Under the pieces are notes generated by a model. That model was not told the DNA's origin. It saw nothing but the letters and a program-made list of their open reading frames with translations, and did not search any database. Shown in pieces: positions 1 to 64,000 of a stretch of DNA of 64,000 bases. The number at the start of each line of letters is the position of its first letter. The first letter of the stretch is position 1. Made by a program: the position numbers and the translations under genes. This stretch comes from Laetiporus sulphureus 93-53 (Eukaryota > Basidiomycota > Agaricomycetes > Polyporales > Laetiporaceae): NCBI RefSeq assembly GCF_001632365.1, contig NW_024468522.1, forward strand, positions 265,030 through 329,029. The letters run 5' to 3'.

Positions 1-428
1 CGGTAGACTTCGGAAAGTCATGGCCGGTTAACACCGCAGACATGAAAGCGTTTGCGACCGTTACTTAATGACACGAAAATTGTAATTGACTGCCTTTTTG
101 GGAAATAAAGTTGCCTAATTAGGGCATAGTGTTGCATAGGTCACACTTTAGAACACATTTTCAGTGTATTTGCAGCGGGAATAAATGCCTTCATGCCTGC
201 AGTGTAAGCTTTCAAGCTCAGTTTGGGCGCCTGTTCGCGAGATTTGACCCGATCTGTTTCAAGTTAGGCTTGACATCATGCCTCCCTTGTCCCTCAATTG
301 AGGGATCACTAGTTTGAGCTCACTCTCTTTCGTTGACCATTGATCTAACTTGAACTGAAGTTGACAATTGCTGGATTTGTCACTGGAGGATCCCTGCTAC
401 TTAGTTGCTGCAAAATCCCTGCTGAGCG
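1..428. other. Intergenic, left edge
   Basis: I see no credible gene here. The stretch contains the presumed promoter and 5' leader of the GPN2 gene that starts at 429. The short open frames have no recognisable protein and no conserved motif. Confidence 0.5.
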
Positions 429-1622
429 ATGCCTTTCGGAGAAGTGGTCTGCGGCTCTCCTGGAAGCGGGAAATCTACCTATTGCTATGGCAAACACCAA
501 CTGTTCACTGCTCTCAACCGACCGATCTCCATTGTGAACCTCGATCCTGCGAACGACAACATCCCATATCCATGCGCCATCGACATCTCGTCGCTGATCA
601 CTCTGGAGGATGTCATGAACGAACACGGCCTCGGGCCAAACGGGGGCATGCTCTACTGCATGGAATACCTGGAGGCGAACTACGACTGGCTGGAGGATAG
701 GCTGAAGGAGCTGGGCAACGACGCATATATCCTGTTCGACCTGCCAGGCCAGGTCGAGCTGAGCACGAACCATGAGAGCGTGAAGAACATCGTGCACAAA
801 CTGGCCAAGAGCGGCTTCCGCGTACGTACTGCCTGTCGTTGCTCCATGCCAACTGACACAGAGCTCGTCAGCTAGCCGCAGTCCACCTATGCGACGCGCA
901 CTACGTGACAGATGCGGCAAAGTATGTCTCGGTGCTGATGCTGGCGTTGCGAGCGATGCTTCACCTCGAGCTTCCTCACGTCAACGTGCTGTCCAAAATC
1001 GACCTCATTCAGCAATACGGCGATTTAGGTGCGTGCCGGGTCTATTATATCGAACCCATACGTCCCGTTGACGCATGTACAGACTTCAACCTCGAATTCT
1101 ACACTGAAGTGCAAGACCTGTCCTACCTGGAGAACGCCCTTTCCGCATCTTCACCACGCTACAAAGATTTGAACATGGCCATATGTTCCCTCGTCGAAGA
1201 TTTCGGGCTTGTAGGCTTCGAAACACTCGCAGTGGAGGTACGCTCCTCGCTCAGTCCTCTTCCAACTGAGTCTTACCTGTTCCCAGGACAAGGAGTCCAT
1301 GCTGCATCTCTCACGCGTCATTGACAAAGCCACGGGCTGCGTCTTCGTTCCGCCACCGGAAGCCAAGCAGCCCCCGGGTACGGTCGAGGCGAAAGGTGTT
1401 CCGGCGACAGCGCGGCCAAACGTACACGCACTCTTCACCAGCGCTGCCGGGCCAATGCAGGGCCCGAGAAGCGATGTGAGAGACGTGCAGGAGCGATGGG
1501 TTGACGCCAAGGAGGAGTGGGATGCTTGGGAGAAGGCGCAGTGGAGGAAGGAAGGACAAATGGTTCAGGAGGCTGCACGGAAAAGTAAGATACGAGAAAG
1601 AGGTGCAAGGGAGAAAACGTGA
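429..1622 (+). CDS. GPN2: GPN-loop GTPase 2 (GPN2)
   Basis: GPN-family GTPases act in the cytoplasm in assembly and nuclear import of RNA polymerase II and III. The N-terminus carries a P-loop (GSPGSGKST, residues about 9-17), then the family's defining Gly-Pro-Asn loop in GLGPNGGM, the switch DLPGQVEL and the guanine-specificity motif SKID. Four exons join in frame. Introns are about 822-871, one beginning after codon GAT TTA G near 1027, and one beginning after GCA GTG GAG near 1237. The C-terminal third (1299-1622) is a charged, Lys/Glu/Arg-rich tail. The start is the first ATG directly before the P-loop. Assignment to GPN2 rather than GPN3 rests on overall resemblance from memory. Confidence 0.92.
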
Positions 1623-3290
1623 TTGACCGAAAAGCAAGTTTGACTTCTGCGGTCTGTCCGAGTATAACGTTGTCGATGGCCTCTACCGTGAGTGGCAGGG
1701 AAGATTCATTTAGAGGCTTCAGTGTCGAAGTTAGCATGTTTCCTGCTTTGGTCCGAATTTTGAAGTCCTGGTAAAAGTTGGGAGGATATTAATGGTATGA
1801 ATCATGTATATCTTATTGCAGGATGGACATTTTGAACAGTCTACGAGCTCGACGCACGCTAGATCATTGTCACTGCATGCATTTAAGCCTCATGCACATG
1901 CGTCAAGTCGAACGTGAACTCTGCCGTTTTGGGCCACCCGTTCAGTTCCGCCCTCGCGGCGCGCCTCCTCACGACTTTCTGTGACTCCGTCTGCCAGCTC
2001 TGGGGAATTGCTGCTCCGTCTTCTGTCTTCAATTTTCTCCCGGGAATTTCGTTTGAGACCTCACAAATTGACTCGTTCATGATTGACTCCATTGCGTAAT
2101 CGATCTCAAAGTAGGCGTCGGCGTCTCCGTTCTCACTAAGCCTCGAAGGATCATCGACAGCTACACAGGCAATCTGGACGATTTGGATGGGGTTCGGGCC
2201 CGTCATCATCCTCAACTGGCTCCCTCCCCCCCGGGATTAGTGCAATTGTTAGGACAACTTTTACACAAGGAACTCTTCTTTCAATTCAGTCGTATTCTTG
2301 TCCCGTCCATGAAAGAAGATTCGTTCACCAGATCTGTCCTCTATCCCGCCCCTCTGGTGCCGACATGCCCTCTTACTTCATTAGCGAAGAGATAACAGTA
2401 CTACAAGGTGTACTCCAACTCTCGTCCTCAGCCAGATCGCTCACTGGCCGTTGGAATCTGGATATGCCCGCAACACGTTAGACCCCAGGGATTGCACAGC
2501 CATCACCGTGGTTGTCCTTTGAATGCGGAATGTGAACGTATGGCAATGAACACATTTGAACGTCATAACCGGGCTTCATCAGATAAATCACTCGCAGAAA
2601 CACCTTGGTGTCTCGCTTAGATGATTGTAAAGCGGACATGGAACGCGGGTCCATATTGTGCTACCGGCTGATCAACACGCAGTCCGGGTCTGCGATGTGC
2701 TGTATTCGACATCATGTCGCGATTCACGAGCTGACGCCCTTCTTGCGTTTGTTGGACCACCGCCTCCGTTTCGTTGAGGAAGACAAGACGGCGGGGTGCA
2801 CAAACACGCGCCGTGCCCTACGTGAATGTCAGCATGCTGAAGATCGGAGTGGCAACAGTAAGCGATATGCTTTGTCTGTTGCTGAGGGAACTGATATCCT
2901 GCAAGGCAAGGCTGGCATTCGTGGCAAGTAACGATGTTAGTGAAGCTTTATCTCATGCACTGATGAATGAATCATCGCATCAGATCGAAGGGGAACTTCC
3001 TTGATGGAACCACATGAAGTGTTATACCTAAATGCCCGGGGCCGTTCGGCGAAGCTCTCTCACTTCGGTTTCACAAATCTCATCTAGATGATCTAAGAAG
3101 GCGCCTCGACGTCGCGCGCCTCTGCTCATGACTCATGCGCGATCCTCTTGCCTTCTATTTGTTGTAATTGGCAATCTATCTCCGGAAACCTGATGGACCG
3201 GATTCATGCATCACAGCCGCCCCTAGATAAGGCGCATCCTTTTCACTCTCACTCGTGCAGTCCCGCATTTTAGGCTCACGAACCGCTGAT
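1623..3290. other. Long intergenic stretch without a recognised gene
   Basis: About 1.7 kb between GPN2 and the GNAT gene. The best open frame is on the minus strand at 1883-2215 (110 codons, acidic and Ser/Glu-rich). It has no family I recognise, and no flanking exons could be joined to it. Several plus-strand frames around 2605-3004 are also short and featureless. I see no repeats or RNA genes. Confidence 0.4.
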
Positions 3291-4356
3291 ATGCCTGCGT
3301 ACACTTTCGAGCACGTAACCACGCCTTCCGGTATGCTCTATGCTCTATGTCTGCAAATAAGCAGGATTTTGACTTTTATCCAGACGAGCTCGTAGAAGCT
3401 TCGGTCGCATTGTTTGCGCAGTTGATGAGCACAGGCATGTGTAGTGGTCTGCGTTGTGGCAAATATTTTGATGCCGTTTCTTATACAGATGCCGCCATGG
3501 TCAGTCTTTGTGGAGGAGATGCGGGCAAGGTTGGCGACATGGGTCGGGCAATGCTTGAAGCAGGCATATTTGCTGCAGGCGAATATTATGTTGCAAAAGA
3601 TGAGAATGGGATTTGGCAGGCTATACGATGTGGATGCCGCCAGGTCAAGAGCTGTTCAGCACGTAAGCTGCTCGTCATTGTTCAAAGGTTTCAGTTAGTT
3701 GACCTAAGTCTTCAGTCCCGAGCAGCGCGAGCTGGGGCTCAACGAGTTCATGAAAAATCTCTCTAAGGAGGGAAAAGAGTACTATAGTACTATCGTTCGT
3801 CTTGATGCTTGATTAGGTGCCAGTGTCTTTGGGACTTACTGGCTGATTCTGTCATTACAGTTATTTGCGGAGTTTCCAGCGTTCGTGAACAGTTGTCTAG
3901 GTCCCACTGTATGGTTGCTTGATGCTGTGATGCACTGGTATGCTTATCTGCATCTTCATAGGGCAAAATTGGCTCGTGGTGGCTGCACATGGCGATGGTG
4001 CGGCCAGAAAGCCAGAGGCAAGGCGTCGCCACATCATTGATTCAACTTGCCCGTGAGAAGGTAAAGTCGTGTCTCTCTGCCGGCAATTGTAACCTCGAAG
4101 GTGTAATGTGCGCTCAACTTAATCTTGTCTCATGCAGGCCAAGCAGAATGGTGAAACCCTGGCATGCAGCACAACGACGCCGACAAATGTAAGAAACGCT
4201 GATTGCGATATTTCGTTAGATGAGTGATTGACCATTAGTAGGTTATCGTGTATCGAAATATTGGCTTCGATCTTAAAGGGCAACGTATCATGCCATCGCC
4301 GTGGGGTGACTGGCCTCTATACGTATTCTCTCTCGACACGAGCCGTGCTTCCTGAT
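3291..4356 (+). pseudogene. GNAT-family N-acetyltransferase, frameshifted
   Basis: GNAT enzymes transfer acetyl from acetyl-CoA to amines. The 3' exons are clear: WMPPGQELFST near 3631, then the acetyl-CoA loop VRPESQRQGVATSLIQLARE (about 3995-4055), then VIVYRNIGFDLKG and a C-terminal PSPWGDWPLYVFSLDTS ending at the stop at 4354-4356. These join by ordinary small introns. The 5' half reads in a different frame. The frame giving YYVAKDENG runs into ENG-IWQ at about 3606-3613, while the expected continuation DLAGYTMWMPPG lies in another frame. One missing G in the GGG run would restore it. The first ATG block (MPAYTFEHVTTPS) also cannot be joined in frame. This is either a decaying gene or an assembly error. 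Confidence 0.7.
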
Positions 4357-5355
4357 GATCACTTTACTACGGAGAAGCAATGCACAACGAAACTCCGAGT
4401 GAGTTGATAGTAACTCGTTTCGCCCTGTATGGCAGCGCATCAGTAAAATGGGAGTCTCTTGATAGAACCATGATTGTCTCGCCGAGTTTCATACGATGAC
4501 TTTCTTTCTGTTAGTCAAATGGAAGATGCAGCCTGTCGGGGAGGATTCTTATCGCAAAGGAAGCTCAGTTCTGGTCCTGCGCGTACACGTGTATCTCCGG
4601 CTCATCAATAGCTACTGCTTCGTAGAAGTGAGCAACGTGTTGCGGTTCTTCTTAGAACCCAAGCTTGAGAAAGCGGGTCTGAACGTTGTGGCATCACCGC
4701 CCGAGCGCTTCCCAATTTTTTCGAGTCGCATAGCGCTACCACCGCCGCGAGCGTGTATCCAAAGAGAAGACTTTACTCGAAGTGCCTTCCTCCACAGATC
4801 GTCATTTTAACGTGTGGCTAACCAGTCCACGTGGAATATAGAAACCGTCAACGCCGGGACACGTTCGATGCAGTTTGCCACGGAATACCAGACAATGACC
4901 CATATTGCCCGGATCGTCGGAGCGACCAAATTCAGCGATCCGTTCTCGAATTGCACTACTCCAAATGGAACTAGTATCCAAGGACTGGAAACTGGAGTGC
5001 ACAAAGTCTGCACGAACTTGGCGTCGCTGAGAAACATGTATAATTATGAGCTCGTTGGATGGATGGCAGCATCTTGAAGAGACGTGCCATGCTGTGATCG
5101 CCTCATGCAACATCAATTTTGAGACTTCATCGGCCCGCTGTCGACTTCATCTGCGTGCTGAGAAAGTAGCAAACAGTATCTTTGGCAAATGACCTGCTCA
5201 AACACTGGTAGACGGAAGCAGTGAGATGTGTACAGGAACATATTTGTAGGAATGAAAAGTCTGCACCGTCAACTATGCGCAAAATCAACGTTCTATTCAA
5301 GAGATGATCAGCAAACCATAACAATACAGAGAAATGAAATGGGTATTTACCAGAT
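4357..5355. other. Intergenic between GNAT and E(z) gene A
   Basis: About 1 kb with convergent neighbours. Open frames at 4496-4810 and 4814-5077 (plus) and 4802-5116 (minus) overlap one another and match nothing I know. Nothing else is visible. Confidence 0.4.
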
Positions 5356-8042
5356 TTATAGGGGAAATTCCGGCCCATAGTCGAGAAACAGCTCGGATCC
5401 AGCGGATATAAAACGTTCTGAAGAGGATGTCAGAGGGAGGGATCGTAGACGGCTACAACAAACTCACTGGCAAAGATGCCTATTCGGTGGTCACCGTTAA
5501 CCAGGAGGACTATCAATGCAGCAAGTATGATGAGTCATAATAAAGCAGGGAGCTCAAGGCTCACTTTCAACAGAGCAGTTCGCTTGATGGGAGTGATTGA
5601 TGAACCTGGCTTCGTTCCCTACAAAGGCGCTATCGACGTTCATGGACGCATTTAGTCCGTAGACGTAGCTACGTCCCCGATGGTAGGAAACTTCGCTGCC
5701 AACAGTAGATCAGATTCGCAAGTCTACACGAGATCGTTCGGTCAATCTCACCTTCGAGTGACGAACGTCGGTTCGTAGATGAGCTCGCCGACGTACTCTG
5801 AGAACAACGCATGATTATAGTGTGCACCGCGATCAAGATGGAGAATGATACCTGTGATCAAGTCCCCCTCCGAGGCGGACTCGAGGAGGAACACACCAAG
5901 ACCGAAGCTGCCTCGCTTGACTTCAACTTTCTGAACATAGCACGTCAGTTCGTCAAGCTGCATGCAACGCTGACTGGTACTAATACTCGCTTTGACATGC
6001 CCCTTTTGCAATCGAGAGTTGCAGCAGACGTTCTTTTCTGAGTCTGCGTGTTCGTGATCAATCATCTTATAAGAGATCGCTCGGCGAAGAATGCAGCTTC
6101 TCACTCCTGAGTCACATTGGGGTCAGCTTTGCACGCAATGAAAAGGTCGGAGCATGGAGCCTACTGTATATCGCACGTGGAGCAAAGCTCTGGATCGCAT
6201 TCGCGATTAGTTTGACGGCACGGGCAGCGACCAGCGAGGCACATTTGCGGTTTTGAACCTTTCCTGCCGCAACGGCATCCAGTCCAACGAATGACACCTG
6301 TCGTCAGTCCAGGTCAGTTTTTGATGGCAGATGTACAACAATACGCTCGTACAGTCAATGTCGCAACGGCAATTTCTCGAACAGCGTACACCGTTTCGGA
6401 AGCAAGGACAGTCGTTCGCTCGATTGCAGGGTCCGTTATGGTTACATGGATGTTCGCTGGAGAAGGTGTGAGCACGTTATGCCATCAAAAAATTTGCGGG
6501 AGAAACGTACGGTGTAAAATCCGTGGGATTGTCATCGACTTCGATGCATTAGTCAGATAAGTGGCTTCATCCAATATTTGAGCTTGAATGTCGCTCACCG
6601 AATTCAAACGGCAGTTCCGGACTTCGAGTACCAAGTTCCCAGTCCGTATCGTCGAAAGGCGTACTCATCCCAGGAGACTTGCAGATCGTTGCTACCTGAA
6701 ATTATTCGAGTCATCTCCATCGAAAGAGAGGCAATGAGAAATGTCCTACCTCGTTGCATGGTTTGCGGCAAAGGGCAGCGAGCTCGCACTCGCTCGCACC
6801 GGGGAAAATATGCAGGAACGTTCGCAGATTTTTGACATCTACAGAGCTCCATGGTATGACGTCTTCGATGCCTTAAGTCGTTTCAAGATGGAATACATTC
6901 TGGAACGCAGAGCAACCCATGTTCATACCTTTGAAATTCAGATGGCAACCACGGCCACACGCTATGGCTTCTGGATCATCAGCAAGCGCATGCAGAGAGA
7001 CGTTCCGGAAACGATTGTCGTGTAGACTCAATGTGACCTGCTGGAAATCTGTACGCGATTAAAAAAAATCCGTCAGAAGATGTAGTCTTATAAAGGAAGA
7101 TCAACATACCATGAGATAGACAATGAGCTTGCACACAATTGAGATTAGGGCAGAACAGCGTTAATTCTTCCTGGAGGAGAGTAGTTAAATTCCGAGCATC
7201 AGGCACCAGCGTCCTCGCGACAGAGGAGATAAATGGCTTCAGGGCATCGGACCAATGAGCTAGATCGCTGAAGTAAGGAGTCAGTAGCTATATGCGGCCA
7301 AAATTGCTACATGTGCACCCACTTCTGGGAACCCGTCCAAATTGCCCCTGGAGTGGAAGAATATGTGCCCAGCCGAATTGGAAGAACGGCAGTCTCATCA
7401 ATATGAGCAGTTGATATGCCAAAGTGAAGGCTGAGTCGACGAGCGCTCTCTAGTACGATGCAGAGGACTATCTTATAAGTGCGCGTTGCATATGAGGTGA
7501 CGGGGAACAGACTTACGGTTCGGGTCTTTGGAATTTGTCTGCCATGCCAAGGTATCATATTCGAGCATATGGTTTCGAGCGTCGAAGAAGGAGTCGTCGG
7601 CAAATGGAACGAATGGCATGTCGCTTGAGTCATCTCCGTGCAAGATATTGATATTGATGGGGGCGCAAGACTCGTACGTATTGCATGGCTCGACGATCCC
7701 TACATCCACAGACTCGAAAATTGTCAAGGTTTCGACAGCAAAGGATCCGTTGTCTCCGATGTTGTACATTGTAAATAAGCATTCTGTGTCGTCTTCGGTG
7801 GTCTCGGCGGAGGCATCCGGAGTGGCCGGTCTGTCGAGTGGCAGGCTCAAGTCAACGTCTGGAGTAGCAAAAAGGCGTTTTCTTCCGAAAGCAGGAGAGC
7901 AGGCCAGGGAAACAATTGATAATTTGGAGTGTTCTTGTTCCCATGAATAGAACTCGTTCCAAACCGCGTCGAAAACGGACTGTACCCGCTCAGTAGTGCG
8001 TTCCAGAGCATCGAGTTCGAGAGAATTGGATTTTGCGATCAT
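5356..8042 (-). CDS. KMT6: E(z)/EZH2-type H3K27 methyltransferase, gene A
   Basis: E(z) proteins are the catalytic subunit of Polycomb repressive complex 2 and methylate histone H3 Lys27. Reading down the minus strand: exon 1 (8042-7517) has the N-terminal block AVWNEFYSWEQ; exons near 7449-7110 end in LFCPNLNCVQAHCLSH; then ACGRGCHLNF; a SANT-like block LHIFPG...LCRKPCNEV (about 6840-6745); a CXC domain, PCNHNGPCNRANDCPCFRNG (about 6455-6396) then RCPCRQTNRECDPELCSTC (about 6220-6165); and a SET domain with KRGSFGLGVF, EYVGELIYEP, ARFINHSHQANC (about 5605-5570), VNGDHRIGIFAK and ELFLDYGPEF before the stop. All catalytic SET motifs are present. About ten small introns join in frame. The protein is roughly 550-600 residues, compact for the family. 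It is divergent to the dipeptidase gene at 8460. Confidence 0.9.
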
Positions 8043-8459
8043 CGGAGAAGGTGCTAGAAAGCCGTACTCTCAATAGTACGCGCGAGGATGAGATGCTGTA
8101 GTGGGTATTACACAAGGTCATGTAAGTGGCTATAATCAACTCACCTTGCAAATTGAACAACACGTTAGCGCTGTGGCCGAGGCTGAGCACTTGACAGTGT
8201 TTCCACAATTTTCGTGAGCGTTTCTCGCCTATAAACGATCAAAAGGCATCGAAACATAATAATTTTTTTCGATCTCGACCTGTGCGACTGTCGGTAATTC
8301 CGAGATTAACGCTCTCCGAGTCATTATGAGATATCATGTTGAGAGTGGTTTTCTCACCCAGACTTTGCCCTCGACGCGCGATCTCTGCCACAACGCTATG
8401 CTGATCTCTTCTCAGCAGTCGTAGAAGAAGGAGATAGCCTGCAACTCGCCTACAAAAAT
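8043..8459. promoter_or_regulatory. Shared divergent promoter, E(z) gene A and dipeptidase
   Basis: About 417 bases separate the two divergent starts. On the minus strand an open stretch at 8208-8146 could splice in frame to just before the gene A ATG (donor GGTGAG, acceptor CTAG near 8054). It has no ATG, so it more likely marks a 5' UTR intron. No defined operator is visible. Confidence 0.4.
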
Positions 8460-10402
8460 ATGTTGATGCTGTCGAGAGTAGGATCACTACACCTGCCTTT
8501 TCAGGGACGTCGAGTAGCCATTCAAATTAGTCGAATTCGCGCCTCTCATATCATCTCTCGGCCACTCTCATCGTCGCGATCTCTCAGCATGCCGGCCCCA
8601 GACAAGTTCCTCAGCTTCATCGACGAGCATGCAGACAAGTTCATCAAGCGTCTCGGGGAGGCCGTCGCAATTCCCAGGTCAGTATACATCAGCCGAGGCG
8701 TCGCACGTTGATCCCGACCCATCGCACGGCCACCAGCATAAGCGGCGATGCGGCCCACCGGCAGGACGTCTTCAAGATGGGCAACTGGCTGCAGGGCCAG
8801 CTGAACACCGTCGGCGTGCAGACGAAGCTCGTCGACCTCGGCAAGCACGTCATGGACGGCCAGGAGCTGCAGCTGCCGCCCGCGATCCTGGGGCGGATCG
8901 GCGACGATTCGAAGAAGAAGACCGTGCTCATTTACGGACACTACGACGTGCAGCCTGCTGAGCTGAGCGATGGCTGGGATACGGAGCCGTTCAAGCTCGT
9001 CGTGGACGAGGCGAGCGGCCGGCTGATCGGGCGCGGCGCGACGGACGACAAGGGGCCTATCCTGGGATGGCTCAACGTGCTCGAGGCGCACAAGACGCTT
9101 GGACTGGAGCTTCCTGTGAACCTGCGCTTCTGCTTTGAAGGAATGGAGGAGAGCGGGAGCGAAGGCCTGGATGATCTGATCAAGTCTGAGGTGGCGAAGG
9201 GCAAGGACGGTTGGTTTGACGGAGTCGACTGTGTCTGCATCGTGAGTTTTCGCGGTTCCACTCGTTACCTCCCTCATTCACTCCTCCTGCCAGTCGGACA
9301 ACTACTGGCTTAACAATCGTACGCCATGCATTACGTACGGTCTTCGCGGAATTGCCTACTTCAAGGTGACCGTGTCCGGCCCGACACGCGACCTCCACTC
9401 TGGTATCTTTGGGCGGACGGTATATGAGCCGATGACGGCCCTCGTTGCTCTCATGAGCAAGCTGGTCGCTCCCGACGGCACCATCCTCGTCCCAGGTGTT
9501 GAGGATTTGGTACCAAATGCCACCGACGAAGAAATGTGCGTCTCAATGTGTCTCGGTGCGATGATACTGTTCGACTGAAAGCGCTCAGAGCGATCTATAA
9601 TAAGCTGGATTACTCTGTTCAGGACGTGGAGCAGGCTGCGGGCGCGCCTATCGCCATCTCCTCGGACAAGGCTACGGTGATTATGGGCCGCATGCGCATG
9701 CCTTCTCTCTCCCTGCACGGCATTGAGGGCGCGTTCTCCGGTGCGGGTGGAAAGACTGTCATTCCCGCAAGCGTCTCGGGCAAGTTCAGTATCCGGTAAG
9801 GGCTCCGAGAGATTCTCTCCTGAGCATGCTCTTACCGTGAATAAAGTCTGGTCCCACCCCAGACGCCCGAGGACATCGCAACGCTCGTGGAGAAGTACCT
9901 CAAGGACGAGTTTGCAAAGCTCAATACGAAGGCGACGCTCAAGATTGAGAACCTGCACGGTGGTAAGCCATGGGTCGCTGACCACAAGCACTGGAATTTC
10001 GAAGCGGCAAAGATTGCAACCAGGGTTCGCGAACTCGTTTCGTGGACTTTGTACATGTACTGACCGCCGTCGCAGGCCGTCTACAACAGGGACCCTGACC
10101 TTACCCGTGAAGGTGGCTCAATCCCTGTGACGCTCACCTTCGCTGACAGTCTTGGTGTCAACGTCCTTTTGTTGCCCATGGGTCGTGGCGACGACGGCGC
10201 TCAGTAAGTGGTCCGAGTGCGTCGTGTTCAGCATGAACCTCATGCCTTTGGCAGCTCGACAAATGAGAAGCTCGACCGATCGAATTTCCTCAAAGGCGTA
10301 TGTCTGCTTTCTACAACATGCGTCATGTAACTGATATCATCGTTACAGAGCAAACTCTTGGGAACCTATCTGTACGAGGTCGGTGCGATCGCAACTGCTT
10401 GA
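8460..10402 (+). CDS. DUG1: M20 metallodipeptidase (CNDP2/DUG1-like)
   Basis: This family hydrolyses Cys-Gly and other dipeptides using two metal ions; in yeast Dug1 works in glutathione breakdown. Visible motifs in order: IYGHYDVQP (metal His and Asp, about 8932), [10 protein letters not shown] (bridging Asp), [11 protein letters not shown] (catalytic and metal Glu, about 9137), [12 protein letters not shown] (about 9382), [12 protein letters not shown], and GRGDDGAH with the final metal His split by an intron at about 10203. The first intron is 8678-8736 and gives [13 protein letters not shown]. Two in-frame starts exist: ATG 8460, whose 43-residue leader is Arg/Ser-rich with no acidic residues, and ATG 8589, which matches the family's usual N-terminus. 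Confidence 0.9.
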
Positions 10403-10577
10403 ATCGGTAAATCTGAAGGACCACCTTTGTGAATGGCGGGGTTTTTGTGCATCTGTGTGTTTGAATAGCTTGCAAATGTATGAACTGCTGTATCGATATA
10501 CAAGTTGTGACATTGGTCTGAAGGAGCAAGGAAAGCCGTCGAAGGTATCTGGACTGAAAAGCATGCGGTGACTAGAT
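10403..10577. other. 3' flank of dipeptidase gene
   Basis: Probable 3' UTR and intergenic sequence before the retroelement target site. No gene is seen. Confidence 0.5.
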
Positions 10578-10590
10578 TATTGAACCCCAC
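10578..10590. repeat. Target-site duplication, copy 1
   Basis: The 13 bases TATTGAACCCCAC occur here directly against the T-run and again at 11885-11897. They bracket the LINE relic exactly as a target-site duplication should. Confidence 0.85.
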
Positions 10591-11884
10591 TTTTTTTTTT
10601 TTTGTTTTTTTTGAGTACAACATGCAGGGTAGCATTGAGCCGCGATAGCAGCTCTACGACTAGTGGTATATACAAAGATGAGGACACGTGAAAATGAGAT
10701 GGTCCCGGACACGCGAAGGACTATGCGCACGTGGAGCGAAAGAATGATATAGCGAAATGCGGGGGAAAGCGGTAAGGGGCGAGAAGACCCTGGCGCATAG
10801 AAACTATGAAACGCATACCATCTCGCCACGAGCCCCACCCGCTCGAAACATTCCAGTCAGTATGGGCCTCCTCCCCGGGTCCCTAATCCCGCGGTGTTTC
10901 AGTGCCCCACCAGGCCACCGCACGACTTCAAAGGGTGTCGACGGGAACCCGCTTGAATGGCCATCGACAGGCCAGTTGAAGAAGGGTTTGGCTAGGTGAG
11001 TGAGGGTCAGGATGGTCAAGTCCTGTGCGTAGGCGTGTTGCTGAGTTCGACTGGGGCGGTTGCTGACACTATAGAAAAGAATGGAAAGATATCGAAGAAA
11101 TCTATAGGCTCATGGCGTTGGAACGCCCCCGTTGCTCAGGATGGCGATAATTTTTCGTGGTCGGGCAGGATGCGCTGTCGCTGGCGTGGCGTCCACCACA
11201 GTTGATGCATTTGAAATGGCCGCAGGTTGTAACCAGGCCCGTGCTCGCCTAGAGGGTGTTGCACGCCTGGCAGACATCTTGGTGTGAGTCGTCGCGATGG
11301 TTGACGCTGCCGCAAAGGCGGCAGGCCGGTTTCCTGTTCTTGGTCGGGCAGGTGGACTTGCGATGTCCCATGCGCCAGCAGTGTGTGCATTGAGCAAAGA
11401 TCGGGCGGTCGACGTACTCTTTAACGGAGAGACGTTGGCAGTCCAGGAAGACAAACCGGGAGCCCTTGGCGAGGAGCTGGGATGCAATAGTGCCGTTCGG
11501 ATCCTCGACGGCAAACATAAGTGGGGCCCGTTCCTTCTGCGCGAGTTGATCGGCCGGGCAGAGATACCGTGGAATAACCGAGAAGTGGGCACCAGCGAGA
11601 ACAGGATTGACCTTGAGGTGGGCACAAAGCTGCTCACCGGTTTAAGTGGGTTGATCGGGCGAAGGACGGGTGAGAGAGCCAGGGATGAAGAATTTCGACC
11701 AGCGCACAACTGGGCGCATGTCCGACTGACCACCTGTAGCCGGGACAGGAACGTCCAGCACCGAACGAACGATGGATGCGGCCTCTTCGATGAGTGATTG
11801 GGGGGTCGATGTTGCCCACTGGAACGCAAGCTTGCGAGCGGGCGTGAAAGTGACGGCGAAAAGGACAATCCCCTTGAATGAGGG
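10591..11884 (-). mobile_element. 5'-truncated LINE (Tad1-like), gag-type ORF1 relic
   Basis: A non-LTR retroelement inserted on the minus strand. Its poly(A) tail is the T-rich run at 10591-10612 on the plus strand. Reading down from 11884, the remaining ORF1 contains gag-like sequence and three CCHC-type zinc knuckles: CTHCWRMGHRKSTCP (about 11400), CRLCGSVNHRDDSHQDVC (about 11310) and CINCGGRHASDSASCP (about 11210). These lie in more than one frame, so the ORF is broken. No endonuclease or reverse transcriptase is present: after ORF1 the sequence goes to a 3' tail within about 500 bases. The element is therefore 5'-truncated and either internally deleted or derived from a gag-only non-autonomous form. 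Confidence 0.85.
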
Positions 11885-11897
11885 TATTGAACCCCAC
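11885..11897. repeat. Target-site duplication, copy 2
   Basis: Second copy of TATTGAACCCCAC, identical to 10578-10590. It marks the 5' junction of the LINE. Confidence 0.85.
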
Positions 11898-12225
11898 ATA
11901 GCACTCTAATGTACGCGAGCCCCTTTATGGATATGTTTCTCTCAGCGTCCGCCACGGGATGCTGGCCCGCTGTGGCCACCAATGAACGCGTCGACCGCAG
12001 AGTTCGCGTCGATCGTATACGAACTACTCCTGATCACGTGCCCGCCGCGTCTTCCTGCGAGATTGTTCGCACCGCCGCCTTCGCACGCGATGAACCTGCT
12101 ACAAGCAACTCTCGAGACCAGCAGTCTCGCGTTGAACGACACAGCGCACCTCAATTCCCTGCGTTGTCACTGACTGGACAATTTGCGCTCGCGGAAGAGG
12201 CGGCGACCAGCACTGGCATATCATC
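11898..12225 (+). promoter_or_regulatory. Proximal upstream region of HAP3
   Basis: About 330 bases between the LINE junction and the HAP3 ATG. It contains a CCAAT on the plus strand near 11977. Since the HAP complex binds CCAAT, self-regulation is possible but is only inferred. Confidence 0.3.
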
Positions 12226-12790
12226 ATGTCGGAATCATTCGCGCCTCTGAACATTGCTCCCCAAGATGACGGCACGGGAGTCATTGCGCCGTCCTCAGCA
12301 GACGCACCAGAGCCTGCGCCGATTACTGAGCAGGAGGTCGGCGAGTACCGCGAGCAGGACCGCTTCCTCCCCGTACGTCGCATCCCACACCCCCAATGCT
12401 TTCGCCCACTGACTCCGCACGCAGATCGCGAACGTTTCGCGCATCATGAAGGCTGCCGTGCCGGGCACGGCGAAGATCTCGAAAGAGGCGAAGGAGTGCG
12501 TGCAGGAGTGCGTCTCCGAGTTTATCAGCTTCATCACGTCCGAGGCTGCGGAGAAGTGCCAGATGGAGAAGCGCAAGACGATTGGGGGCGAGGACATCCT
12601 CTATGCGATGGTCACGCTTGGCTTTGAGAACTATGCGGAGACGTTGAAGATTCACCTCGCGAAGCTGCGGCAGGTGTGTGCTTCTGTGTTTGAACGGTGG
12701 TGGTTGACTGACAACGGGTGGCTTTTGAAGCATCAGGCCACTGCCAATAGCGAGAAACGAGAAACTGGCGAGACGCACGGAGAGGAATGA
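12226..12790 (+). CDS. HAP3: CCAAT-binding factor subunit HAP3 / NF-YB
   Basis: NF-YB is the histone-fold subunit that pairs with NF-YC and, with NF-YA, binds CCAAT boxes. An acidic N-terminus ([15 protein letters not shown]) leads into the conserved core: [73 protein letters not shown]. Intron 1 is 12373-12424. After KLRQ at 12673 there is a 63-base stretch (12674-12736) with GT and AG ends and a branch-like CTGAC. It is probably an intron, but it is also open and in frame, so retention would add 21 residues. The start is the ATG opening the acidic N-terminus. Confidence 0.93.
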
Positions 12791-13124
12791 TCAGATATCC
12801 ATTGGACACGTTTGTGCGACATTCCCATATAGCTGCGTGTACTATAATGTCGGACCCCCACTTCCCTTCCCCAAGAAAGCACAAGCTACGTAACTATCTC
12901 GCACAACATCCTTTATCGTTCGTTGGAAGCCTCACCGGTAGTCTTCGCTGTTCAGTGCATGTGAAACACGGTGAATAGATGAAAAGGTGACAGCCATTTA
13001 GATACATGAAAATGTACATATGTATGCGGTGATAAATGAATGGCGAGACATTATATAGCTACTTGATGGGACAAACATACAATACATATGGAACCTGAAA
13101 CATTTCCATCTATGAAGGGTGCAT
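12791..13124. other. Convergent 3' region
   Basis: AT-rich sequence between the convergent ends of HAP3 and the minus-strand gene. No gene is seen. Confidence 0.5.
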
Positions 13125-14476
13125 TTACTCTTCTCCCCTTCTCGCAAGGAACACGCCCATATCGCTCTTGGTCCTTTGAATACCGCGCAGGCCCACACTC
13201 GGGAACGGTCCCGATGCAGCTTTCGCACCCTCCTGTGCGTTTGCTTGTTCACGGGCCAGGTCCAACGTCCCGCCGGGGAAGCCCTCGAATTGACCATCTG
13301 TCTCGTGAGATGCAGCGATGGCGGGGAGATCGAAGGTGGGCTGTTCCGGAGGTGGTGAAGGTATAGATGGTGATTGGGTGGCGGATGCGGACGAGTGTGA
13401 GTGTGCTTCGGAGAGCTTGGAGGAGAGAGACTTCGACCGGGTCGACTTGCGTTTCTTCTTCCGGTCGGAGGGCTCGGAGCTGAGCGCGGGAAGGATAGGG
13501 GCAGAACCTTGCGAGAAGTGGTAATGGTGATGTCGGGAGGACCCAGTATTGGAATTTGAGTTGGATGCAGAGGTACGTGAGCGTGAATCCGATGCGCTGC
13601 CTCCCGCAGTTGCAGCGTTGGGTGCCGCACGCGTGTAATCCTCTGCGCCAAAATCGGCGTCATCTTCGGGTTCCTCTGGCTCCGCTTGAGCAAACGGACC
13701 GAATTCTTCAATGAAGTGAGAACCAGCGAGAGATGCAGAGCCAGAACCGGAGGTAGGATCTGATGCTTCGTACGGTACACGGCCAGGCCCACTTCCCTAC
13801 AGAGCGAATGTCACGCTAAAGAGGGGGACACTTTAGAGATGGAGACACTACACACCTGGAACCCCTGGAACGATTCTTCTCCAGCACCGTGCATGTCCAG
13901 AGCCATGGCCTGCGCCAGCCGCTTCAATTCCTTTCTTTCCTTCTTCAACTTCCGCCGTTCCTCCCTCGCCCGGCGCTGCTCTTCCTCCGCTGCAGCGGTA
14001 GCGGCGGCCAGACGAGCCACGGACGCCTCATCGAGAACAGACGGATCGAGCGGCGACGCATCTGAGTCGAGTGTCGATGAGGAGACTGTACGGCTCCGCC
14101 GCCTGGACCTGAGCAGATTGTCTTCCTCGTCGTCAGTTTCGGGCAGTTGTATAGGCGGGCGGCCGAAGAGGTCGAACCCAAATAGCCTGATGCCCTTGCG
14201 TGCGCGGCGGCGCTTCCTCCGCCGCCGCTCGCCAGGATTGGAGTGCAGCGAGAGCGTCTCGGCGTCCGCTGAGTCCGAGTCGGCGAGGAGGCCCTCGAGC
14301 TCGTCTGGACGTGCGCGCGGAGGGGGCATAGTGTGTATCAGTGCGCTATTGCGAGTACTGTGCGCATTCTGCGCGCTGTCGTGGCCGCTTTCAGAGTCGG
14401 AGGAGTGGAAGCAGATGAAGCAGGACGATAGAGCGGCGTGGAGACTGTCTGACCACGAAAACTGCAAGCTAGACAT
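13125..14476 (-). CDS. Uncharacterised Ser-rich, coiled-coil protein
   Basis: I do not recognise this family. The chosen start is the ATG at 14476 (MSSLQFSWSDSLHAALSSCF), a hydrophobic, Cys-containing N-terminus. Next come a basic run (RRRRKRRRARKG), a GIRLFGFDLFGRPP segment, an acidic DDEEDN patch and a strongly charged helix (EEEQRRAREERRKLKKERKE) likely to form a coiled coil. One intron lies at about 13798-13858. Exon 2 is Ser/Asp-rich with a His cluster (SSRHHHYHF), a second basic stretch (SDRKKKRKSTRSKSLSSKL) and a short C-terminus ending LARRGEE at the stop, 13125-13127. Exon 2's frame lacks an ATG, and the longer open frame in the same place is a shadow. The layout suggests a largely disordered protein, perhaps membrane-associated through its N-terminus. 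Confidence 0.75.
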
Positions 14477-15023
14477 CTGCGCGTATTCTATCGCAGTGAG
14501 ATGCGGGGTATATGAGTGTTTAGAAGCGTTGAGTCGTGGATGGGAGAGAGTTGAGCGTGAACATTCAGGTGAACCAGTCAAACCGTGCGCCGTGCACGAG
14601 GACTAGCTCGTGATTCCAGCCCAATCTCGTGTCTAATGGAGATCCGGAGCTGTACTGAGTTGAGTCTTTGTCGCGGACGATTGCGCCCAGCACTGCCAGA
14701 GCTAAGCTGTATATTCCGCATGGATCCCGCCGCAGGAGGTCAGAACAGTTCCAGCTGCTCTCAGTCAGTGCTCGGTCGTATGTGTGACTGCAGTTGGTCA
14801 CAGTAAGTCACAACGCGCTTGCATGTCACGCTGATGTTGCGCCAGTGAGACTGCCTGCTTATATACCTCTCACAACAAGTGCTCTCGACTTCTGTATACA
14901 CACCGCACACCGAGAACGACAGGGCTGGCAACACGGCATCTTCAATTCAGAGGGACCACGCTCATCTGTACCGTATCCCCAGGACGAACGTAGCAATTGC
15001 AACGAATTCCACGATTGACAAAC
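14477..15023. promoter_or_regulatory. Divergent intergenic region upstream of ATG18
   Basis: About 550 bases between divergent starts of the Ser-rich protein and ATG18. It presumably holds both promoters. No clear TATA box or repeat is visible. Confidence 0.4.
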
Positions 15024-16678
15024 ATGGCAGAACGTGTCAACACCAACATGCTATTTGCCAACTTCAATCAAGACTTTACGTGAGCGTACATTGTGCCGTA
15101 AGGTGATCGCCGCTCAACGACGCAGGTGCATATCTGTCGGGACACGGAAAGGCTACAGCATCACCAACTGTGATCCGTTCGGCAGGGTGTACACCAAGAG
15201 TACGTCAGTGGCCGTCAATGCGCCTGCACGCTCGTTCGCTTACTCGGCTTATAGATGATGGTGCAAAGGGGATTGTCGAAATGCTTTTCTGCACGTCGCT
15301 CATCGCGCTCGTCGGTGCCGCCGATCAGCCACAATCTAGCCCACGCAAGTTGCAGATTGTGAACACGAAGGTATGCCCATCCCGTCCAAACCTTGCACTC
15401 CTGTGATGATTTTTGCGTCTTCCGCTATCTGCTCGCAGCGGCAATCCATGATCTGCGAACTCCTCTTCCCATCCTCTATCCTTGCCGTGAAGATGAACCG
15501 CAAGACGCTGGTCATCGTCCTCGAAGTAGAGATCTACATATACGACATTTCGAACATGCGGCTCATGCACGTTATAGAGACAACACCAAACCCTGAAGGT
15601 CAGTACTCTCGGCCCCTGTTTAGTCACAGCGCATAAACTCGGCTCGTCTGCGCAGCCATCGTCGCCCTCTCCCCCTCTACCGACAATTCCTACCTCGCAT
15701 ATCCCTCTCCGGTCCCCTCTCCCACCTCGCCGCTCGCTCAGCCATCTGTCCAACCCGCCACACCGTCCTCGTCAGCACAGCAGACAGGCGACGTGCTCAT
15801 CTTCTCGACACGCTCGCTAACCGTCGCAAACGTCATCCAAGCGCACAAGTCGCCGATTTCCTTCCTCTCGATCAACTCGGCGGGGACGCTGCTTGCGACC
15901 TCGTCCGAGAAGGGCACCGTTATCCGCGTCTGGAGCATTCCCGGAGCAGAGAAGCTGTACCAGTTCCGCCGCGGCACGCGTGAGGCGCGCATATACTCGA
16001 TGAACTTCAACCTTGTTTCAACACTCTTGGCGGTCAGCTCCGCACACGATACGGTGCACATATTCATGCTTGGCCAGCAAAAGGCATCGCCTGCTGGTCT
16101 GAAGACGCCGTCGAGTCCATCGGAGTCGGTGGACAGCCGGGAAGGAACGCATAACCTTGATGGAGGGTACGATGCCTACGTCGATAAGAAGCGGCATGGA
16201 AGCGTATCGTAAGTGTCGGTCTAAATCAATCAGTCTGTCCACCGTGTTCAAAATCGATGATTGCGTGTATAGTCAGGCGCTGCGGCGAAGGTCAATACAT
16301 CTCACGAAGAACATCACATCATCGGTGGGAGGCTACTTGCCCAATACACTGACAGAAATGTGGGAGCCATCGCGAGACTTTGCATTCCTGAAGCTACCAA
16401 CAAGCGGGGCACGATGTATCGTTGCTATCAGCGGGTACGTGCGCTCGCTGCAGCCAAGCTCCGCTTACGTGACATGTTTGTGTGCAGTTCATTACCTCAA
16501 GTGATGGTGATATCCTCGGAAGGCTACTTCTATTCTTATAGCATCGACCTGCAGAATGGCGGGGAATGCTCGTTGTTGAAACAGTATAAGTATGTGTACA
16601 GTCATTCACATTGTGCTTCGCAGTCACTGAACTCTTTGGATAAGCTTGCTGGACTCCAGCGAAGAATCCAACGATTGA
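15024..16678 (+). CDS. ATG18: PROPPIN ATG18 (WIPI), phosphoinositide-binding autophagy protein
   Basis: ATG18 is a seven-bladed WD40 propeller that binds PI3P and PI(3,5)P2 on autophagosome and vacuole membranes. The N-terminus [20 protein letters not shown] is typical. The propeller includes [65 protein letters not shown] and the lipid-binding FRRGT motif at about 15964-15978. Next comes a long insertion ([19 protein letters not shown]). The last exon ends [10 protein letters not shown], a usual ATG18 ending, at the stop 16676-16678. About seven small introns join in frame. Position between ATG18 and the paralogue HSV2 was judged from the C-terminus. Confidence 0.9.
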
Positions 16679-17361
16679 ATTCGCCATCTGCAAATGATGA
16701 TGGCCCATATCCTGGTTGTGGTGTGGCGATTCTTCATGTTTCCGACCGTATCAACACTGTACACAAATATCCCGGTGCAATGGTGTTCACCGACCGACGA
16801 TACTCTCACGTCCTGCAGTAGAATGTGTACATAGCAATACTCGTTTATGCTGGTTCCGCAGGACTTTGGTCGTTTTCGCTCGTTTTCGCTACAATATTGC
16901 CCTGTACTTGAATCACGCATTGATTGGTGTCCGAGTCTATACAATATACTTATTACGTAGTTCTGGAGGAGTATCTCGGCCTGCAGCTATTCAGTGTGGC
17001 CGAATTACGAACCGTTGTATTTTGCTTCCGCGAGCGTACCGCAAGATCTCGATCGCGTTTCATGGCATAGCGCGCCTAACCCACGGTCAGCCACCCACGC
17101 GTTTTCCTCACGCTCATCGTCTTCGAAATGTCGCCTTATTCTTTGTTGCCGGCGACGTCTCCGTTTGTCCTGCATGTCGCTTCCGCTCTTGACTCTTGTG
17201 ACCGACTAGTCCGTTTGTTGACGCATATAGCTACATTTCTAGTGATCCAACTCAACGGGGAGTCGGGACCGACAGTTCAAATCGGCTCCAGTTGCCACCT
17301 TCGCCAACTTGAGTCGTATCTCGCCGGCGAGTCACAAATCTAAGTTACTCTCGAACGAAAC
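16679..17361. other. Intergenic between ATG18 and E(z) gene B
   Basis: About 680 bases. It should hold the ATG18 3' UTR and the gene B promoter. Open frames here give no recognisable protein. Confidence 0.4.
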
Positions 17362-20130
17362 ATGGAAGGAGCAACTAGTGATCTTGACCCGATCTCGCAT
17401 TCAGGAATCAACATGGAGGGCCCGGCCATTGTGGACAATGAAGACCCAGAAGTCACGGAGGAGACCTTGGAACGTTCACAACGCAACATAGAGCGCGCAA
17501 GGGCCAATCGTGACGAAAGAAACAGAATACGGTCTGAATACATAGCCGTATGGAACGAATTTTATGACTGGGAGCCTCGGGCGTGCTTGTCGATGGTGCA
17601 AAGTCTTAGTGCCATGATCGAAGGTGTCGGAATTGCCAACGTCAGGATTGAAGATGCCGCTTATCTCTCTGAATACGTCCACGATATGATTGTTGATGAA
17701 GAATCATCGCCGGAGCTGTTCACGCTTCATGATCTGGAATATGACGGACATGTGACGGTCGTCAATGAAACGCGTAACGTGGGCATGCTGTTTCCTTACC
17801 CCAAGTACGAGTGCTGCGCCCCTACGATGCGCAATATCAAAACAGACGAGCGCGAGAGCGTCCTCCGTTTCGTACAGTACGCTGGAGAATCAGGCTTCGA
17901 TGAACGTGCACTAGTCGAAGAGAAAAGAGTGCTTGGCTGGCAGTATCGATGGCAGAATCCTGACAGTCAGTCGCACACGTTCAATTTATATTCCTTGATG
18001 CACATTCCTCACAACTATGACACTTCGCAGTGTTGCTCATCGCAGTCGAGACTGTGAAACGCTTGAACAATATATCGATGTCGTACGAAAGTATCGATCG
18101 GCAGAAGCTCCTTCCGCCTTTGGAGTCGGTTGACAATCGTCCCGGATTGTTTCAGAGGATGTATAGGCGGTACGTAGGTCTATGGAATTTGTAACGATCG
18201 CTCATCACAAGGCAACAGGGACCTCTGGAGCTGGGAAAGCCATGCGGGACCATGCGGAAACGACAGGACTGCCCGGGCTGCTATCGACACCCGTCTCTTC
18301 GAGCAAGTAAATGAATATGTCAATTGCTTCTGTCCCAATATGAACTGTCTTGATATTCTATGCCTGCCGCACAGTAAGTGTTACCGCCTACAAAGATAAG
18401 CGGCAGAGGCATCATATGCTGCTCACAGAGGAGCCTACCGCCAGATTATTCGAGGGAAATCCTCACATAACTTCCGACGCAATGAGGACACAAACCAGAC
18501 GGCCGTGCGGTGATCAATGCTTTCTGTCGTTCCACGAAGATGAAATGGTGCGCTTGGACAGACGCGTCGGTCCCGAGGGCTGCATTTGATAACTTCGTAG
18601 GATATTATCGAATGGCCGAGTGCATACGATATCCACGTCATCAATGGCGTCTTGCATATCTTTGCAGATGAAAAGCCGTGCAAATTGAGTCGATTCTGTC
18701 GATTGCCTTGCTATCAGGTCTGCTTCACTTACTCTAGAAGCATGCTTCATGGTCTCATTAATCATAGATCTACCTTCAAAGACGTGAACTGTTCCCTGAC
18801 AAGTTTATATCGCCAGAAACTCGAGCGTCACAAGGGGGTATATTACAATCATTCCGTAAGACATCTAATGTCCAGAATTTCATATATTGACATATCCTAT
18901 AGAAGATACTATAAACAATGATGACGGAGAACGATTTAGCCCGTGAGCTTGAGCCTGATGCCATGGTTGCTGCTCAAATGGTCTCTGACACTTTGGCAGG
19001 ATTGATTTCTGCTATCATTCTGGGCCATGTAGTAAGAAATCAGGATGCCCATGCTTTATAAATGCATTGCATTGCAGGAGAAATTGTCGCTGCAACCTCA
19101 ATTGTTTGTACTTCTACTATCTATCACATTGTGGACCTTTTGTTGAAATGTTTTTACATTCCACAGGCAAGCTGCGCTATCCAGGTTGTAAATGCATGGG
19201 TGATTGTGATACAAGATGCACATGTGTTTTAGATGGAAGGGAATGTGACCCTGAAGCATGTAAACAAAGAAAGAGGTTTTTGTCAGCTCTTTGTAACTGT
19301 AAGGCTTCATATTAATTTTACACACAGGAACTTGATCTTTGCACCAAAAACCAAGAACTGTATGTCAGCAGATGCACCTTCAAAGTGACATTTTTTAAAA
19401 AGGTTGCAGACCATTCCCTCAGACATCGCTGTGAGAATATGCATCTACAGCTAAGCAAGTTTCCTGTGATTTTTCTCATTTGTGCTGTGGGTCACTTCTA
19501 CTGGACTAATATAACAATGTCAGGAAATCATCATCAAAACTGGTCTTCATGGTCTGGGTACCTTTGCTGGCAAAGAAGTTGTCAAAGATGCACCCATTGG
19601 AGGTCAATGAATTATCACATCTATAATTTAAGCATGATAATCAAGATATGTTGCAGAATATGTTGCAGAACTTTTCCCGGAACAGGCTGTAGAGCAGTAG
19701 GTAGACTGTGTTGCATATCAGCAGTATCTGACCTCAGATATCTTTCAGGATGCTCGCAGACCACATTGGCTTGAACTACACCTTCAATCTGAATCAAGCA
19801 CAAGTACTGGACTCAGCGCATGTGGGCAATGAGACCAGATGCGTCAATCATCTACCATCTGAACGAGCCAATGTCGACGTGAAGAGTATATCTTCTAACA
19901 TTTTCGAGAAACATCAATGCATATCCTCATCGGCCGTGTTTCACAGTTGAATATGTGAATGGAGACCATAGAATCTTATTTTATGCTAGTAAGACAGTTT
20001 CGTATGTTAGCGCGCACAGCTGATGTCGCCACAACTAGAAACAAGGATATCTAGTGGTCAAGAGCTGTTCTTCGACTATGGACCCGGATACTGGAAGGGC
20101 AAAGATCCGTCCATGCTTATCCAAGCATAA
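17362..20130 (+). CDS. Divergent E(z)/EZH2-type SET protein, gene B
   Basis: A paralogue of gene A. Exon 1 (17362 to about 17966) holds YIAVWNEFYDWEPRA, matching gene A's block. A phase-1 intron then follows NPD, as in gene A after DPN. Later blocks align in order: CFCPNMNCLDILCLPH (about 18330); RRPCGDQCFLSF; a SANT-like block VLHIFADEKPC...FCRLPCYQ (18640-18719); CXC domain HSGPCSKKSGCPCFINALHC (about 19019-19070) and GCKCMGDCDTRCTCVLDGRE (about 19182-19241); SET domain with KTGLHGLGTFAGKE, EYVAELFPEQ, NETRCVNHLPSERANV (about 19830-19877), YVNGDHRILFYAK and ELFFDYGPGYW near the end. The usual RF(I)NHS reads RCVNHL, and the following NC reads NV. Exons from about 18600 on are noticeably AT-rich. 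All joins I tried keep frame, so the gene looks intact. Catalytic activity is uncertain. Confidence 0.85.
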
Positions 20131-21093
20131 GCACCGAAACCCCCGCGCGTTTCTCCCTACTCTGTATCATGAGTCGTTTTTAGGATCCAACGAAGAAACT
20201 GCATCTGTGATAGTAACTCACATCCATCGTGATGAATCGCCCATTGATTCCGCAACCTTGTCCAGTTCGTCCGCCATTTGATTACTGACTAATTTCAGTC
20301 GACATGCGAAATAAGACACTATTTGACTAGCCAGATAGCGAGAGTGTGCGCTCCGGAGGATGATTTGACCGTGGCGGTTAACATGGCTCTAGCCTGTGCA
20401 TTGAGCTTGCGGCGTTTTCGCCTAGTCATAATACGGCATATACTTTATAACGGACGATAGCGCTTCCTCGCATCGTGCAATCAGCCCTGTCTCAGGCTCC
20501 CTTCATTATATTTCCTCTAGCGATGTTCGAAGCAATGATCTTCCTGAGTTCGTTTAACACGGGCGTATATATTGGGACACACTGGCTCTCGGTAGGATCA
20601 ACCCACTTTATCATCATTGATGCCCTTGAGTCTAGAGATCGTTGAAACTTCGGGGAAGACGCCTTCGTCCAACTTCGTGCAGGACCATACCGCGCGTGCG
20701 AACGTCTTGGCTGTTTTGGTGGCCACTCGCCGTCGGCACTGCTGCTCGTTCACCCGCAATTGAGGCCTTGCAGCCAGATAACTCGTCCAGTGCGGATCCG
20801 TCAATCTGCACACTGAGTGAGAACTCTTTTGACGGAGAAGTCCGTATTAATGACATTCCTCTGTAATAGCTTACCTCTACGAGTTTACGCTGCTTGAGAT
20901 GCAACTACGCTCGGACATCTTCATGGATTTTCTGTGTAAAATGTGATATCGAACGACTCTGATGCTTGCCAAGCGAATTCCAATCACAAATCCGTACAAT
21001 CATTGTGAAAGAGGTGCAATCCAAGCAAACCTTCATACTGTTACATACAATGACATGTCGCAATAAAATGGCCACTAACCTAAATCACTAATC
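20131..21093. other. Convergent intergenic region
   Basis: Nearly 1 kb between the ends of gene B and MIS12. A minus-strand frame at 20632-20904 and a plus-strand ATG frame at 20523 are both short and unrecognised. No repeat or RNA is evident. Confidence 0.4.
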
Positions 21094-22129
21094 TCAATCC
21101 GTCTCCATCCGCTCTCCCTCATCTTGCACCCCAAGCTTCATCGCGGTGTCTTTTCCTTCCACCTGCTCTAGCGCTGCTTTGATATCGTCCACGCTACCTA
21201 CCCTGTTTGCAGACTCGGCGGCCGCACCGACCGATGAGCTCTGCTCTGGGAAGCTTCCCTCGCCCTTCTCCTTCTCCTGAACACGCATCATCAGCTGCTC
21301 GACTGCCCAGTTCAGGTACCCTGTCCTGCTCGTCTCCCACGGACGCTTGCCGGGCGCGGAAAGTGCGGACTGCTCCGATTTTGTGAGGGAAGCATCGATT
21401 GGGGGCAAAGAGGAGACTGAGTTGTACATGGAATGGAATTCGTCCGGAAGCGACAGAAGAGTCTGCATTTGAGGAGAGCGGAGAAAAGAAAGACGTTCTA
21501 GTCGTCTTTGCGAGTGCGCGAGCTGCGCTGCAGACATCCTCACTGCGTGGGTATAGAGACGTCGGAGTTTTCGTTGCTGCATATGTATTATCAGCATGTA
21601 GACCACAATCGCTGCGTCTAAGGGGGCTTACTGCCTGTAGCTGCACCCTCAACTGCTTGATCTCAGCGAATAGTTCGTCTTCCTTCTCCGGAGGTTCGTC
21701 GAGGTTGAGCCCCTTCTGATGTGGTGCAACAATGGGCAAGTAAGCCTGGATGGCGAAGATATTCCGCAAGGACCAGGCCTCGAAGAAGTCAAAGGCAATG
21801 TCTACATGAGACTCGAGCAATGTCTGGAACGAGTTCAATCCCTTTTCAAGTTCCTCTGTACTTGCTGATCCATTCTCAGTTTCTTCTGCGCTCTTAGAAC
21901 CCTCTTCAAGCTCTTCTGTGCTTTTCGATTCGTTCGTCGCGTCGGTAGGTCCAGTACGAGCGGCTCGACGCTCGAGGAAGGCCTCCATCGCGTCGACAGC
22001 TTGTCGAGTGGCCTCGTTGGCAATGTTAATAATGTCATCGAGCAGAAATTGAGGGACAAATCCCAGCAGCTCAGGCAGGAGCACGGAGGGCGCAGTTGGA
22101 GGCGGGCCACTCATCGTGGTATGGTTCAT
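21094..22129 (-). CDS. MIS12: Kinetochore protein MIS12/MTW1
   Basis: MIS12 is part of the MIND/Mis12 complex linking centromeric chromatin to the outer kinetochore. Exon 1 has the typical opening PELLGFVPQFLLDDIINIAN followed by QAVDAMEAFLE, an acidic low-complexity insert of repeated STEELE-like units, and the second conserved block FQTLLESHVDIAFDFFEAWS and LRNIF. Intron 21577-21631 separates QLQA from QRKLRRLYTHAV. The second exon is coiled-coil-like and ends with an acidic tail (GVQDEGERMETD). Two starts are in frame: 22129 (MNHTTM) and 22114 (MSGPPPTAPS). The latter looks more usual, but I kept the longer one. Confidence 0.88.
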
Positions 22130-24121
22130 GGGGTATCGTGACGCATTCGACGCGTCTGGTCACGTAACACATCACTGTTCGGTCACAATATGCCGCTACA
22201 TAACGTATGGGAAAATCATATGACAATTTGTACGCGTGGAGAATACATCGGAACTCATAAGTAGAGCCATTTCTATAAACATTTGTCTAATCATCTCACA
22301 TGGCAATTGAATAAGATGCGCAGGTGATGGTTGGAGCCAAGTTCTTCCTGACGGACTCTAACTTCTTGCTCTCTGTGCTGTAGATAGATGGAACAGGTGT
22401 CGCGCTCTCGCAAAATAAGGGCTTAGGCGAGGCAGCACGAGGGCCTGCAGAGGCAGTCGTCGGATTAGCTTCCTGAGCATGGCTGCCAGTGTTACGCATA
22501 AGGATGCGATTGATTACGATGCCCTAAGATTAGCCACGCAGAAATTTAAAAATTTCAGATGAGATATTCCCCCGCAGCTGAATCATCTAGAAGAGGAAGA
22601 AGCTCGTGCGATAGTATCTGTGCAATTGAAGATGGTGTACACCAATGAAATGACCCCGCACCGCAGACTCCACCATGGTCGTTTTCGAATGGGAATAAAC
22701 CAGATCGCTCTTCTGTCAAAGGATTTCGGGAAAATTCTGGCGGAAGAATACGATGTGCGCTAAGTTGAGGATGGTGGCAAGCGGGTGCAAGGACCCCGCG
22801 ATAGCAACCCTGGAACGTCTATGCTAAAGAACAGGTCAATCCAGAAGATGGTACAGGGTAGTCATTGTCAGAGTGCCGTGTAAGCACCAGAGCTTAATTT
22901 TCCAGGTCAGACGCTACGATTTTCAGACGAGCCAGAAAATGAGGTTTATGATGACTGTCGATGCGGCAGCCACCAGGCTCATAGGAGAAGCTTACGAGAT
23001 AAACATAGATAGGATTCTCCACAAAGCCAATGAACCAGGAGGATAAATGTAAAACGCGAAAATGTAAAACGCGACATTTAGCAAGCCCATCGACCGCAAA
23101 ATTGTGGTAACGGGTAGCCATCCATGGCGAACAGCAGTTTCGCTCTGCCACATCTTGAACAATGCTGACGAGGCTGAATCCATGTGGGGAGCTGTATCGA
23201 GTGGGAACTATTTAGCGAACGACATCCGAGAGTGTGCATACAGACCTGCCAAGGACGGCAACTCCTATATAGATGCCAATGTCGTCGGAATGCAGGAACC
23301 AGTGCCACCGGTCTATATTCTAAGTTGGAGACCCAATACGGTGCAAGTGTGGAGGATGAGGGCCACAGTCACTGTCATCGTCATCATCCTTATTAGTGAT
23401 ATGGGCGGCGGACAGAAGGGCAGGCAGACCTTGCTGATACTGGGTAAATGTAGATCCTCCCACTGAAAACTGGAGGGCCACATTAGAGCATTAGCTGTAC
23501 GCCAATGGTCGCGGGCACATTAACCGCCGTGGGCTACACATGATTCTACGCTCCTACCTCGTTTAAGTCGCTGGAGCCGGGAGTTTGAGGCTGTTTACGG
23601 CAGAAAGCAAGTGGACGATGTATTCGCGCCAAAATCATAGTCGCGAAGAATACGCGAATACGCAGCACCACAGATTCTGATGCAATGGCCTGAAACGCAT
23701 ATCGGACAAGCAGCACAACAAAGACGCGCCGTGAACGTTGCCGCCATCAACCACTAGCCAGTTCTGGGTCATCTCCGGAGAACAAGACGAGAACATTAAC
23801 CACAGTTCAATTGGCAACATATTCATGCACAACATTTGCACTGCGATCCTTGTGATAGTAGGTATCGGTCTCAGAGATGCCGATTTTTGGGAAGACATGT
23901 ATCGAATATTTCCGTGAAATCAGTCAGAGGAAGAGAGAAAGCAAGTACTGAGCAGTGAGCAATTCTCGGTCGAGTCGCAACCACTCGAGATCCGGGAAGC
24001 GCCTGGGACGCGTCGCGGTCACAGTCACGTGTGCGTCTTCTCGCAAACTTCCGAAACTTGATTGAGAATCTATCCGTGGCCCCCACAAGACCGAGGCAAT
24101 CGACAATCTCAAGCATACAAC
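22130..24121. other. Gene-poor region upstream of eL14
   Basis: About 2 kb. The only exon-like piece is plus-strand 22579-22764, an open frame behind a CCCCGCAG acceptor (LNHLEEEEARAIVSVQLKMV and more, ending in TAA), with a possible ATG block at 22484. Minus-strand 22296-22499 and 22992-23183 are short frames, the second rich in hydrophobic residues. None matches a family I know. I read the area as decayed or noncoding. Confidence 0.35.
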
Positions 24122-24917
24122 ATGCCGGTAGGTTTTTTTAATTCTGAATGCTGCTTGGAGGCCTCTTGTGTACAAGATCCTGCAAAAATCTGGGAGGAAC
24201 GAGCGATTTTTGGGATGGATGGCGGCTGTCGGGAGTGGATGACATTCGGTGGCGGAGGACGAGGGGAGGGTGCAGTTGGTGGTTTGTGTGGAGGCAAGGT
24301 TCAAGATTGGCGGTGTTCCGCAGGATTTCATGGTTTCGAGGGCTTCTTTGTGGCAGCAGCTTTGGGACATTGCTGAAAACGTATTCTGCAGGCAGCACAA
24401 CCCTCGAACTTCAAGCGCTTCGTCGAGGTTGGCCGCGGTACGTACTACAGTGGCTGTAAATTTGCCTGCACGCATCCTTAACCTATGTGCTTAGTGGTGC
24501 TTCTCAATTCTGGTCCCCAGGCTGGGCAAATCGCTGTGATTGCGGAGATTATTGACCACAACCGGGTATGCCTTAGATCATGCGTGCATTCTAAAGCAAC
24601 GATATTTATCGAGAATGCAGGCAATCATTGACGGCCCAACAACTGGCGTTCCCCGTCAAGCCTTCCCCTACCGTTACGTCACCCTCACGCCGTTCGTCCT
24701 CACCAAGCTTCCCCACGCTGCCGGCTCCGGCGTCATTCGCAAGCAGCTCGAGAAGGAGGGCACCGTCGAGAGGTGGAACAAGTCGTCATGGGCACAGAAG
24801 CGGGCTGCGATTGAGAAGCGACGATCGCTCAATGATTTCGAGCGATTCAGCGTTATGCTGGCGAAGAAGTCGCGGAGAGACACCGTGCGCAAGGCCATCA
24901 AGAAGGCGTCTGCGTGA
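24122..24917 (+). CDS. RPL14: Large ribosomal subunit protein eL14
   Basis: A structural protein of the 60S subunit. Exon 1 encodes only Met-Pro (24122-24127). A 264-base intron follows (24128-24391). Exon 2 gives AAQPSNFKRFVEVGR, exon 3 VVLLNSGPQAGQIAVIAEII with DHNR, and exon 4 AIIDGPTTGVPRQAFPYRY through KRRSLNDFERFSVMLAKKSR to the stop at 24917. The KOW-like segment and the DGPTTGVPRQ block are characteristic. The total is about 140 residues, normal for the family. Confidence 0.93.
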
Positions 24918-25164
24918 ACGTTTTCTCGGATGGAGAGTTGAGGCGGTGGTCTCGCATCCCATGTGGAGGGCGTTATGTATTAGCTGGGATGCATTTTCTC
25001 TGCGATTGCGTTCCGTTATGATATTTTTGCATCGTCGTTTTATGCAGCCCCCATGAATATGGCACGCAGTATGTAGATCGCTTTTTTCCCCTCTGCGTCA
25101 TATAGTGCGATCAACTCTTCCTAAGGCCGTATAGTGTGCAAGCATGAACGAGTGATACGAGGAG
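24918..25164. other. Convergent 3' spacer
   Basis: Short AT-rich spacer between eL14 and the TMEM242-like gene. Nothing is seen in it. Confidence 0.5.
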
Positions 25165-26103
25165 TTAGGCATGCCCACGCTTGCTTCTATTGATCTTTGC
25201 TTCGGTCTCCAATTCATGTAGCACAGCTTCGCCCCACCCCACCAACCCATCTTTCTCAAAAGCGGCCTTCAATCGCGTTTCTGCATCAGGCCATGACCAT
25301 TCAATGCTTGCTTTTGAGTTGGCGTCCATGTTCTCATTAGTGATTGTATGTGTGATAGCTTCGGAGGGGAAGGCACGTTCTTCTTCATCATGCAATGCCT
25401 GGTGAATCCGTGCAGATAAGTTTGGCATGCTGTCCATGATGAGCAATCTCATGCGTTGTGCAAATTCTTGCGTCTAAAAGCCATTTAGAAGGACGGCTTT
25501 CGTATCGAAGGAAGGCTCACATCGCGAACACCGAGAGCTGTCTTGACACCCCATACTGTCGCAACAGCTCCTACACCAACCAGCGTTGTAGCAATCACGA
25601 ACGCCTTCGCGCTATAGAGGACACCGTTGAAGTAGTCGCCTGCAGCCTCTGTCTCGAGCTTCGCAGTGTCAGCGCTTGAGGGTACGGAGGAGGGCAGAGC
25701 AGCAGACGGCGTAGTACTCCTTCTCGGAGGAGGCGCAGATCCTAACAACGTTGTCCTCGCTGGTGGTGTCACGCCGACGTTTGTTCGACGAGGTGGCGGA
25801 GGAGGTTTGGCTAATGATTGCTCGAGGAGAGCGGCTCTCTGCCTCCGAAACAAGACAATCGGGACTACAAGAGCAGCCGTTGAGAATGCTATCTAGGCTC
25901 TATTCCTTCAGTGGGGAGCGCGTATCGAACCGTGCACGACGCACCAACGTGAGAGGTACCCATATTGGCACAGACTCTTTCTTGCCGTTCTTCAACGCAA
26001 AACTCGATTGGTACGCTGATGGCTCGTTCGGGAGAGATTTAGGTGCATCTTGTTCCGGTAACAAGTGTTTTCTGGGGCTCTCTGGAGAACCAGTCTGAGA
26101 CAT
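25165..26103 (-). CDS. TMEM242-like mitochondrial membrane protein
   Basis: Animal TMEM242 helps assemble the c-ring of mitochondrial ATP synthase. The reconstructed protein starts MSQTGSPESPRKHLLPEQ (ATG at 26103). Its first membrane helix spans a 52-base intron (about 25886-25937): VPIWVPLTL joined to IAFSTAALVVPIVLFRRQ. A Pro-rich loop is followed by the second helix, AFVIATTLVGVGAVATVWGV, then KTALGVRD. A further intron (about 25454-25528) leads to TQEFAQRMRLLI and a C-terminal soluble region. Two helices, with the second followed by a (K)ALGV-x-x-x-x-(E/D)F motif, resemble TMEM242. The assignment rests on that pattern. The length of about 240 residues exceeds the human protein because of the Pro-rich loop and tail. 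Confidence 0.65.
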
Positions 26104-29100
26104 GACCGCAAGCGTAGGCGGAGGCTGCGAGTCGAAATGCCAGAGGAGATATACACGGGCACGTGATGAAGACACGCGATTGTGGCAACCCGGGCGCGTC
26201 CACATAGGTCCACATGCAGAACGCTATTTGACTGCAAACGCTCGCTGTACGTGTCTGTTGCATGAAAATTGGCGACTAAAATGTTCCGCTTGTTTGTTGA
26301 AGTTCTTTAAACCGCGAAATTGAGGCTCACCTGTAGGCCCAGATCACAGAAGAATTCAGTTTTGTATGAAGACGGCCCTGACCTCTAGTATCTACTACTA
26401 GCTCGAGATGTACATGCGTCATGCAGATGGATGGCAGCTTGATACAGTCGCATAATCTAAAAGCCTCAAGGAACCCAATACTTTTAGAATCAAACTTAAC
26501 AGGCGTGCCGGATATGAGGCCAGATTAGTGACGAGATCATACAGCTACCATTGTCATGCCTTACTATATCATGCAGTTCTTGCCATGATATCCTGTAGAT
26601 TTATCAAGCCATGATATGGCTGGCGTAGATGGGGCACCACATAACGTTCTCATCGTTTAAAGCTTTACAACTGCTTATCAACCGTTGCTCGCCGCAATTG
26701 CAGCCGTAATAATTTATCATCCACGGAGGTGTGAAAATGCCTTGCCTCACCAATAGCGCTGTCGTGTTGTTCACTTCTCGTGAGCTCAGGAAGAGAGGAA
26801 TCCTCTTCCTTCCCCTGCTCCTCCCAGCCCGCCCCGCTTTAGTCCGCTACTTTCCGCTTCAAAGTAACTGGCTCAGGAACAACACTCAGGCTAACGAATG
26901 AAAGTGAGTCTCAATATTCCGTGGATGCAGCGAACACTCAGCTGAGCGCACTAGTATGGAAGCTGCGTCGATTCATTGCGCGCCTAACACTATCATGGAA
27001 GTCCTAGCGCCTGTTAATGTATCGGCAAGTAGAATGTATTGCCGAAGAACACAATTGCTGCAGGAAGGGAATCCGAAATGAGGATAAAGGCAGTCGCTCA
27101 GACCTGCGCCATTAAAATGCTCTCAGCCAGGTTTCAATCATGCCGGCAGCTTGTCAAAACGTAGTGCGAAGAGTCTTGCAAAGTAGCCTCGAGCGAGTCG
27201 GACAATGGGATGATACTTGATGCCTGGTGAGCCGAAACCCGTGTGCAAGGAGATTTTCTCGGTGGGTGATCGCAGAGATCGCATTTGCACTATCGACCCG
27301 TGGTCGAAGCCTTGAGACATGTAAACCGTAATTGCAAGGCTATGAGGATAAGATTTTGCCGGCTTGCCGCGGGGACTTGAGCAGCAGTATCGCACTCAAT
27401 CGTCGTAACGCGGTTCGTCAGTGCCAGTTGCTGTCGAAGATGACATCCACAAAAGCGGTATCTGTTCGTGACGGAACTAGAGCGCAGTCGACGTCGACAG
27501 ATGAGACATAGGGATCATCACCATTCCACAATTTAGATAGTCATTTATATTGCTGTGCAGATGTTGAGGCCAGGGCGTATCACAGATAGCCAGCGAGCTG
27601 TCCGAGGCCCACCTGGTGATCAACCATGCCATACGAGCTGGACGCTTCAAGCGAGATAAGGTGCCGCCCCGGCGAAGATTATGAGCGCTTGTGAATAGAC
27701 AGCATGCCGGTGTAGATATGAGACGGTCCTCGTGGAACGTCTTGGGACCTGAACTTCAGCATACGGATTTCGTTCCATTCCACAGTGGGCTTCTGAGGCC
27801 TTTACATACGTGCAGCCAATGATACTGTCAATCCGGGTGGAATGTCCTGTCGGGCGTGCTAGATGTTCCGTGACAGAGCCATCTTCTGTTAGGTGGAAAG
27901 ACAATGGCTGCAAGAATCGTAAGGATGTCGAGAAAGAAATCATAACAGGAACGAGAAGACCCCTGAAGAAACGCTTGTTAAGCTGGTGACAGGATAGTAA
28001 AGAGGTATTTAGAGGGCGGGTTGCCCGCAACACTAGCTTTGAACGAGAGTAGTGCCTGCTGTTAGCGCTTAATGTTCGGTAAGTTCACAAGGAAGATCCC
28101 ATAGTGCGGGGACATCGAAGCACTGAGTACAAAGCTCATGAGGCCGTATGTAGGTGAAGCCGCGCCCTGGCTCGGAGGAATCCCAACACGACTCTTGCAC
28201 GACTCAGCTATAGCGTTCGCATTGCCTAGACCAGGGAAATGAACGCTTCTAGCACGGATTATGTAGCGGACATGCCTCGCTTCACCGGCGGCAAACTGTC
28301 AAAGTCGCGACGCTTGCAACTTCCAGCCTCGATTCCCGAGCTTTCCCGAGCCCTGAGGGCGGGTATCTGGCGATGGCTCGGTGAGATGTCTTCATACACG
28401 AGTCTTGCTAGAGGCACGCTGCGCGGTCATCTCAGTCCAGCCTGAGGGCGCACGCACCGATGTCTGCCGCATTGCACAAGAGTGACTGCATGAGCAATTT
28501 CGCTGAACCTTCTATGTTGTGTCCGGTGGAACGGGTCCCGTGAACACAATCATTTGATGGGCCGCCACAGTGCTATTTTAATGCACAAGGCGTTTGCAAC
28601 AGGCACGGATTGCGATCTGCCCAGTTCACAGCGCGGGTTTGATACGGAGGTACTGCAGATAGTAGTTGAAGAGAAGGCATACATATCATTTATTGAGGAT
28701 CGTCGAACCACAGGGAGTCCCGACTCGATGCAATAGCTAGCGCTTAGCGCTCGGCGGCAGAGCGTATCAGTGCTCTCACGACCAAGATAGATCTCACCAT
28801 CCCCTGTTCATGGCCACGTTGACGAGTTAATCTGACGCCGAGGTTGAGAATTCGTAGGTTAACCAGGTTTTTCCGGGTTAACTCTGTCGCCTCAAGCTTT
28901 TTGTGACCGCTTGCTATGAAGAACAATCAATAAGCAACCAAACTTCGCGAACATGTGGACTGAGAAGGGACCGACTCCGCCAATTCACAAGTACTCGAAC
29001 TTTGTGACGACAGTTCCGACGTTCGCGGGTTCCCAGCTCGGAGTGGATATTCTGGCCCGCGCGAGCGGACAGTGGCCAAACTAGCCATATGGTGCGTTCA

Positions 29101-29505
29101 TGTGGCCCTTCCGAAGCACGGCGTGCCGTACGTTAAAGTCACAGTAGCTCACCTTGGCATCCATCAGCGGCAATTGATGCGAATTGTCAGGCTGATACAG
29201 GTTACAAGCTCATGCGGAGAGGGGGCCCACAGCGGCAGCTACCAAACTAGATGTGAAACCGATCTTGAATCATGCGCCTGCCTATCTCGTGAAGGGCGCC
29301 ATTCATGCGCCAGCAGACTATCGGGCCTTAGAGATCTTCATTCCTTATCACTCGTTGCCTCTACGTCTGAGAAGTATAAGTATGAGCCGAGGATGCACCA
29401 TGGGAGCCTCGCGCCTGCGCCAGCTGCCTCGCCGAGTACACCTCTGTGCTACCAACTGAGTACCGCGTCTGTGCACTGTCCACTGCCAGAGACGACGTCG
29501 CCAAG
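26104..29505. other. 3.4-kb gene-poor region
   Basis: Nothing here could be assembled into a gene. Minus-strand frames at 27138-27395 and 27647-28033 and plus-strand 28239-28445 have no recognisable domain. At 28951 an ATG frame of 43 codons (MWTEKGPTPPIHKYSNFVTT and on) reads like protein but ends without a partner exon. Sequence at 29072-29190 and 29253-29335 is similarly protein-like in scattered frames. These may be eroded gene fragments. I found no LTRs or terminal inverted repeats by eye. Confidence 0.35.
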
Positions 29506-31460
29506 ATGGTTCCGTGGAAATGGCCAAAGTTCTACACGTACGTTCGGTGTTCGTGTGCGCTTGCTGCAAAGTTGACTGGCTGGACACGGGATACAGGAAG
29601 CCGATGACACAGGTGGTGCTCGTCGGTATAACATGGTGCGTTTGTTTGATTTACGCAAGTGTACTCTATTTAAAAACATTCACGGGCGAACCATGATAGC
29701 TTCGCAACAGTGGGCATGTACAGCGCGATCAGCAATCTGGGAGCAGGTGGTACACAAAATATTACACTGTCCGACACTGCGAACGGCGTCCTCTATGGCC
29801 TCTTCGCTGTGACCGGTCTAGTCAGTGGAAGCATCTCAAATAGTGCGTCTAACATACACTCCAAGTCATCTTGTACTGAGATTTATTGCCGTAGTACTCG
29901 GACCGAGACTCACGCTCTTCATCGGCACACTTGGATATGCCCTCTATGTCGGGTCGCTTTGGTGGTACATAACTTGCTCAGACTACCACTGCAAGCTCAC
30001 GCTGACGTGCTCTCTCCAGCTATCAAACTCAGGGAACGAGCTGGTTCCTTATTTTTGCCGGTGCCCTGCTCGGCATTTCCGCCGCGTTGCTCTGGTCAGC
30101 GCAGGGCTCCATCATGATGAGCTATCCGCTCGAAAAAGATAAGGGCAAAGCATTCTCCGTCTTCTGGGCTATTTTCCAATTCGGCGCCTTGATCGGTGCC
30201 CTTATTGCATTTACAATCAATGAACGTCACGGCGGGCTCACAGCCGTCTCGACATCGACGTATATTGCATTCCTCGTCGTAATTTTTGTCGGCATCGCCT
30301 CCGCGTTCCTGGTACTCCCCCCGAATCACGTTATCCGCGGGGATGGGACGATCGTCAAGCTCGAGGCTGCGTCGAAACTGCACGAGGAGCTGCTCAGCAT
30401 GTGGGCAATGCGAAAAGACTGGCGGGTACTCGGTACGCCTCCCGCCCACTCCCTCGTCCACCCCGTCTGACTCTTCTGCAGCCCTGCTCCCGATGTTCTT
30501 CGCCTCCAACTATTTCTACGCGTACCAGGGCGCAATCAACACCGCACGCTTCGACTCCTCGACGCGCGCGCTCAACGCGGTCCTCGAGGGTGCGGGGGCG
30601 ATCGTCGGCGCGCTCATCTACGGCTTCTGCGTGCTCGACGCCAAGTGGATGAAGCGCCGCACGCGTGGGTACCTGGGCCTCGGCGTCGTGACCGTGATAG
30701 TCATCGCCATCTGGTCGTGTGGGCTCGCATGGCAGGTTACGTTTGACCGTGCCAAGGCGAAGGAGCTGGAGCAGGAGCAGAAGCTGATCAACTACAAGGA
30801 CGCGGACTACCGCTCGAAGGGGCCGCTGTTCTTCTTCTGTGAGCGCTATTGTTTATATTGCTACTTGTGGCTGTTCGGAGAGGTTGATTTCGGATGGGCA
30901 GATTACTTTGGTGATGCGTGCTATCAGGCACTCGCGTATTGGATCATGAGCGCGCTCACGAACGATCCCTTCAAGCTTGCCCGTTTCGCGGGAATCTACA
31001 AGGCCATTCAGAGTGCTGTCAGTGGTCTCATGTGGCTGTACATGCATCAGTATGTTAATCACTCCTTACAGGGCGGTGCCGGAAGTTACGGCATGGATGC
31101 TGTCTCGACGCCGTTCCTGAACGAGTTGGTGAGCGCGATCGAACAACTGTCCCCTTGCTTTGAAATCGTCGCTGATCCCATTCGTTCCATTCTGCTTGCA
31201 GCTCGCTAGCTGGATCATGATGCTAGCCTCGTTCCCGCTCGCCTTCCTCGTTCTGCGAACCGTGAAGGAAACAAATTATGATGACGAGCAGGTGAGTCGG
31301 TGTATTGATGTTAAGGCCGGTCCATTGCTGATGCCTCCTTTAGATGGTGTACGTGGACGATGTGCAGAATAGAGTCATGGAAGAGGGCGCACAAGACGCA
31401 GAAGCAGGCTCTATCGCCAAGGAGGAGGACGTCACCGTTGAGAAGAAGGAAGCGACATGA
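29506..31460 (+). CDS. UNC93-like major-facilitator membrane protein
   Basis: UNC93-like (DUF895) proteins are MFS-fold membrane proteins widespread in fungi; their substrates are mostly unknown. The start MVPWKWPKFYT is followed by joins giving KPMTQVVLVGIT, CFATVGMYSAISNLGAGGTQ, GVLYGLFAVTGLVSGSISN, LGPRLTLFIGTLGYALYVGS, FAGALLGISAALLWSAQGS, FWAIFQFGALIGALIAFTIN and more hydrophobic helices to SWIMMLASFPLAFLVLRTVK. The C-terminus is a charged cytoplasmic tail ending VEKKEAT. About 11 to 12 membrane segments are expected. Small introns split the helices repeatedly; those around 29540-29592 and 29637-29699 are the clearest. Confidence 0.85.
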
Positions 31461-32908
31461 TCGGCGACCTTCAGTCCTCTTCTATATTTTTCTCTCGTTG
31501 GGACGCTTGTTGCATGAGCTTTTGGGACTGCTCTGTTATGACCAGTATAGATGTACGCTAATGGATAGTCACGCCTGCCACGCCTGTTGACGATAGGATT
31601 CGCTTATGATGTGTACGATAGACTGATCAGACGTACGGTTGCTCAGTCGATTTGAGTCTGCTCCAAAGTGCCTTGTCCTGAGCATAGAGAGAGCGGCAAA
31701 CAAAGTATTTACCTTTATGCGACTTAAGAGTTCAGTGCAAGAGTCAACCAAGATCTCTGGTTTCATCGGCAGACGCAAGACATTGATACTCCAAACTTGT
31801 ACATTCGTGGATCATTAAGCCCTGAAAGTCTTGGAAATAATACTCAGCTGTTTGACAAAAGATTTATTGGCGCCATCGGCGAGCGCAGCAATAGGGACGC
31901 CTCGAAAGGTGCGTTGAATAGACATTCATGAGAGCGTCCCACTACGACCCTTCGGTAGCTGTGTCCCATAAATGACGCTGTACTGAATTGGATGCGGATG
32001 CGATAGTATAAACGGATTCCGAGAGCTATTCAAGCTTCCAAGCTGGCTTTCGCGTCGGACTCCGCTGCGTTTGGAGAGCATTCCAAATGGGTGCCTTGGG
32101 GATCTATACGTGGTATGCTTTCTCACATCTTTACTCCTGCAATCATTCGTGACGACGATGGGCGGGAGGTCCGCAGTGGCACTATGGACCTTCAGACTCC
32201 ATGCCAGTATGCAAGCCTTTTTTATGTTCGAAACATTTTTGTGAGAGATCGGCTGAGATGTGGGATTGGTTAAGATTGTTACTAGTTGAGGTTTCCGGGG
32301 TCTGCGCCACACCATCAAATTCATATTGCTGAGTCTGTTTCAGGTTGTAACCGACTAGTAACTGGCTTTTGTATGGAGAAAGCTCATGGCTCTGTCGAAT
32401 AATCAACCTATGCAAAGTGCACAAGGTACTATGGCCGCTGAAGTGGTATTCGTAGTGACGACATCGATTTTGAAGTCCCCACTACATTGCAGTAAATCTG
32501 ACACCGTGATCATCGGCTGCCTCGGTAGACGTGTCATTTTGGGTGAGTACGCTCTGAGAAGTTCCGCGAGTACTTTCGTCCATTAAGATCTGCAGGCGTG
32601 TGCGCACCACGGTGAGTTCAAAATCAATGGCAGCTGCTCATCGTTCGTGGTGAGAGCCGCATCAGAATCGCTCTAGGCTACGTCAATAATAATGGAGGCA
32701 TAATTATAAACGCTGTACAGATACGTGAAGGAAGTTCCATGTTATCGCGGAGGTGCGTTCTTTCCATTCTTCCCCATGGGGCATAGTCTAGAGTCTAGAT
32801 AACGACATTCTGCACCCGCGTGCGTTCGCACGTCCAGCAGTTGTCTGCAGGAGTCATACTCGCCTTCGCTCCCGCACTGTCCAGCGCGACGGTTCGACAC
32901 GGTGATCA
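31461..32908. other. Intergenic, no gene seen
   Basis: About 1.45 kb between the transporter and the F-box gene. Minus-strand frames at 31926-32324 and 32182-32424 are short and unrecognised. The right end should hold the F-box promoter. Confidence 0.4.
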
Positions 32909-34973
32909 TTGACGACCAGCTTGTGCACTTGCGACATGTCAACTCGCACCATGTCGTCCAAGGCCAAGGGGCATCCACCCACGGCAAAGGCTCGTACACG
33001 GAAAGTCCTGCGGGCGGTGAACACCAATGTCCTCTCGTATGATCGCACGGATCCGTTCACTGCGCTGAGTTCGCTGCGAATGCTGCTCGCGTCTCTGCCC
33101 TCCCGGATCGGCGGGTGCCAGTTCAAACTCTCTCCCGATGAGCACAAGCTCTCCCTACACCTGTTGACGATCGTGGAGCCTTTCGTCGGGCTTGCGCCGT
33201 CCCGCCGCACACTGACGCGCCAGCCTACCGAGATACTCGACGCGATCATCGCACACGTCGACGAGAAGCGCGACCTGCTCGCGTGCGCGTTGTCGTGCCG
33301 CCGGCTGTACAACATCATCTTCCCGAGGCATTATGACTATCGCGTCGTGCGGTGCAAGGTCAGCTCACTGCGTGTGTGGAATCACCTCATCGTCCACCGC
33401 GCGCTTGCCCGGAATATCCGCCGCCTGGAGGTGCTCGACGAGCGTTCCACCGAGCCCGAGTCTGTGCCCTCAGATATCCTCGCCTCCGATACCGATATCG
33501 AGTCTACTGACGATGAGTTGGGCATGCACGACAAGCAGGGCCGTCTACTGGCTTCCGCCATGGCGAGGATGTCTTCTTTGCAGACCTTCGTTTGGTCTTG
33601 CAATCACTCTCCCATCTCCATAGGCGACGTCTGGCCCACTCTCATGAAATGTCAGACGCTTAGGCAGGTCGAGATTAGCGACAACCTGATCTTCACACCA
33701 ACCGCTGCGGGTGAGGTTGAGGTTGAGCACAGTGGAGGGTCGAGCCGCAGGAATCGTCAACCCGTCGTGAGATGTCTTGGTTTGACTCCAGGCAGGGCAC
33801 TCTCTGAATAGCGCGATCCTCAGCTGCCCTCGCTGAAGATTGTCAATCTTCAGTCGACCAAGTACACCTACGGGGCGACGAAGAATCCCAACATGTCCCG
33901 CATATCCGGCATGCTCGCAAACTGTGCAGCAATTGAGGTATGCCATAGCTGCTCTCGACAGACAATGCCCAATTTCACCGGTGCATTCTCAGTCCCTGAA
34001 CGTGACATATACGACCCGCCGTGCCCCGGGATTCTCTAATCCTGTTACAGATGACTTCCTTCTGTGTGGGCGGTGGCCACGTCTGAAGAGCCTAGTGCTC
34101 ACCAACCTTCGGTGCTCTTCGCAAGCTGCCCTCGACACTATGTCGACCTTCCTCTTCGCACATCTCGATCTGGAGGTTCTGCACCTGGATGTCGCTTTGG
34201 GCAGCGGACAGGCAGGAGGGACTGCCGGAAACCGCCAATCGCTGTCCCTCCTTCCGAACTGCCTTCCTCGTCTGCGCGAGTTGAAGGCCAGTAAGGAGGT
34301 CATGAGCGCCGTCCTAAAATGCCCGTGCGCGGTGTCGGAGGGAGGGAGACCGTTGGAGACGATCAAGGGCGTGTCGTTGAGCGGGTCGAAATGGGATGGG
34401 GTGTTCCTGTCGAGCTTGAAACAGCATGGCACGACCGTGAAAAGGCTTGAGCTGGCCAGCTGGAACGACATGGACGATGTTAGGAAGGTGGCGGAATGCG
34501 CTCCGCAACTTATATGGCTCGATATTGGGAAGAGGATTGGGAACGGAGCAGCGAACTCTCACGCCAGCACGAGTTCTCACACGGGCAGAGCCGCTCCTGC
34601 AATTAGCACGCAATTCGTGAGTGCCAATTGTCCTCTTTTTTTCGTCAGAATGCGGTCTCATTCACTCGTATTATTCTTCATACAGGCCGAATGGGCAAAC
34701 ATCCTCTCGCAGATGTCCAACCTCACGACCTTCCACGGTGTGCGCTTCTTCTACGAAATCGCGCCAACAGCACTGGCACCGGGCACGGCGATGACGCTGT
34801 CAGATCGCAGTCGCGTACGCAAAAATGACGAGGTGGCGTCTCTGCTCGCACGGAAGTGCGGTAAGCTCAGGAGGCTGGACCATTGGGAGGAAGGCTCCGG
34901 CAAGGTAATCGTCTTGCTCAGAGATGAAGACAAGGTCCGGTATGAGGTCAGGAGGCTGGGTGCTAGAGCTTGA
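32909..34973 (+). CDS. F-box domain protein with leucine-rich C-terminus
   Basis: F-box proteins recruit substrates to SCF ubiquitin ligases. The F-box-like segment is LTRQPTEILDAIIAHVDEKR with DLLACALSCRRLYNIIFPRH (about 33214-33333). Downstream are irregular Leu-rich stretches such as LRQVEISDNLIF, RLKSLVLTNLRC, LEVLHLDVAL and LPRLRELKASKEV, consistent with a solenoid. Exons join near 33762-33822, 33937-33993 and 34618-34685. The protein ends VRRLGARA. Starts at 32909, 32936 and 32951 are all in frame; the first is given. Such genes are numerous in Agaricomycetes, so no specific substrate can be named. Confidence 0.8.
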
Positions 34974-35254
34974 AATTTATGATGCGGTAAAAGCTGTGTA
35001 TGATTAGTACACCCACACAAGAAGTTAGCTGCATATCTGGCACCTACAATAGCATCATGAAGCGTGCTTTATCATCCTCAGCAGTGGGCTCGTGGCTGAG
35101 ACAAGACGAGGTATTAAGCGGAGGTATTGTTGCATACTTGAACTTCTAATTGATACAGCTGGTGTACTAATATACAATGTAGAGTGCGTCGTGGTGGGTG
35201 GTGGATGAAGCAGCTGGACAGTAGCGGTGTCCATTCCGGTTTCTTATAAAATCT
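34974..35254. other. Convergent 3' spacer
   Basis: Spacer between F-box and tRNA ligase ends. Nothing is seen in it. Confidence 0.5.
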
Positions 35255-38200
35255 TCAGTTGGTCAAGCCTTTTACTCTCCCCTTCAACCATATATCTTTC
35301 AACTCCACCGACTGAATCCCCTCTGCGTCGCCCGTTTTCTTCCAATTCGACACCAGATCCTTCGCCTCCACCGGTGGGACATCCTGGTCCCTCGTCCCCA
35401 CCGTTACATGCAGCGTTTCCTTCGCCTCTTCAGGCAGCTTTGACAAAAACTCGGCCCCCTTCCCCTCCGGGTCCGCCTCATCCCCGTGCACTGCCAGATC
35501 CTCGACCGTCACCGCCATAATCCGATCATTCCACACCAAGTGCCCAAGGCGGAACGTGAACAACGGCGGCGCCGCGGAGAGGTACAGCTCCTTGCAGCAC
35601 TCCCAAAGCGGTGTCTCCTCAGGGAGCGACTTCTTGTGGACGAGAGTGATGTGCGGCAGCGAAGCGACGCGCTTCTTCTGCACGAGCGCGTCCCAGAACC
35701 ACTTCCCTGATGCGGGCACCCCGGGCTCTGCAAGACGCGAGCCGAGCACCTCGGACAGATCTACCTCGACGAGGATTCCGTAGTACCGCACGGTAGCCTC
35801 TTTCGCCTTCACTTCACGTCTGCTAGTCGGCTCGTACGCGCGCGCAATGGCCAGTGCGCGCCCCATCGCCTCTGCATCAGGCCGCTGCACGCCAAGAATG
35901 CGCACGCACGCGTCGACCGCGCGTGCGAGCGCGTCTCCGAGGCTCTCCTCCCAGTCCATCTCTACCGAGACGTCCACCTCGTCGTCCGTGAGCTCCTCGG
36001 CCTGTTTCAGGAACTGCCAAATGACCTCCTCGTAGCTCTTGTTGTGCACATCTGCGCGCAGGGTCTGGTGCTTCTCGCCGCGCTGAAGGATGCGGTCGCC
36101 GCAGACGCGGTGGATCGTGGAGAGCGGGACGTCGAAGGACCAGTTGAGCGCCATGAGCCGGACGGGCGGCTTGAAATTCTTCACCGCATCGCGCAGCTGT
36201 TTACGATGCTGTCTCAAGTGGTTGTTTCTATGCAGAGATCCCGGTGAGCATAGGTTGGGATGCAAGACTAAGAGACATACTTGTCGGCGATGACAACATC
36301 GTGTGTCTTGAGCAGGTTCACGACGTTTTTGACAAAAATAGGGGCAGCCTTCTTTGAAGCGATGTCGTCGCTCTGCGTATGTCCGAATCCAAACAGATGA
36401 CTCAGTGCCACCGCAATGGTCGTCTTGCCTACGCCCAGGGTGAGCCGTGATGCTTTACTTGGGAAGTGATTGAAATAGACAAACCAACTCCCGGGACTGC
36501 CACCGGCAAAATGATCGTCTTGCCAAACTGCGTCCCATCCGCGCTCGTCACGATCCCGTTGTCCGCCTCCTCTCTCTCGCTCTCCTTCTCCGCAAGGTTA
36601 TGTCCTTCCTCCGTTTCCAGCCACTTCAAGAACCGATCCCTCGTCGCGATGATACCCCTCCCCTTCGTATAATCTTTAAACTGCTCCCTGTCTCGTTTGA
36701 TCTCATCGATCACCCACTTCACATACAACCGCGTCTCCTTTCGTCTCAGCTTGCTCTTCGGGGCGTTCGACATCGTGGGCCCTTTTGACAGCAAAATCTT
36801 CGTCACCTCCCGCCAGTCGCGATACATCATGTACGGCTCGTCAAACTTGACCTTGAAGAAGAACGACGAGCCTGCTTTGTATGGCGACAGGGACACCGGC
36901 ACGGTCTTGCCGCTTTTACCTGCCGTGGGCGGGTCGACGACGTGCGTGCGCACGACGAATCCCTCCAATGCATCGTCGTTCCACTTGCCCGCACGCCCGA
37001 TCTCCTCTGTGAACGCCTTCACCTGCGGGATCGTCTTGAGTACCGTGGATGGCGTCGGAATGAAGCCCCACTCGTGCGCGAACGCATCAACGATGTCCTG
37101 CGTCATCGTCTTGAACGCGCGCGTACACTCGTTCAGGCCATGCAGGTGCAGGCCCGTTTTCTCTTTTGAGTACGGCAAGACGTGCTCTTCGAACGAGTCG
37201 TCACACAGCTGCGTGCGCGTCAGTACACGTACGTGGGTAGGAGCAGGGAGCGCATACCTCGGCGACGGCGGTCCAGTTTTTCTCCCATAGTACAGCTGCG
37301 AGCTGCTGGTCAGTCTTGCCTTTATCTGCGAGGTGCTTCCGCAGCCACCGTTCGCCAACTTGCGCGTGGCTCTCGCCGTCACGGCCACCGGGACCAAGTG
37401 CGTGCTTGGAGGTGACGAGGAGCTTCGACGGCGTGAGCGCGGCGATGAATATGATGCACCCGTTTGATTTGAGCGTCAGGGTGTACGGAGCGCAGGTGTG
37501 TGCCTCGAGAGATGCCCACTGTGATAGCGGTCTGGTAAGCAAGGAAACACTGGAAAAGGATGTCAGTATTCCGTGGAAAGCTTCGCTGCGCAATGAGGGC
37601 GAGAGCAGAGTGTCTCAAGTCGTACTAGCATGAAAGGGACCGTGTAGTAGATTCGCACACCACACGGGAACTATTGAAGACAGCCATTATGACACCATGT
37701 GATGTGATGTCTCCATGACCGACTGAGCAATGTGCGCCGGGAAATTGTGCGCCGGGAACGATTTTTAGATGAATACAGGTACATTCCAGCCTGAAGGTTC
37801 TCATTCCATGGTCGAAGTATGTGCGCCACAGTTGGAGGTATGGGTGCATCCGCAGAGATATGACAATCTTGCGCGGCACTGCGAAAACCCAAGAACCGTA
37901 GGTACTGATATACAGAGATCTCGCCCTCGCCACATTTCAAAGCTTGCCACGGAATGATATGTAGGAAATATGACATACTGTTGTCCACGGCACTTCGCCA
38001 ATGTTGAAGAACTTGTCGTAGCCTCTGGCCACAATGCGATGCTTGAGACGGCCTTTGACGTTGACCTCCATAGTGAAGAGGCCACGCGCAAGAGTTGGGA
38101 ATGGCGAAGGGACATCATAGTACTTGAATTCGTTCATCTTCCAGCTCCGAACTATAATATTTGGATCCGCGGGCGCGTGGTACTCGGTCGATCGCACAAG

Positions 38201-38488
38201 CTTTGGGCTCCTCTTCGTGATAGCGAACAGCTCATCCACGAGGTGCGAGTCGACGTCGGTGACTTTGGAGACGGACAGGCTCCCGACTTGCTCTGTAAGC
38301 GATTCCTGCGAGGAAGATTCCGAGGACTCCATGCCTAATCTTCGCGTTTGCGGCACCGTCGTTGCGCAAAATGTTCTGGCTGTACAAATCCTTGGAAATG
38401 GATTGCGAGGAAGATGTCGCGTGAAAGGAAGCCTGCAGAGAGCCGAAATTACAAGCATCAAACTATGGACATTGCTCGGCTCCGCCAC
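35255..38488 (-). CDS. TRL1: Fungal tRNA ligase TRL1 (ligase-kinase-phosphodiesterase)
   Basis: TRL1 heals and seals tRNA halves after intron removal and joins HAC1-type mRNA in the unfolded protein response. Ligase domain: GYDKFFNIGEVPW (exon 1), then after a long intron (37519-37978) the nucleotidyl-transfer lysine motif TLKSNGCIIFIAAL, ALEGFVVRTHV and FFFKVKFDEPYMMYRDW. Kinase domain: P-loop AVPGVGKTT, itself split by an intron at about 36434-36488, then SDDIASKK. Phosphodiesterase domain: two histidine motifs LPHITLVHK (about 35660) and ETLHVTVGT (about 35415). The stop is at 35255. Start 38488 gives a 52-residue Arg-rich N-terminal extension before MESSESSSQE (38332), a plausible alternative start. 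Confidence 0.92.
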
Positions 38489-39040
38489 CGCAGGCGCTAT
38501 CCTCAGTGTGACAACTGCGTGACCGAGAGCGCGCTTGCGTCACACCCTTCGGAGCGCCCGTGAAGCGCCCAAGTTTTCTCCTCGTAGTATTTTTCACCAC
38601 ATTTCCCGACAATCGTCTCACTCGTTGTCCAACGATTGACTGGGAGTGGGAAAATTTTCCATCTCGGCTGAGGGTTGTTAGTGTTCAAACGTTCACTAGC
38701 ACTCTTGAATTGCAGTTATAGGTTCTCGGGCCGTAGAGCGAGCGCAGGATCGCAGCTGACCCACCCGTCGCCGAATAGCAGCTGACTAGTCTGCGCTCGG
38801 ACTATGACGTGGGTTCTTATTCAGGACTACATCTCAGGCCGTCAACGTTCAACGTTTAAACGTACGTAAGCTAGCGTCAGACCTTCCGCCGACACCATGA
38901 CGCGTCGAACGGCATCTTGGTCTATCTAGGCTAGGTAACGGACGACGGTGTGTATATAAGGCGACTGTGGAACAGATAAGTTCATTGCCACTCGGAACTG
39001 CACGGTTTTAGGGAGAAACGGCAACAACAAGACATTGAAC
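38489..39040. promoter_or_regulatory. Divergent promoter region, TRL1 and aldo-keto reductase
   Basis: About 550 bases between divergent starts. A TATA-like TATATAAG lies at 38953-38960, 81 bases before the reductase ATG. No TATA is obvious towards TRL1. Confidence 0.5.
38953..38960 (+). promoter_or_regulatory. TATA box of aldo-keto reductase gene
   Basis: TATATAAG at a distance from the ATG (39041) that leaves a leader of about 50 bases. It is a rare clear TATA element in this window. Confidence 0.55.
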
Positions 39041-40697
39041 ATGATCCACACTACCACTCATCTCGGAGGGACTGCCAGCGACGTTGTCGTTGGCAAGGTA
39101 GCGGTATGTCTCATAGCGGGGAATGACTTTCTCCAGGGTCGCTTATCATACGCCCACCGTTGTAGCATGGCTTGATGATGATGACGTCGGCAACGTTTCC
39201 TCCGTACAGCTTGTGGCTACTCATGCTATATTACACAGCTGGAGAGATCCGCAGCATTCTCTCCCAGATGAAGAAGCCTTCGAGGCTATCAAGGCCGGCG
39301 TCGATGCTTTACCTTCCGGTACCAAGATGCTAATCAATAGCGGTACGCTTCCATTGCTAATCACACATGCAGTGCTGAATCATCATTATTCGTGTTGACA
39401 GGTGAATTCTATGGGCCGAATCTCTCTACGGCCAACTTGGAGCTAATCGCCAGGTTCTTCGACAAGTATCCTGAATATGCTGACAAGACCTTCCTGTCGG
39501 TGAAGGTACACTTCATACGTTCATGTGGGCATACTCGGAGCTGATTGGACGGCATTTGGCATCTAGGGCGGTGCAGTAGTCGGCGAGCTGAATATCGATT
39601 CATCGTGTGTACTCTTCAGGATTCCTCGTACGCTCCGTACGACCTGAGACGTTCGTATAGGCCAGAGAACCTCAGACGCAGCGTTGACAAGATCAACTCT
39701 GTCCTTCGCGGCACGAAGAAGTTGGATTTGTTTGAGTCTGCTCGAGTCGACCCGAAGATTCCCATCGAGGAGGCCGTCAAGACGCTGGCGGAACTCGTTA
39801 AGGAGGGAAAATTCAGCCACATTGGCTTGTCTGAATGCAAAGCGGAGACTCTGAGGCGCGCGCACGCCGTGAGTGCTCGCCACCATCGGTTGACTGACAA
39901 TGGACTAAAAGCAGCTCTGCTAGGTTCATCCCATCTCGATCGTCGAGATTGAAGTCAGCCTTTGGTCTTACGAGGAAGAGACCAAAAAGGGTGGGTAGTT
40001 CGGTCGTTCTGGAAGGCATAGCTAATGGTAGCTGTCTAGTCATTGCTGCAGCCAAGGAGCTGGGCATCGCAGTCGCTGCATACTCGTATGTCCTTTTGGT
40101 ATCCCTCGAGATTGAATCATTGCTGACGAGTCCTGTGCAGCCCATTGGGAAGAGGCTTCTTGACTGGTTCTATCAAGAAAACTGACGATCTAACTGGTGA
40201 GTGTGCCTCGCATTCACAAAAAAAGATTTGACGAATGCATTCGCAATCGCAGATGGCGATTTTCGCCGACAGATGACCCGTTTCCGCGAAGAGGTGACCA
40301 TACCACAGTCTCTTCTAGACACGCGGGCTGATCAGAATGTTCCACGTGGTGCAGCACATCGAACAGAACCTGGCGTTCGTGGAAGCTCTAAAGGCTATCG
40401 CAGCAAAGAAGAACATTACACCAGCCCAGATCGCGATCGCTTGGGTCTCATCTCTCGGAGAGCATGTGATCCCTCTTCCCGGCTCGTCGTGCGTACTTTG
40501 GCCATTGATGCTTGCTATCAGTGTAACTGACCACGAATCGGGATAGTAACAAGAAGCGCACTCTTGAGAACCTCGCCGCAGCGGATATTGTCCTGACGGA
40601 GGCTGACAAGGCTGAGATTGCCAAGGTCATGTCCGAGCATCACATCAAGGGCGATCGTTACTTCGGTAATGATGCTGCTGCGATGCTGTGGGGTTGA
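39041..40697 (+). CDS. Aldo-keto reductase (pyridoxal reductase-like, AKR8 group)
   Basis: AKRs reduce aldehydes or ketones with NADPH on a TIM barrel. The joined protein starts [20 protein letters not shown], then [22 protein letters not shown], the catalytic Tyr block MLINSGEFYG (about 39333-39412), the catalytic Lys in [75 protein letters not shown] and the NADPH-binding end [20 protein letters not shown]...PLPGSS. It ends DAAAMLWG. At least ten small introns interrupt it. The HGL...T start and the C-terminal block resemble yeast-type pyridoxal reductases, but substrate choice cannot be read from sequence. Confidence 0.85.
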
Positions 40698-40740
40698 AGG
40701 GGATGGATGAAGCTTGATCGATTTTTAACGTTCGTTCTCG

Positions 40741-41124
40741 CTAGTTATGATTACGTTTCATCTCAAAAAAAGAGAAATGTTCAAAGCTTGTATAAGAGTA
40801 GTCTTCTGGGTAAAATGATATGCTATCTGTACATCTCACCGGCAAAAGAACGAGAGCATTCGTAGACAGACCATGCCGCAGAATCTGCAGGACGACAGAA
40901 GCACCCAGACTCAAACCCAATATCCCGAAAAACTTAATGAATAAATGAACAGTACTCAAGCCAGCCTCGAACAGTGCATCAGCGGCTTCTGCCCGTATAA
41001 TAGGTTCGACCGTTTCGTAGATTGCCTCCTTGGCACTTGCCTCTGAGAGCGCGGATTTAGCGAGAAGGTTCCTCGAGCTCAAGACACCGGGCCGAGGCCT
41101 GCTAAGAAGAGATCGCCACGCCAA
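40741..41124 (-). CDS. Small putative mitochondrial membrane protein
   Basis: A 127-codon single open frame with no recognised family. The N-terminus MAWRSLLSRPRPGVLSSRNL is Arg/Ser-rich without acidic residues, like a mitochondrial targeting sequence. An Ala/Glu-rich amphipathic stretch (ALSEASAKEAIYETVEPIIR) and one hydrophobic helix (FIKFFGILGLSLGASVVLQI) follow. The last 40 residues look unlike coding sequence, so a C-terminal intron may have been missed. It is convergent with the reductase, only 43 bases away. Confidence 0.5.
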   Translation of the reverse strand: MAWRSLLSRPRPGVLSSRNLLAKSALSEASAKEAIYETVEPIIRAEAADALFEAGLSTVHLFIKFFGILGLSLGASVVLQILRHGLSTNALVLLPVRCTDSISFYPEDYSYTSFEHFSFFEMKRNHN

Positions 41125-41778
41125 CTATAGCACACCCCCCCTCCCCCTGCGTAAGTCGTGCGACGATGCAATGTCCGCGGTGACCACCGGAGTACAATTA
41201 AGGCGTTGCCGGTGGGGAGCACGACATGGCCATGGTAGTAATAGTATCTGCCATGGCAAATGAGGGGAAAAAAGCAAAATATAATGAAAAGTGGTGGGGC
41301 GAGGGGGAACCGAACCGGGTACTAGTACCCCAATTCAATCCGCATCGGCAAGCAGCAGGAGCAAACTTATCACATACTGTCATACCTACCCAACTGGTCC
41401 AACAGTCCCCACTATGTGCGTTCAAATTCGCACCGTGGCATTCGATTAAAGCATGGAACCCTCGATTTCGTATAGCCGCAAGTTTTTAAGGAAGGAACAC
41501 ATGGAAATCGGGACCTCTATCTTAGAAAAAGCGAGAGTAAGGAAGCTGGCATAGGAATGATTGGAGGTACCTTGCGGAGGTACGGTATTACCAGGGAATC
41601 TGAAGTCCGATCTGTTTTCCGCGACGGTGTTTTCCGCTTTCTGCTGTGGCTGCATGCTGTGGCACCAACCCCGGCTTGCGTTCCTCACCGTCTCCAAGTC
41701 GGCTCTGGTCGATTCGTGCGCTCAAGCCAACTCACTGTCTTCCTACACTATCTGTGTATTTTGTAGCTCGTCGGCGCC
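41125..41778. other. Divergent intergenic region before EXO70
   Basis: About 650 bases. Frames on both strands are short and unrecognised. It should hold the promoters of the small protein and EXO70. Confidence 0.4.
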
Positions 41779-44263
41779 ATGGATGACGAAACAGCAGAGA
41801 TTGAACTGGTACAGTACTCGTGGTAGTATTGACTCTCGCAAGCTGAGATCCTTCTCGCAGCTGGAGCAGAACCTCAATAAGACGCATCAGGTATCACAGA
41901 GGATGACTTGTAAGTATGCTAAAGCTCTCGCCATGTCGCGAGTTATGCAACCTTGCAGCGATACTCTCCAGCTTCGACACTCGCCTTGTGAAACTCGAGA
42001 AGTCCATTCTGCCACTGTACACTTCCACCCAACAGCTCACCAGACGAGCGAAGAGTAAGTCTGCAGAGAACGTGAACCAAGCAAGCGTTGAAGCTGAGAA
42101 CAGACATCGAGAGTGCGCTCATGAAGATCGACGAGATTGCCAGCTACCAGGAAGGTATTGCTGCTGAGGAAGCTCTGATTCTGCGCGGGTACGTGGGTTC
42201 AGTAATATCTCTATATTGAAACATCACGAAGGTTCGCTTCAGCCCACAACAAGGGCAATTGCAGGATTATATAGAGGTTATGCAGCGCATGAACGTGACC
42301 ATTGCGTTCGGCGCCACCGATGGCGGTGCTCGCGAAACCGTACGTGTTAACCCAGCAGTAACCCATGCTTATATGAATCCTCTTGACTTTTTCAGGCACG
42401 CCTCATCGAGACCGGCGCGAGGAAGCTCATCCATCTCTACACCAAGCTTGTCGCAGAGGGCTCCTCCGGGACGCCCGTCAACGGCCCCGAGTTTGAGCCT
42501 ATCCCCTTCCCGCCCGCCGTCCTTGCCTCGCTACATCCGCTCGTCGACTTCCTCCGCAGACTACCCCTCCCGTCGACGCACCCGTCGCACCCCGCTGCGC
42601 CTGCGATCCAGGCGGCACTCAAGGAGGCACAGAAGGGCTACGGCGACATGCGCGGTGCATGGTCGAAGAAATGTCTCGAGGTGTACGGAAAACGCGTGTC
42701 GGAACGCGCGAGTAGCGTCGACGGGCTGGTGGCGGGGCACGATTTTGAGAAGTTGGTGCAGAATATCATGGACGTTGCCGAGGTGCGTTTGCGAGTCCAT
42801 CACTTGTAAGTTGGTGTGCTCATAGCGGATGCAGGATGAGTATCACCTCCTAACCGAGCTCGCACCTCTCATCGCTCCCGCAATGATCGCCTCGACATAC
42901 ACCACTCTGCTCAACCCGCTCATTTCCCTTTTCTCCAACACTCTTTCGTCCCTGAGCACACTGATCAAGCGCTCGCTGCATAGATACACGCTGCATGCGC
43001 TCGCACTGTACACTGCGCTTAATGGCGCTCAAAGTCGCTGGGACGAAGTTGTGTGGCGGCCCGCGGGGCGCAAGGAGAACGAGCTAAAGGATGGGGTGCA
43101 GACGATCAGGGGCCTCTGCCAGCGTAGCTTTCCCGAATTCCTTGCGGACATTAAGATGGCGGCGAGCAGCAGCCAGGGCGAGTTGAGCACAGGTGTGATT
43201 GATATCACGATATCGGTGAGCGTGGTTCGAGTTGCGTTGATATGCACCAGTTTTGATTGTTGGCGTAGACCGTAGAATATCTGGAGCGGCTGCCTGAGGT
43301 GCGCGGCGCTGTGGGCCCAATGTTGCTCTCGCTCGGCGATGGCAACTGGAAGATGGGCGAAGGCGCACAGGTCGGAAAGAAAGCTCCGAGGACAACAGAG
43401 ATTAACGAGCAGACCATCCTGGAGCATTTTACTTGTAAGTCCACGCCATTAACGCCAGACAGCCATAGACTGACTGGGTCGCAGTCGACATTGTCAATAT
43501 GATCGTCAACACGCTTCAGGCGCTGTCCAAGTCGAACAAGCGGCCCGCGTTCGGATCCATCTTTCTGCTCAACAATGTCTCGTACCTTCTCACTCGCCTT
43601 CTGCTCAAGCCGAAGCACCCGGAAATCTCCGGGCTGCTCTCCAAACCAGCGCAGGACATTCTGCGGTCAAACTTCCGCACGGCGAAGGCCGCCTATTTCG
43701 ACTCGAACTTTTCGCCGCTCCTACAGACGCTCGGAGATGACCGCGACAAGAGCAAGAGTGCGACGAAGGAGAAGTTCACTCGGTTCTTTGACTTGTTTGA
43801 CGAGGTTGCGGAGCGTCATCATTTGGCGAGGGTGCTGCATGATGACGATCAGGGGAGAGAGACTGTTGCGGATGAGGCAGTCAAGTTGGTCGTGCCGTCG
43901 TTGCAGAAGTTCATACAGAAGAATCTCGGCAAGGAATTTAGCAAGAGTGAGTATTCACTTGTTGTGGATCTTGGTTGTTTGGTGCTGACTGAGGACGTGT
44001 TCCCGCAGATCCGAAGAAATGTGAGTATTGAGCATGATTCTGCCATCCCATGTCCGCTGATTGTGCGATCCTTTCTTAGACATCAAGATGTCAGCAGAAG
44101 AAGTCGAGTCCCTGATCAAGAGCTTCTATCTGTATGCCGTCAAACGTTTCCGCCTTGATCTGTCTTTGCTTATTTGCTTTATAGTGATCGAGACAACACC
44201 GTTCCTCCTCCGGCGGAGCGAGCAACAAACAATCTGCTCATTCAAGCTGGCTGGAGCCGCTAG
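41779..44263 (+). CDS. EXO70: Exocyst complex subunit EXO70
   Basis: EXO70 tethers secretory vesicles to the plasma membrane through PI(4,5)P2 and Rho GTPases. The start MDDETAEIEL is followed by the N-terminal coiled coil LEQNLNKTHQVSQRM and LVKLEKSILPLYTSTQQLTR, then SYQEGIAAEEALILRGP, DYIEVMQRMNVTIAF and ARLIETGARKLIHLY. The C-terminal helical domain includes LLTELAPLIAPAMIA, FGSIFLLNNVSYLLTRLL, FRTAKAAYFDSNFSPLLQTL and the family's end block VPSLQKFIQKNLGKEFSKNP with KYIKMSAEEVESLIKSFYLD. About nine introns. The last join (donor after TTC TAT CT near 44130) leads to a stop at 44261-44263. Length is normal for fungi. Confidence 0.92.
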
Positions 44264-45009
44264 CGAATGGCACGCGGAGACATATACCCGAGCTGTGTTG
44301 TGCGTTGCGCACGGCAGTCCGATCGACCGGCCGTAATTTATTGTCGTGGTTTGTTCGCTAAGACAATGCGGATTGTAATGTTATAGCATTTTGGACGGGA
44401 CAACCGACTCGAACATGACACTGAACGTAAGTACTGGACTCTACGTGTGAGTCGAAGAAGTCGTTGAGTCCGTCAAAAGTGTGAAAGGGTTGTGAACAAC
44501 CTTGAATCAGAATCTTGCATCCGTGTAGCGGATTAATGCTAATATGTCGTGTGAATTTACATTACATAAATTATTCAGGTTGTTGCTTAGTATCCAACCT
44601 AATTCTCCCTGCGTGCACTCACAACAAAGAAAGTACAACTCTCGTTGCAGGAAGGGCGTTAGAACTGAGTCGAATAATCCAGCCTTCCTTGTCAAGCGAA
44701 GAGTTTTGGAGAAAGGGGCCCATTTTGTACCCTTGCTGTGCATGAATTTCTGCGAAACTAACTCAGGAAATGAATAGAGGGGGAAGTCTAAGGGAACCCA
44801 TAATTGTTCGCGCCTTTTTCACAATAGGAATCCTTCTTTGCGGTGACTCTAGCTTGCTGCGATCTAGTGTCAGACGCAGTCGTGCATAGCAATATCTTCA
44901 AGGCTTCTCCGAGTTTCGCCGTATGACACTCCACCGATGACCGGAAGTAGATCCCGGCAGGTGTTCCTCAGTCCCACATCGCCATCCGCGCACTGCGGGC
45001 CCGGTGAAC
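44264..45009. other. Intergenic downstream of EXO70
   Basis: No gene is recognised in this stretch of about 750 bases. Frames at 44507-44777 overlap on both strands and look random. Confidence 0.4.
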
Positions 45010-45685
45010 TTTGATCGAAACGTGCGCCAGAGTGGCTGGGCTGGTAATAGTACCGGTAACTCCTTGGACACGAATCGCATCGAGGACCGGGATGTTCTCA
45101 GGTTTTCGCAGCACGGTGTTCCCGCCTTAGTGGCATCGAGCGGATACGAAGAACCTTAAATTAAATGGGCGAGGCATATTTAGCAAATGCTGTCAAATCT
45201 TCGAAGAGTGCCACAGGAGGGACGAATAGCGATTTCGTTCCGGTAACACCAATGTACATGGCCCCGGATCCGAACTCCTATTATGCCTCGACGTTCATGC
45301 CAATGACCGACTCATATACCACAGTGACAGCTCAGCAATTTCAACCTCAGCTACAGCCTATGCAAGATCTGGTGTCGTTCCTGCCTGGCGATGATCAAGA
45401 ACCAGGCTTAGAGTCATTTGTTCCGGATAACATGCTGGAGATGTGGTCAGCCACTCCGAGTGGGTTTGAGTAGGTGTCTGGTTGCTTGAACTATGATGCC
45501 GGATCTCAAGCTATACATTGTCATGCAGGTGGAACGATTGGGATTCGTACATGAGCAACTTATGTAGTGCCCGGACGTTCAAAAGGACAAGCCATTTTAC
45601 TGTACATCTTCTAATGGGTTGCGGAGCATCATCTCCCTCCATACCCCCTTTCACTGATCATATGCAGCCGGACTTATTTCTGTGA
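45010..45685 (+). pseudogene. 3' remnant of a fungal transcription-factor-like gene
   Basis: A frame at 45165-45473 (VKSSKSATGGTNSDFVPVTP, then LVSFLPGDDQEPGLESFVPD, then LEMWSATPSGFE) splices across an intron (about 45470-45527) to WNDWDSYMSNL. This is the usual acidic and aromatic end of Zn2Cys6-type fungal transcription factors. Just upstream, 45017-45160 reads RNVRQSGWAGNSTGNSLDTN and on in another frame, closed by a stop. No DNA-binding domain or middle homology region is found within reach. I read it as a truncated, decayed copy. The family call is by resemblance only. Confidence 0.5.
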
Positions 45686-46809
45686 AAAACATTGTCGTTG
45701 TTCTGCATGGAAGCTATGTGCCTGGTACGTCAAATTCACGTCCTAAAATGACGTCGCTCGTGCGGTGGCCATGCGATACAATCTATAACGGAACATTGTT
45801 TTGTGAGTCGTTCAGCGAATAGACATATTCCAGACGCAGAGGTTGGTGTGGCTGTACATCGCTGACATGGTACGTGGTTCCGGTCGTCATAACCTGAAGA
45901 AGAGATAACAACACTCGTGCCGTGGTTTGCGAAGCGATACGGGTATCTCTGTGGACGTGATGGTCCGAGAGCCGCGTGATTGCCAAAGTGGCGAGCGCTT
46001 CCCAACAATCCAATTTTTTTTGGCTCAATGAGGATCGGGATTGAGACCGGGGAGAAATTCGAAATTCCACAGTGTGCAGCAGTAAGTCCACTTTCTGGAA
46101 TCAAACGGAGAAGTAATTGCGCTCTCAAGAAATCTAGTGCACAAATTGAGATACAGGGCCCGAGTAAACACAGGATAGTTACTAGTGTTTGTGCATATTC
46201 TTAATCGTGTTGGATCACCGAAACGCGACTATGGGAGGAAAGGTAGTATTGGCGGTCTTACGCACACTAATTACGTATCAGAAGGGTCCGAATGATATCT
46301 AGGCAAGCCTTCTGTCATATTCGATCTTCAAGCTTCACGGCACAGTGCAAAATGGCCGGAAACGATGAAGTTGAAGGGCGATTTACTGATAGCGCTGGGC
46401 AGTATGCTTCGATTCGTATTTTCCGATGGCGCATTTAAGCCGCATGGGATGATCGAAGTCTAAGACTGGTGAGGCTGTTAATTTCGTCAATTCAAAGCTC
46501 CTCGCCTCACCCACCACTGAACACAGAAGCGAAATTCATCGGAGAGCGATCGCCGTGTCTTTTACGCGAGCACATTCATTAGATGCACCGGTGTCTAGCT
46601 TTTGAACCCCCATCTGGTACGGTCTCGAGGAAATTGTTCAAGCTCCGTAAGTCATGGCGCACGGTGCATGATCATGATCCTCATGTAACCCACAGTGGTC
46701 TATGTCCCCGTAACTATTGAGGCACGAAGAGGCCATAAGAACGTCCCATCTCCCTGCAGGAGCTCAAGCCCTCGCCGACAATCAGTAGGATCTCCTCGCT
46801 TTCGCAGCT
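45686..46809. other. Intergenic, nothing recognised
   Basis: About 1.1 kb. Minus-strand frames at 45736-46128 overlap each other and match nothing. The right end should hold the promoter of the membrane-protein gene at 46810. Confidence 0.4.
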
Positions 46810-48115
46810 ATGCCTACCACGTCAGCGTCATTGTCCTATATGTCACCGTCGATGACATATATTTCCATTGCGACCTCCACAGCTACCCCGTATCAGCCTG
46901 CTAGTGACTGGGGTAGCAATGAACAGTACTGGTTTCAACGATCTGTCAATGTTGGAATCTACGTCGGAACTGCCATGCTGGGTGTGTCTGCTCATACTGT
47001 GTCAACTGATGATTCACAAATGCTCACTTCGCCGGCTTGTTGCAGGTCTACATACGACTACGGCTTTTGCAGCCGCATCCAAGGTCTGGAAGGGCAAACC
47101 TCCCGGTCAATTTGGATGGCTGCCTCTTGTCGCGGTGATGTGGATCATGGGTGTGGTGAATATTGCATGCAACATCACGTTGGACCAATCCAGCTGGTTC
47201 GACGGTGTCAGCGTCGTCTCTGGAGACATCAGCGGCATCACACATACTGTGACCTACCGTAACGCCCCTGCTAGCCTGGCGGCTGTGTCGACGATCTTCG
47301 TCAACCTTATTCTAGCTGATGGGTTTCTAGTACGCCCTCGATTTATATCGCAAGAAATCCCTTCATAGATGATCCTTTTCACAGCTCTTCCGTGCACATA
47401 CCTATTGGAAGAAGTGGTATATTACGGCTCCTTTGACTGTGGCTTGGCTCGTAGAGATAGGTGAATACCATGCTGTAAAGCGGTGGCGGCATCTGACTTG
47501 AACCTACAGCTTTTGTGGCCGCACAATGCGCTATAAATAATGCGCCATACTCCAGCTTCTGGGTAGGCGCGGGATCTGGCATAGACATTCCAGGAGTTGC
47601 TGTCTCAGGGGCCTTGCGTTCGCTTCTCGGCATCCTCATTCTAGCGCGCATCCTGTTCCTCCGTCGTGCGGTCGCGAGTACGCTCCCGCCAATGGATGGC
47701 TCCACCCTTTCCACATTCCAGGCAGCCGTCGTGGAGACCGCACTGCCATATGGAATAATTTCTTTGGTGTACGTGATCCTGTATTGCATCGGTCTCACGG
47801 CCGCGAACTACTTCCTTCCCTTGATTGTCCAGCTGCAGGTGGGAAATCCCTTCTAGATTGCGAATGGAATAGCTAACAACGATAGCATTTTTAGGGCATC
47901 ATTATCAACTGCATCCTGATGCGTGAGCGCGGCCCCAAAGCACAGGAAGTAACGACCAGGACGATCTACGCGGACGTCCTCCCTATCGTCGCAGTCGAAC
48001 TGCCACTCTCTGAGCACGTATCGGCTGCGACGATCCCATCATCTATCTACAGCGCAGAGAACACGTCCAAGCGATCGCTCCAGGAGAAGTCTCTGCCACC
48101 TGCGTATGTTGTCTA
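46810..48115 (+). CDS. Uncharacterised seven-span membrane protein
   Basis: I do not recognise a named family, but predicted multi-span proteins of this layout are common in Agaricomycetes. The start MPTTSASLSYMSPSMTYISI is Ser/Thr-rich. Helices follow in FGWLPLVAVMWIMGVVNIAC, SLAAVSTIFVNLILADGFLL, APLTVAWLVEIAFVAAQCAI, ALRSLLGILILARILF, ALPYGIISLVYVILYCIG and YFLPLIVQLQGIIINCIL, plus one near VNVGIYVGTAML. The C-terminus is cytosolic in style (RERGPKAQEVTTRTIYADVL) and ends KSLPPAYVV. Introns lie at about 46983-47044, 47333-47390, 47459-47510 and 47840-47896. The seven-helix pattern allows a receptor-like role, but nothing in the sequence proves it. Confidence 0.75.
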
Positions 48116-48963
48116 ACCGTCGTGTGAGACTTTGTACAGCAGCTTGTGCGGAGAATTCTACCGGGTTAATCGACGTTTCCCTCGAATGTATCATCCTGTG
48201 TACGGACCTCTCATACGAATGCGTTATATCTTTGGTACCGCCCGTATGAATATCTGTTGCTCTGTAAAGGCCGTAATTAGACCAGTGTGAAATCAAGGTT
48301 AGCGTTATGCAGCAGTACAAAGAGTTCACTTACTGGGACGAAACAAAGCAACGACTGCCCTCTCAAGGAACGTCCTGCGAAATTTCCAACACAGGTACGT
48401 CACTTGCCATGCCACTTAGCCGCTTATGCGCATGCATTAAGCAAGTATCAGGCAGCTAGATATGTTGTCCCGAAGCCTCCTGCTGCCGCGGCCAAGAGGA
48501 ACGTGCAGGAAGACATCAAAAGCATCAGCTGCTCCGATCCTTTTTCAGTCAATGAGCATCGGCATCGAAGTCAGCCAAGGGTGTTTCGTTAAGATCAGTT
48601 CGGAATTGCGAGGATGGAGTCGTGTCTCATTCTGAGTAGCGAAGCGAAATGCGGACACTTAGTACGTGAGCGTAACAAGTCTACTGACAAAAGTTCCAAT
48701 GTGACAATGTCATGAGCTTACAGTATCATCCCTCGTATACGAATCTTCGTTTGAATGCACACAGAGACACCCAGGAAATTGAAGTATGCAAACCGACGCG
48801 AAGAGCTCAACACATCCTGATGGGTATCACTTAACACATAATCGCACACTCACGCGTAGCAAAACACTTTCAGCGTCCAAGGATCTATGTGGAGGTGGAT
48901 CATTCTGAGTCAAGAGACATCAATCGCTTTGGACACATACACATACCGCACCGTCATCCCTGA
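48116..48963. other. Intergenic with a possible eroded exon pair
   Basis: About 850 bases. A block at 48307-48390 (MQQYKEFTYWDETKQRLPSQ) with a following donor, and a block at 48451-48592 (ARYVVPKPPAAAAKRNVQED), look protein-like. They have no complete gene around them and match no family I know. Confidence 0.3.
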
Positions 48964-49764
48964 TTACCACGGAAAAGCGAACTCCCACAGTCGGTATTCG
49001 ACCTCTAACTCCGTGGGATATTGAGGGAAAATGCGCGTGAAGAGATCACACCACTCCTTGTAGCGCGGGTATCGGATGTACAGCGCATACGTGTACTCCC
49101 AATACTCCGGCATCCATCCCGCACATTCGAAGTCGATAAGAGCGCAAGGCTTCTTGTCATCGTCTACGAGTATGTTATAAGGACTGATGTCGCCGTGGGT
49201 GAAACAGATCCTGTGAGGCTTTGAATGGCTCGCGGACGGCACATCTCCCAATGTCTCTTCGTAGCCCTCCACTAACTTCATATGAAATTCCCTCTGAGAG
49301 AGAAATGGCCCCACCGTCCTCATATGGCTGATGCGGTTGCTTTTGATAGGGTAGCCACCGAACGCACACACGGCATCTGGGTCTGGGGGATCAAGGGACC
49401 GCAGCTGGTCGAACCAATCTCGAAGTGTATCTTCGACGACCTGCAGCTGGTGAGGCGAGAGGTTCCTGAGATTGCCTATACGTTGGCCAAGCTGCTTGCC
49501 AGGAAGCTCAGTCATCAGCATCCAGACCTTGCCTTCTTCTGCAGGTGCAATGTCTAATATGATAGGAACGGGAATCGTGGTGTGCGTGGCCACGTATTTA
49601 GTGGCCAGAGCTTCTTGCAGGTAGCCTCGTTTGAGATACACGCCAAATGGTATACGTGCAACGCGTACGTTCTCAATCCAATCGCCGTAAATGATTCGTT
49701 TGTTCATTCTGAACATTGCGGCGTATACAATTCCCCGAAATCTCTTCGGAAGGAAGAGACACAA
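48964..49764 (-). CDS. APH/choline-kinase-fold phosphotransferase
   Basis: Aminoglycoside-phosphotransferase-like kinases of unknown substrate are common in fungi. The nucleotide-binding side is short: VRVARIPFGVYLKRG, then EALATKYVATHTTIPVPIIL and VWMLMTELPG. The catalytic loop is FTHGDISPYNILVDD (about 49150-49206, HGD and Asn present), followed by the metal-binding ALIDFECAGWMPEYWE. It ends LWEFAFPW at the stop at 48964-48966. I see no intron after the start. A short 5' exon with ATG at about 49793 is possible. There is no link to antibiotic resistance: this fungal group is a general kinase family. Confidence 0.8.
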   Translation of the reverse strand: MCLFLPKRFRGIVYAAMFRMNKRIIYGDWIENVRVARIPFGVYLKRGYLQEALATKYVATHTTIPVPIILDIAPAEEGKVWMLMTELPGKQLGQRIGNLRNLSPHQLQVVEDTLRDWFDQLRSLDPPDPDAVCAFGGYPIKSNRISHMRTVGPFLSQREFHMKLVEGYEETLGDVPSASHSKPHRICFTHGDISPYNILVDDDKKPCALIDFECAGWMPEYWEYTYALYIRYPRYKEWCDLFTRIFPQYPTELEVEYRLWEFAFPW

Positions 49765-50166
49765 GAACCGCCACGATTGCCTGAAGAGACATGATGAATA
49801 TTGAAGATTTCAGAAGCTAGTTGCACCTTCCAGTGCGCATACCTTACTGTAGTGTTCATTAATGTCCAGGCCATAGTCATCATTTGAGACCAAGACGGCT
49901 CGCAAGAACTTATAGTAGTCTGCAGTTTCAGTTGGTATTCGTACTATTCCAGGACCTTTGATCGTTGTACTGACGTCTGCGTATGGAAGATGCGCGCTCC
50001 GATGCAACTTTCGACTCCCGCTCGGCAAATGCCTTGCTACTGCTGCTATTCTGCTGAATTTACGAAAAGTTAGATAAGGCTTATCATCCGCAGCTAAAGT
50101 GGAAATATCCTCCCAACGTGACGCATCACCGAACACGTCGCCTTTGCAACTCTCCTTCCACACATC
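49765..50166. promoter_or_regulatory. Divergent region, APH-like kinase and SEC31
   Basis: About 400 bases. A 125-codon minus-strand frame (49810-50187) covers it and begins inside SEC31 exon 1. I could not tie it to either gene. Confidence 0.35.
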
Positions 50167-53100
50167 ATGAAGCTCAAGGAGATCCATAGGACGTCGACGT
50201 TCGCGTGGTCTCCGTCGCCGTCACTCCCCCTGCTGGCAACGGGGACGGTCGCGGGCGCGCTTGACGAGTCCTTCAGTAACAATGGACAGCTCGAAATATG
50301 GGCTCCGGACTTTTTGGACAAGAACCAGTTCGACTTGGGCGAGGAAGGTCAAGCAGGGCCCAAGGCATCCGTCACGACCACGTCAAGGTGTGTAGCAGGC
50401 TGCTGAGATGCACTTCATCGTTGTCGAACGTCGTGACCATACGCGCAGATTCAACCGCCTCGCATGGGGATACACTGATGGACCTCGTGCGCGTGGTGTC
50501 ATCGTCGCAGGCATGGAAAACGGCGAACTTGACATCTGGGATCCTGCCAAGATTCTTGCTAATGCAGAGTAAGTACCTGCAAGTCGTATAACGCGTCGCA
50601 TTGCCCGCTGACCGTCTGCATTATCAGTCCTGCGGATTCATTAATACTAAGAAATAAGACGCACACGGGCGCGATCCGCGGTCTGGATTTCAACCCTATT
50701 CAAATGAACCTGTTCGCTTCCGGTGCAGTCAACGGGGAGGTGCGTGTCATGACATCGCGGGACGCGCAGCGCGCTCAGCACGTTGCAGATATATATATGG
50801 GACCTCAAGGATCCGAGCAAACCATACTCTCCCGGAACCCGTAGCACGAAACTTGATGAGATCACCGCTCTTGCATGGAACCATCACGTCCAATATGCTC
50901 TCGCGGCATCGAGCAGCACGGGATACACGGTCGTGTGGGATCTTCGTGGAAAACGAGAGGTTGCGGCATTGGCGTACGGTGGTGGTGCCGGTACGCTAGC
51001 AGGAGGCATGCAAGGATTTGGTGCAGCGGGTATGGCGATGGGTGGAAGACGCGGTATGAGCGATGTCGCTTGGCATCCAGACAATGTCGGTGTTCTGCTG
51101 TCTGATAGTGGTCGCCATGCTCATGGACTTTGCAGGCAACAAGATTGGTCACGTCTTCTGAGGACGACACGTCTCCTATTATCATGGTATGGGATCTCCG
51201 AAACGCTCGTGCGCCCGAGAAGGTCTGAAAATGTTGCATAATGTTATCTGTTTGAAGTACTTAGATGCTTTCAGATCCTTACAGGGCATGAGAAGGGCGT
51301 CCTCTCGCTATCGTGGTGCAAGCAAGATGCTGACCTGCTGCTTTCCTGCGGTAAGGACAATCGCGCACTATGCTGGAATCCACAGACGTCGGAGATCATC
51401 GGCGAGGTATATATTCTGTCGCTTCCAAGCAAACAGCCACTGATCTATCATTATAGCTGCCTCCTGCAGATAACTGGGCATTCCAGGTTCAATGGTGCCC
51501 TCGGAATCCTGACTTGTTTGCGACCGCGTTCTTCGACGGCACGATCGGCATCCATTCAATCCAGTCCACGAACGAGGCGAGCCAAAACGTCCCAGCCACT
51601 CCGCAGCCTGATGCTTCTGACATCTTCGGTGCGAGCGGGTTCGCTCGTGCGTCGCGAGCAACACTTTCCCTCAAACATCCTCCAAAGTGGTTGCGCCGCC
51701 CAGTCTCGAGTTCTTTCGGTTACGGTGGTAAGCTTGTGTCTGTGTCCAACTTGCCGTCAGCGCATGGGAGGACGCAAAGCAGCGTCGTCCATATCCGCAA
51801 AGTGGTCACTGAGAAGTCCATTGTGGAGCGTGCGACCAAGTTGCAGGCTGCGATAGAGGGTGAGACGATGAGCAGTTTCGCTGAGGAGAAGACTGCAGAA
51901 GTTCTGCGAGAGCCTCAGGAGACTTCTGCAACCTGGAAAGCATTGTTGAGCTTGTTCAAGGCAAACTCCAGGGACGAACTCATCACCCTTCTGGGATTCT
52001 CGAAAGAAGAGGTGGCAGCGAAGGTTGCAGAGGCAGTGGCTGCTCTTAAAGCCGCGTCGCAAAGTTCTGCAGCTGAAGCGAAAGGCGAAACAACTGAGAC
52101 GGAACTCAAGGCTCCCGTCGTCTCGTTCGCAGAACCTGAGAGCGAGGCTCGTTCCGATAGCGGCGAAGACGTGTCCTTGGAGTCTACTGGAGCTGTAGCT
52201 GAGGCGACGCCCTCTGAGGTCAGTACCGGTGCTGCGTCTGATAACACTAACACGGCCCTCGCCGACGGCGAGTCCACGACAACGGCGCCGAGCCTGTTCG
52301 GAGACGAACTGATCGGTACCCCGCAGACCGATGCTGCGGCAGACTTCTTCGGCAGTATTGGGACGGCGCGCTCAGCAGACGATCAGATGCGGATCCCCCA
52401 CACGAACTACGCGCTTGATTCGTCCGTAGCTGCTACGATCGGTTCCGGACCATCGTCAGTTACGTCGGAGGTGCTGAGGAACAACACGTTCAAGATCTAC
52501 CCGCCTGACGAATCAGAGACAGACCGGCTGGTGACGAAGGCGTTGGTGCTCGGTGACTTTGAGTCAGCAGTCTCCCTCTGTCTGTCGTCTTCTCGCTTCG
52601 CCGATGCCATCCTGCTGGCTGTCAAGGGTGGTCAGGAGCTCTTGCAACGCACGCAAAAGGCGTACTTCGAAAACCAGACCGCGACGCTTCCGTATTTGCG
52701 CCTGTTCCAATCCATCGTCACCAACGATCTCGCAGATGTCGTGCAGAATGCAGATCTGCAGGAGTGGCAGGAAATCTTCGTCGTTCTCTGCACGTTCGCT
52801 AGCCAGGAGGAGTTCTCTAGTTTGGCGGAGCAACTTGGCCAACGCCTTGAGTTCCAAGCAGACGTTGCAAGGGCTTCCGAGTTTCCCGGCGCAGAGCGGA
52901 GGGCAATTGAGTACAGGAGAAATGCGACTCTCACCTACCTCGCAGCTGGGCGATTGGAGAGGTTGGTCAATATATGGATCGAAGAGATGGCAGAGGAGGA
53001 ACATGGACTTGTTGAGAATGAGAAGCTTGATGGCTCTCGCTACACTGCTCACGCCCTCGCCCTTCAGACTTTCGTCGAGAAGGTCACCGTGTTCCGCAGT

Positions 53101-55001
53101 GCCATCCGCTATGAAGACACCGACCTCACGCAGAAGAGCTCGAACGAGGAAGCAGATGCAAGAAGCTACAAGCTCTCCGGTTTATACGATCGTTACTACG
53201 AATACGCCGATTTGCTCGCGTCGCAGGGCCTTGTTAAGGAGGCAGTTGCGTATCTGAAGCTCACTCCTCCAGACTACCACGGCTGGCCTGGTTCTGCATT
53301 GGACTTCGCGGAGGGCAGGGAGCGTCTACTGATTGCTGCTGGTGAGGGACATGCTGCTCGGACGTCATCCCTGCCGACCTCCACTACCACGAGGGCAGCC
53401 AGTGTTGCTCCAAGCAGCTCAATGTATGGATATACCTCATACTCTGCACTTAGCCAGCCTTCGGTTGTACCTCAGGTTCCTGCTTCATCATCGTCCATAT
53501 ACGAACCGTACAGTCGGGCGGGTCCAACCTCGCAGACCTATGCTCCTACAGCACCTGCAATGTCACAAATGCCCCCATCCCAGTCCTTCCAGTCAACGGC
53601 GCCCATGCCATACAACCAGAATGTCTACGCGCGTCCTCCGTCGCAGCCACAGCAAGCCATCCCGCTGGCCTCACAGCAACCCCATGTCCTACCTCCGCCA
53701 CCGCGTGCGACAAGCGCTATCCCCTCCGCACCTTCTGCGAAACGCGAGAACGGTGGCTGGAATGACGTGCCGCACCATGTCACCGGCCAGCGACGGTCGG
53801 GCAGCAATGCCAGCAGACCCGCCGCGATCATGTCTCCTTTCCCGAATGCACCTGCATCGCCGGGTATTCCCGGTACGCCCACCTTCGGACACGGACAGCC
53901 TCCTGCGACGCTCCCCCCACCACCAGGCCCTGGCAGTGTGCAGGCGCGTCCGCCGCCGCCACCCCAGGGACATCGTATGGCTCCTCCGCCGCAGGCTGGG
54001 CCGGGACCATACCCGATGCGACCACCGTCAGGTCCACCTGGTGCACCTGGCCAGCCGATAGCGCCGGGGCCGGGACGTATGATGATGACTTCCCCCCCTC
54101 CGAACGTCGGTGTGCCAAGGGCGCCTCCCCTTCCCGCTGTAACGCCAGATCCGTATGCGCCTTTAGCCCCGATACCAGGACAGACGCCTCCGCCACACGG
54201 ACATCTTCCTCCAGGTGCCCCTCCTCCTGGTCCATCAGGTCCGTATGTGCATGCAACGCCACCGCCACAAGGCCCTCCTCCCATGCAAGGACAGTTTATG
54301 CAGCGCATGCCACCCCAGCAACAGCAACTCCAGCCGGGGACCTTTGCCCCTCCATTGCCCCGCATGAATCAGCCTGCAGGACCGCCACCACCGCAAGGTC
54401 CACCGCAGGGTCTACCGCGCGGCGGAACACCTGGAAATGGCATTGGAGGGCCGTCTGCTCCGCCTTCGCGAGCAGGCCCCCCGCCTCCGAAGTATCGTGA
54501 GTTCGATCTCTGTTGAGCGTCACCGTGCCATCTGACGTCTACTTTTCCTAGCTCTGGGTGACCGAAGTCATATACCCGATGACTTGCTCCCTGTATACAA
54601 TGTCATATCTGGTCAGCTGGAGAGGGTGAAGCAGATTTCTCCGGTCAGTTCATGATAGCTCTTTGATAGGGAAGGATGACTGAGAACATGTTCATTCAGC
54701 CATCACAAAAACGTCTGACGGACGATTTGGAGCGCAGAATCAACCCGCTGTTCGACGCGCTCAACTGTGAGACGCTATCGAAGCACGTCCAAGAGAAGCT
54801 CATTGTGCTGTCTAGAGGTGCGTCCATTCTCCCTACATCTGCTGATAAGAAGTTGACCGATGGCATCTGGACGTAGCTATGGAAGCCCACGATCGTGAAG
54901 CGGCCCTGAACATCCATATGGACCTGCTCACCAGCGGCACGTTAACGGATGATATCGGGCTGTGGATGTCTGGCGTCAAACAGCTCATCGTGCGCTTGTG
55001 A
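50167..55001 (+). CDS. SEC31: COPII outer-coat protein SEC31
   Basis: SEC31 pairs with SEC13 to form the outer cage of COPII vesicles leaving the endoplasmic reticulum. The N-terminal WD40 propeller starts [16 protein letters not shown] and includes [75 protein letters not shown] and [20 protein letters not shown]. An alpha-solenoid follows ([40 protein letters not shown]). Then comes a very Pro-rich region (about 53400-54510) that recruits SEC23. The C-terminal helical domain uses three short exons: [40 protein letters not shown] and [20 protein letters not shown], with the stop at 54999-55001. Exon 51514-54516 is unusually long for this genome. About 1,350-1,400 residues, normal. Confidence 0.93.
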
Positions 55002-55359
55002 TCGCTCTGGTGTTTTCTGCCTTGTCCTGTATCGCATGTTACGAAAATCCGGGCCCGGCCTGTTCTCCTTGAATGTGAGAGCGTGGTGCGGCGATTCGGC
55101 GGGCTCTCAAGGACACGTACTACCCCTCCTGTATTGTATTAGATACTCGGTATTCGAATCTTGGAATGACATGTCCGCCATATTTATTGGCTGATATTGG
55201 TCAGGCGGTGAGCTAGTGACTGTGTGACACGGTTATGCGGTGACTGCCGTGGGTCGTTGTTTGACCTCTCTCTTGGGCGCCTGTTTGCCACCTACTACTA
55301 CCGCCAGCATCTCGCAGTCGCAGATCGCGCATCTGTCAGGATACAAGGATTGCACCGTG
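55002..55359. other. Spacer between SEC31 and TDG
   Basis: The open frame reaches upstream to 55240 but has no ATG before 55360. Probably SEC31 3' UTR plus the TDG promoter and leader. Confidence 0.45.
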
Positions 55360-56987
55360 ATGAAGAAAGAAGAGACTGATGAGGCTGCCCATGTGCAGAA
55401 ATTCCGTACTGCTCTCTCTTTATATGCTTACTCCCCTGCCAGTCCGACGAGATCAGTGCGATTGGCAAAGGCCTCAGCGCCAGCCTCCCCCAAGCTGTCA
55501 TCGGATGCATCCTCGACTCCAGATGAGTCTCAAAGTGAGAACTCGAAACCTCGTGCAGGAAAGTTGGAGTCCAAGCGTGTCACCCGGACTCGCTCGAGGG
55601 TAGCAGCGACGGCGAAGGAGACGACGCTCGGAGTATCCGGCAGTACTAGCGCTCGGAAGCTTGATGTGAAGTTTGAGGAAAGAAAACCCGTCAAGCTCGA
55701 GCGCATCAAATCGCGGACGCGGATAAAGCGAGGATACGCTCCTCCGGAGACGTACGCCCACCTCGAACCGCTTCAGGATTACTTGAAGGAGGAATTGGAC
55801 AGTGAGCGCTCGAGCTTCGATGCTCATCCGCGACCGATGGAAGACCTACTGACGATGTCCTGTGTGTCTCGACATAGTATTGTTTTGCGGAATCAAGTAA
55901 GTTGCTGAACGATGCAGGCCGTAGTGAAAGCCGGATTGATGGCCGGAACGTTAGCCCTGGAATCCAGTCGTCCAAGTCGGGCCACCATTTTGCACACGTA
56001 ACGAACCATTTCTGGCGGTGTCTGCATGATTCAGGTGAAGCGACACGACGGCTGATCTGCTCTTGTCCTGTTTTATCTAAGAGCTGTTTGTGTTTTGGAC
56101 AGGTCTCACTGACGCCCCAGAGCGATTGCACCCTTCAGAAAATCATACACTCCCGGAGAGGTTCAACCTAGGTCTGGCAAGTATCTTCCTTCTTAGTTGT
56201 CACTAAACTGCGCATGCTTCTGCTTGTTGGTCTCAACGCATCTAATCGTCAGCACTTCCAGCTGACGGCTGCTCCTTGGCTCTCTACAGACCAACATCGT
56301 CGCTCGACCGAGCGCTGAGGTCAGGCTGCGCTTTGTTACGCACACAGAACACCTCTGACTTTGATTTACTGCGACGTGGTTCGGTCATAATTCCCAATTG
56401 CTGCAGGCAGCAGAACTATCCAAGGAAGAGTTCAAGGCGGCCGTTCCAGAGCTCTTCGCCAAGATTGCGCGGTACCGGCCGCGCATCATGTGCTTCGTGG
56501 GCAAGCAAGCATGGGAGGCGGTGGAGAGCGTCGTGCGCCCGCGGGCTGTCTATCCGATACAGTCAGATGATGAGTCTTTGGGATCCGACGGGATCCCAGC
56601 TACTCCGAAGAGGAGGAGAAGATCCAAGAAGGCAAAGTTTCAGTTCGACATACAGCCGTACAAGGTCGTGCATCCTGGTGTGTCTACGTCGAAACATGAC
56701 CGCAATAACTGGCGTATTGAACGCTATTCGTTCAGATGGTGTTTCTGTGCACGAGACGCTCTTCTTCGTCCTACCCAGCACATCTGCGCGGGTCACCACG
56801 TATCAGGTTCGTCTCCTTCAGTAGCACGAGCAAGATATATGTTTCAAGCTGACTTGTGGCTGTGACGGACTTCGTGCAGCTTGCGGACAAGACGGAACTG
56901 TTTAGGACTTTGAAGCGACGGCTGGAGGAAGTGAAGAGCGGTGCATTTGATACGAGCAGGATGGCGGTGATACCTCCTTTCAAGTAG
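55360..56987 (+). CDS. TDG: G/T mismatch-specific thymine-DNA glycosylase (TDG/MUG family)
   Basis: TDG enzymes remove T or U from G mispairs and, in animals, formyl- and carboxyl-cytosine. The first ATG gives MKKEETDEAAHVQKFRTALS. A basic Ser/Pro-rich region follows, with a repeated Lys/Arg pattern (RKPVKLERIKSRTRIKRGY). The catalytic part begins ILFCGINPGIQSSKSGHHFA with the active-site Asn in GINPG, then HVTNHFWRCLHDSGLT, LPERFNLGL, TNIVARPSAE and ELSKEEFKAAVPELFAKIAR. Then come YRPRIMCFVGKQAWE, VHETLFFVLPSTSARVTTYQ and a C-terminal helix ending MAVIPPFK. Six introns join in frame. The one beginning at 56177 uses a GC donor (CTG/GCAAGT). The spliced protein fits the family in full. Confidence 0.92.
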
Positions 56988-57795
56988 TACTGGAGTCTGC
57001 GACATACATATATGCTGGTGAGTGACAGGTTATACATAGATGCACGATGCGGATGTTCAATCTCCTCCTCGATTCAGTCGTGGTGGCCAGCTCGAATGCA
57101 GTATCATACCAGACAGCATATGTGCGATGTTCGATTACATTGATTGACAGGTATTGTTACCAAGATCCCGGCGGGGCCAAGCGAGATAGAGATACACACG
57201 ATTGACGAGGCCTACATACGTGCAGCCACCCTGACGCGATCTCGCTGACCCGATGACATCCCGAAGTCGTCCCGAGCCTCTCGGCGCCGGCACCTCGGCA
57301 CGGAGCCAGACGCCGCTCAGGCACCTATCTGGATCTGCGATCTCTTGCGCAGTCAAGTTCGTCTGCGATTTGCAGACTGCGCCGCAGATCAAAGACAAAT
57401 TTCTGGGGGCAGTGTGCCACCTTTCCCTCCCGGGATTCGCTGACAATTCAAACACGATAAGCTCCATCACCTCCCGCAGCTGCATACCTGCAAGAGTATT
57501 CCTATGGCTCGAAAATGCACCCTCCGAGCAGAAACAACTCCCGATTCTATTGATCGATGCTATGCGTTGTGTCATCGTATAAGGTATCATCTAAAGAGGG
57601 ACATGCTTGTGAGGTTGTGCTATGGAAAAGAAGGAATCCAGATAAAGCACAAAATGTAAGTAAGAGATATTTACAACCCGATCTATATTTACCTACAGCC
57701 ATCGCGTCGTCCGCGTTCTATCGAGTCCAACAACGGCAATCTAAGTCTGGGGCATGTCCTAGCCTTGCCAGTGCAGTCTAGCATACGAACGGCAC
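56988..57795. other. Convergent intergenic region
   Basis: About 800 bases between TDG and the RTA1-like gene. Overlapping frames of 109 codons (57253-57582, plus) and 151 codons (57135-57590, minus) occupy it. Neither has a recognised domain. Confidence 0.35.
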
Positions 57796-59232
57796 TCACA
57801 CCCCTTGCTTCTTCATCTCCCACATCTCGCCCTCCCCTGCACTTTCTCGCCCGCTCTGAGGCTCCTCTTGCGCCTTTTGCTCGCGCCGATCGTCCTCTGC
57901 CGAGGCGTTCCATGATCTCCATGTGTGCCATGGCCCGAGCAACCGCCCTGGGTGAAACAGGTTTACGGCAATCATCGCGAATGCGATCATCATCCCGTCG
58001 AGAATGACTGCAGTACGCTGTCAGTGAGAATACAAGAGAACAAAAGAGGAGACGCACCGAAATAGCGCTGTGTGGTGATGATGTGGCCATCCCATCCATC
58101 TGCGAGCTCGAACGTCCGGTACCACGACCTATCTTCCCGGTCAGCGGCACATACTCGCACGAACCATGATGCGTACGCACCGAATGTATATGCAGATGCT
58201 GCTAAACGCAAGCGCACCTACCATCTGCTTGAGCTTGCTGTCGAACGTGTACGGCGTATGCACACAGATGCGCCCACCAATCGGCCGGTCGTGCAGGTAG
58301 CGCATGATGAACTCGACCGCGAGGAGCATGTAGAACGAGATGGAGGCTGTACCAAGGGTGATGGTGGTAGCAGGTGAGACAGATTTAGAAGAGAGAGAGG
58401 AGCTGAGCGAGCGTACCAAGTTGAAATACAATACCAGCGAGCATGACATGACCGCCCTGGGTGACATGGCGTGAGTGGGGGCAGGAGTGAGTAACAGAAG
58501 CGCACACGTACCGGAGTAGGGCTCTGGTAGTTATTTACAGCGGCAGATGCGGCGCCACCTCCAACTCCTTGGATTACGAGGGCGATGATATCCTGTGCGT
58601 AGCGTTAACGATGTTAAAATGTTTTGTAGGAAAGGTACGTACGCAGCAAATAAAGATAATGGAATCTGATGTACGCCACATCACAGCAGCAAATGAGAAA
58701 AACAGCAGGAAGCGCAGCGTAAGGAGACGTACACCACTTGGCACTAAGCCGACTGTATTGTTGGCCCAGCCTGTGAATAATCTGCCCGAGAATGATGAAG
58801 CTCGCGGCCACAAGCGGCGTCGGCGCGATGATTGTGCACACGATCCTGATATCTTTCTGTCAATGCGGAAGGTGAATTGGACAAGAGGCGCACGCACTGC
58901 ATTAGAAAGGGGTCATTCCGCAGGACATTATACGAGGACCATAAGCGGCCACCCCAGCCGATGATTTCGATTGCGCCGGCGAGAACGGCGGTAGGGAGCA
59001 TGAACCATAGACGATAGTAGATCGCCTGCACAAAGTGGCATGCTGCCCGCGAAAAAGAAGCGCAAAGCGCGAGGTGAGTGGGGTCGGTGTACGAGGGCGA
59101 GCAGGGACGCGTACCTGTGCTTAGGCTGAAGATGACGATGAAGAGGATGCCCACCCAAGCGTCGGGCGTGTACCCGTACGGCGAGGTTAACGAGTATTGG
59201 TCGCTGCGCGCTACAAGTGCGAAAGCCGACAA
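57796..59232 (-). CDS. RTA1-like lipid-translocating exporter family protein
   Basis: RTA1-like proteins are fungal seven-span membrane proteins linked in yeast to sphingoid-base export and resistance to aminocholesterol. Reading down from the ATG at 59232: SPYGYTPDAWVGILFIVIFS, LWFMLPTAVLAGAIEIIGWG with GRLWSSYNV, IIAPTPLVAASFIILGQIIH with RLGQQYSRLS, the DVIALVIQGVGGGAAS signature (about 58575-58530), GGHVMLAGIVFQL, ILGTASISFYMLLAVEFIMR, YRTFELADGWDGHIITTQRY and MMIAFAMIAVNLFHPGRLLG. It ends WEMKKQGV. The A-E-x-x-G-W-x-G-R and E-x-x-x-G-W blocks match the family. Several short introns interrupt it. Expected location is plasma or endoplasmic membrane. Confidence 0.87.
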
Positions 59233-60532
59233 AAGCCGGCGTGTCCGACGGCATGAGCCTCACCAGGTCTAACGTTAGGATCGACCGGACGCACCTTCGA
59301 TCGACATCAGTATGCACACTAAAACAGTTTAAGATGAAGAGAGGTAAGAGAAAGGAGACAAGAGTTGAGTAGAGAGGAGGGCAGGGACCGGTGCAGCATG
59401 GAGTTCGGGACGGGTGTAATTTAATGGCTCTGAAGGAGACGGACGTGCCGGTCGCCGCAGCATACGTGAAGAATCCGGCTTCTCATTCGGCCTCAGGCAT
59501 CGGTCGGGGGCCCTCCGAGTGCAGAGGAGCGGGCACGATGCGCCAAGCACAAGAGGTGATAAGATCACGATCTGAGATTGCGCCGATCCTGCAATGGTAT
59601 CACTGGTATGCCCCGACGCTGACGGCATACGGTGGCTGGCAGCAATTGCAGCTCGTCATGATTGAAGCGACCATTGTCGTCAGCACACTTCTGAAATCCA
59701 AGTGGGGGAATCAGAAAATGCATATCGAAGCTGCAGAACCGCAGAAGGTTATCTATTGCATTTACCCATGCGTCAGTCTGCAGCTGGCCTTTGAGCATGA
59801 GGCTGCGACGGAGGAATGGCATGTATTCTGCCTAACAGGATAGCATTGGCGGCTGAGTACGCTTTGGATTACCAGGTACTGATAAGTATTTGGTGCCGAT
59901 ACTGCAAATGATTAATCAGCGGTAGCGGGCATCTAGGCTGCTGATGATCCCGTTAGTAAGTGAGGTTCCAGCCATCCACGGAATTGGGTGGTTACCAGGT
60001 TAATTCCAATGGACGGTGCGGTTGGAGGGGGGATGGGTTTGACACGTTTTTGTTTGCTATGTTCGCACCTGCGCGCATCGGTTGGCCATTTCTCGCGAAA
60101 GCAGGCCATGCAAGCGCACTGGTTATTCTGACACATTTCATATGAGGTCTGAATCTATCTTCAAGATAAACGACAGGATGCCACGGTGTATGCTTCAATC
60201 TAAATGAATTGGAAGGCGGCGTACGCAAAGCTTAAGACCCCTTTGAGAAGGTCAACGGCGGGAAGCCCCGAGCATAAAAATCGACAAATAACTTTGATGT
60301 ATGAAGTATGAACAACCCCTCCTTGTTCAGCCACCGACTACTGGCGCGCAATTCAAGTTCCGATAAATACAGGTCACGTTCACGTGCGCAACGTGCTGAA
60401 GCGAGCAGTGGCAGCAGTCCCACCAGGGCGCATCAAGGACCCCGTGACCGCAAAAGTTCATGACAGCGCTGTTTGTAATCTGCTCGTCGTTGTCTGCGGC
60501 GACCATCTCCACCCTCATCCACCACCACCACC
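59233..60532. other. Divergent intergenic region before BRR2
   Basis: About 1.3 kb. A plus-strand 150-codon frame (59391-59843) has no recognised domain and no joinable exons. The promoters of the RTA1-like gene and BRR2 must lie here. No repeats are seen. Confidence 0.35.
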
Positions 60533-63500
60533 ATGTCTGCAAAACGCGATCTTTCTGGCTACAACTATGCCGCCATCTCCTCACTGGTCTTGACCGCCGA
60601 CAGGTCTGCGCTGCCGCGTCGAGACAAGGAGCCTGATGGCGCCCCCACATCGCTTGCTGGACGTATCAACCCGCATGAGATGGGTTCGCGCGTGCAGCGG
60701 GAAGCCCCTAAGGATCTACAAAAGAAGAAGAAGAGAGCTGCAGACAAGCAAGAGGGAGCCGGGAAGCAGGTGCCTACGCGTCGAACGACCGAGACGACTG
60801 GATTCGGCTACACTGACATTATCGAGGCCACACAAGACGTAGAGGGCCTGACATACCGACCGCGAACGGCGGAGACGCGCGAGGTGTACGAACTCATACT
60901 GTCCAGCGTGCATCAGGCACTTGGCGACCAGGCGCAGGACGTAGTGCGCAGCGCTGCCGACATGGTGCTGGAGACGCTGAAAAACGAGAATACGAAGGAC
61001 TTCGACAAGAAGAAGGAGGTGGAGGAGGTGGTTGGCCCCGTCTCGAATGAGCAGTTTGCGCAGCTGCTCAATCTGTCGAAGAAGATCACGGACTTTGGTG
61101 CGGAGGATGAGACCATGATTGAACCTGACTTGGAAAGGAAGGAAGCGGAGATTGACGAAGAGACGGGCGTTGCGGTCGTGTTTGATGAGGAAGAGGAGGA
61201 AGAGGAGGAGGAAGAGGAAGGCTTTGAGATTCGGGAAGAGTCAGAAGAGGAGGGTGAGGAGGGTGCGGGAGAGGCAGCACCTGAGGCGGGCGCACCCGAG
61301 ACGCTGGAGGGCGAGGAGGAACTTGTCATTGGTGAGGGCTCTGCCGCACAGCAAGGCAAGGCTCATATCGACAGGGACATTGTCTCGCCTCATTCAATTG
61401 ACGGTTTCTGGGTTCAACGTCAAATATCCGAGGTGTATCCCGACCCCGTCACCTCCGCGGACAAGGCCGCGCAAGTATTGTCCATCCTTGGTTCTGAGTC
61501 GAGTCTCCGTGACTGCGAAAACCAACTCATGGAGCTTTTCGAGTACCAGAGCTTCCACATCATCACGAAGTTCCTCAAGAACCGGGATGTTATCGTTTGG
61601 TGCACGAAGCTCATGCGCAGCGATGCGGACGAGCGCGTCAATGTCGAGGTCGCGATGCGTGAGAAGGGTCTTGGGTGGATATTGAGGGAGCTTGCTGGGG
61701 ATAGGAAAGCGAGGGCGAAGGCGGAGGCGGTGGCTATGGAAGTCGACGAGAAGCTCAAAGCCGAGATACCGAAGACCGCCACTCTTGCTCCCGGGACCAT
61801 CGTCCAGCCAAAAGCTACGGTAGATCTCGAGAGCATGATGTTCAGCCAAGGAGGCCACTTGATGTCGAATAAGAAGTGCAAGCTTCCGGAAGGTTCGTTC
61901 AAGCGGGCAAAGAAGGGCTACGAGGAGATTCATGTACCTGCCCCCAAGCAGAAGCCCACTGAGCCGGGTGAGTTGGTGCCCATCACGGACCTGCCACTTT
62001 GGGCGAGGGATGGCTTCTCTGGCATGAAGAATCTCAACCGCGTTCAGAGCAAGCTGTATCCGGTCGCCTTCGGCACGGACGAGCCAATACTGCTGTGTGC
62101 TCCTACGGGCGCTGGAAAGGTATGACACTAGTCAATTTGACATGGAGAGTGTTGGTGTTGACGCACACCTTCAGACGAACGTGGCTATGCTTACGGTCTT
62201 GCATGAGCTGGGCAAGTACCGCGACGAGGAGACTGGTGCCATCGACCTTGACTCCTTCAAGATTATCTATGTCGCACCGATGAAGGCGCTCGTGCAGGAG
62301 ATGGTTGGCAACTTCAGCTCGCGGCTGGGTGCATATGGCATCAAGGTCGGCGAGTTGACTGGAGACGCGCAAATGACGAAGCAGCAGATCTCTGAGACGC
62401 AGATCATCGTCACCACGCCGGAGAAGTACGACGTTATCACGCGGAAGAGCACCGACACCAGCTATACCAACCTCGTGCGGCTCATCATTGTTGACGAGAT
62501 CCACTTGCTGCACGACGAGCGTGGTCCGGTATTGGAGAGCATCATTGCGCGGACGATCAGACGGATGGAACAGACTAACGAGTATGTTCGTCTTGTTGGT
62601 CTCTCTGCTACGCTGCCAAATTACCAGGATGTAGCGACGTTCCTCCGCGTTGACCCGTCCAAGGGCCTCTTCTACTTCGACGCGTCGTACCGGCCGTGCG
62701 CCTTGCAGCAGCAGTTCGTCGGCGTCACGGAGAAGAAGGCTATCAAGCGATACCAAGTGATGAACGAGGTGTGCTACGAGAAGGTGCTTGATCAGGCGGG
62801 CAAGAACCAGACGCTCGTCTTCGTGCATTCGCGTAAGGAGACAGCGAAGACTGCGAGGTTCATCCGGGATATGGCGATCGAGAAGGAGACAATCACCCAG
62901 TTCGTCAAGCCTGAAGGTGCGACTCGAGAGATCCTGCTTGAGGAGTCGAACAATGTTAGGGACACGAACCTCAAGGACCTCCTTCAGTTCGGCTTTGGTA
63001 TCCACCATGCAGGCATGTCGCGCGAGGACCGTGGACTCGTCGAAGAGCTATTCGCGGACGGACACCTCCAAGTTCTGGTCTGCACTGCGACTCTCGCGTG
63101 GGGTGTGAACCTTCCTGCGCACACCGTCATCATTAAGGGCACGCAGATCTACAACCCTGAGAAGGGCCGATGGGTCGAGCTATCGTCGCAGGACGTACTG
63201 CAGATGCTTGGCCGTGCCGGACGGCCGCAATACGACACGTACGGAGAAGGTGTCATCATCACTAACCACTCCGAGCTGCAGTACTACCTGAGCTTGATGA
63301 ACCAGCAGCTGCCGATCGAGTCGCAGTTCGTGTCAAAACTTGCAGACAACCTGAATGCTGAGATTGTCCTGGGTACCATTCGGAACCGCGACGAGGCTGT
63401 CCAATGGCTCGGCTACACATACCTGTACGTGCGTATGCTGAAGGATCCAGCGCTCTACAGTGTTGGCGTCGACTACCTCGAGGACGACCCGGCGCTGGTG

Positions 63501-64000
63501 CAGAAGCGTGCGGACATTGCGCATACGGCCGCCGTCATTCTTGAGAAGTGCCACCTCATCAAGTACGAGCGGGCATCTGGACGATTCCACAGCACCGAGC
63601 TGGGTCGTATTGCCTCTTATTACTACGTGACACACAACTCGATGGCGACGTACAACCAGCACCTCAGGCCAACGATGACAACGCTGGAGCTTTTCAGGGT
63701 ATTTGCTCTGTCCAATGAGTTCAAATTGTTGCCGGTATGTGAATTTGGTGTTGTTATAATCATATATGATACTCAATTTGCATGCTTTTACAGGTTCGAC
63801 AAGACGTAAGTGGCATCTGTACGATATCCCAGAATACAGGTAACTCATTTGGTGCGCGTCTAACAGGAGAAGCTGGAGCTGGGAAAGTTGCTGGAGCGAG
63901 TCCCTATTCCAGTAAAGGAGAGTGTCGAAGAGCCGGCTGCGAAGATCAACGTGCTTTTACAAGCATACATCTCGCAGCTCAAGCTTGAAGGTTCGTTGAG
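60533..64000 (+). CDS. BRR2: BRR2, U5 snRNP RNA helicase (3' end beyond window)
   Basis: BRR2 unwinds U4/U6 during spliceosome activation. The N-terminus ([20 protein letters not shown]) includes the plug-like [20 protein letters not shown], a strongly acidic run (about 61180-61340) and a PWI-like helical region. The first helicase cassette has CAPTGAGK, an intron (62119-62174) splitting the P-loop, then [78 protein letters not shown] and [16 protein letters not shown] Sec63-type start follows ([14 protein letters not shown]). After FKLLP comes a 12-base micro-exon (63794-63805, VRQD), then [18 protein letters not shown] to the window end. About half of the protein is present. Confidence 0.95.
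63794..63805 (+). other. BRR2: 12-base micro-exon of BRR2
   Basis: Flanked by TTACAG before and GTAAGT after, it encodes four residues (VRQD). It joins FKLLP to EKLELGKL in frame. Confidence 0.75.

Follow-up and report, generated by a model that had tools for sequence, protein, structure and literature searches.

The window examined here, a stretch of 64,000 nucleotides from Laetiporus sulphureus 93-53, holds two genes for E(z)-type histone methyltransferases (A and B), and the locus raises the question of when and how this pair arose and whether its two members do the same work. According to the relevant portion of PMC12774646, the fungi characterised so far normally carry a single KMT6, as the original prediction for this DNA had also noted for many fungi, and fungal Polycomb research has been built mostly on single KMT6 genes. 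Manual splicing gave the following models, in exact agreement with the predicted coordinates and strands:

5356..8042, minus strand: gene A, E(z)-type methyltransferase, 15 exons, 632 aa (manual splicing, GT-AG introns, Pfam SET and CXC)
Exons 1-8 of gene A, minus strand: 8042-7517, 7467-7323, 7267-7110, 7048-6929, 6871-6750, 6695-6599, 6538-6511, 6456-6353
Exons 9-15 of gene A, minus strand: 6297-6165, 6096-5987, 5926-5852, 5797-5752, 5695-5565, 5509-5468, 5417-5356
17362..20130, plus strand: gene B, E(z)-type methyltransferase, 16 exons, 644 aa (manual splicing, GT-AG introns, Pfam SET)
Exons 1-8 of gene B, plus strand: 17362-17965, 18031-18169, 18219-18373, 18429-18547, 18601-18717, 18768-18837, 18903-18942, 19000-19103
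Exons 9-16 of gene B, plus strand: 19167-19275, 19328-19359, 19410-19465, 19524-19602, 19657-19696, 19749-19885, 19947-19988, 20039-20130

Neither gene contains an in-frame stop, and all 29 introns (29/29) are of the GT-AG type and 49-68 nt long. Gene A corresponds to NCBI LAESUDRAFT_713223, with 100% identity wherever both models agree; the CXC domain is missing from the public model. Gene B shares 41% identity over 96% with its relative P0001, and the protein search returned no B protein of L. sulphureus. Automated gene models can hide genes of this kind, since one member of the pair lost its CXC domain in the public model and the other was absent from the search results. The two proteins carry an N-terminal VWNEFY block, a Cys block (FCPN(L/M)NC), a SANT2-like block, CXC and SET in the same order, just as had been predicted:

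7110..7155, minus strand: gene A Cys block, FCPNLNC..C..H (translation; Cys/His invariant in the alignment)
6750..6851, minus strand: gene A SANT2-like block, W...CRKPCNEV (translation; region covered by the P0010-EZH2 fold alignment)
6021..6452, minus strand: gene A CXC domain (PF18264, 24.5 bits, cut-off 23.3; 17/18 human CXC cysteines)
5374..5903, minus strand: gene A SET domain (PF00856, 66.6 bits, cut-off 22.4)
18328..18372, plus strand: gene B Cys block, FCPNMNC..C..H (translation; Cys/His columns invariant in a 13-row B-type alignment)
18613..18717, plus strand: gene B SANT2-like block, W...CRLPCYQ (translation; region covered by the P0001-EZH2 fold alignment)
19010..19432, plus strand: gene B CXC domain (PF18264, 17.6 bits, below the cut-off of 23.3; 16/18 human CXC cysteines; phmmer match to the EZH2 CXC)
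19551..20082, plus strand: gene B SET domain (PF00856, 49.3 bits, cut-off 22.4)

In the profile search, SET exceeded its cut-off in both genes and CXC did so in A but not in B, so that the full CXC domain expected in both is present in A and nearly, but not wholly, in B. The PF18264 model is matched at E 0.001 by 24 of the 35 family members, and it scores 32.1 bits in P0001, above the cut-off of 23.3. The best PDB relatives of both proteins are EZH1/EZH2 and Chaetomium Ezh2, with best E-values of 2e-34 for EZH2 versus 6e-21 for ASH1L in the case of A, and of 5e-30 for EZH2 versus 3e-9 for NSD1 in the case of B. Equivalents of EZH2 Y641, N688, H689 and Y726 are all present in both SET domains. 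The folds of the relatives P0010 (A-type) and P0001 (B-type) match that of EZH2 from a point close to the N-terminus through SET; the N-terminal part of this comparison was made on these relatives, the blocks of A and B themselves being read from translation. The Cys block of A sits at the position of the EZH2 MCSS zinc motif. With phmmer, the alignment between A and EZH2 chain 4w2r_A begins at residue 260, which is the Cys block, and a separate EZH1 alignment of this stretch gave a non-significant score of -2.6. By their family assignment and catalytic motifs, A and B are two intact E(z)-type paralogues, as originally proposed; no third E(z) gene was found in the L. sulphureus genome.

The genes are divergent and point away from each other, with their starts 9.3 kb apart, and 9 of the 14 introns of A coincide in position with introns of B. 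This inverted placement, visible in the spliced models, and the shared intron positions would suit a recent origin of the pair, within the Laetiporus lineage, by the local inverted duplication that the original prediction had suggested. However, the two proteins, rightly predicted to be diverged, are only 33% identical (190/573 aligned pairs), and no direct repeat between A and B was detected at seed 12. The inverted matches between them number two, of 20-21 nt, one of which is a palindrome. In a tree of E(z) homologues, A and B fall in separate clades (100/100), each spanning several Agaricomycete orders, and AU tests rejected both a clade of A, P0002, B and P0001 (p 2.06e-6) and a duplication within Polyporales (p 2.2e-4). 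The original prediction had itself taken placement of the genes in distant clades of a tree as decisive against local duplication, and local duplication in this lineage is thereby refuted; we regard a recent origin of the pair as extremely improbable. We favour instead a scenario in which one intron-rich gene would have been duplicated before the sampled Agaricomycete orders split, and duplicated at the DNA level, since 9 of the 14 introns of A match those of B. The two-clade tree and the shared introns are both evident from the sequence comparisons. A CXC-SET tree with outgroup left the base of the A-type group without resolution, the Chaetomium thermophilum Ezh2 forming a long branch there; P0002, P0031 and P0061, for which the CXC start was not found, and the short P0037, P0055, P0056, P0058 and P0060 were left out of it. 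P0055, the sole Gloeophyllales row in the B-type clade, has no SET domain and is placed there by the earlier two-clade tree only.

The interval of about 9 kb between A and B contains genes unrelated to them, as anticipated; of the eight frames scanned, three could be assigned to a family:

8531..9313, plus strand: M20 peptidase, partial gene (PF01546, 76.2 bits on 157 aa)
12413..12790, plus strand: NF-YB/HAP3 histone-fold subunit, partial gene (PF00808, 87.3 bits)
15637..16212, plus strand: PROPPIN (Atg18-type) beta-propeller, partial gene (PF21032, 81.3 bits)

Heliocybe and Cyathus each have one A-type and one B-type protein on contigs of identical size. An old linkage of the two types is likely on the basis of these equal sizes in species of two other orders. 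In Guyanagaster, the two types lie on different contigs, as could be expected if old paralogues had been brought together in L. sulphureus by rearrangement, with no lasting linkage. We consider such a rearrangement unlikely, as random placement would hardly produce contigs of equal size in two further orders. A and B have thus probably been kept linked since the ancient duplication.

Gene B shows several departures from the canonical enzyme. It is without one CXC cysteine that 10/13 B-type rows retain, has NHL at the NHS of EZH2, and carries Ala at the Gly of EYCGE (giving EYVAE). Because of these three changes, B could be weaker or altered in function. A more radical reading is that B is a degenerating or non-catalytic pseudoenzyme which scaffolds or dampens a PRC2 with A as its catalytic subunit. 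The same changes would fit this reading, as would the replacement of His689 by Asp (ND for NH) in 3/13 B-type rows and the lack of an L. sulphureus B protein among the search results (cysteine and catalytic-residue counts cover 42/47 A-type and 13/16 B-type rows). Nevertheless, B retains all four catalytic-site equivalents listed above, its 644 codons are free of stops and frame breaks, and its relative P0001 is intact, so that we judge a pseudoenzyme to be rather improbable and continue to treat B as a putative active methyltransferase.

Candidate partners were sought in the same genome. A human EED query, searched exon by exon and distant from its targets, gave only generic-looking WD40 matches (best E 6.7e-6). 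The SUZ12 VEFS box (PF09733) had no match, and control genomes were equally without one; both of these searches have low sensitivity. Two C10 genes exceeded the cut-off for the p55/MSI1-type histone-binding WD40 family (PF12265) and are candidates for a PRC2 subunit.

A filter for clade-specific residues, with thresholds of our own choosing, was applied to 47 A-type and 16 B-type rows, those lacking a residue at a given column being left out of its count. One column passed, in SET at the position of EZH2 C663, being Arg in A-type and Leu/Val in B-type proteins:

5671..5673, minus strand: codon of gene A R563, the clade-diagnostic SET position (Arg in 45/45 A-type rows with a residue)
19771..19773, plus strand: codon of gene B L563, the same position (Leu in 10/12 B-type rows with a residue)

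L. sulphureus has genes for at least three H3 proteins, which differ in 7/13 columns around K27 versus 3/126 elsewhere. A and B would each serve a PRC2-like complex as its catalytic subunit and methylate H3K27. A-type and B-type enzymes would share their core chemistry and differ in the choice of substrate or partner, because species from three or more orders have retained both types, the SET residue near the lysine channel differs (Arg versus Leu/Val), and the host H3 copies vary mainly around K27. Two PRC2 flavours, as originally suggested, would be plausible. Taken as a whole, it seems fairly probable to us that A and B, the only E(z) genes found, are old DNA-level duplicates, probably linked ever since, and encode PRC2-like H3K27 writers differing in substrate or partner. 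It is tempting, if decidedly speculative and in our opinion doubtful, to go further and suggest that mushroom-forming fungi possess two Polycomb writers, A-type (Arg) and B-type (Leu/Val), each preferring a different K27 neighbourhood among the H3 isoforms. The H3 copies of one genome have diverged almost solely in that neighbourhood, and a single nucleus might then contain two or three K27 marks, each written separately.

The pair is reminiscent of human EZH1/EZH2, the PRC2 catalytic subunits, in the order of its blocks, the cysteines of CXC, the catalytic residues of SET and the fold of its relatives, and also in being a kept paralogue pair. In contrast to EZH1 and EZH2, which are close kin in the tree, A and B are proteins of about 630 aa with 33% identity and are physically linked. 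Among fungal E(z) proteins, the pair can be compared with Chaetomium thermophilum Ezh2 and ascomycete KMT6 (SET-7); the CXC-SET part of A aligns over about 230 residues, although Ct Ezh2 stands apart on its long branch. Fungal KMT6 proteins are longer than metazoan ones, according to part of PMC8788455. Within the basidiomycetes, the same part of that paper describes an Ezh2 PRC2 in Cryptococcus neoformans without SUZ12 and, unlike in L. sulphureus, with one E(z) homologue. More than one KMT6 is known from Fusarium oxysporum, whose Kmt6a/b/c include functional extra copies; in contrast to the old A/B pair, these extras are carried by an accessory chromosome, and Kmt6b and Kmt6c are 98% alike in coding DNA (PMC12774646, in the portion concerned). 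The gain of another E(z) copy in Agaricomycetes, after a loss in the ancestor of Basidiomycota, is already published, together with an E(z) duplication in Armillaria gallica (PMC9692433); the section of that paper on copy gain does not describe a split into two clades, any linkage, a difference in residues or a comparison of H3 proteins.

The pair and the H3 copies together form a natural test of co-evolution between a methyltransferase and its histone site. In Schizophyllum, an antibody against human H3K27me3 failed, for which the authors, in the passage concerned, name two reasons, a changed sequence of H3 or a genome lacking the mark altogether (PMC8046757). An old E(z) pair, kept alongside H3 copies with differences at K27, could go some way towards explaining this failure.

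The window carries two E(z)-type methyltransferase genes, A and B, modelled by hand splicing:

8042..5356, minus strand: gene A, 15 exons, 632 aa
17362..20130, plus strand: gene B, 16 exons, 644 aa

All introns of these hand-spliced models (29/29) are GT-AG and 49-68 nt long, and the spliced genes contain 0 in-frame stops. Splice sites were picked manually with the protein family as a guide, so individual exon boundaries may be wrong, the weakest being the A acceptors before 6096 and 5926. Where both models agree, A is 100% identical to the NCBI protein LAESUDRAFT_713223 (P0002) of Laetiporus sulphureus 93-53. That model reads the CXC exons of A (window 5356-8042) out of frame and leaves out part of SET, so that annotation scans would miss the CXC of A. 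A and B share 190/573 aligned residues (33%, family alignment). The original observation of a linked, diverged pair is borne out, and both models are open.

The 3' half of B (window 18750-19999) is AT-rich (GC 0.39-0.41 per 500 bases), whereas its 5' half, like A, has a GC of about 0.50. The 12-base unit ATATGTTGCAGA occurs twice across the acceptor of B intron 12 (window 19646-19670), so that splicing could use either of two in-frame acceptors separated by 12 bases; use of the second would cost SET four residues at its EYVA motif.

Searching with A retrieved at least 60 proteins among the 7996 candidates listed, and the named relatives, judging from their genera, are presumably all Agaricomycetes. 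Among the matches listed for B, only P0001 was found, as in an alignment search. The family tree, whose 63 rows are A, B and their 61 relatives, separates an A-type clade (47 rows) from a B-type clade (16 rows) with support of 100/100. The former spans Polyporales, Boletales, Agaricales, Gloeophyllales and Amylocorticiales; the latter comprises B, P0001, Agaricales, Jaapiales and Gloeophyllales. Orders were looked up for Heliocybe, Jaapia, Cyathus, Laetiporus, Plicaturopsis and Guyanagaster, and those of the remaining genera are assumed. In a tree of the CXC-SET columns with three outgroup rows (58 rows, eight rows dropped, among them P0055, a Gloeophyllales B-type protein without SET), support is 100/99 for grouping the Agaricomycete proteins together and 98/99 for the B-type clade (13 rows); branching at the base of the A-type rows lacks resolution. 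Taken together, the two trees place the A/B duplication before the split of the sampled orders, barring transfer between species, wherever the root is placed, provided that the B-type clade stays intact.

The local inverted duplication originally suggested is not tenable in a recent form. AU tests rejected a group of A, P0002, B and P0001 (p 2.06e-6), as well as one joining B and P0001 to 20 Polyporales-side A-type rows, picked once the tree had been seen (p 2.2e-4). Comparison of the two gene regions revealed no direct repeat. Nine of the 14 A introns match a B intron in column and phase, and 12/14 have the same phase at most four columns away; these common positions point to duplication at the DNA level of an intron-rich gene. 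Four sampled species have both types, including that of the window. The two types lie on contigs of equal size in Heliocybe sulcata (796434) and Cyathus striatus (955952), and on different contigs in Guyanagaster necrorhizus (1793957 and 2493464). In 3/4 species the two types are thus placed on one contig, for Heliocybe and Cyathus indirectly, by contig-size match.

PMC9692433 infers a loss of E(z) in the Basidiomycota ancestor followed by gain of a further copy in Agaricomycetes, as well as a duplication in Armillaria gallica; PMC12774646 shows that extra KMT6 copies in Fusarium are functional.

Filtering the whole alignment for columns that are conserved inside each type yet differ from one type to the other left a single column, residue 563 in both A and B: Arg in 45/45 A-type and Leu in 10/12 B-type rows with a residue there. 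It aligns to EZH2 C663, two residues ahead of F665. In a set of 42 + 13 rows, this column holds Arg in 42/42 A-type and Leu/Val in 12/13 B-type rows, with one gap. Residue 563 may influence substrate choice.

By sequence, A and B are two intact E(z) genes of old divergence with conserved catalytic residues. Both would methylate H3K27 within PRC2-like complexes and silence chromatin. A serious alternative is a weakened or scaffolding role for B. That species of three orders have kept both types suggests that the two are not redundant; they could differ in substrate flank, partner or expression timing.

E(z) acts on H3K27, and the host H3 genes were therefore examined. A histone search of the genome gave 15 places, a lower bound, and led to:

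contig C8 (locus L026): H3 gene, spliced
contig C15 (locus L024): H3 gene, spliced
contig C52 (locus L025): H3 gene, spliced
contig C1: more divergent H3-like gene, by eye probably CENP-A

The spliced tails of the first three are, in that order, QLASKAARKTAPSTTGGVKK, QLAAKSQARKTAAATTGGVKK and QLATKARKTSTATATGGVKK. Variable columns number 7/13 around K27 versus 3/126 elsewhere (Fisher p 1.1e-6, a guide only, as the 13-column stretch was chosen once the alignment had been seen). The copies differ at 46-59% of their shared four-fold sites, which, with variation concentrated near K27, argues that these are old copies, fixed nearly everywhere but beside K27. Indels flank the common ARKT on both sides, and in 3/3 copies an intron directly follows the K27 site and may have made small indels easier. 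According to the accessible portion of PMC8046757, the K27 flanks change from one basidiomycete species to another, and in Schizophyllum an antibody against human H3K27me3 failed; that portion does not mention several H3 versions within one genome. Among the matches listed in the open-licence literature, no title or abstract start dealt with a split of Agaricomycete E(z) proteins into two clades, or with a single basidiomycete carrying a set of H3 proteins that vary at K27; given that scope, support for the novelty of both is weak.

Regarding PRC2 partners, PF12265 (p55/MSI1 type) matched two genes of the genome, human EED retrieved only generic-looking WD40 matches, and the VEFS box of SUZ12 had no match in the genome, nor did the controls. 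According to the sections available, SUZ12 can be absent in some fungi (PMC8788455), and in some the VEFS motif is difficult to detect (PMC7348808). Membership of A and B in PRC2 is likely, by homology.

Other open frames lie in the window:

11249-11641, minus strand: open frame with CCHC-like zinc-knuckle patterns that look gag-like on visual inspection; no Pfam hit at E 0.01
51457-54516, plus strand: long open frame, 1019 aa
60479-62125, plus strand: long open frame, 548 aa
62028-63809, plus strand: long open frame, 593 aa
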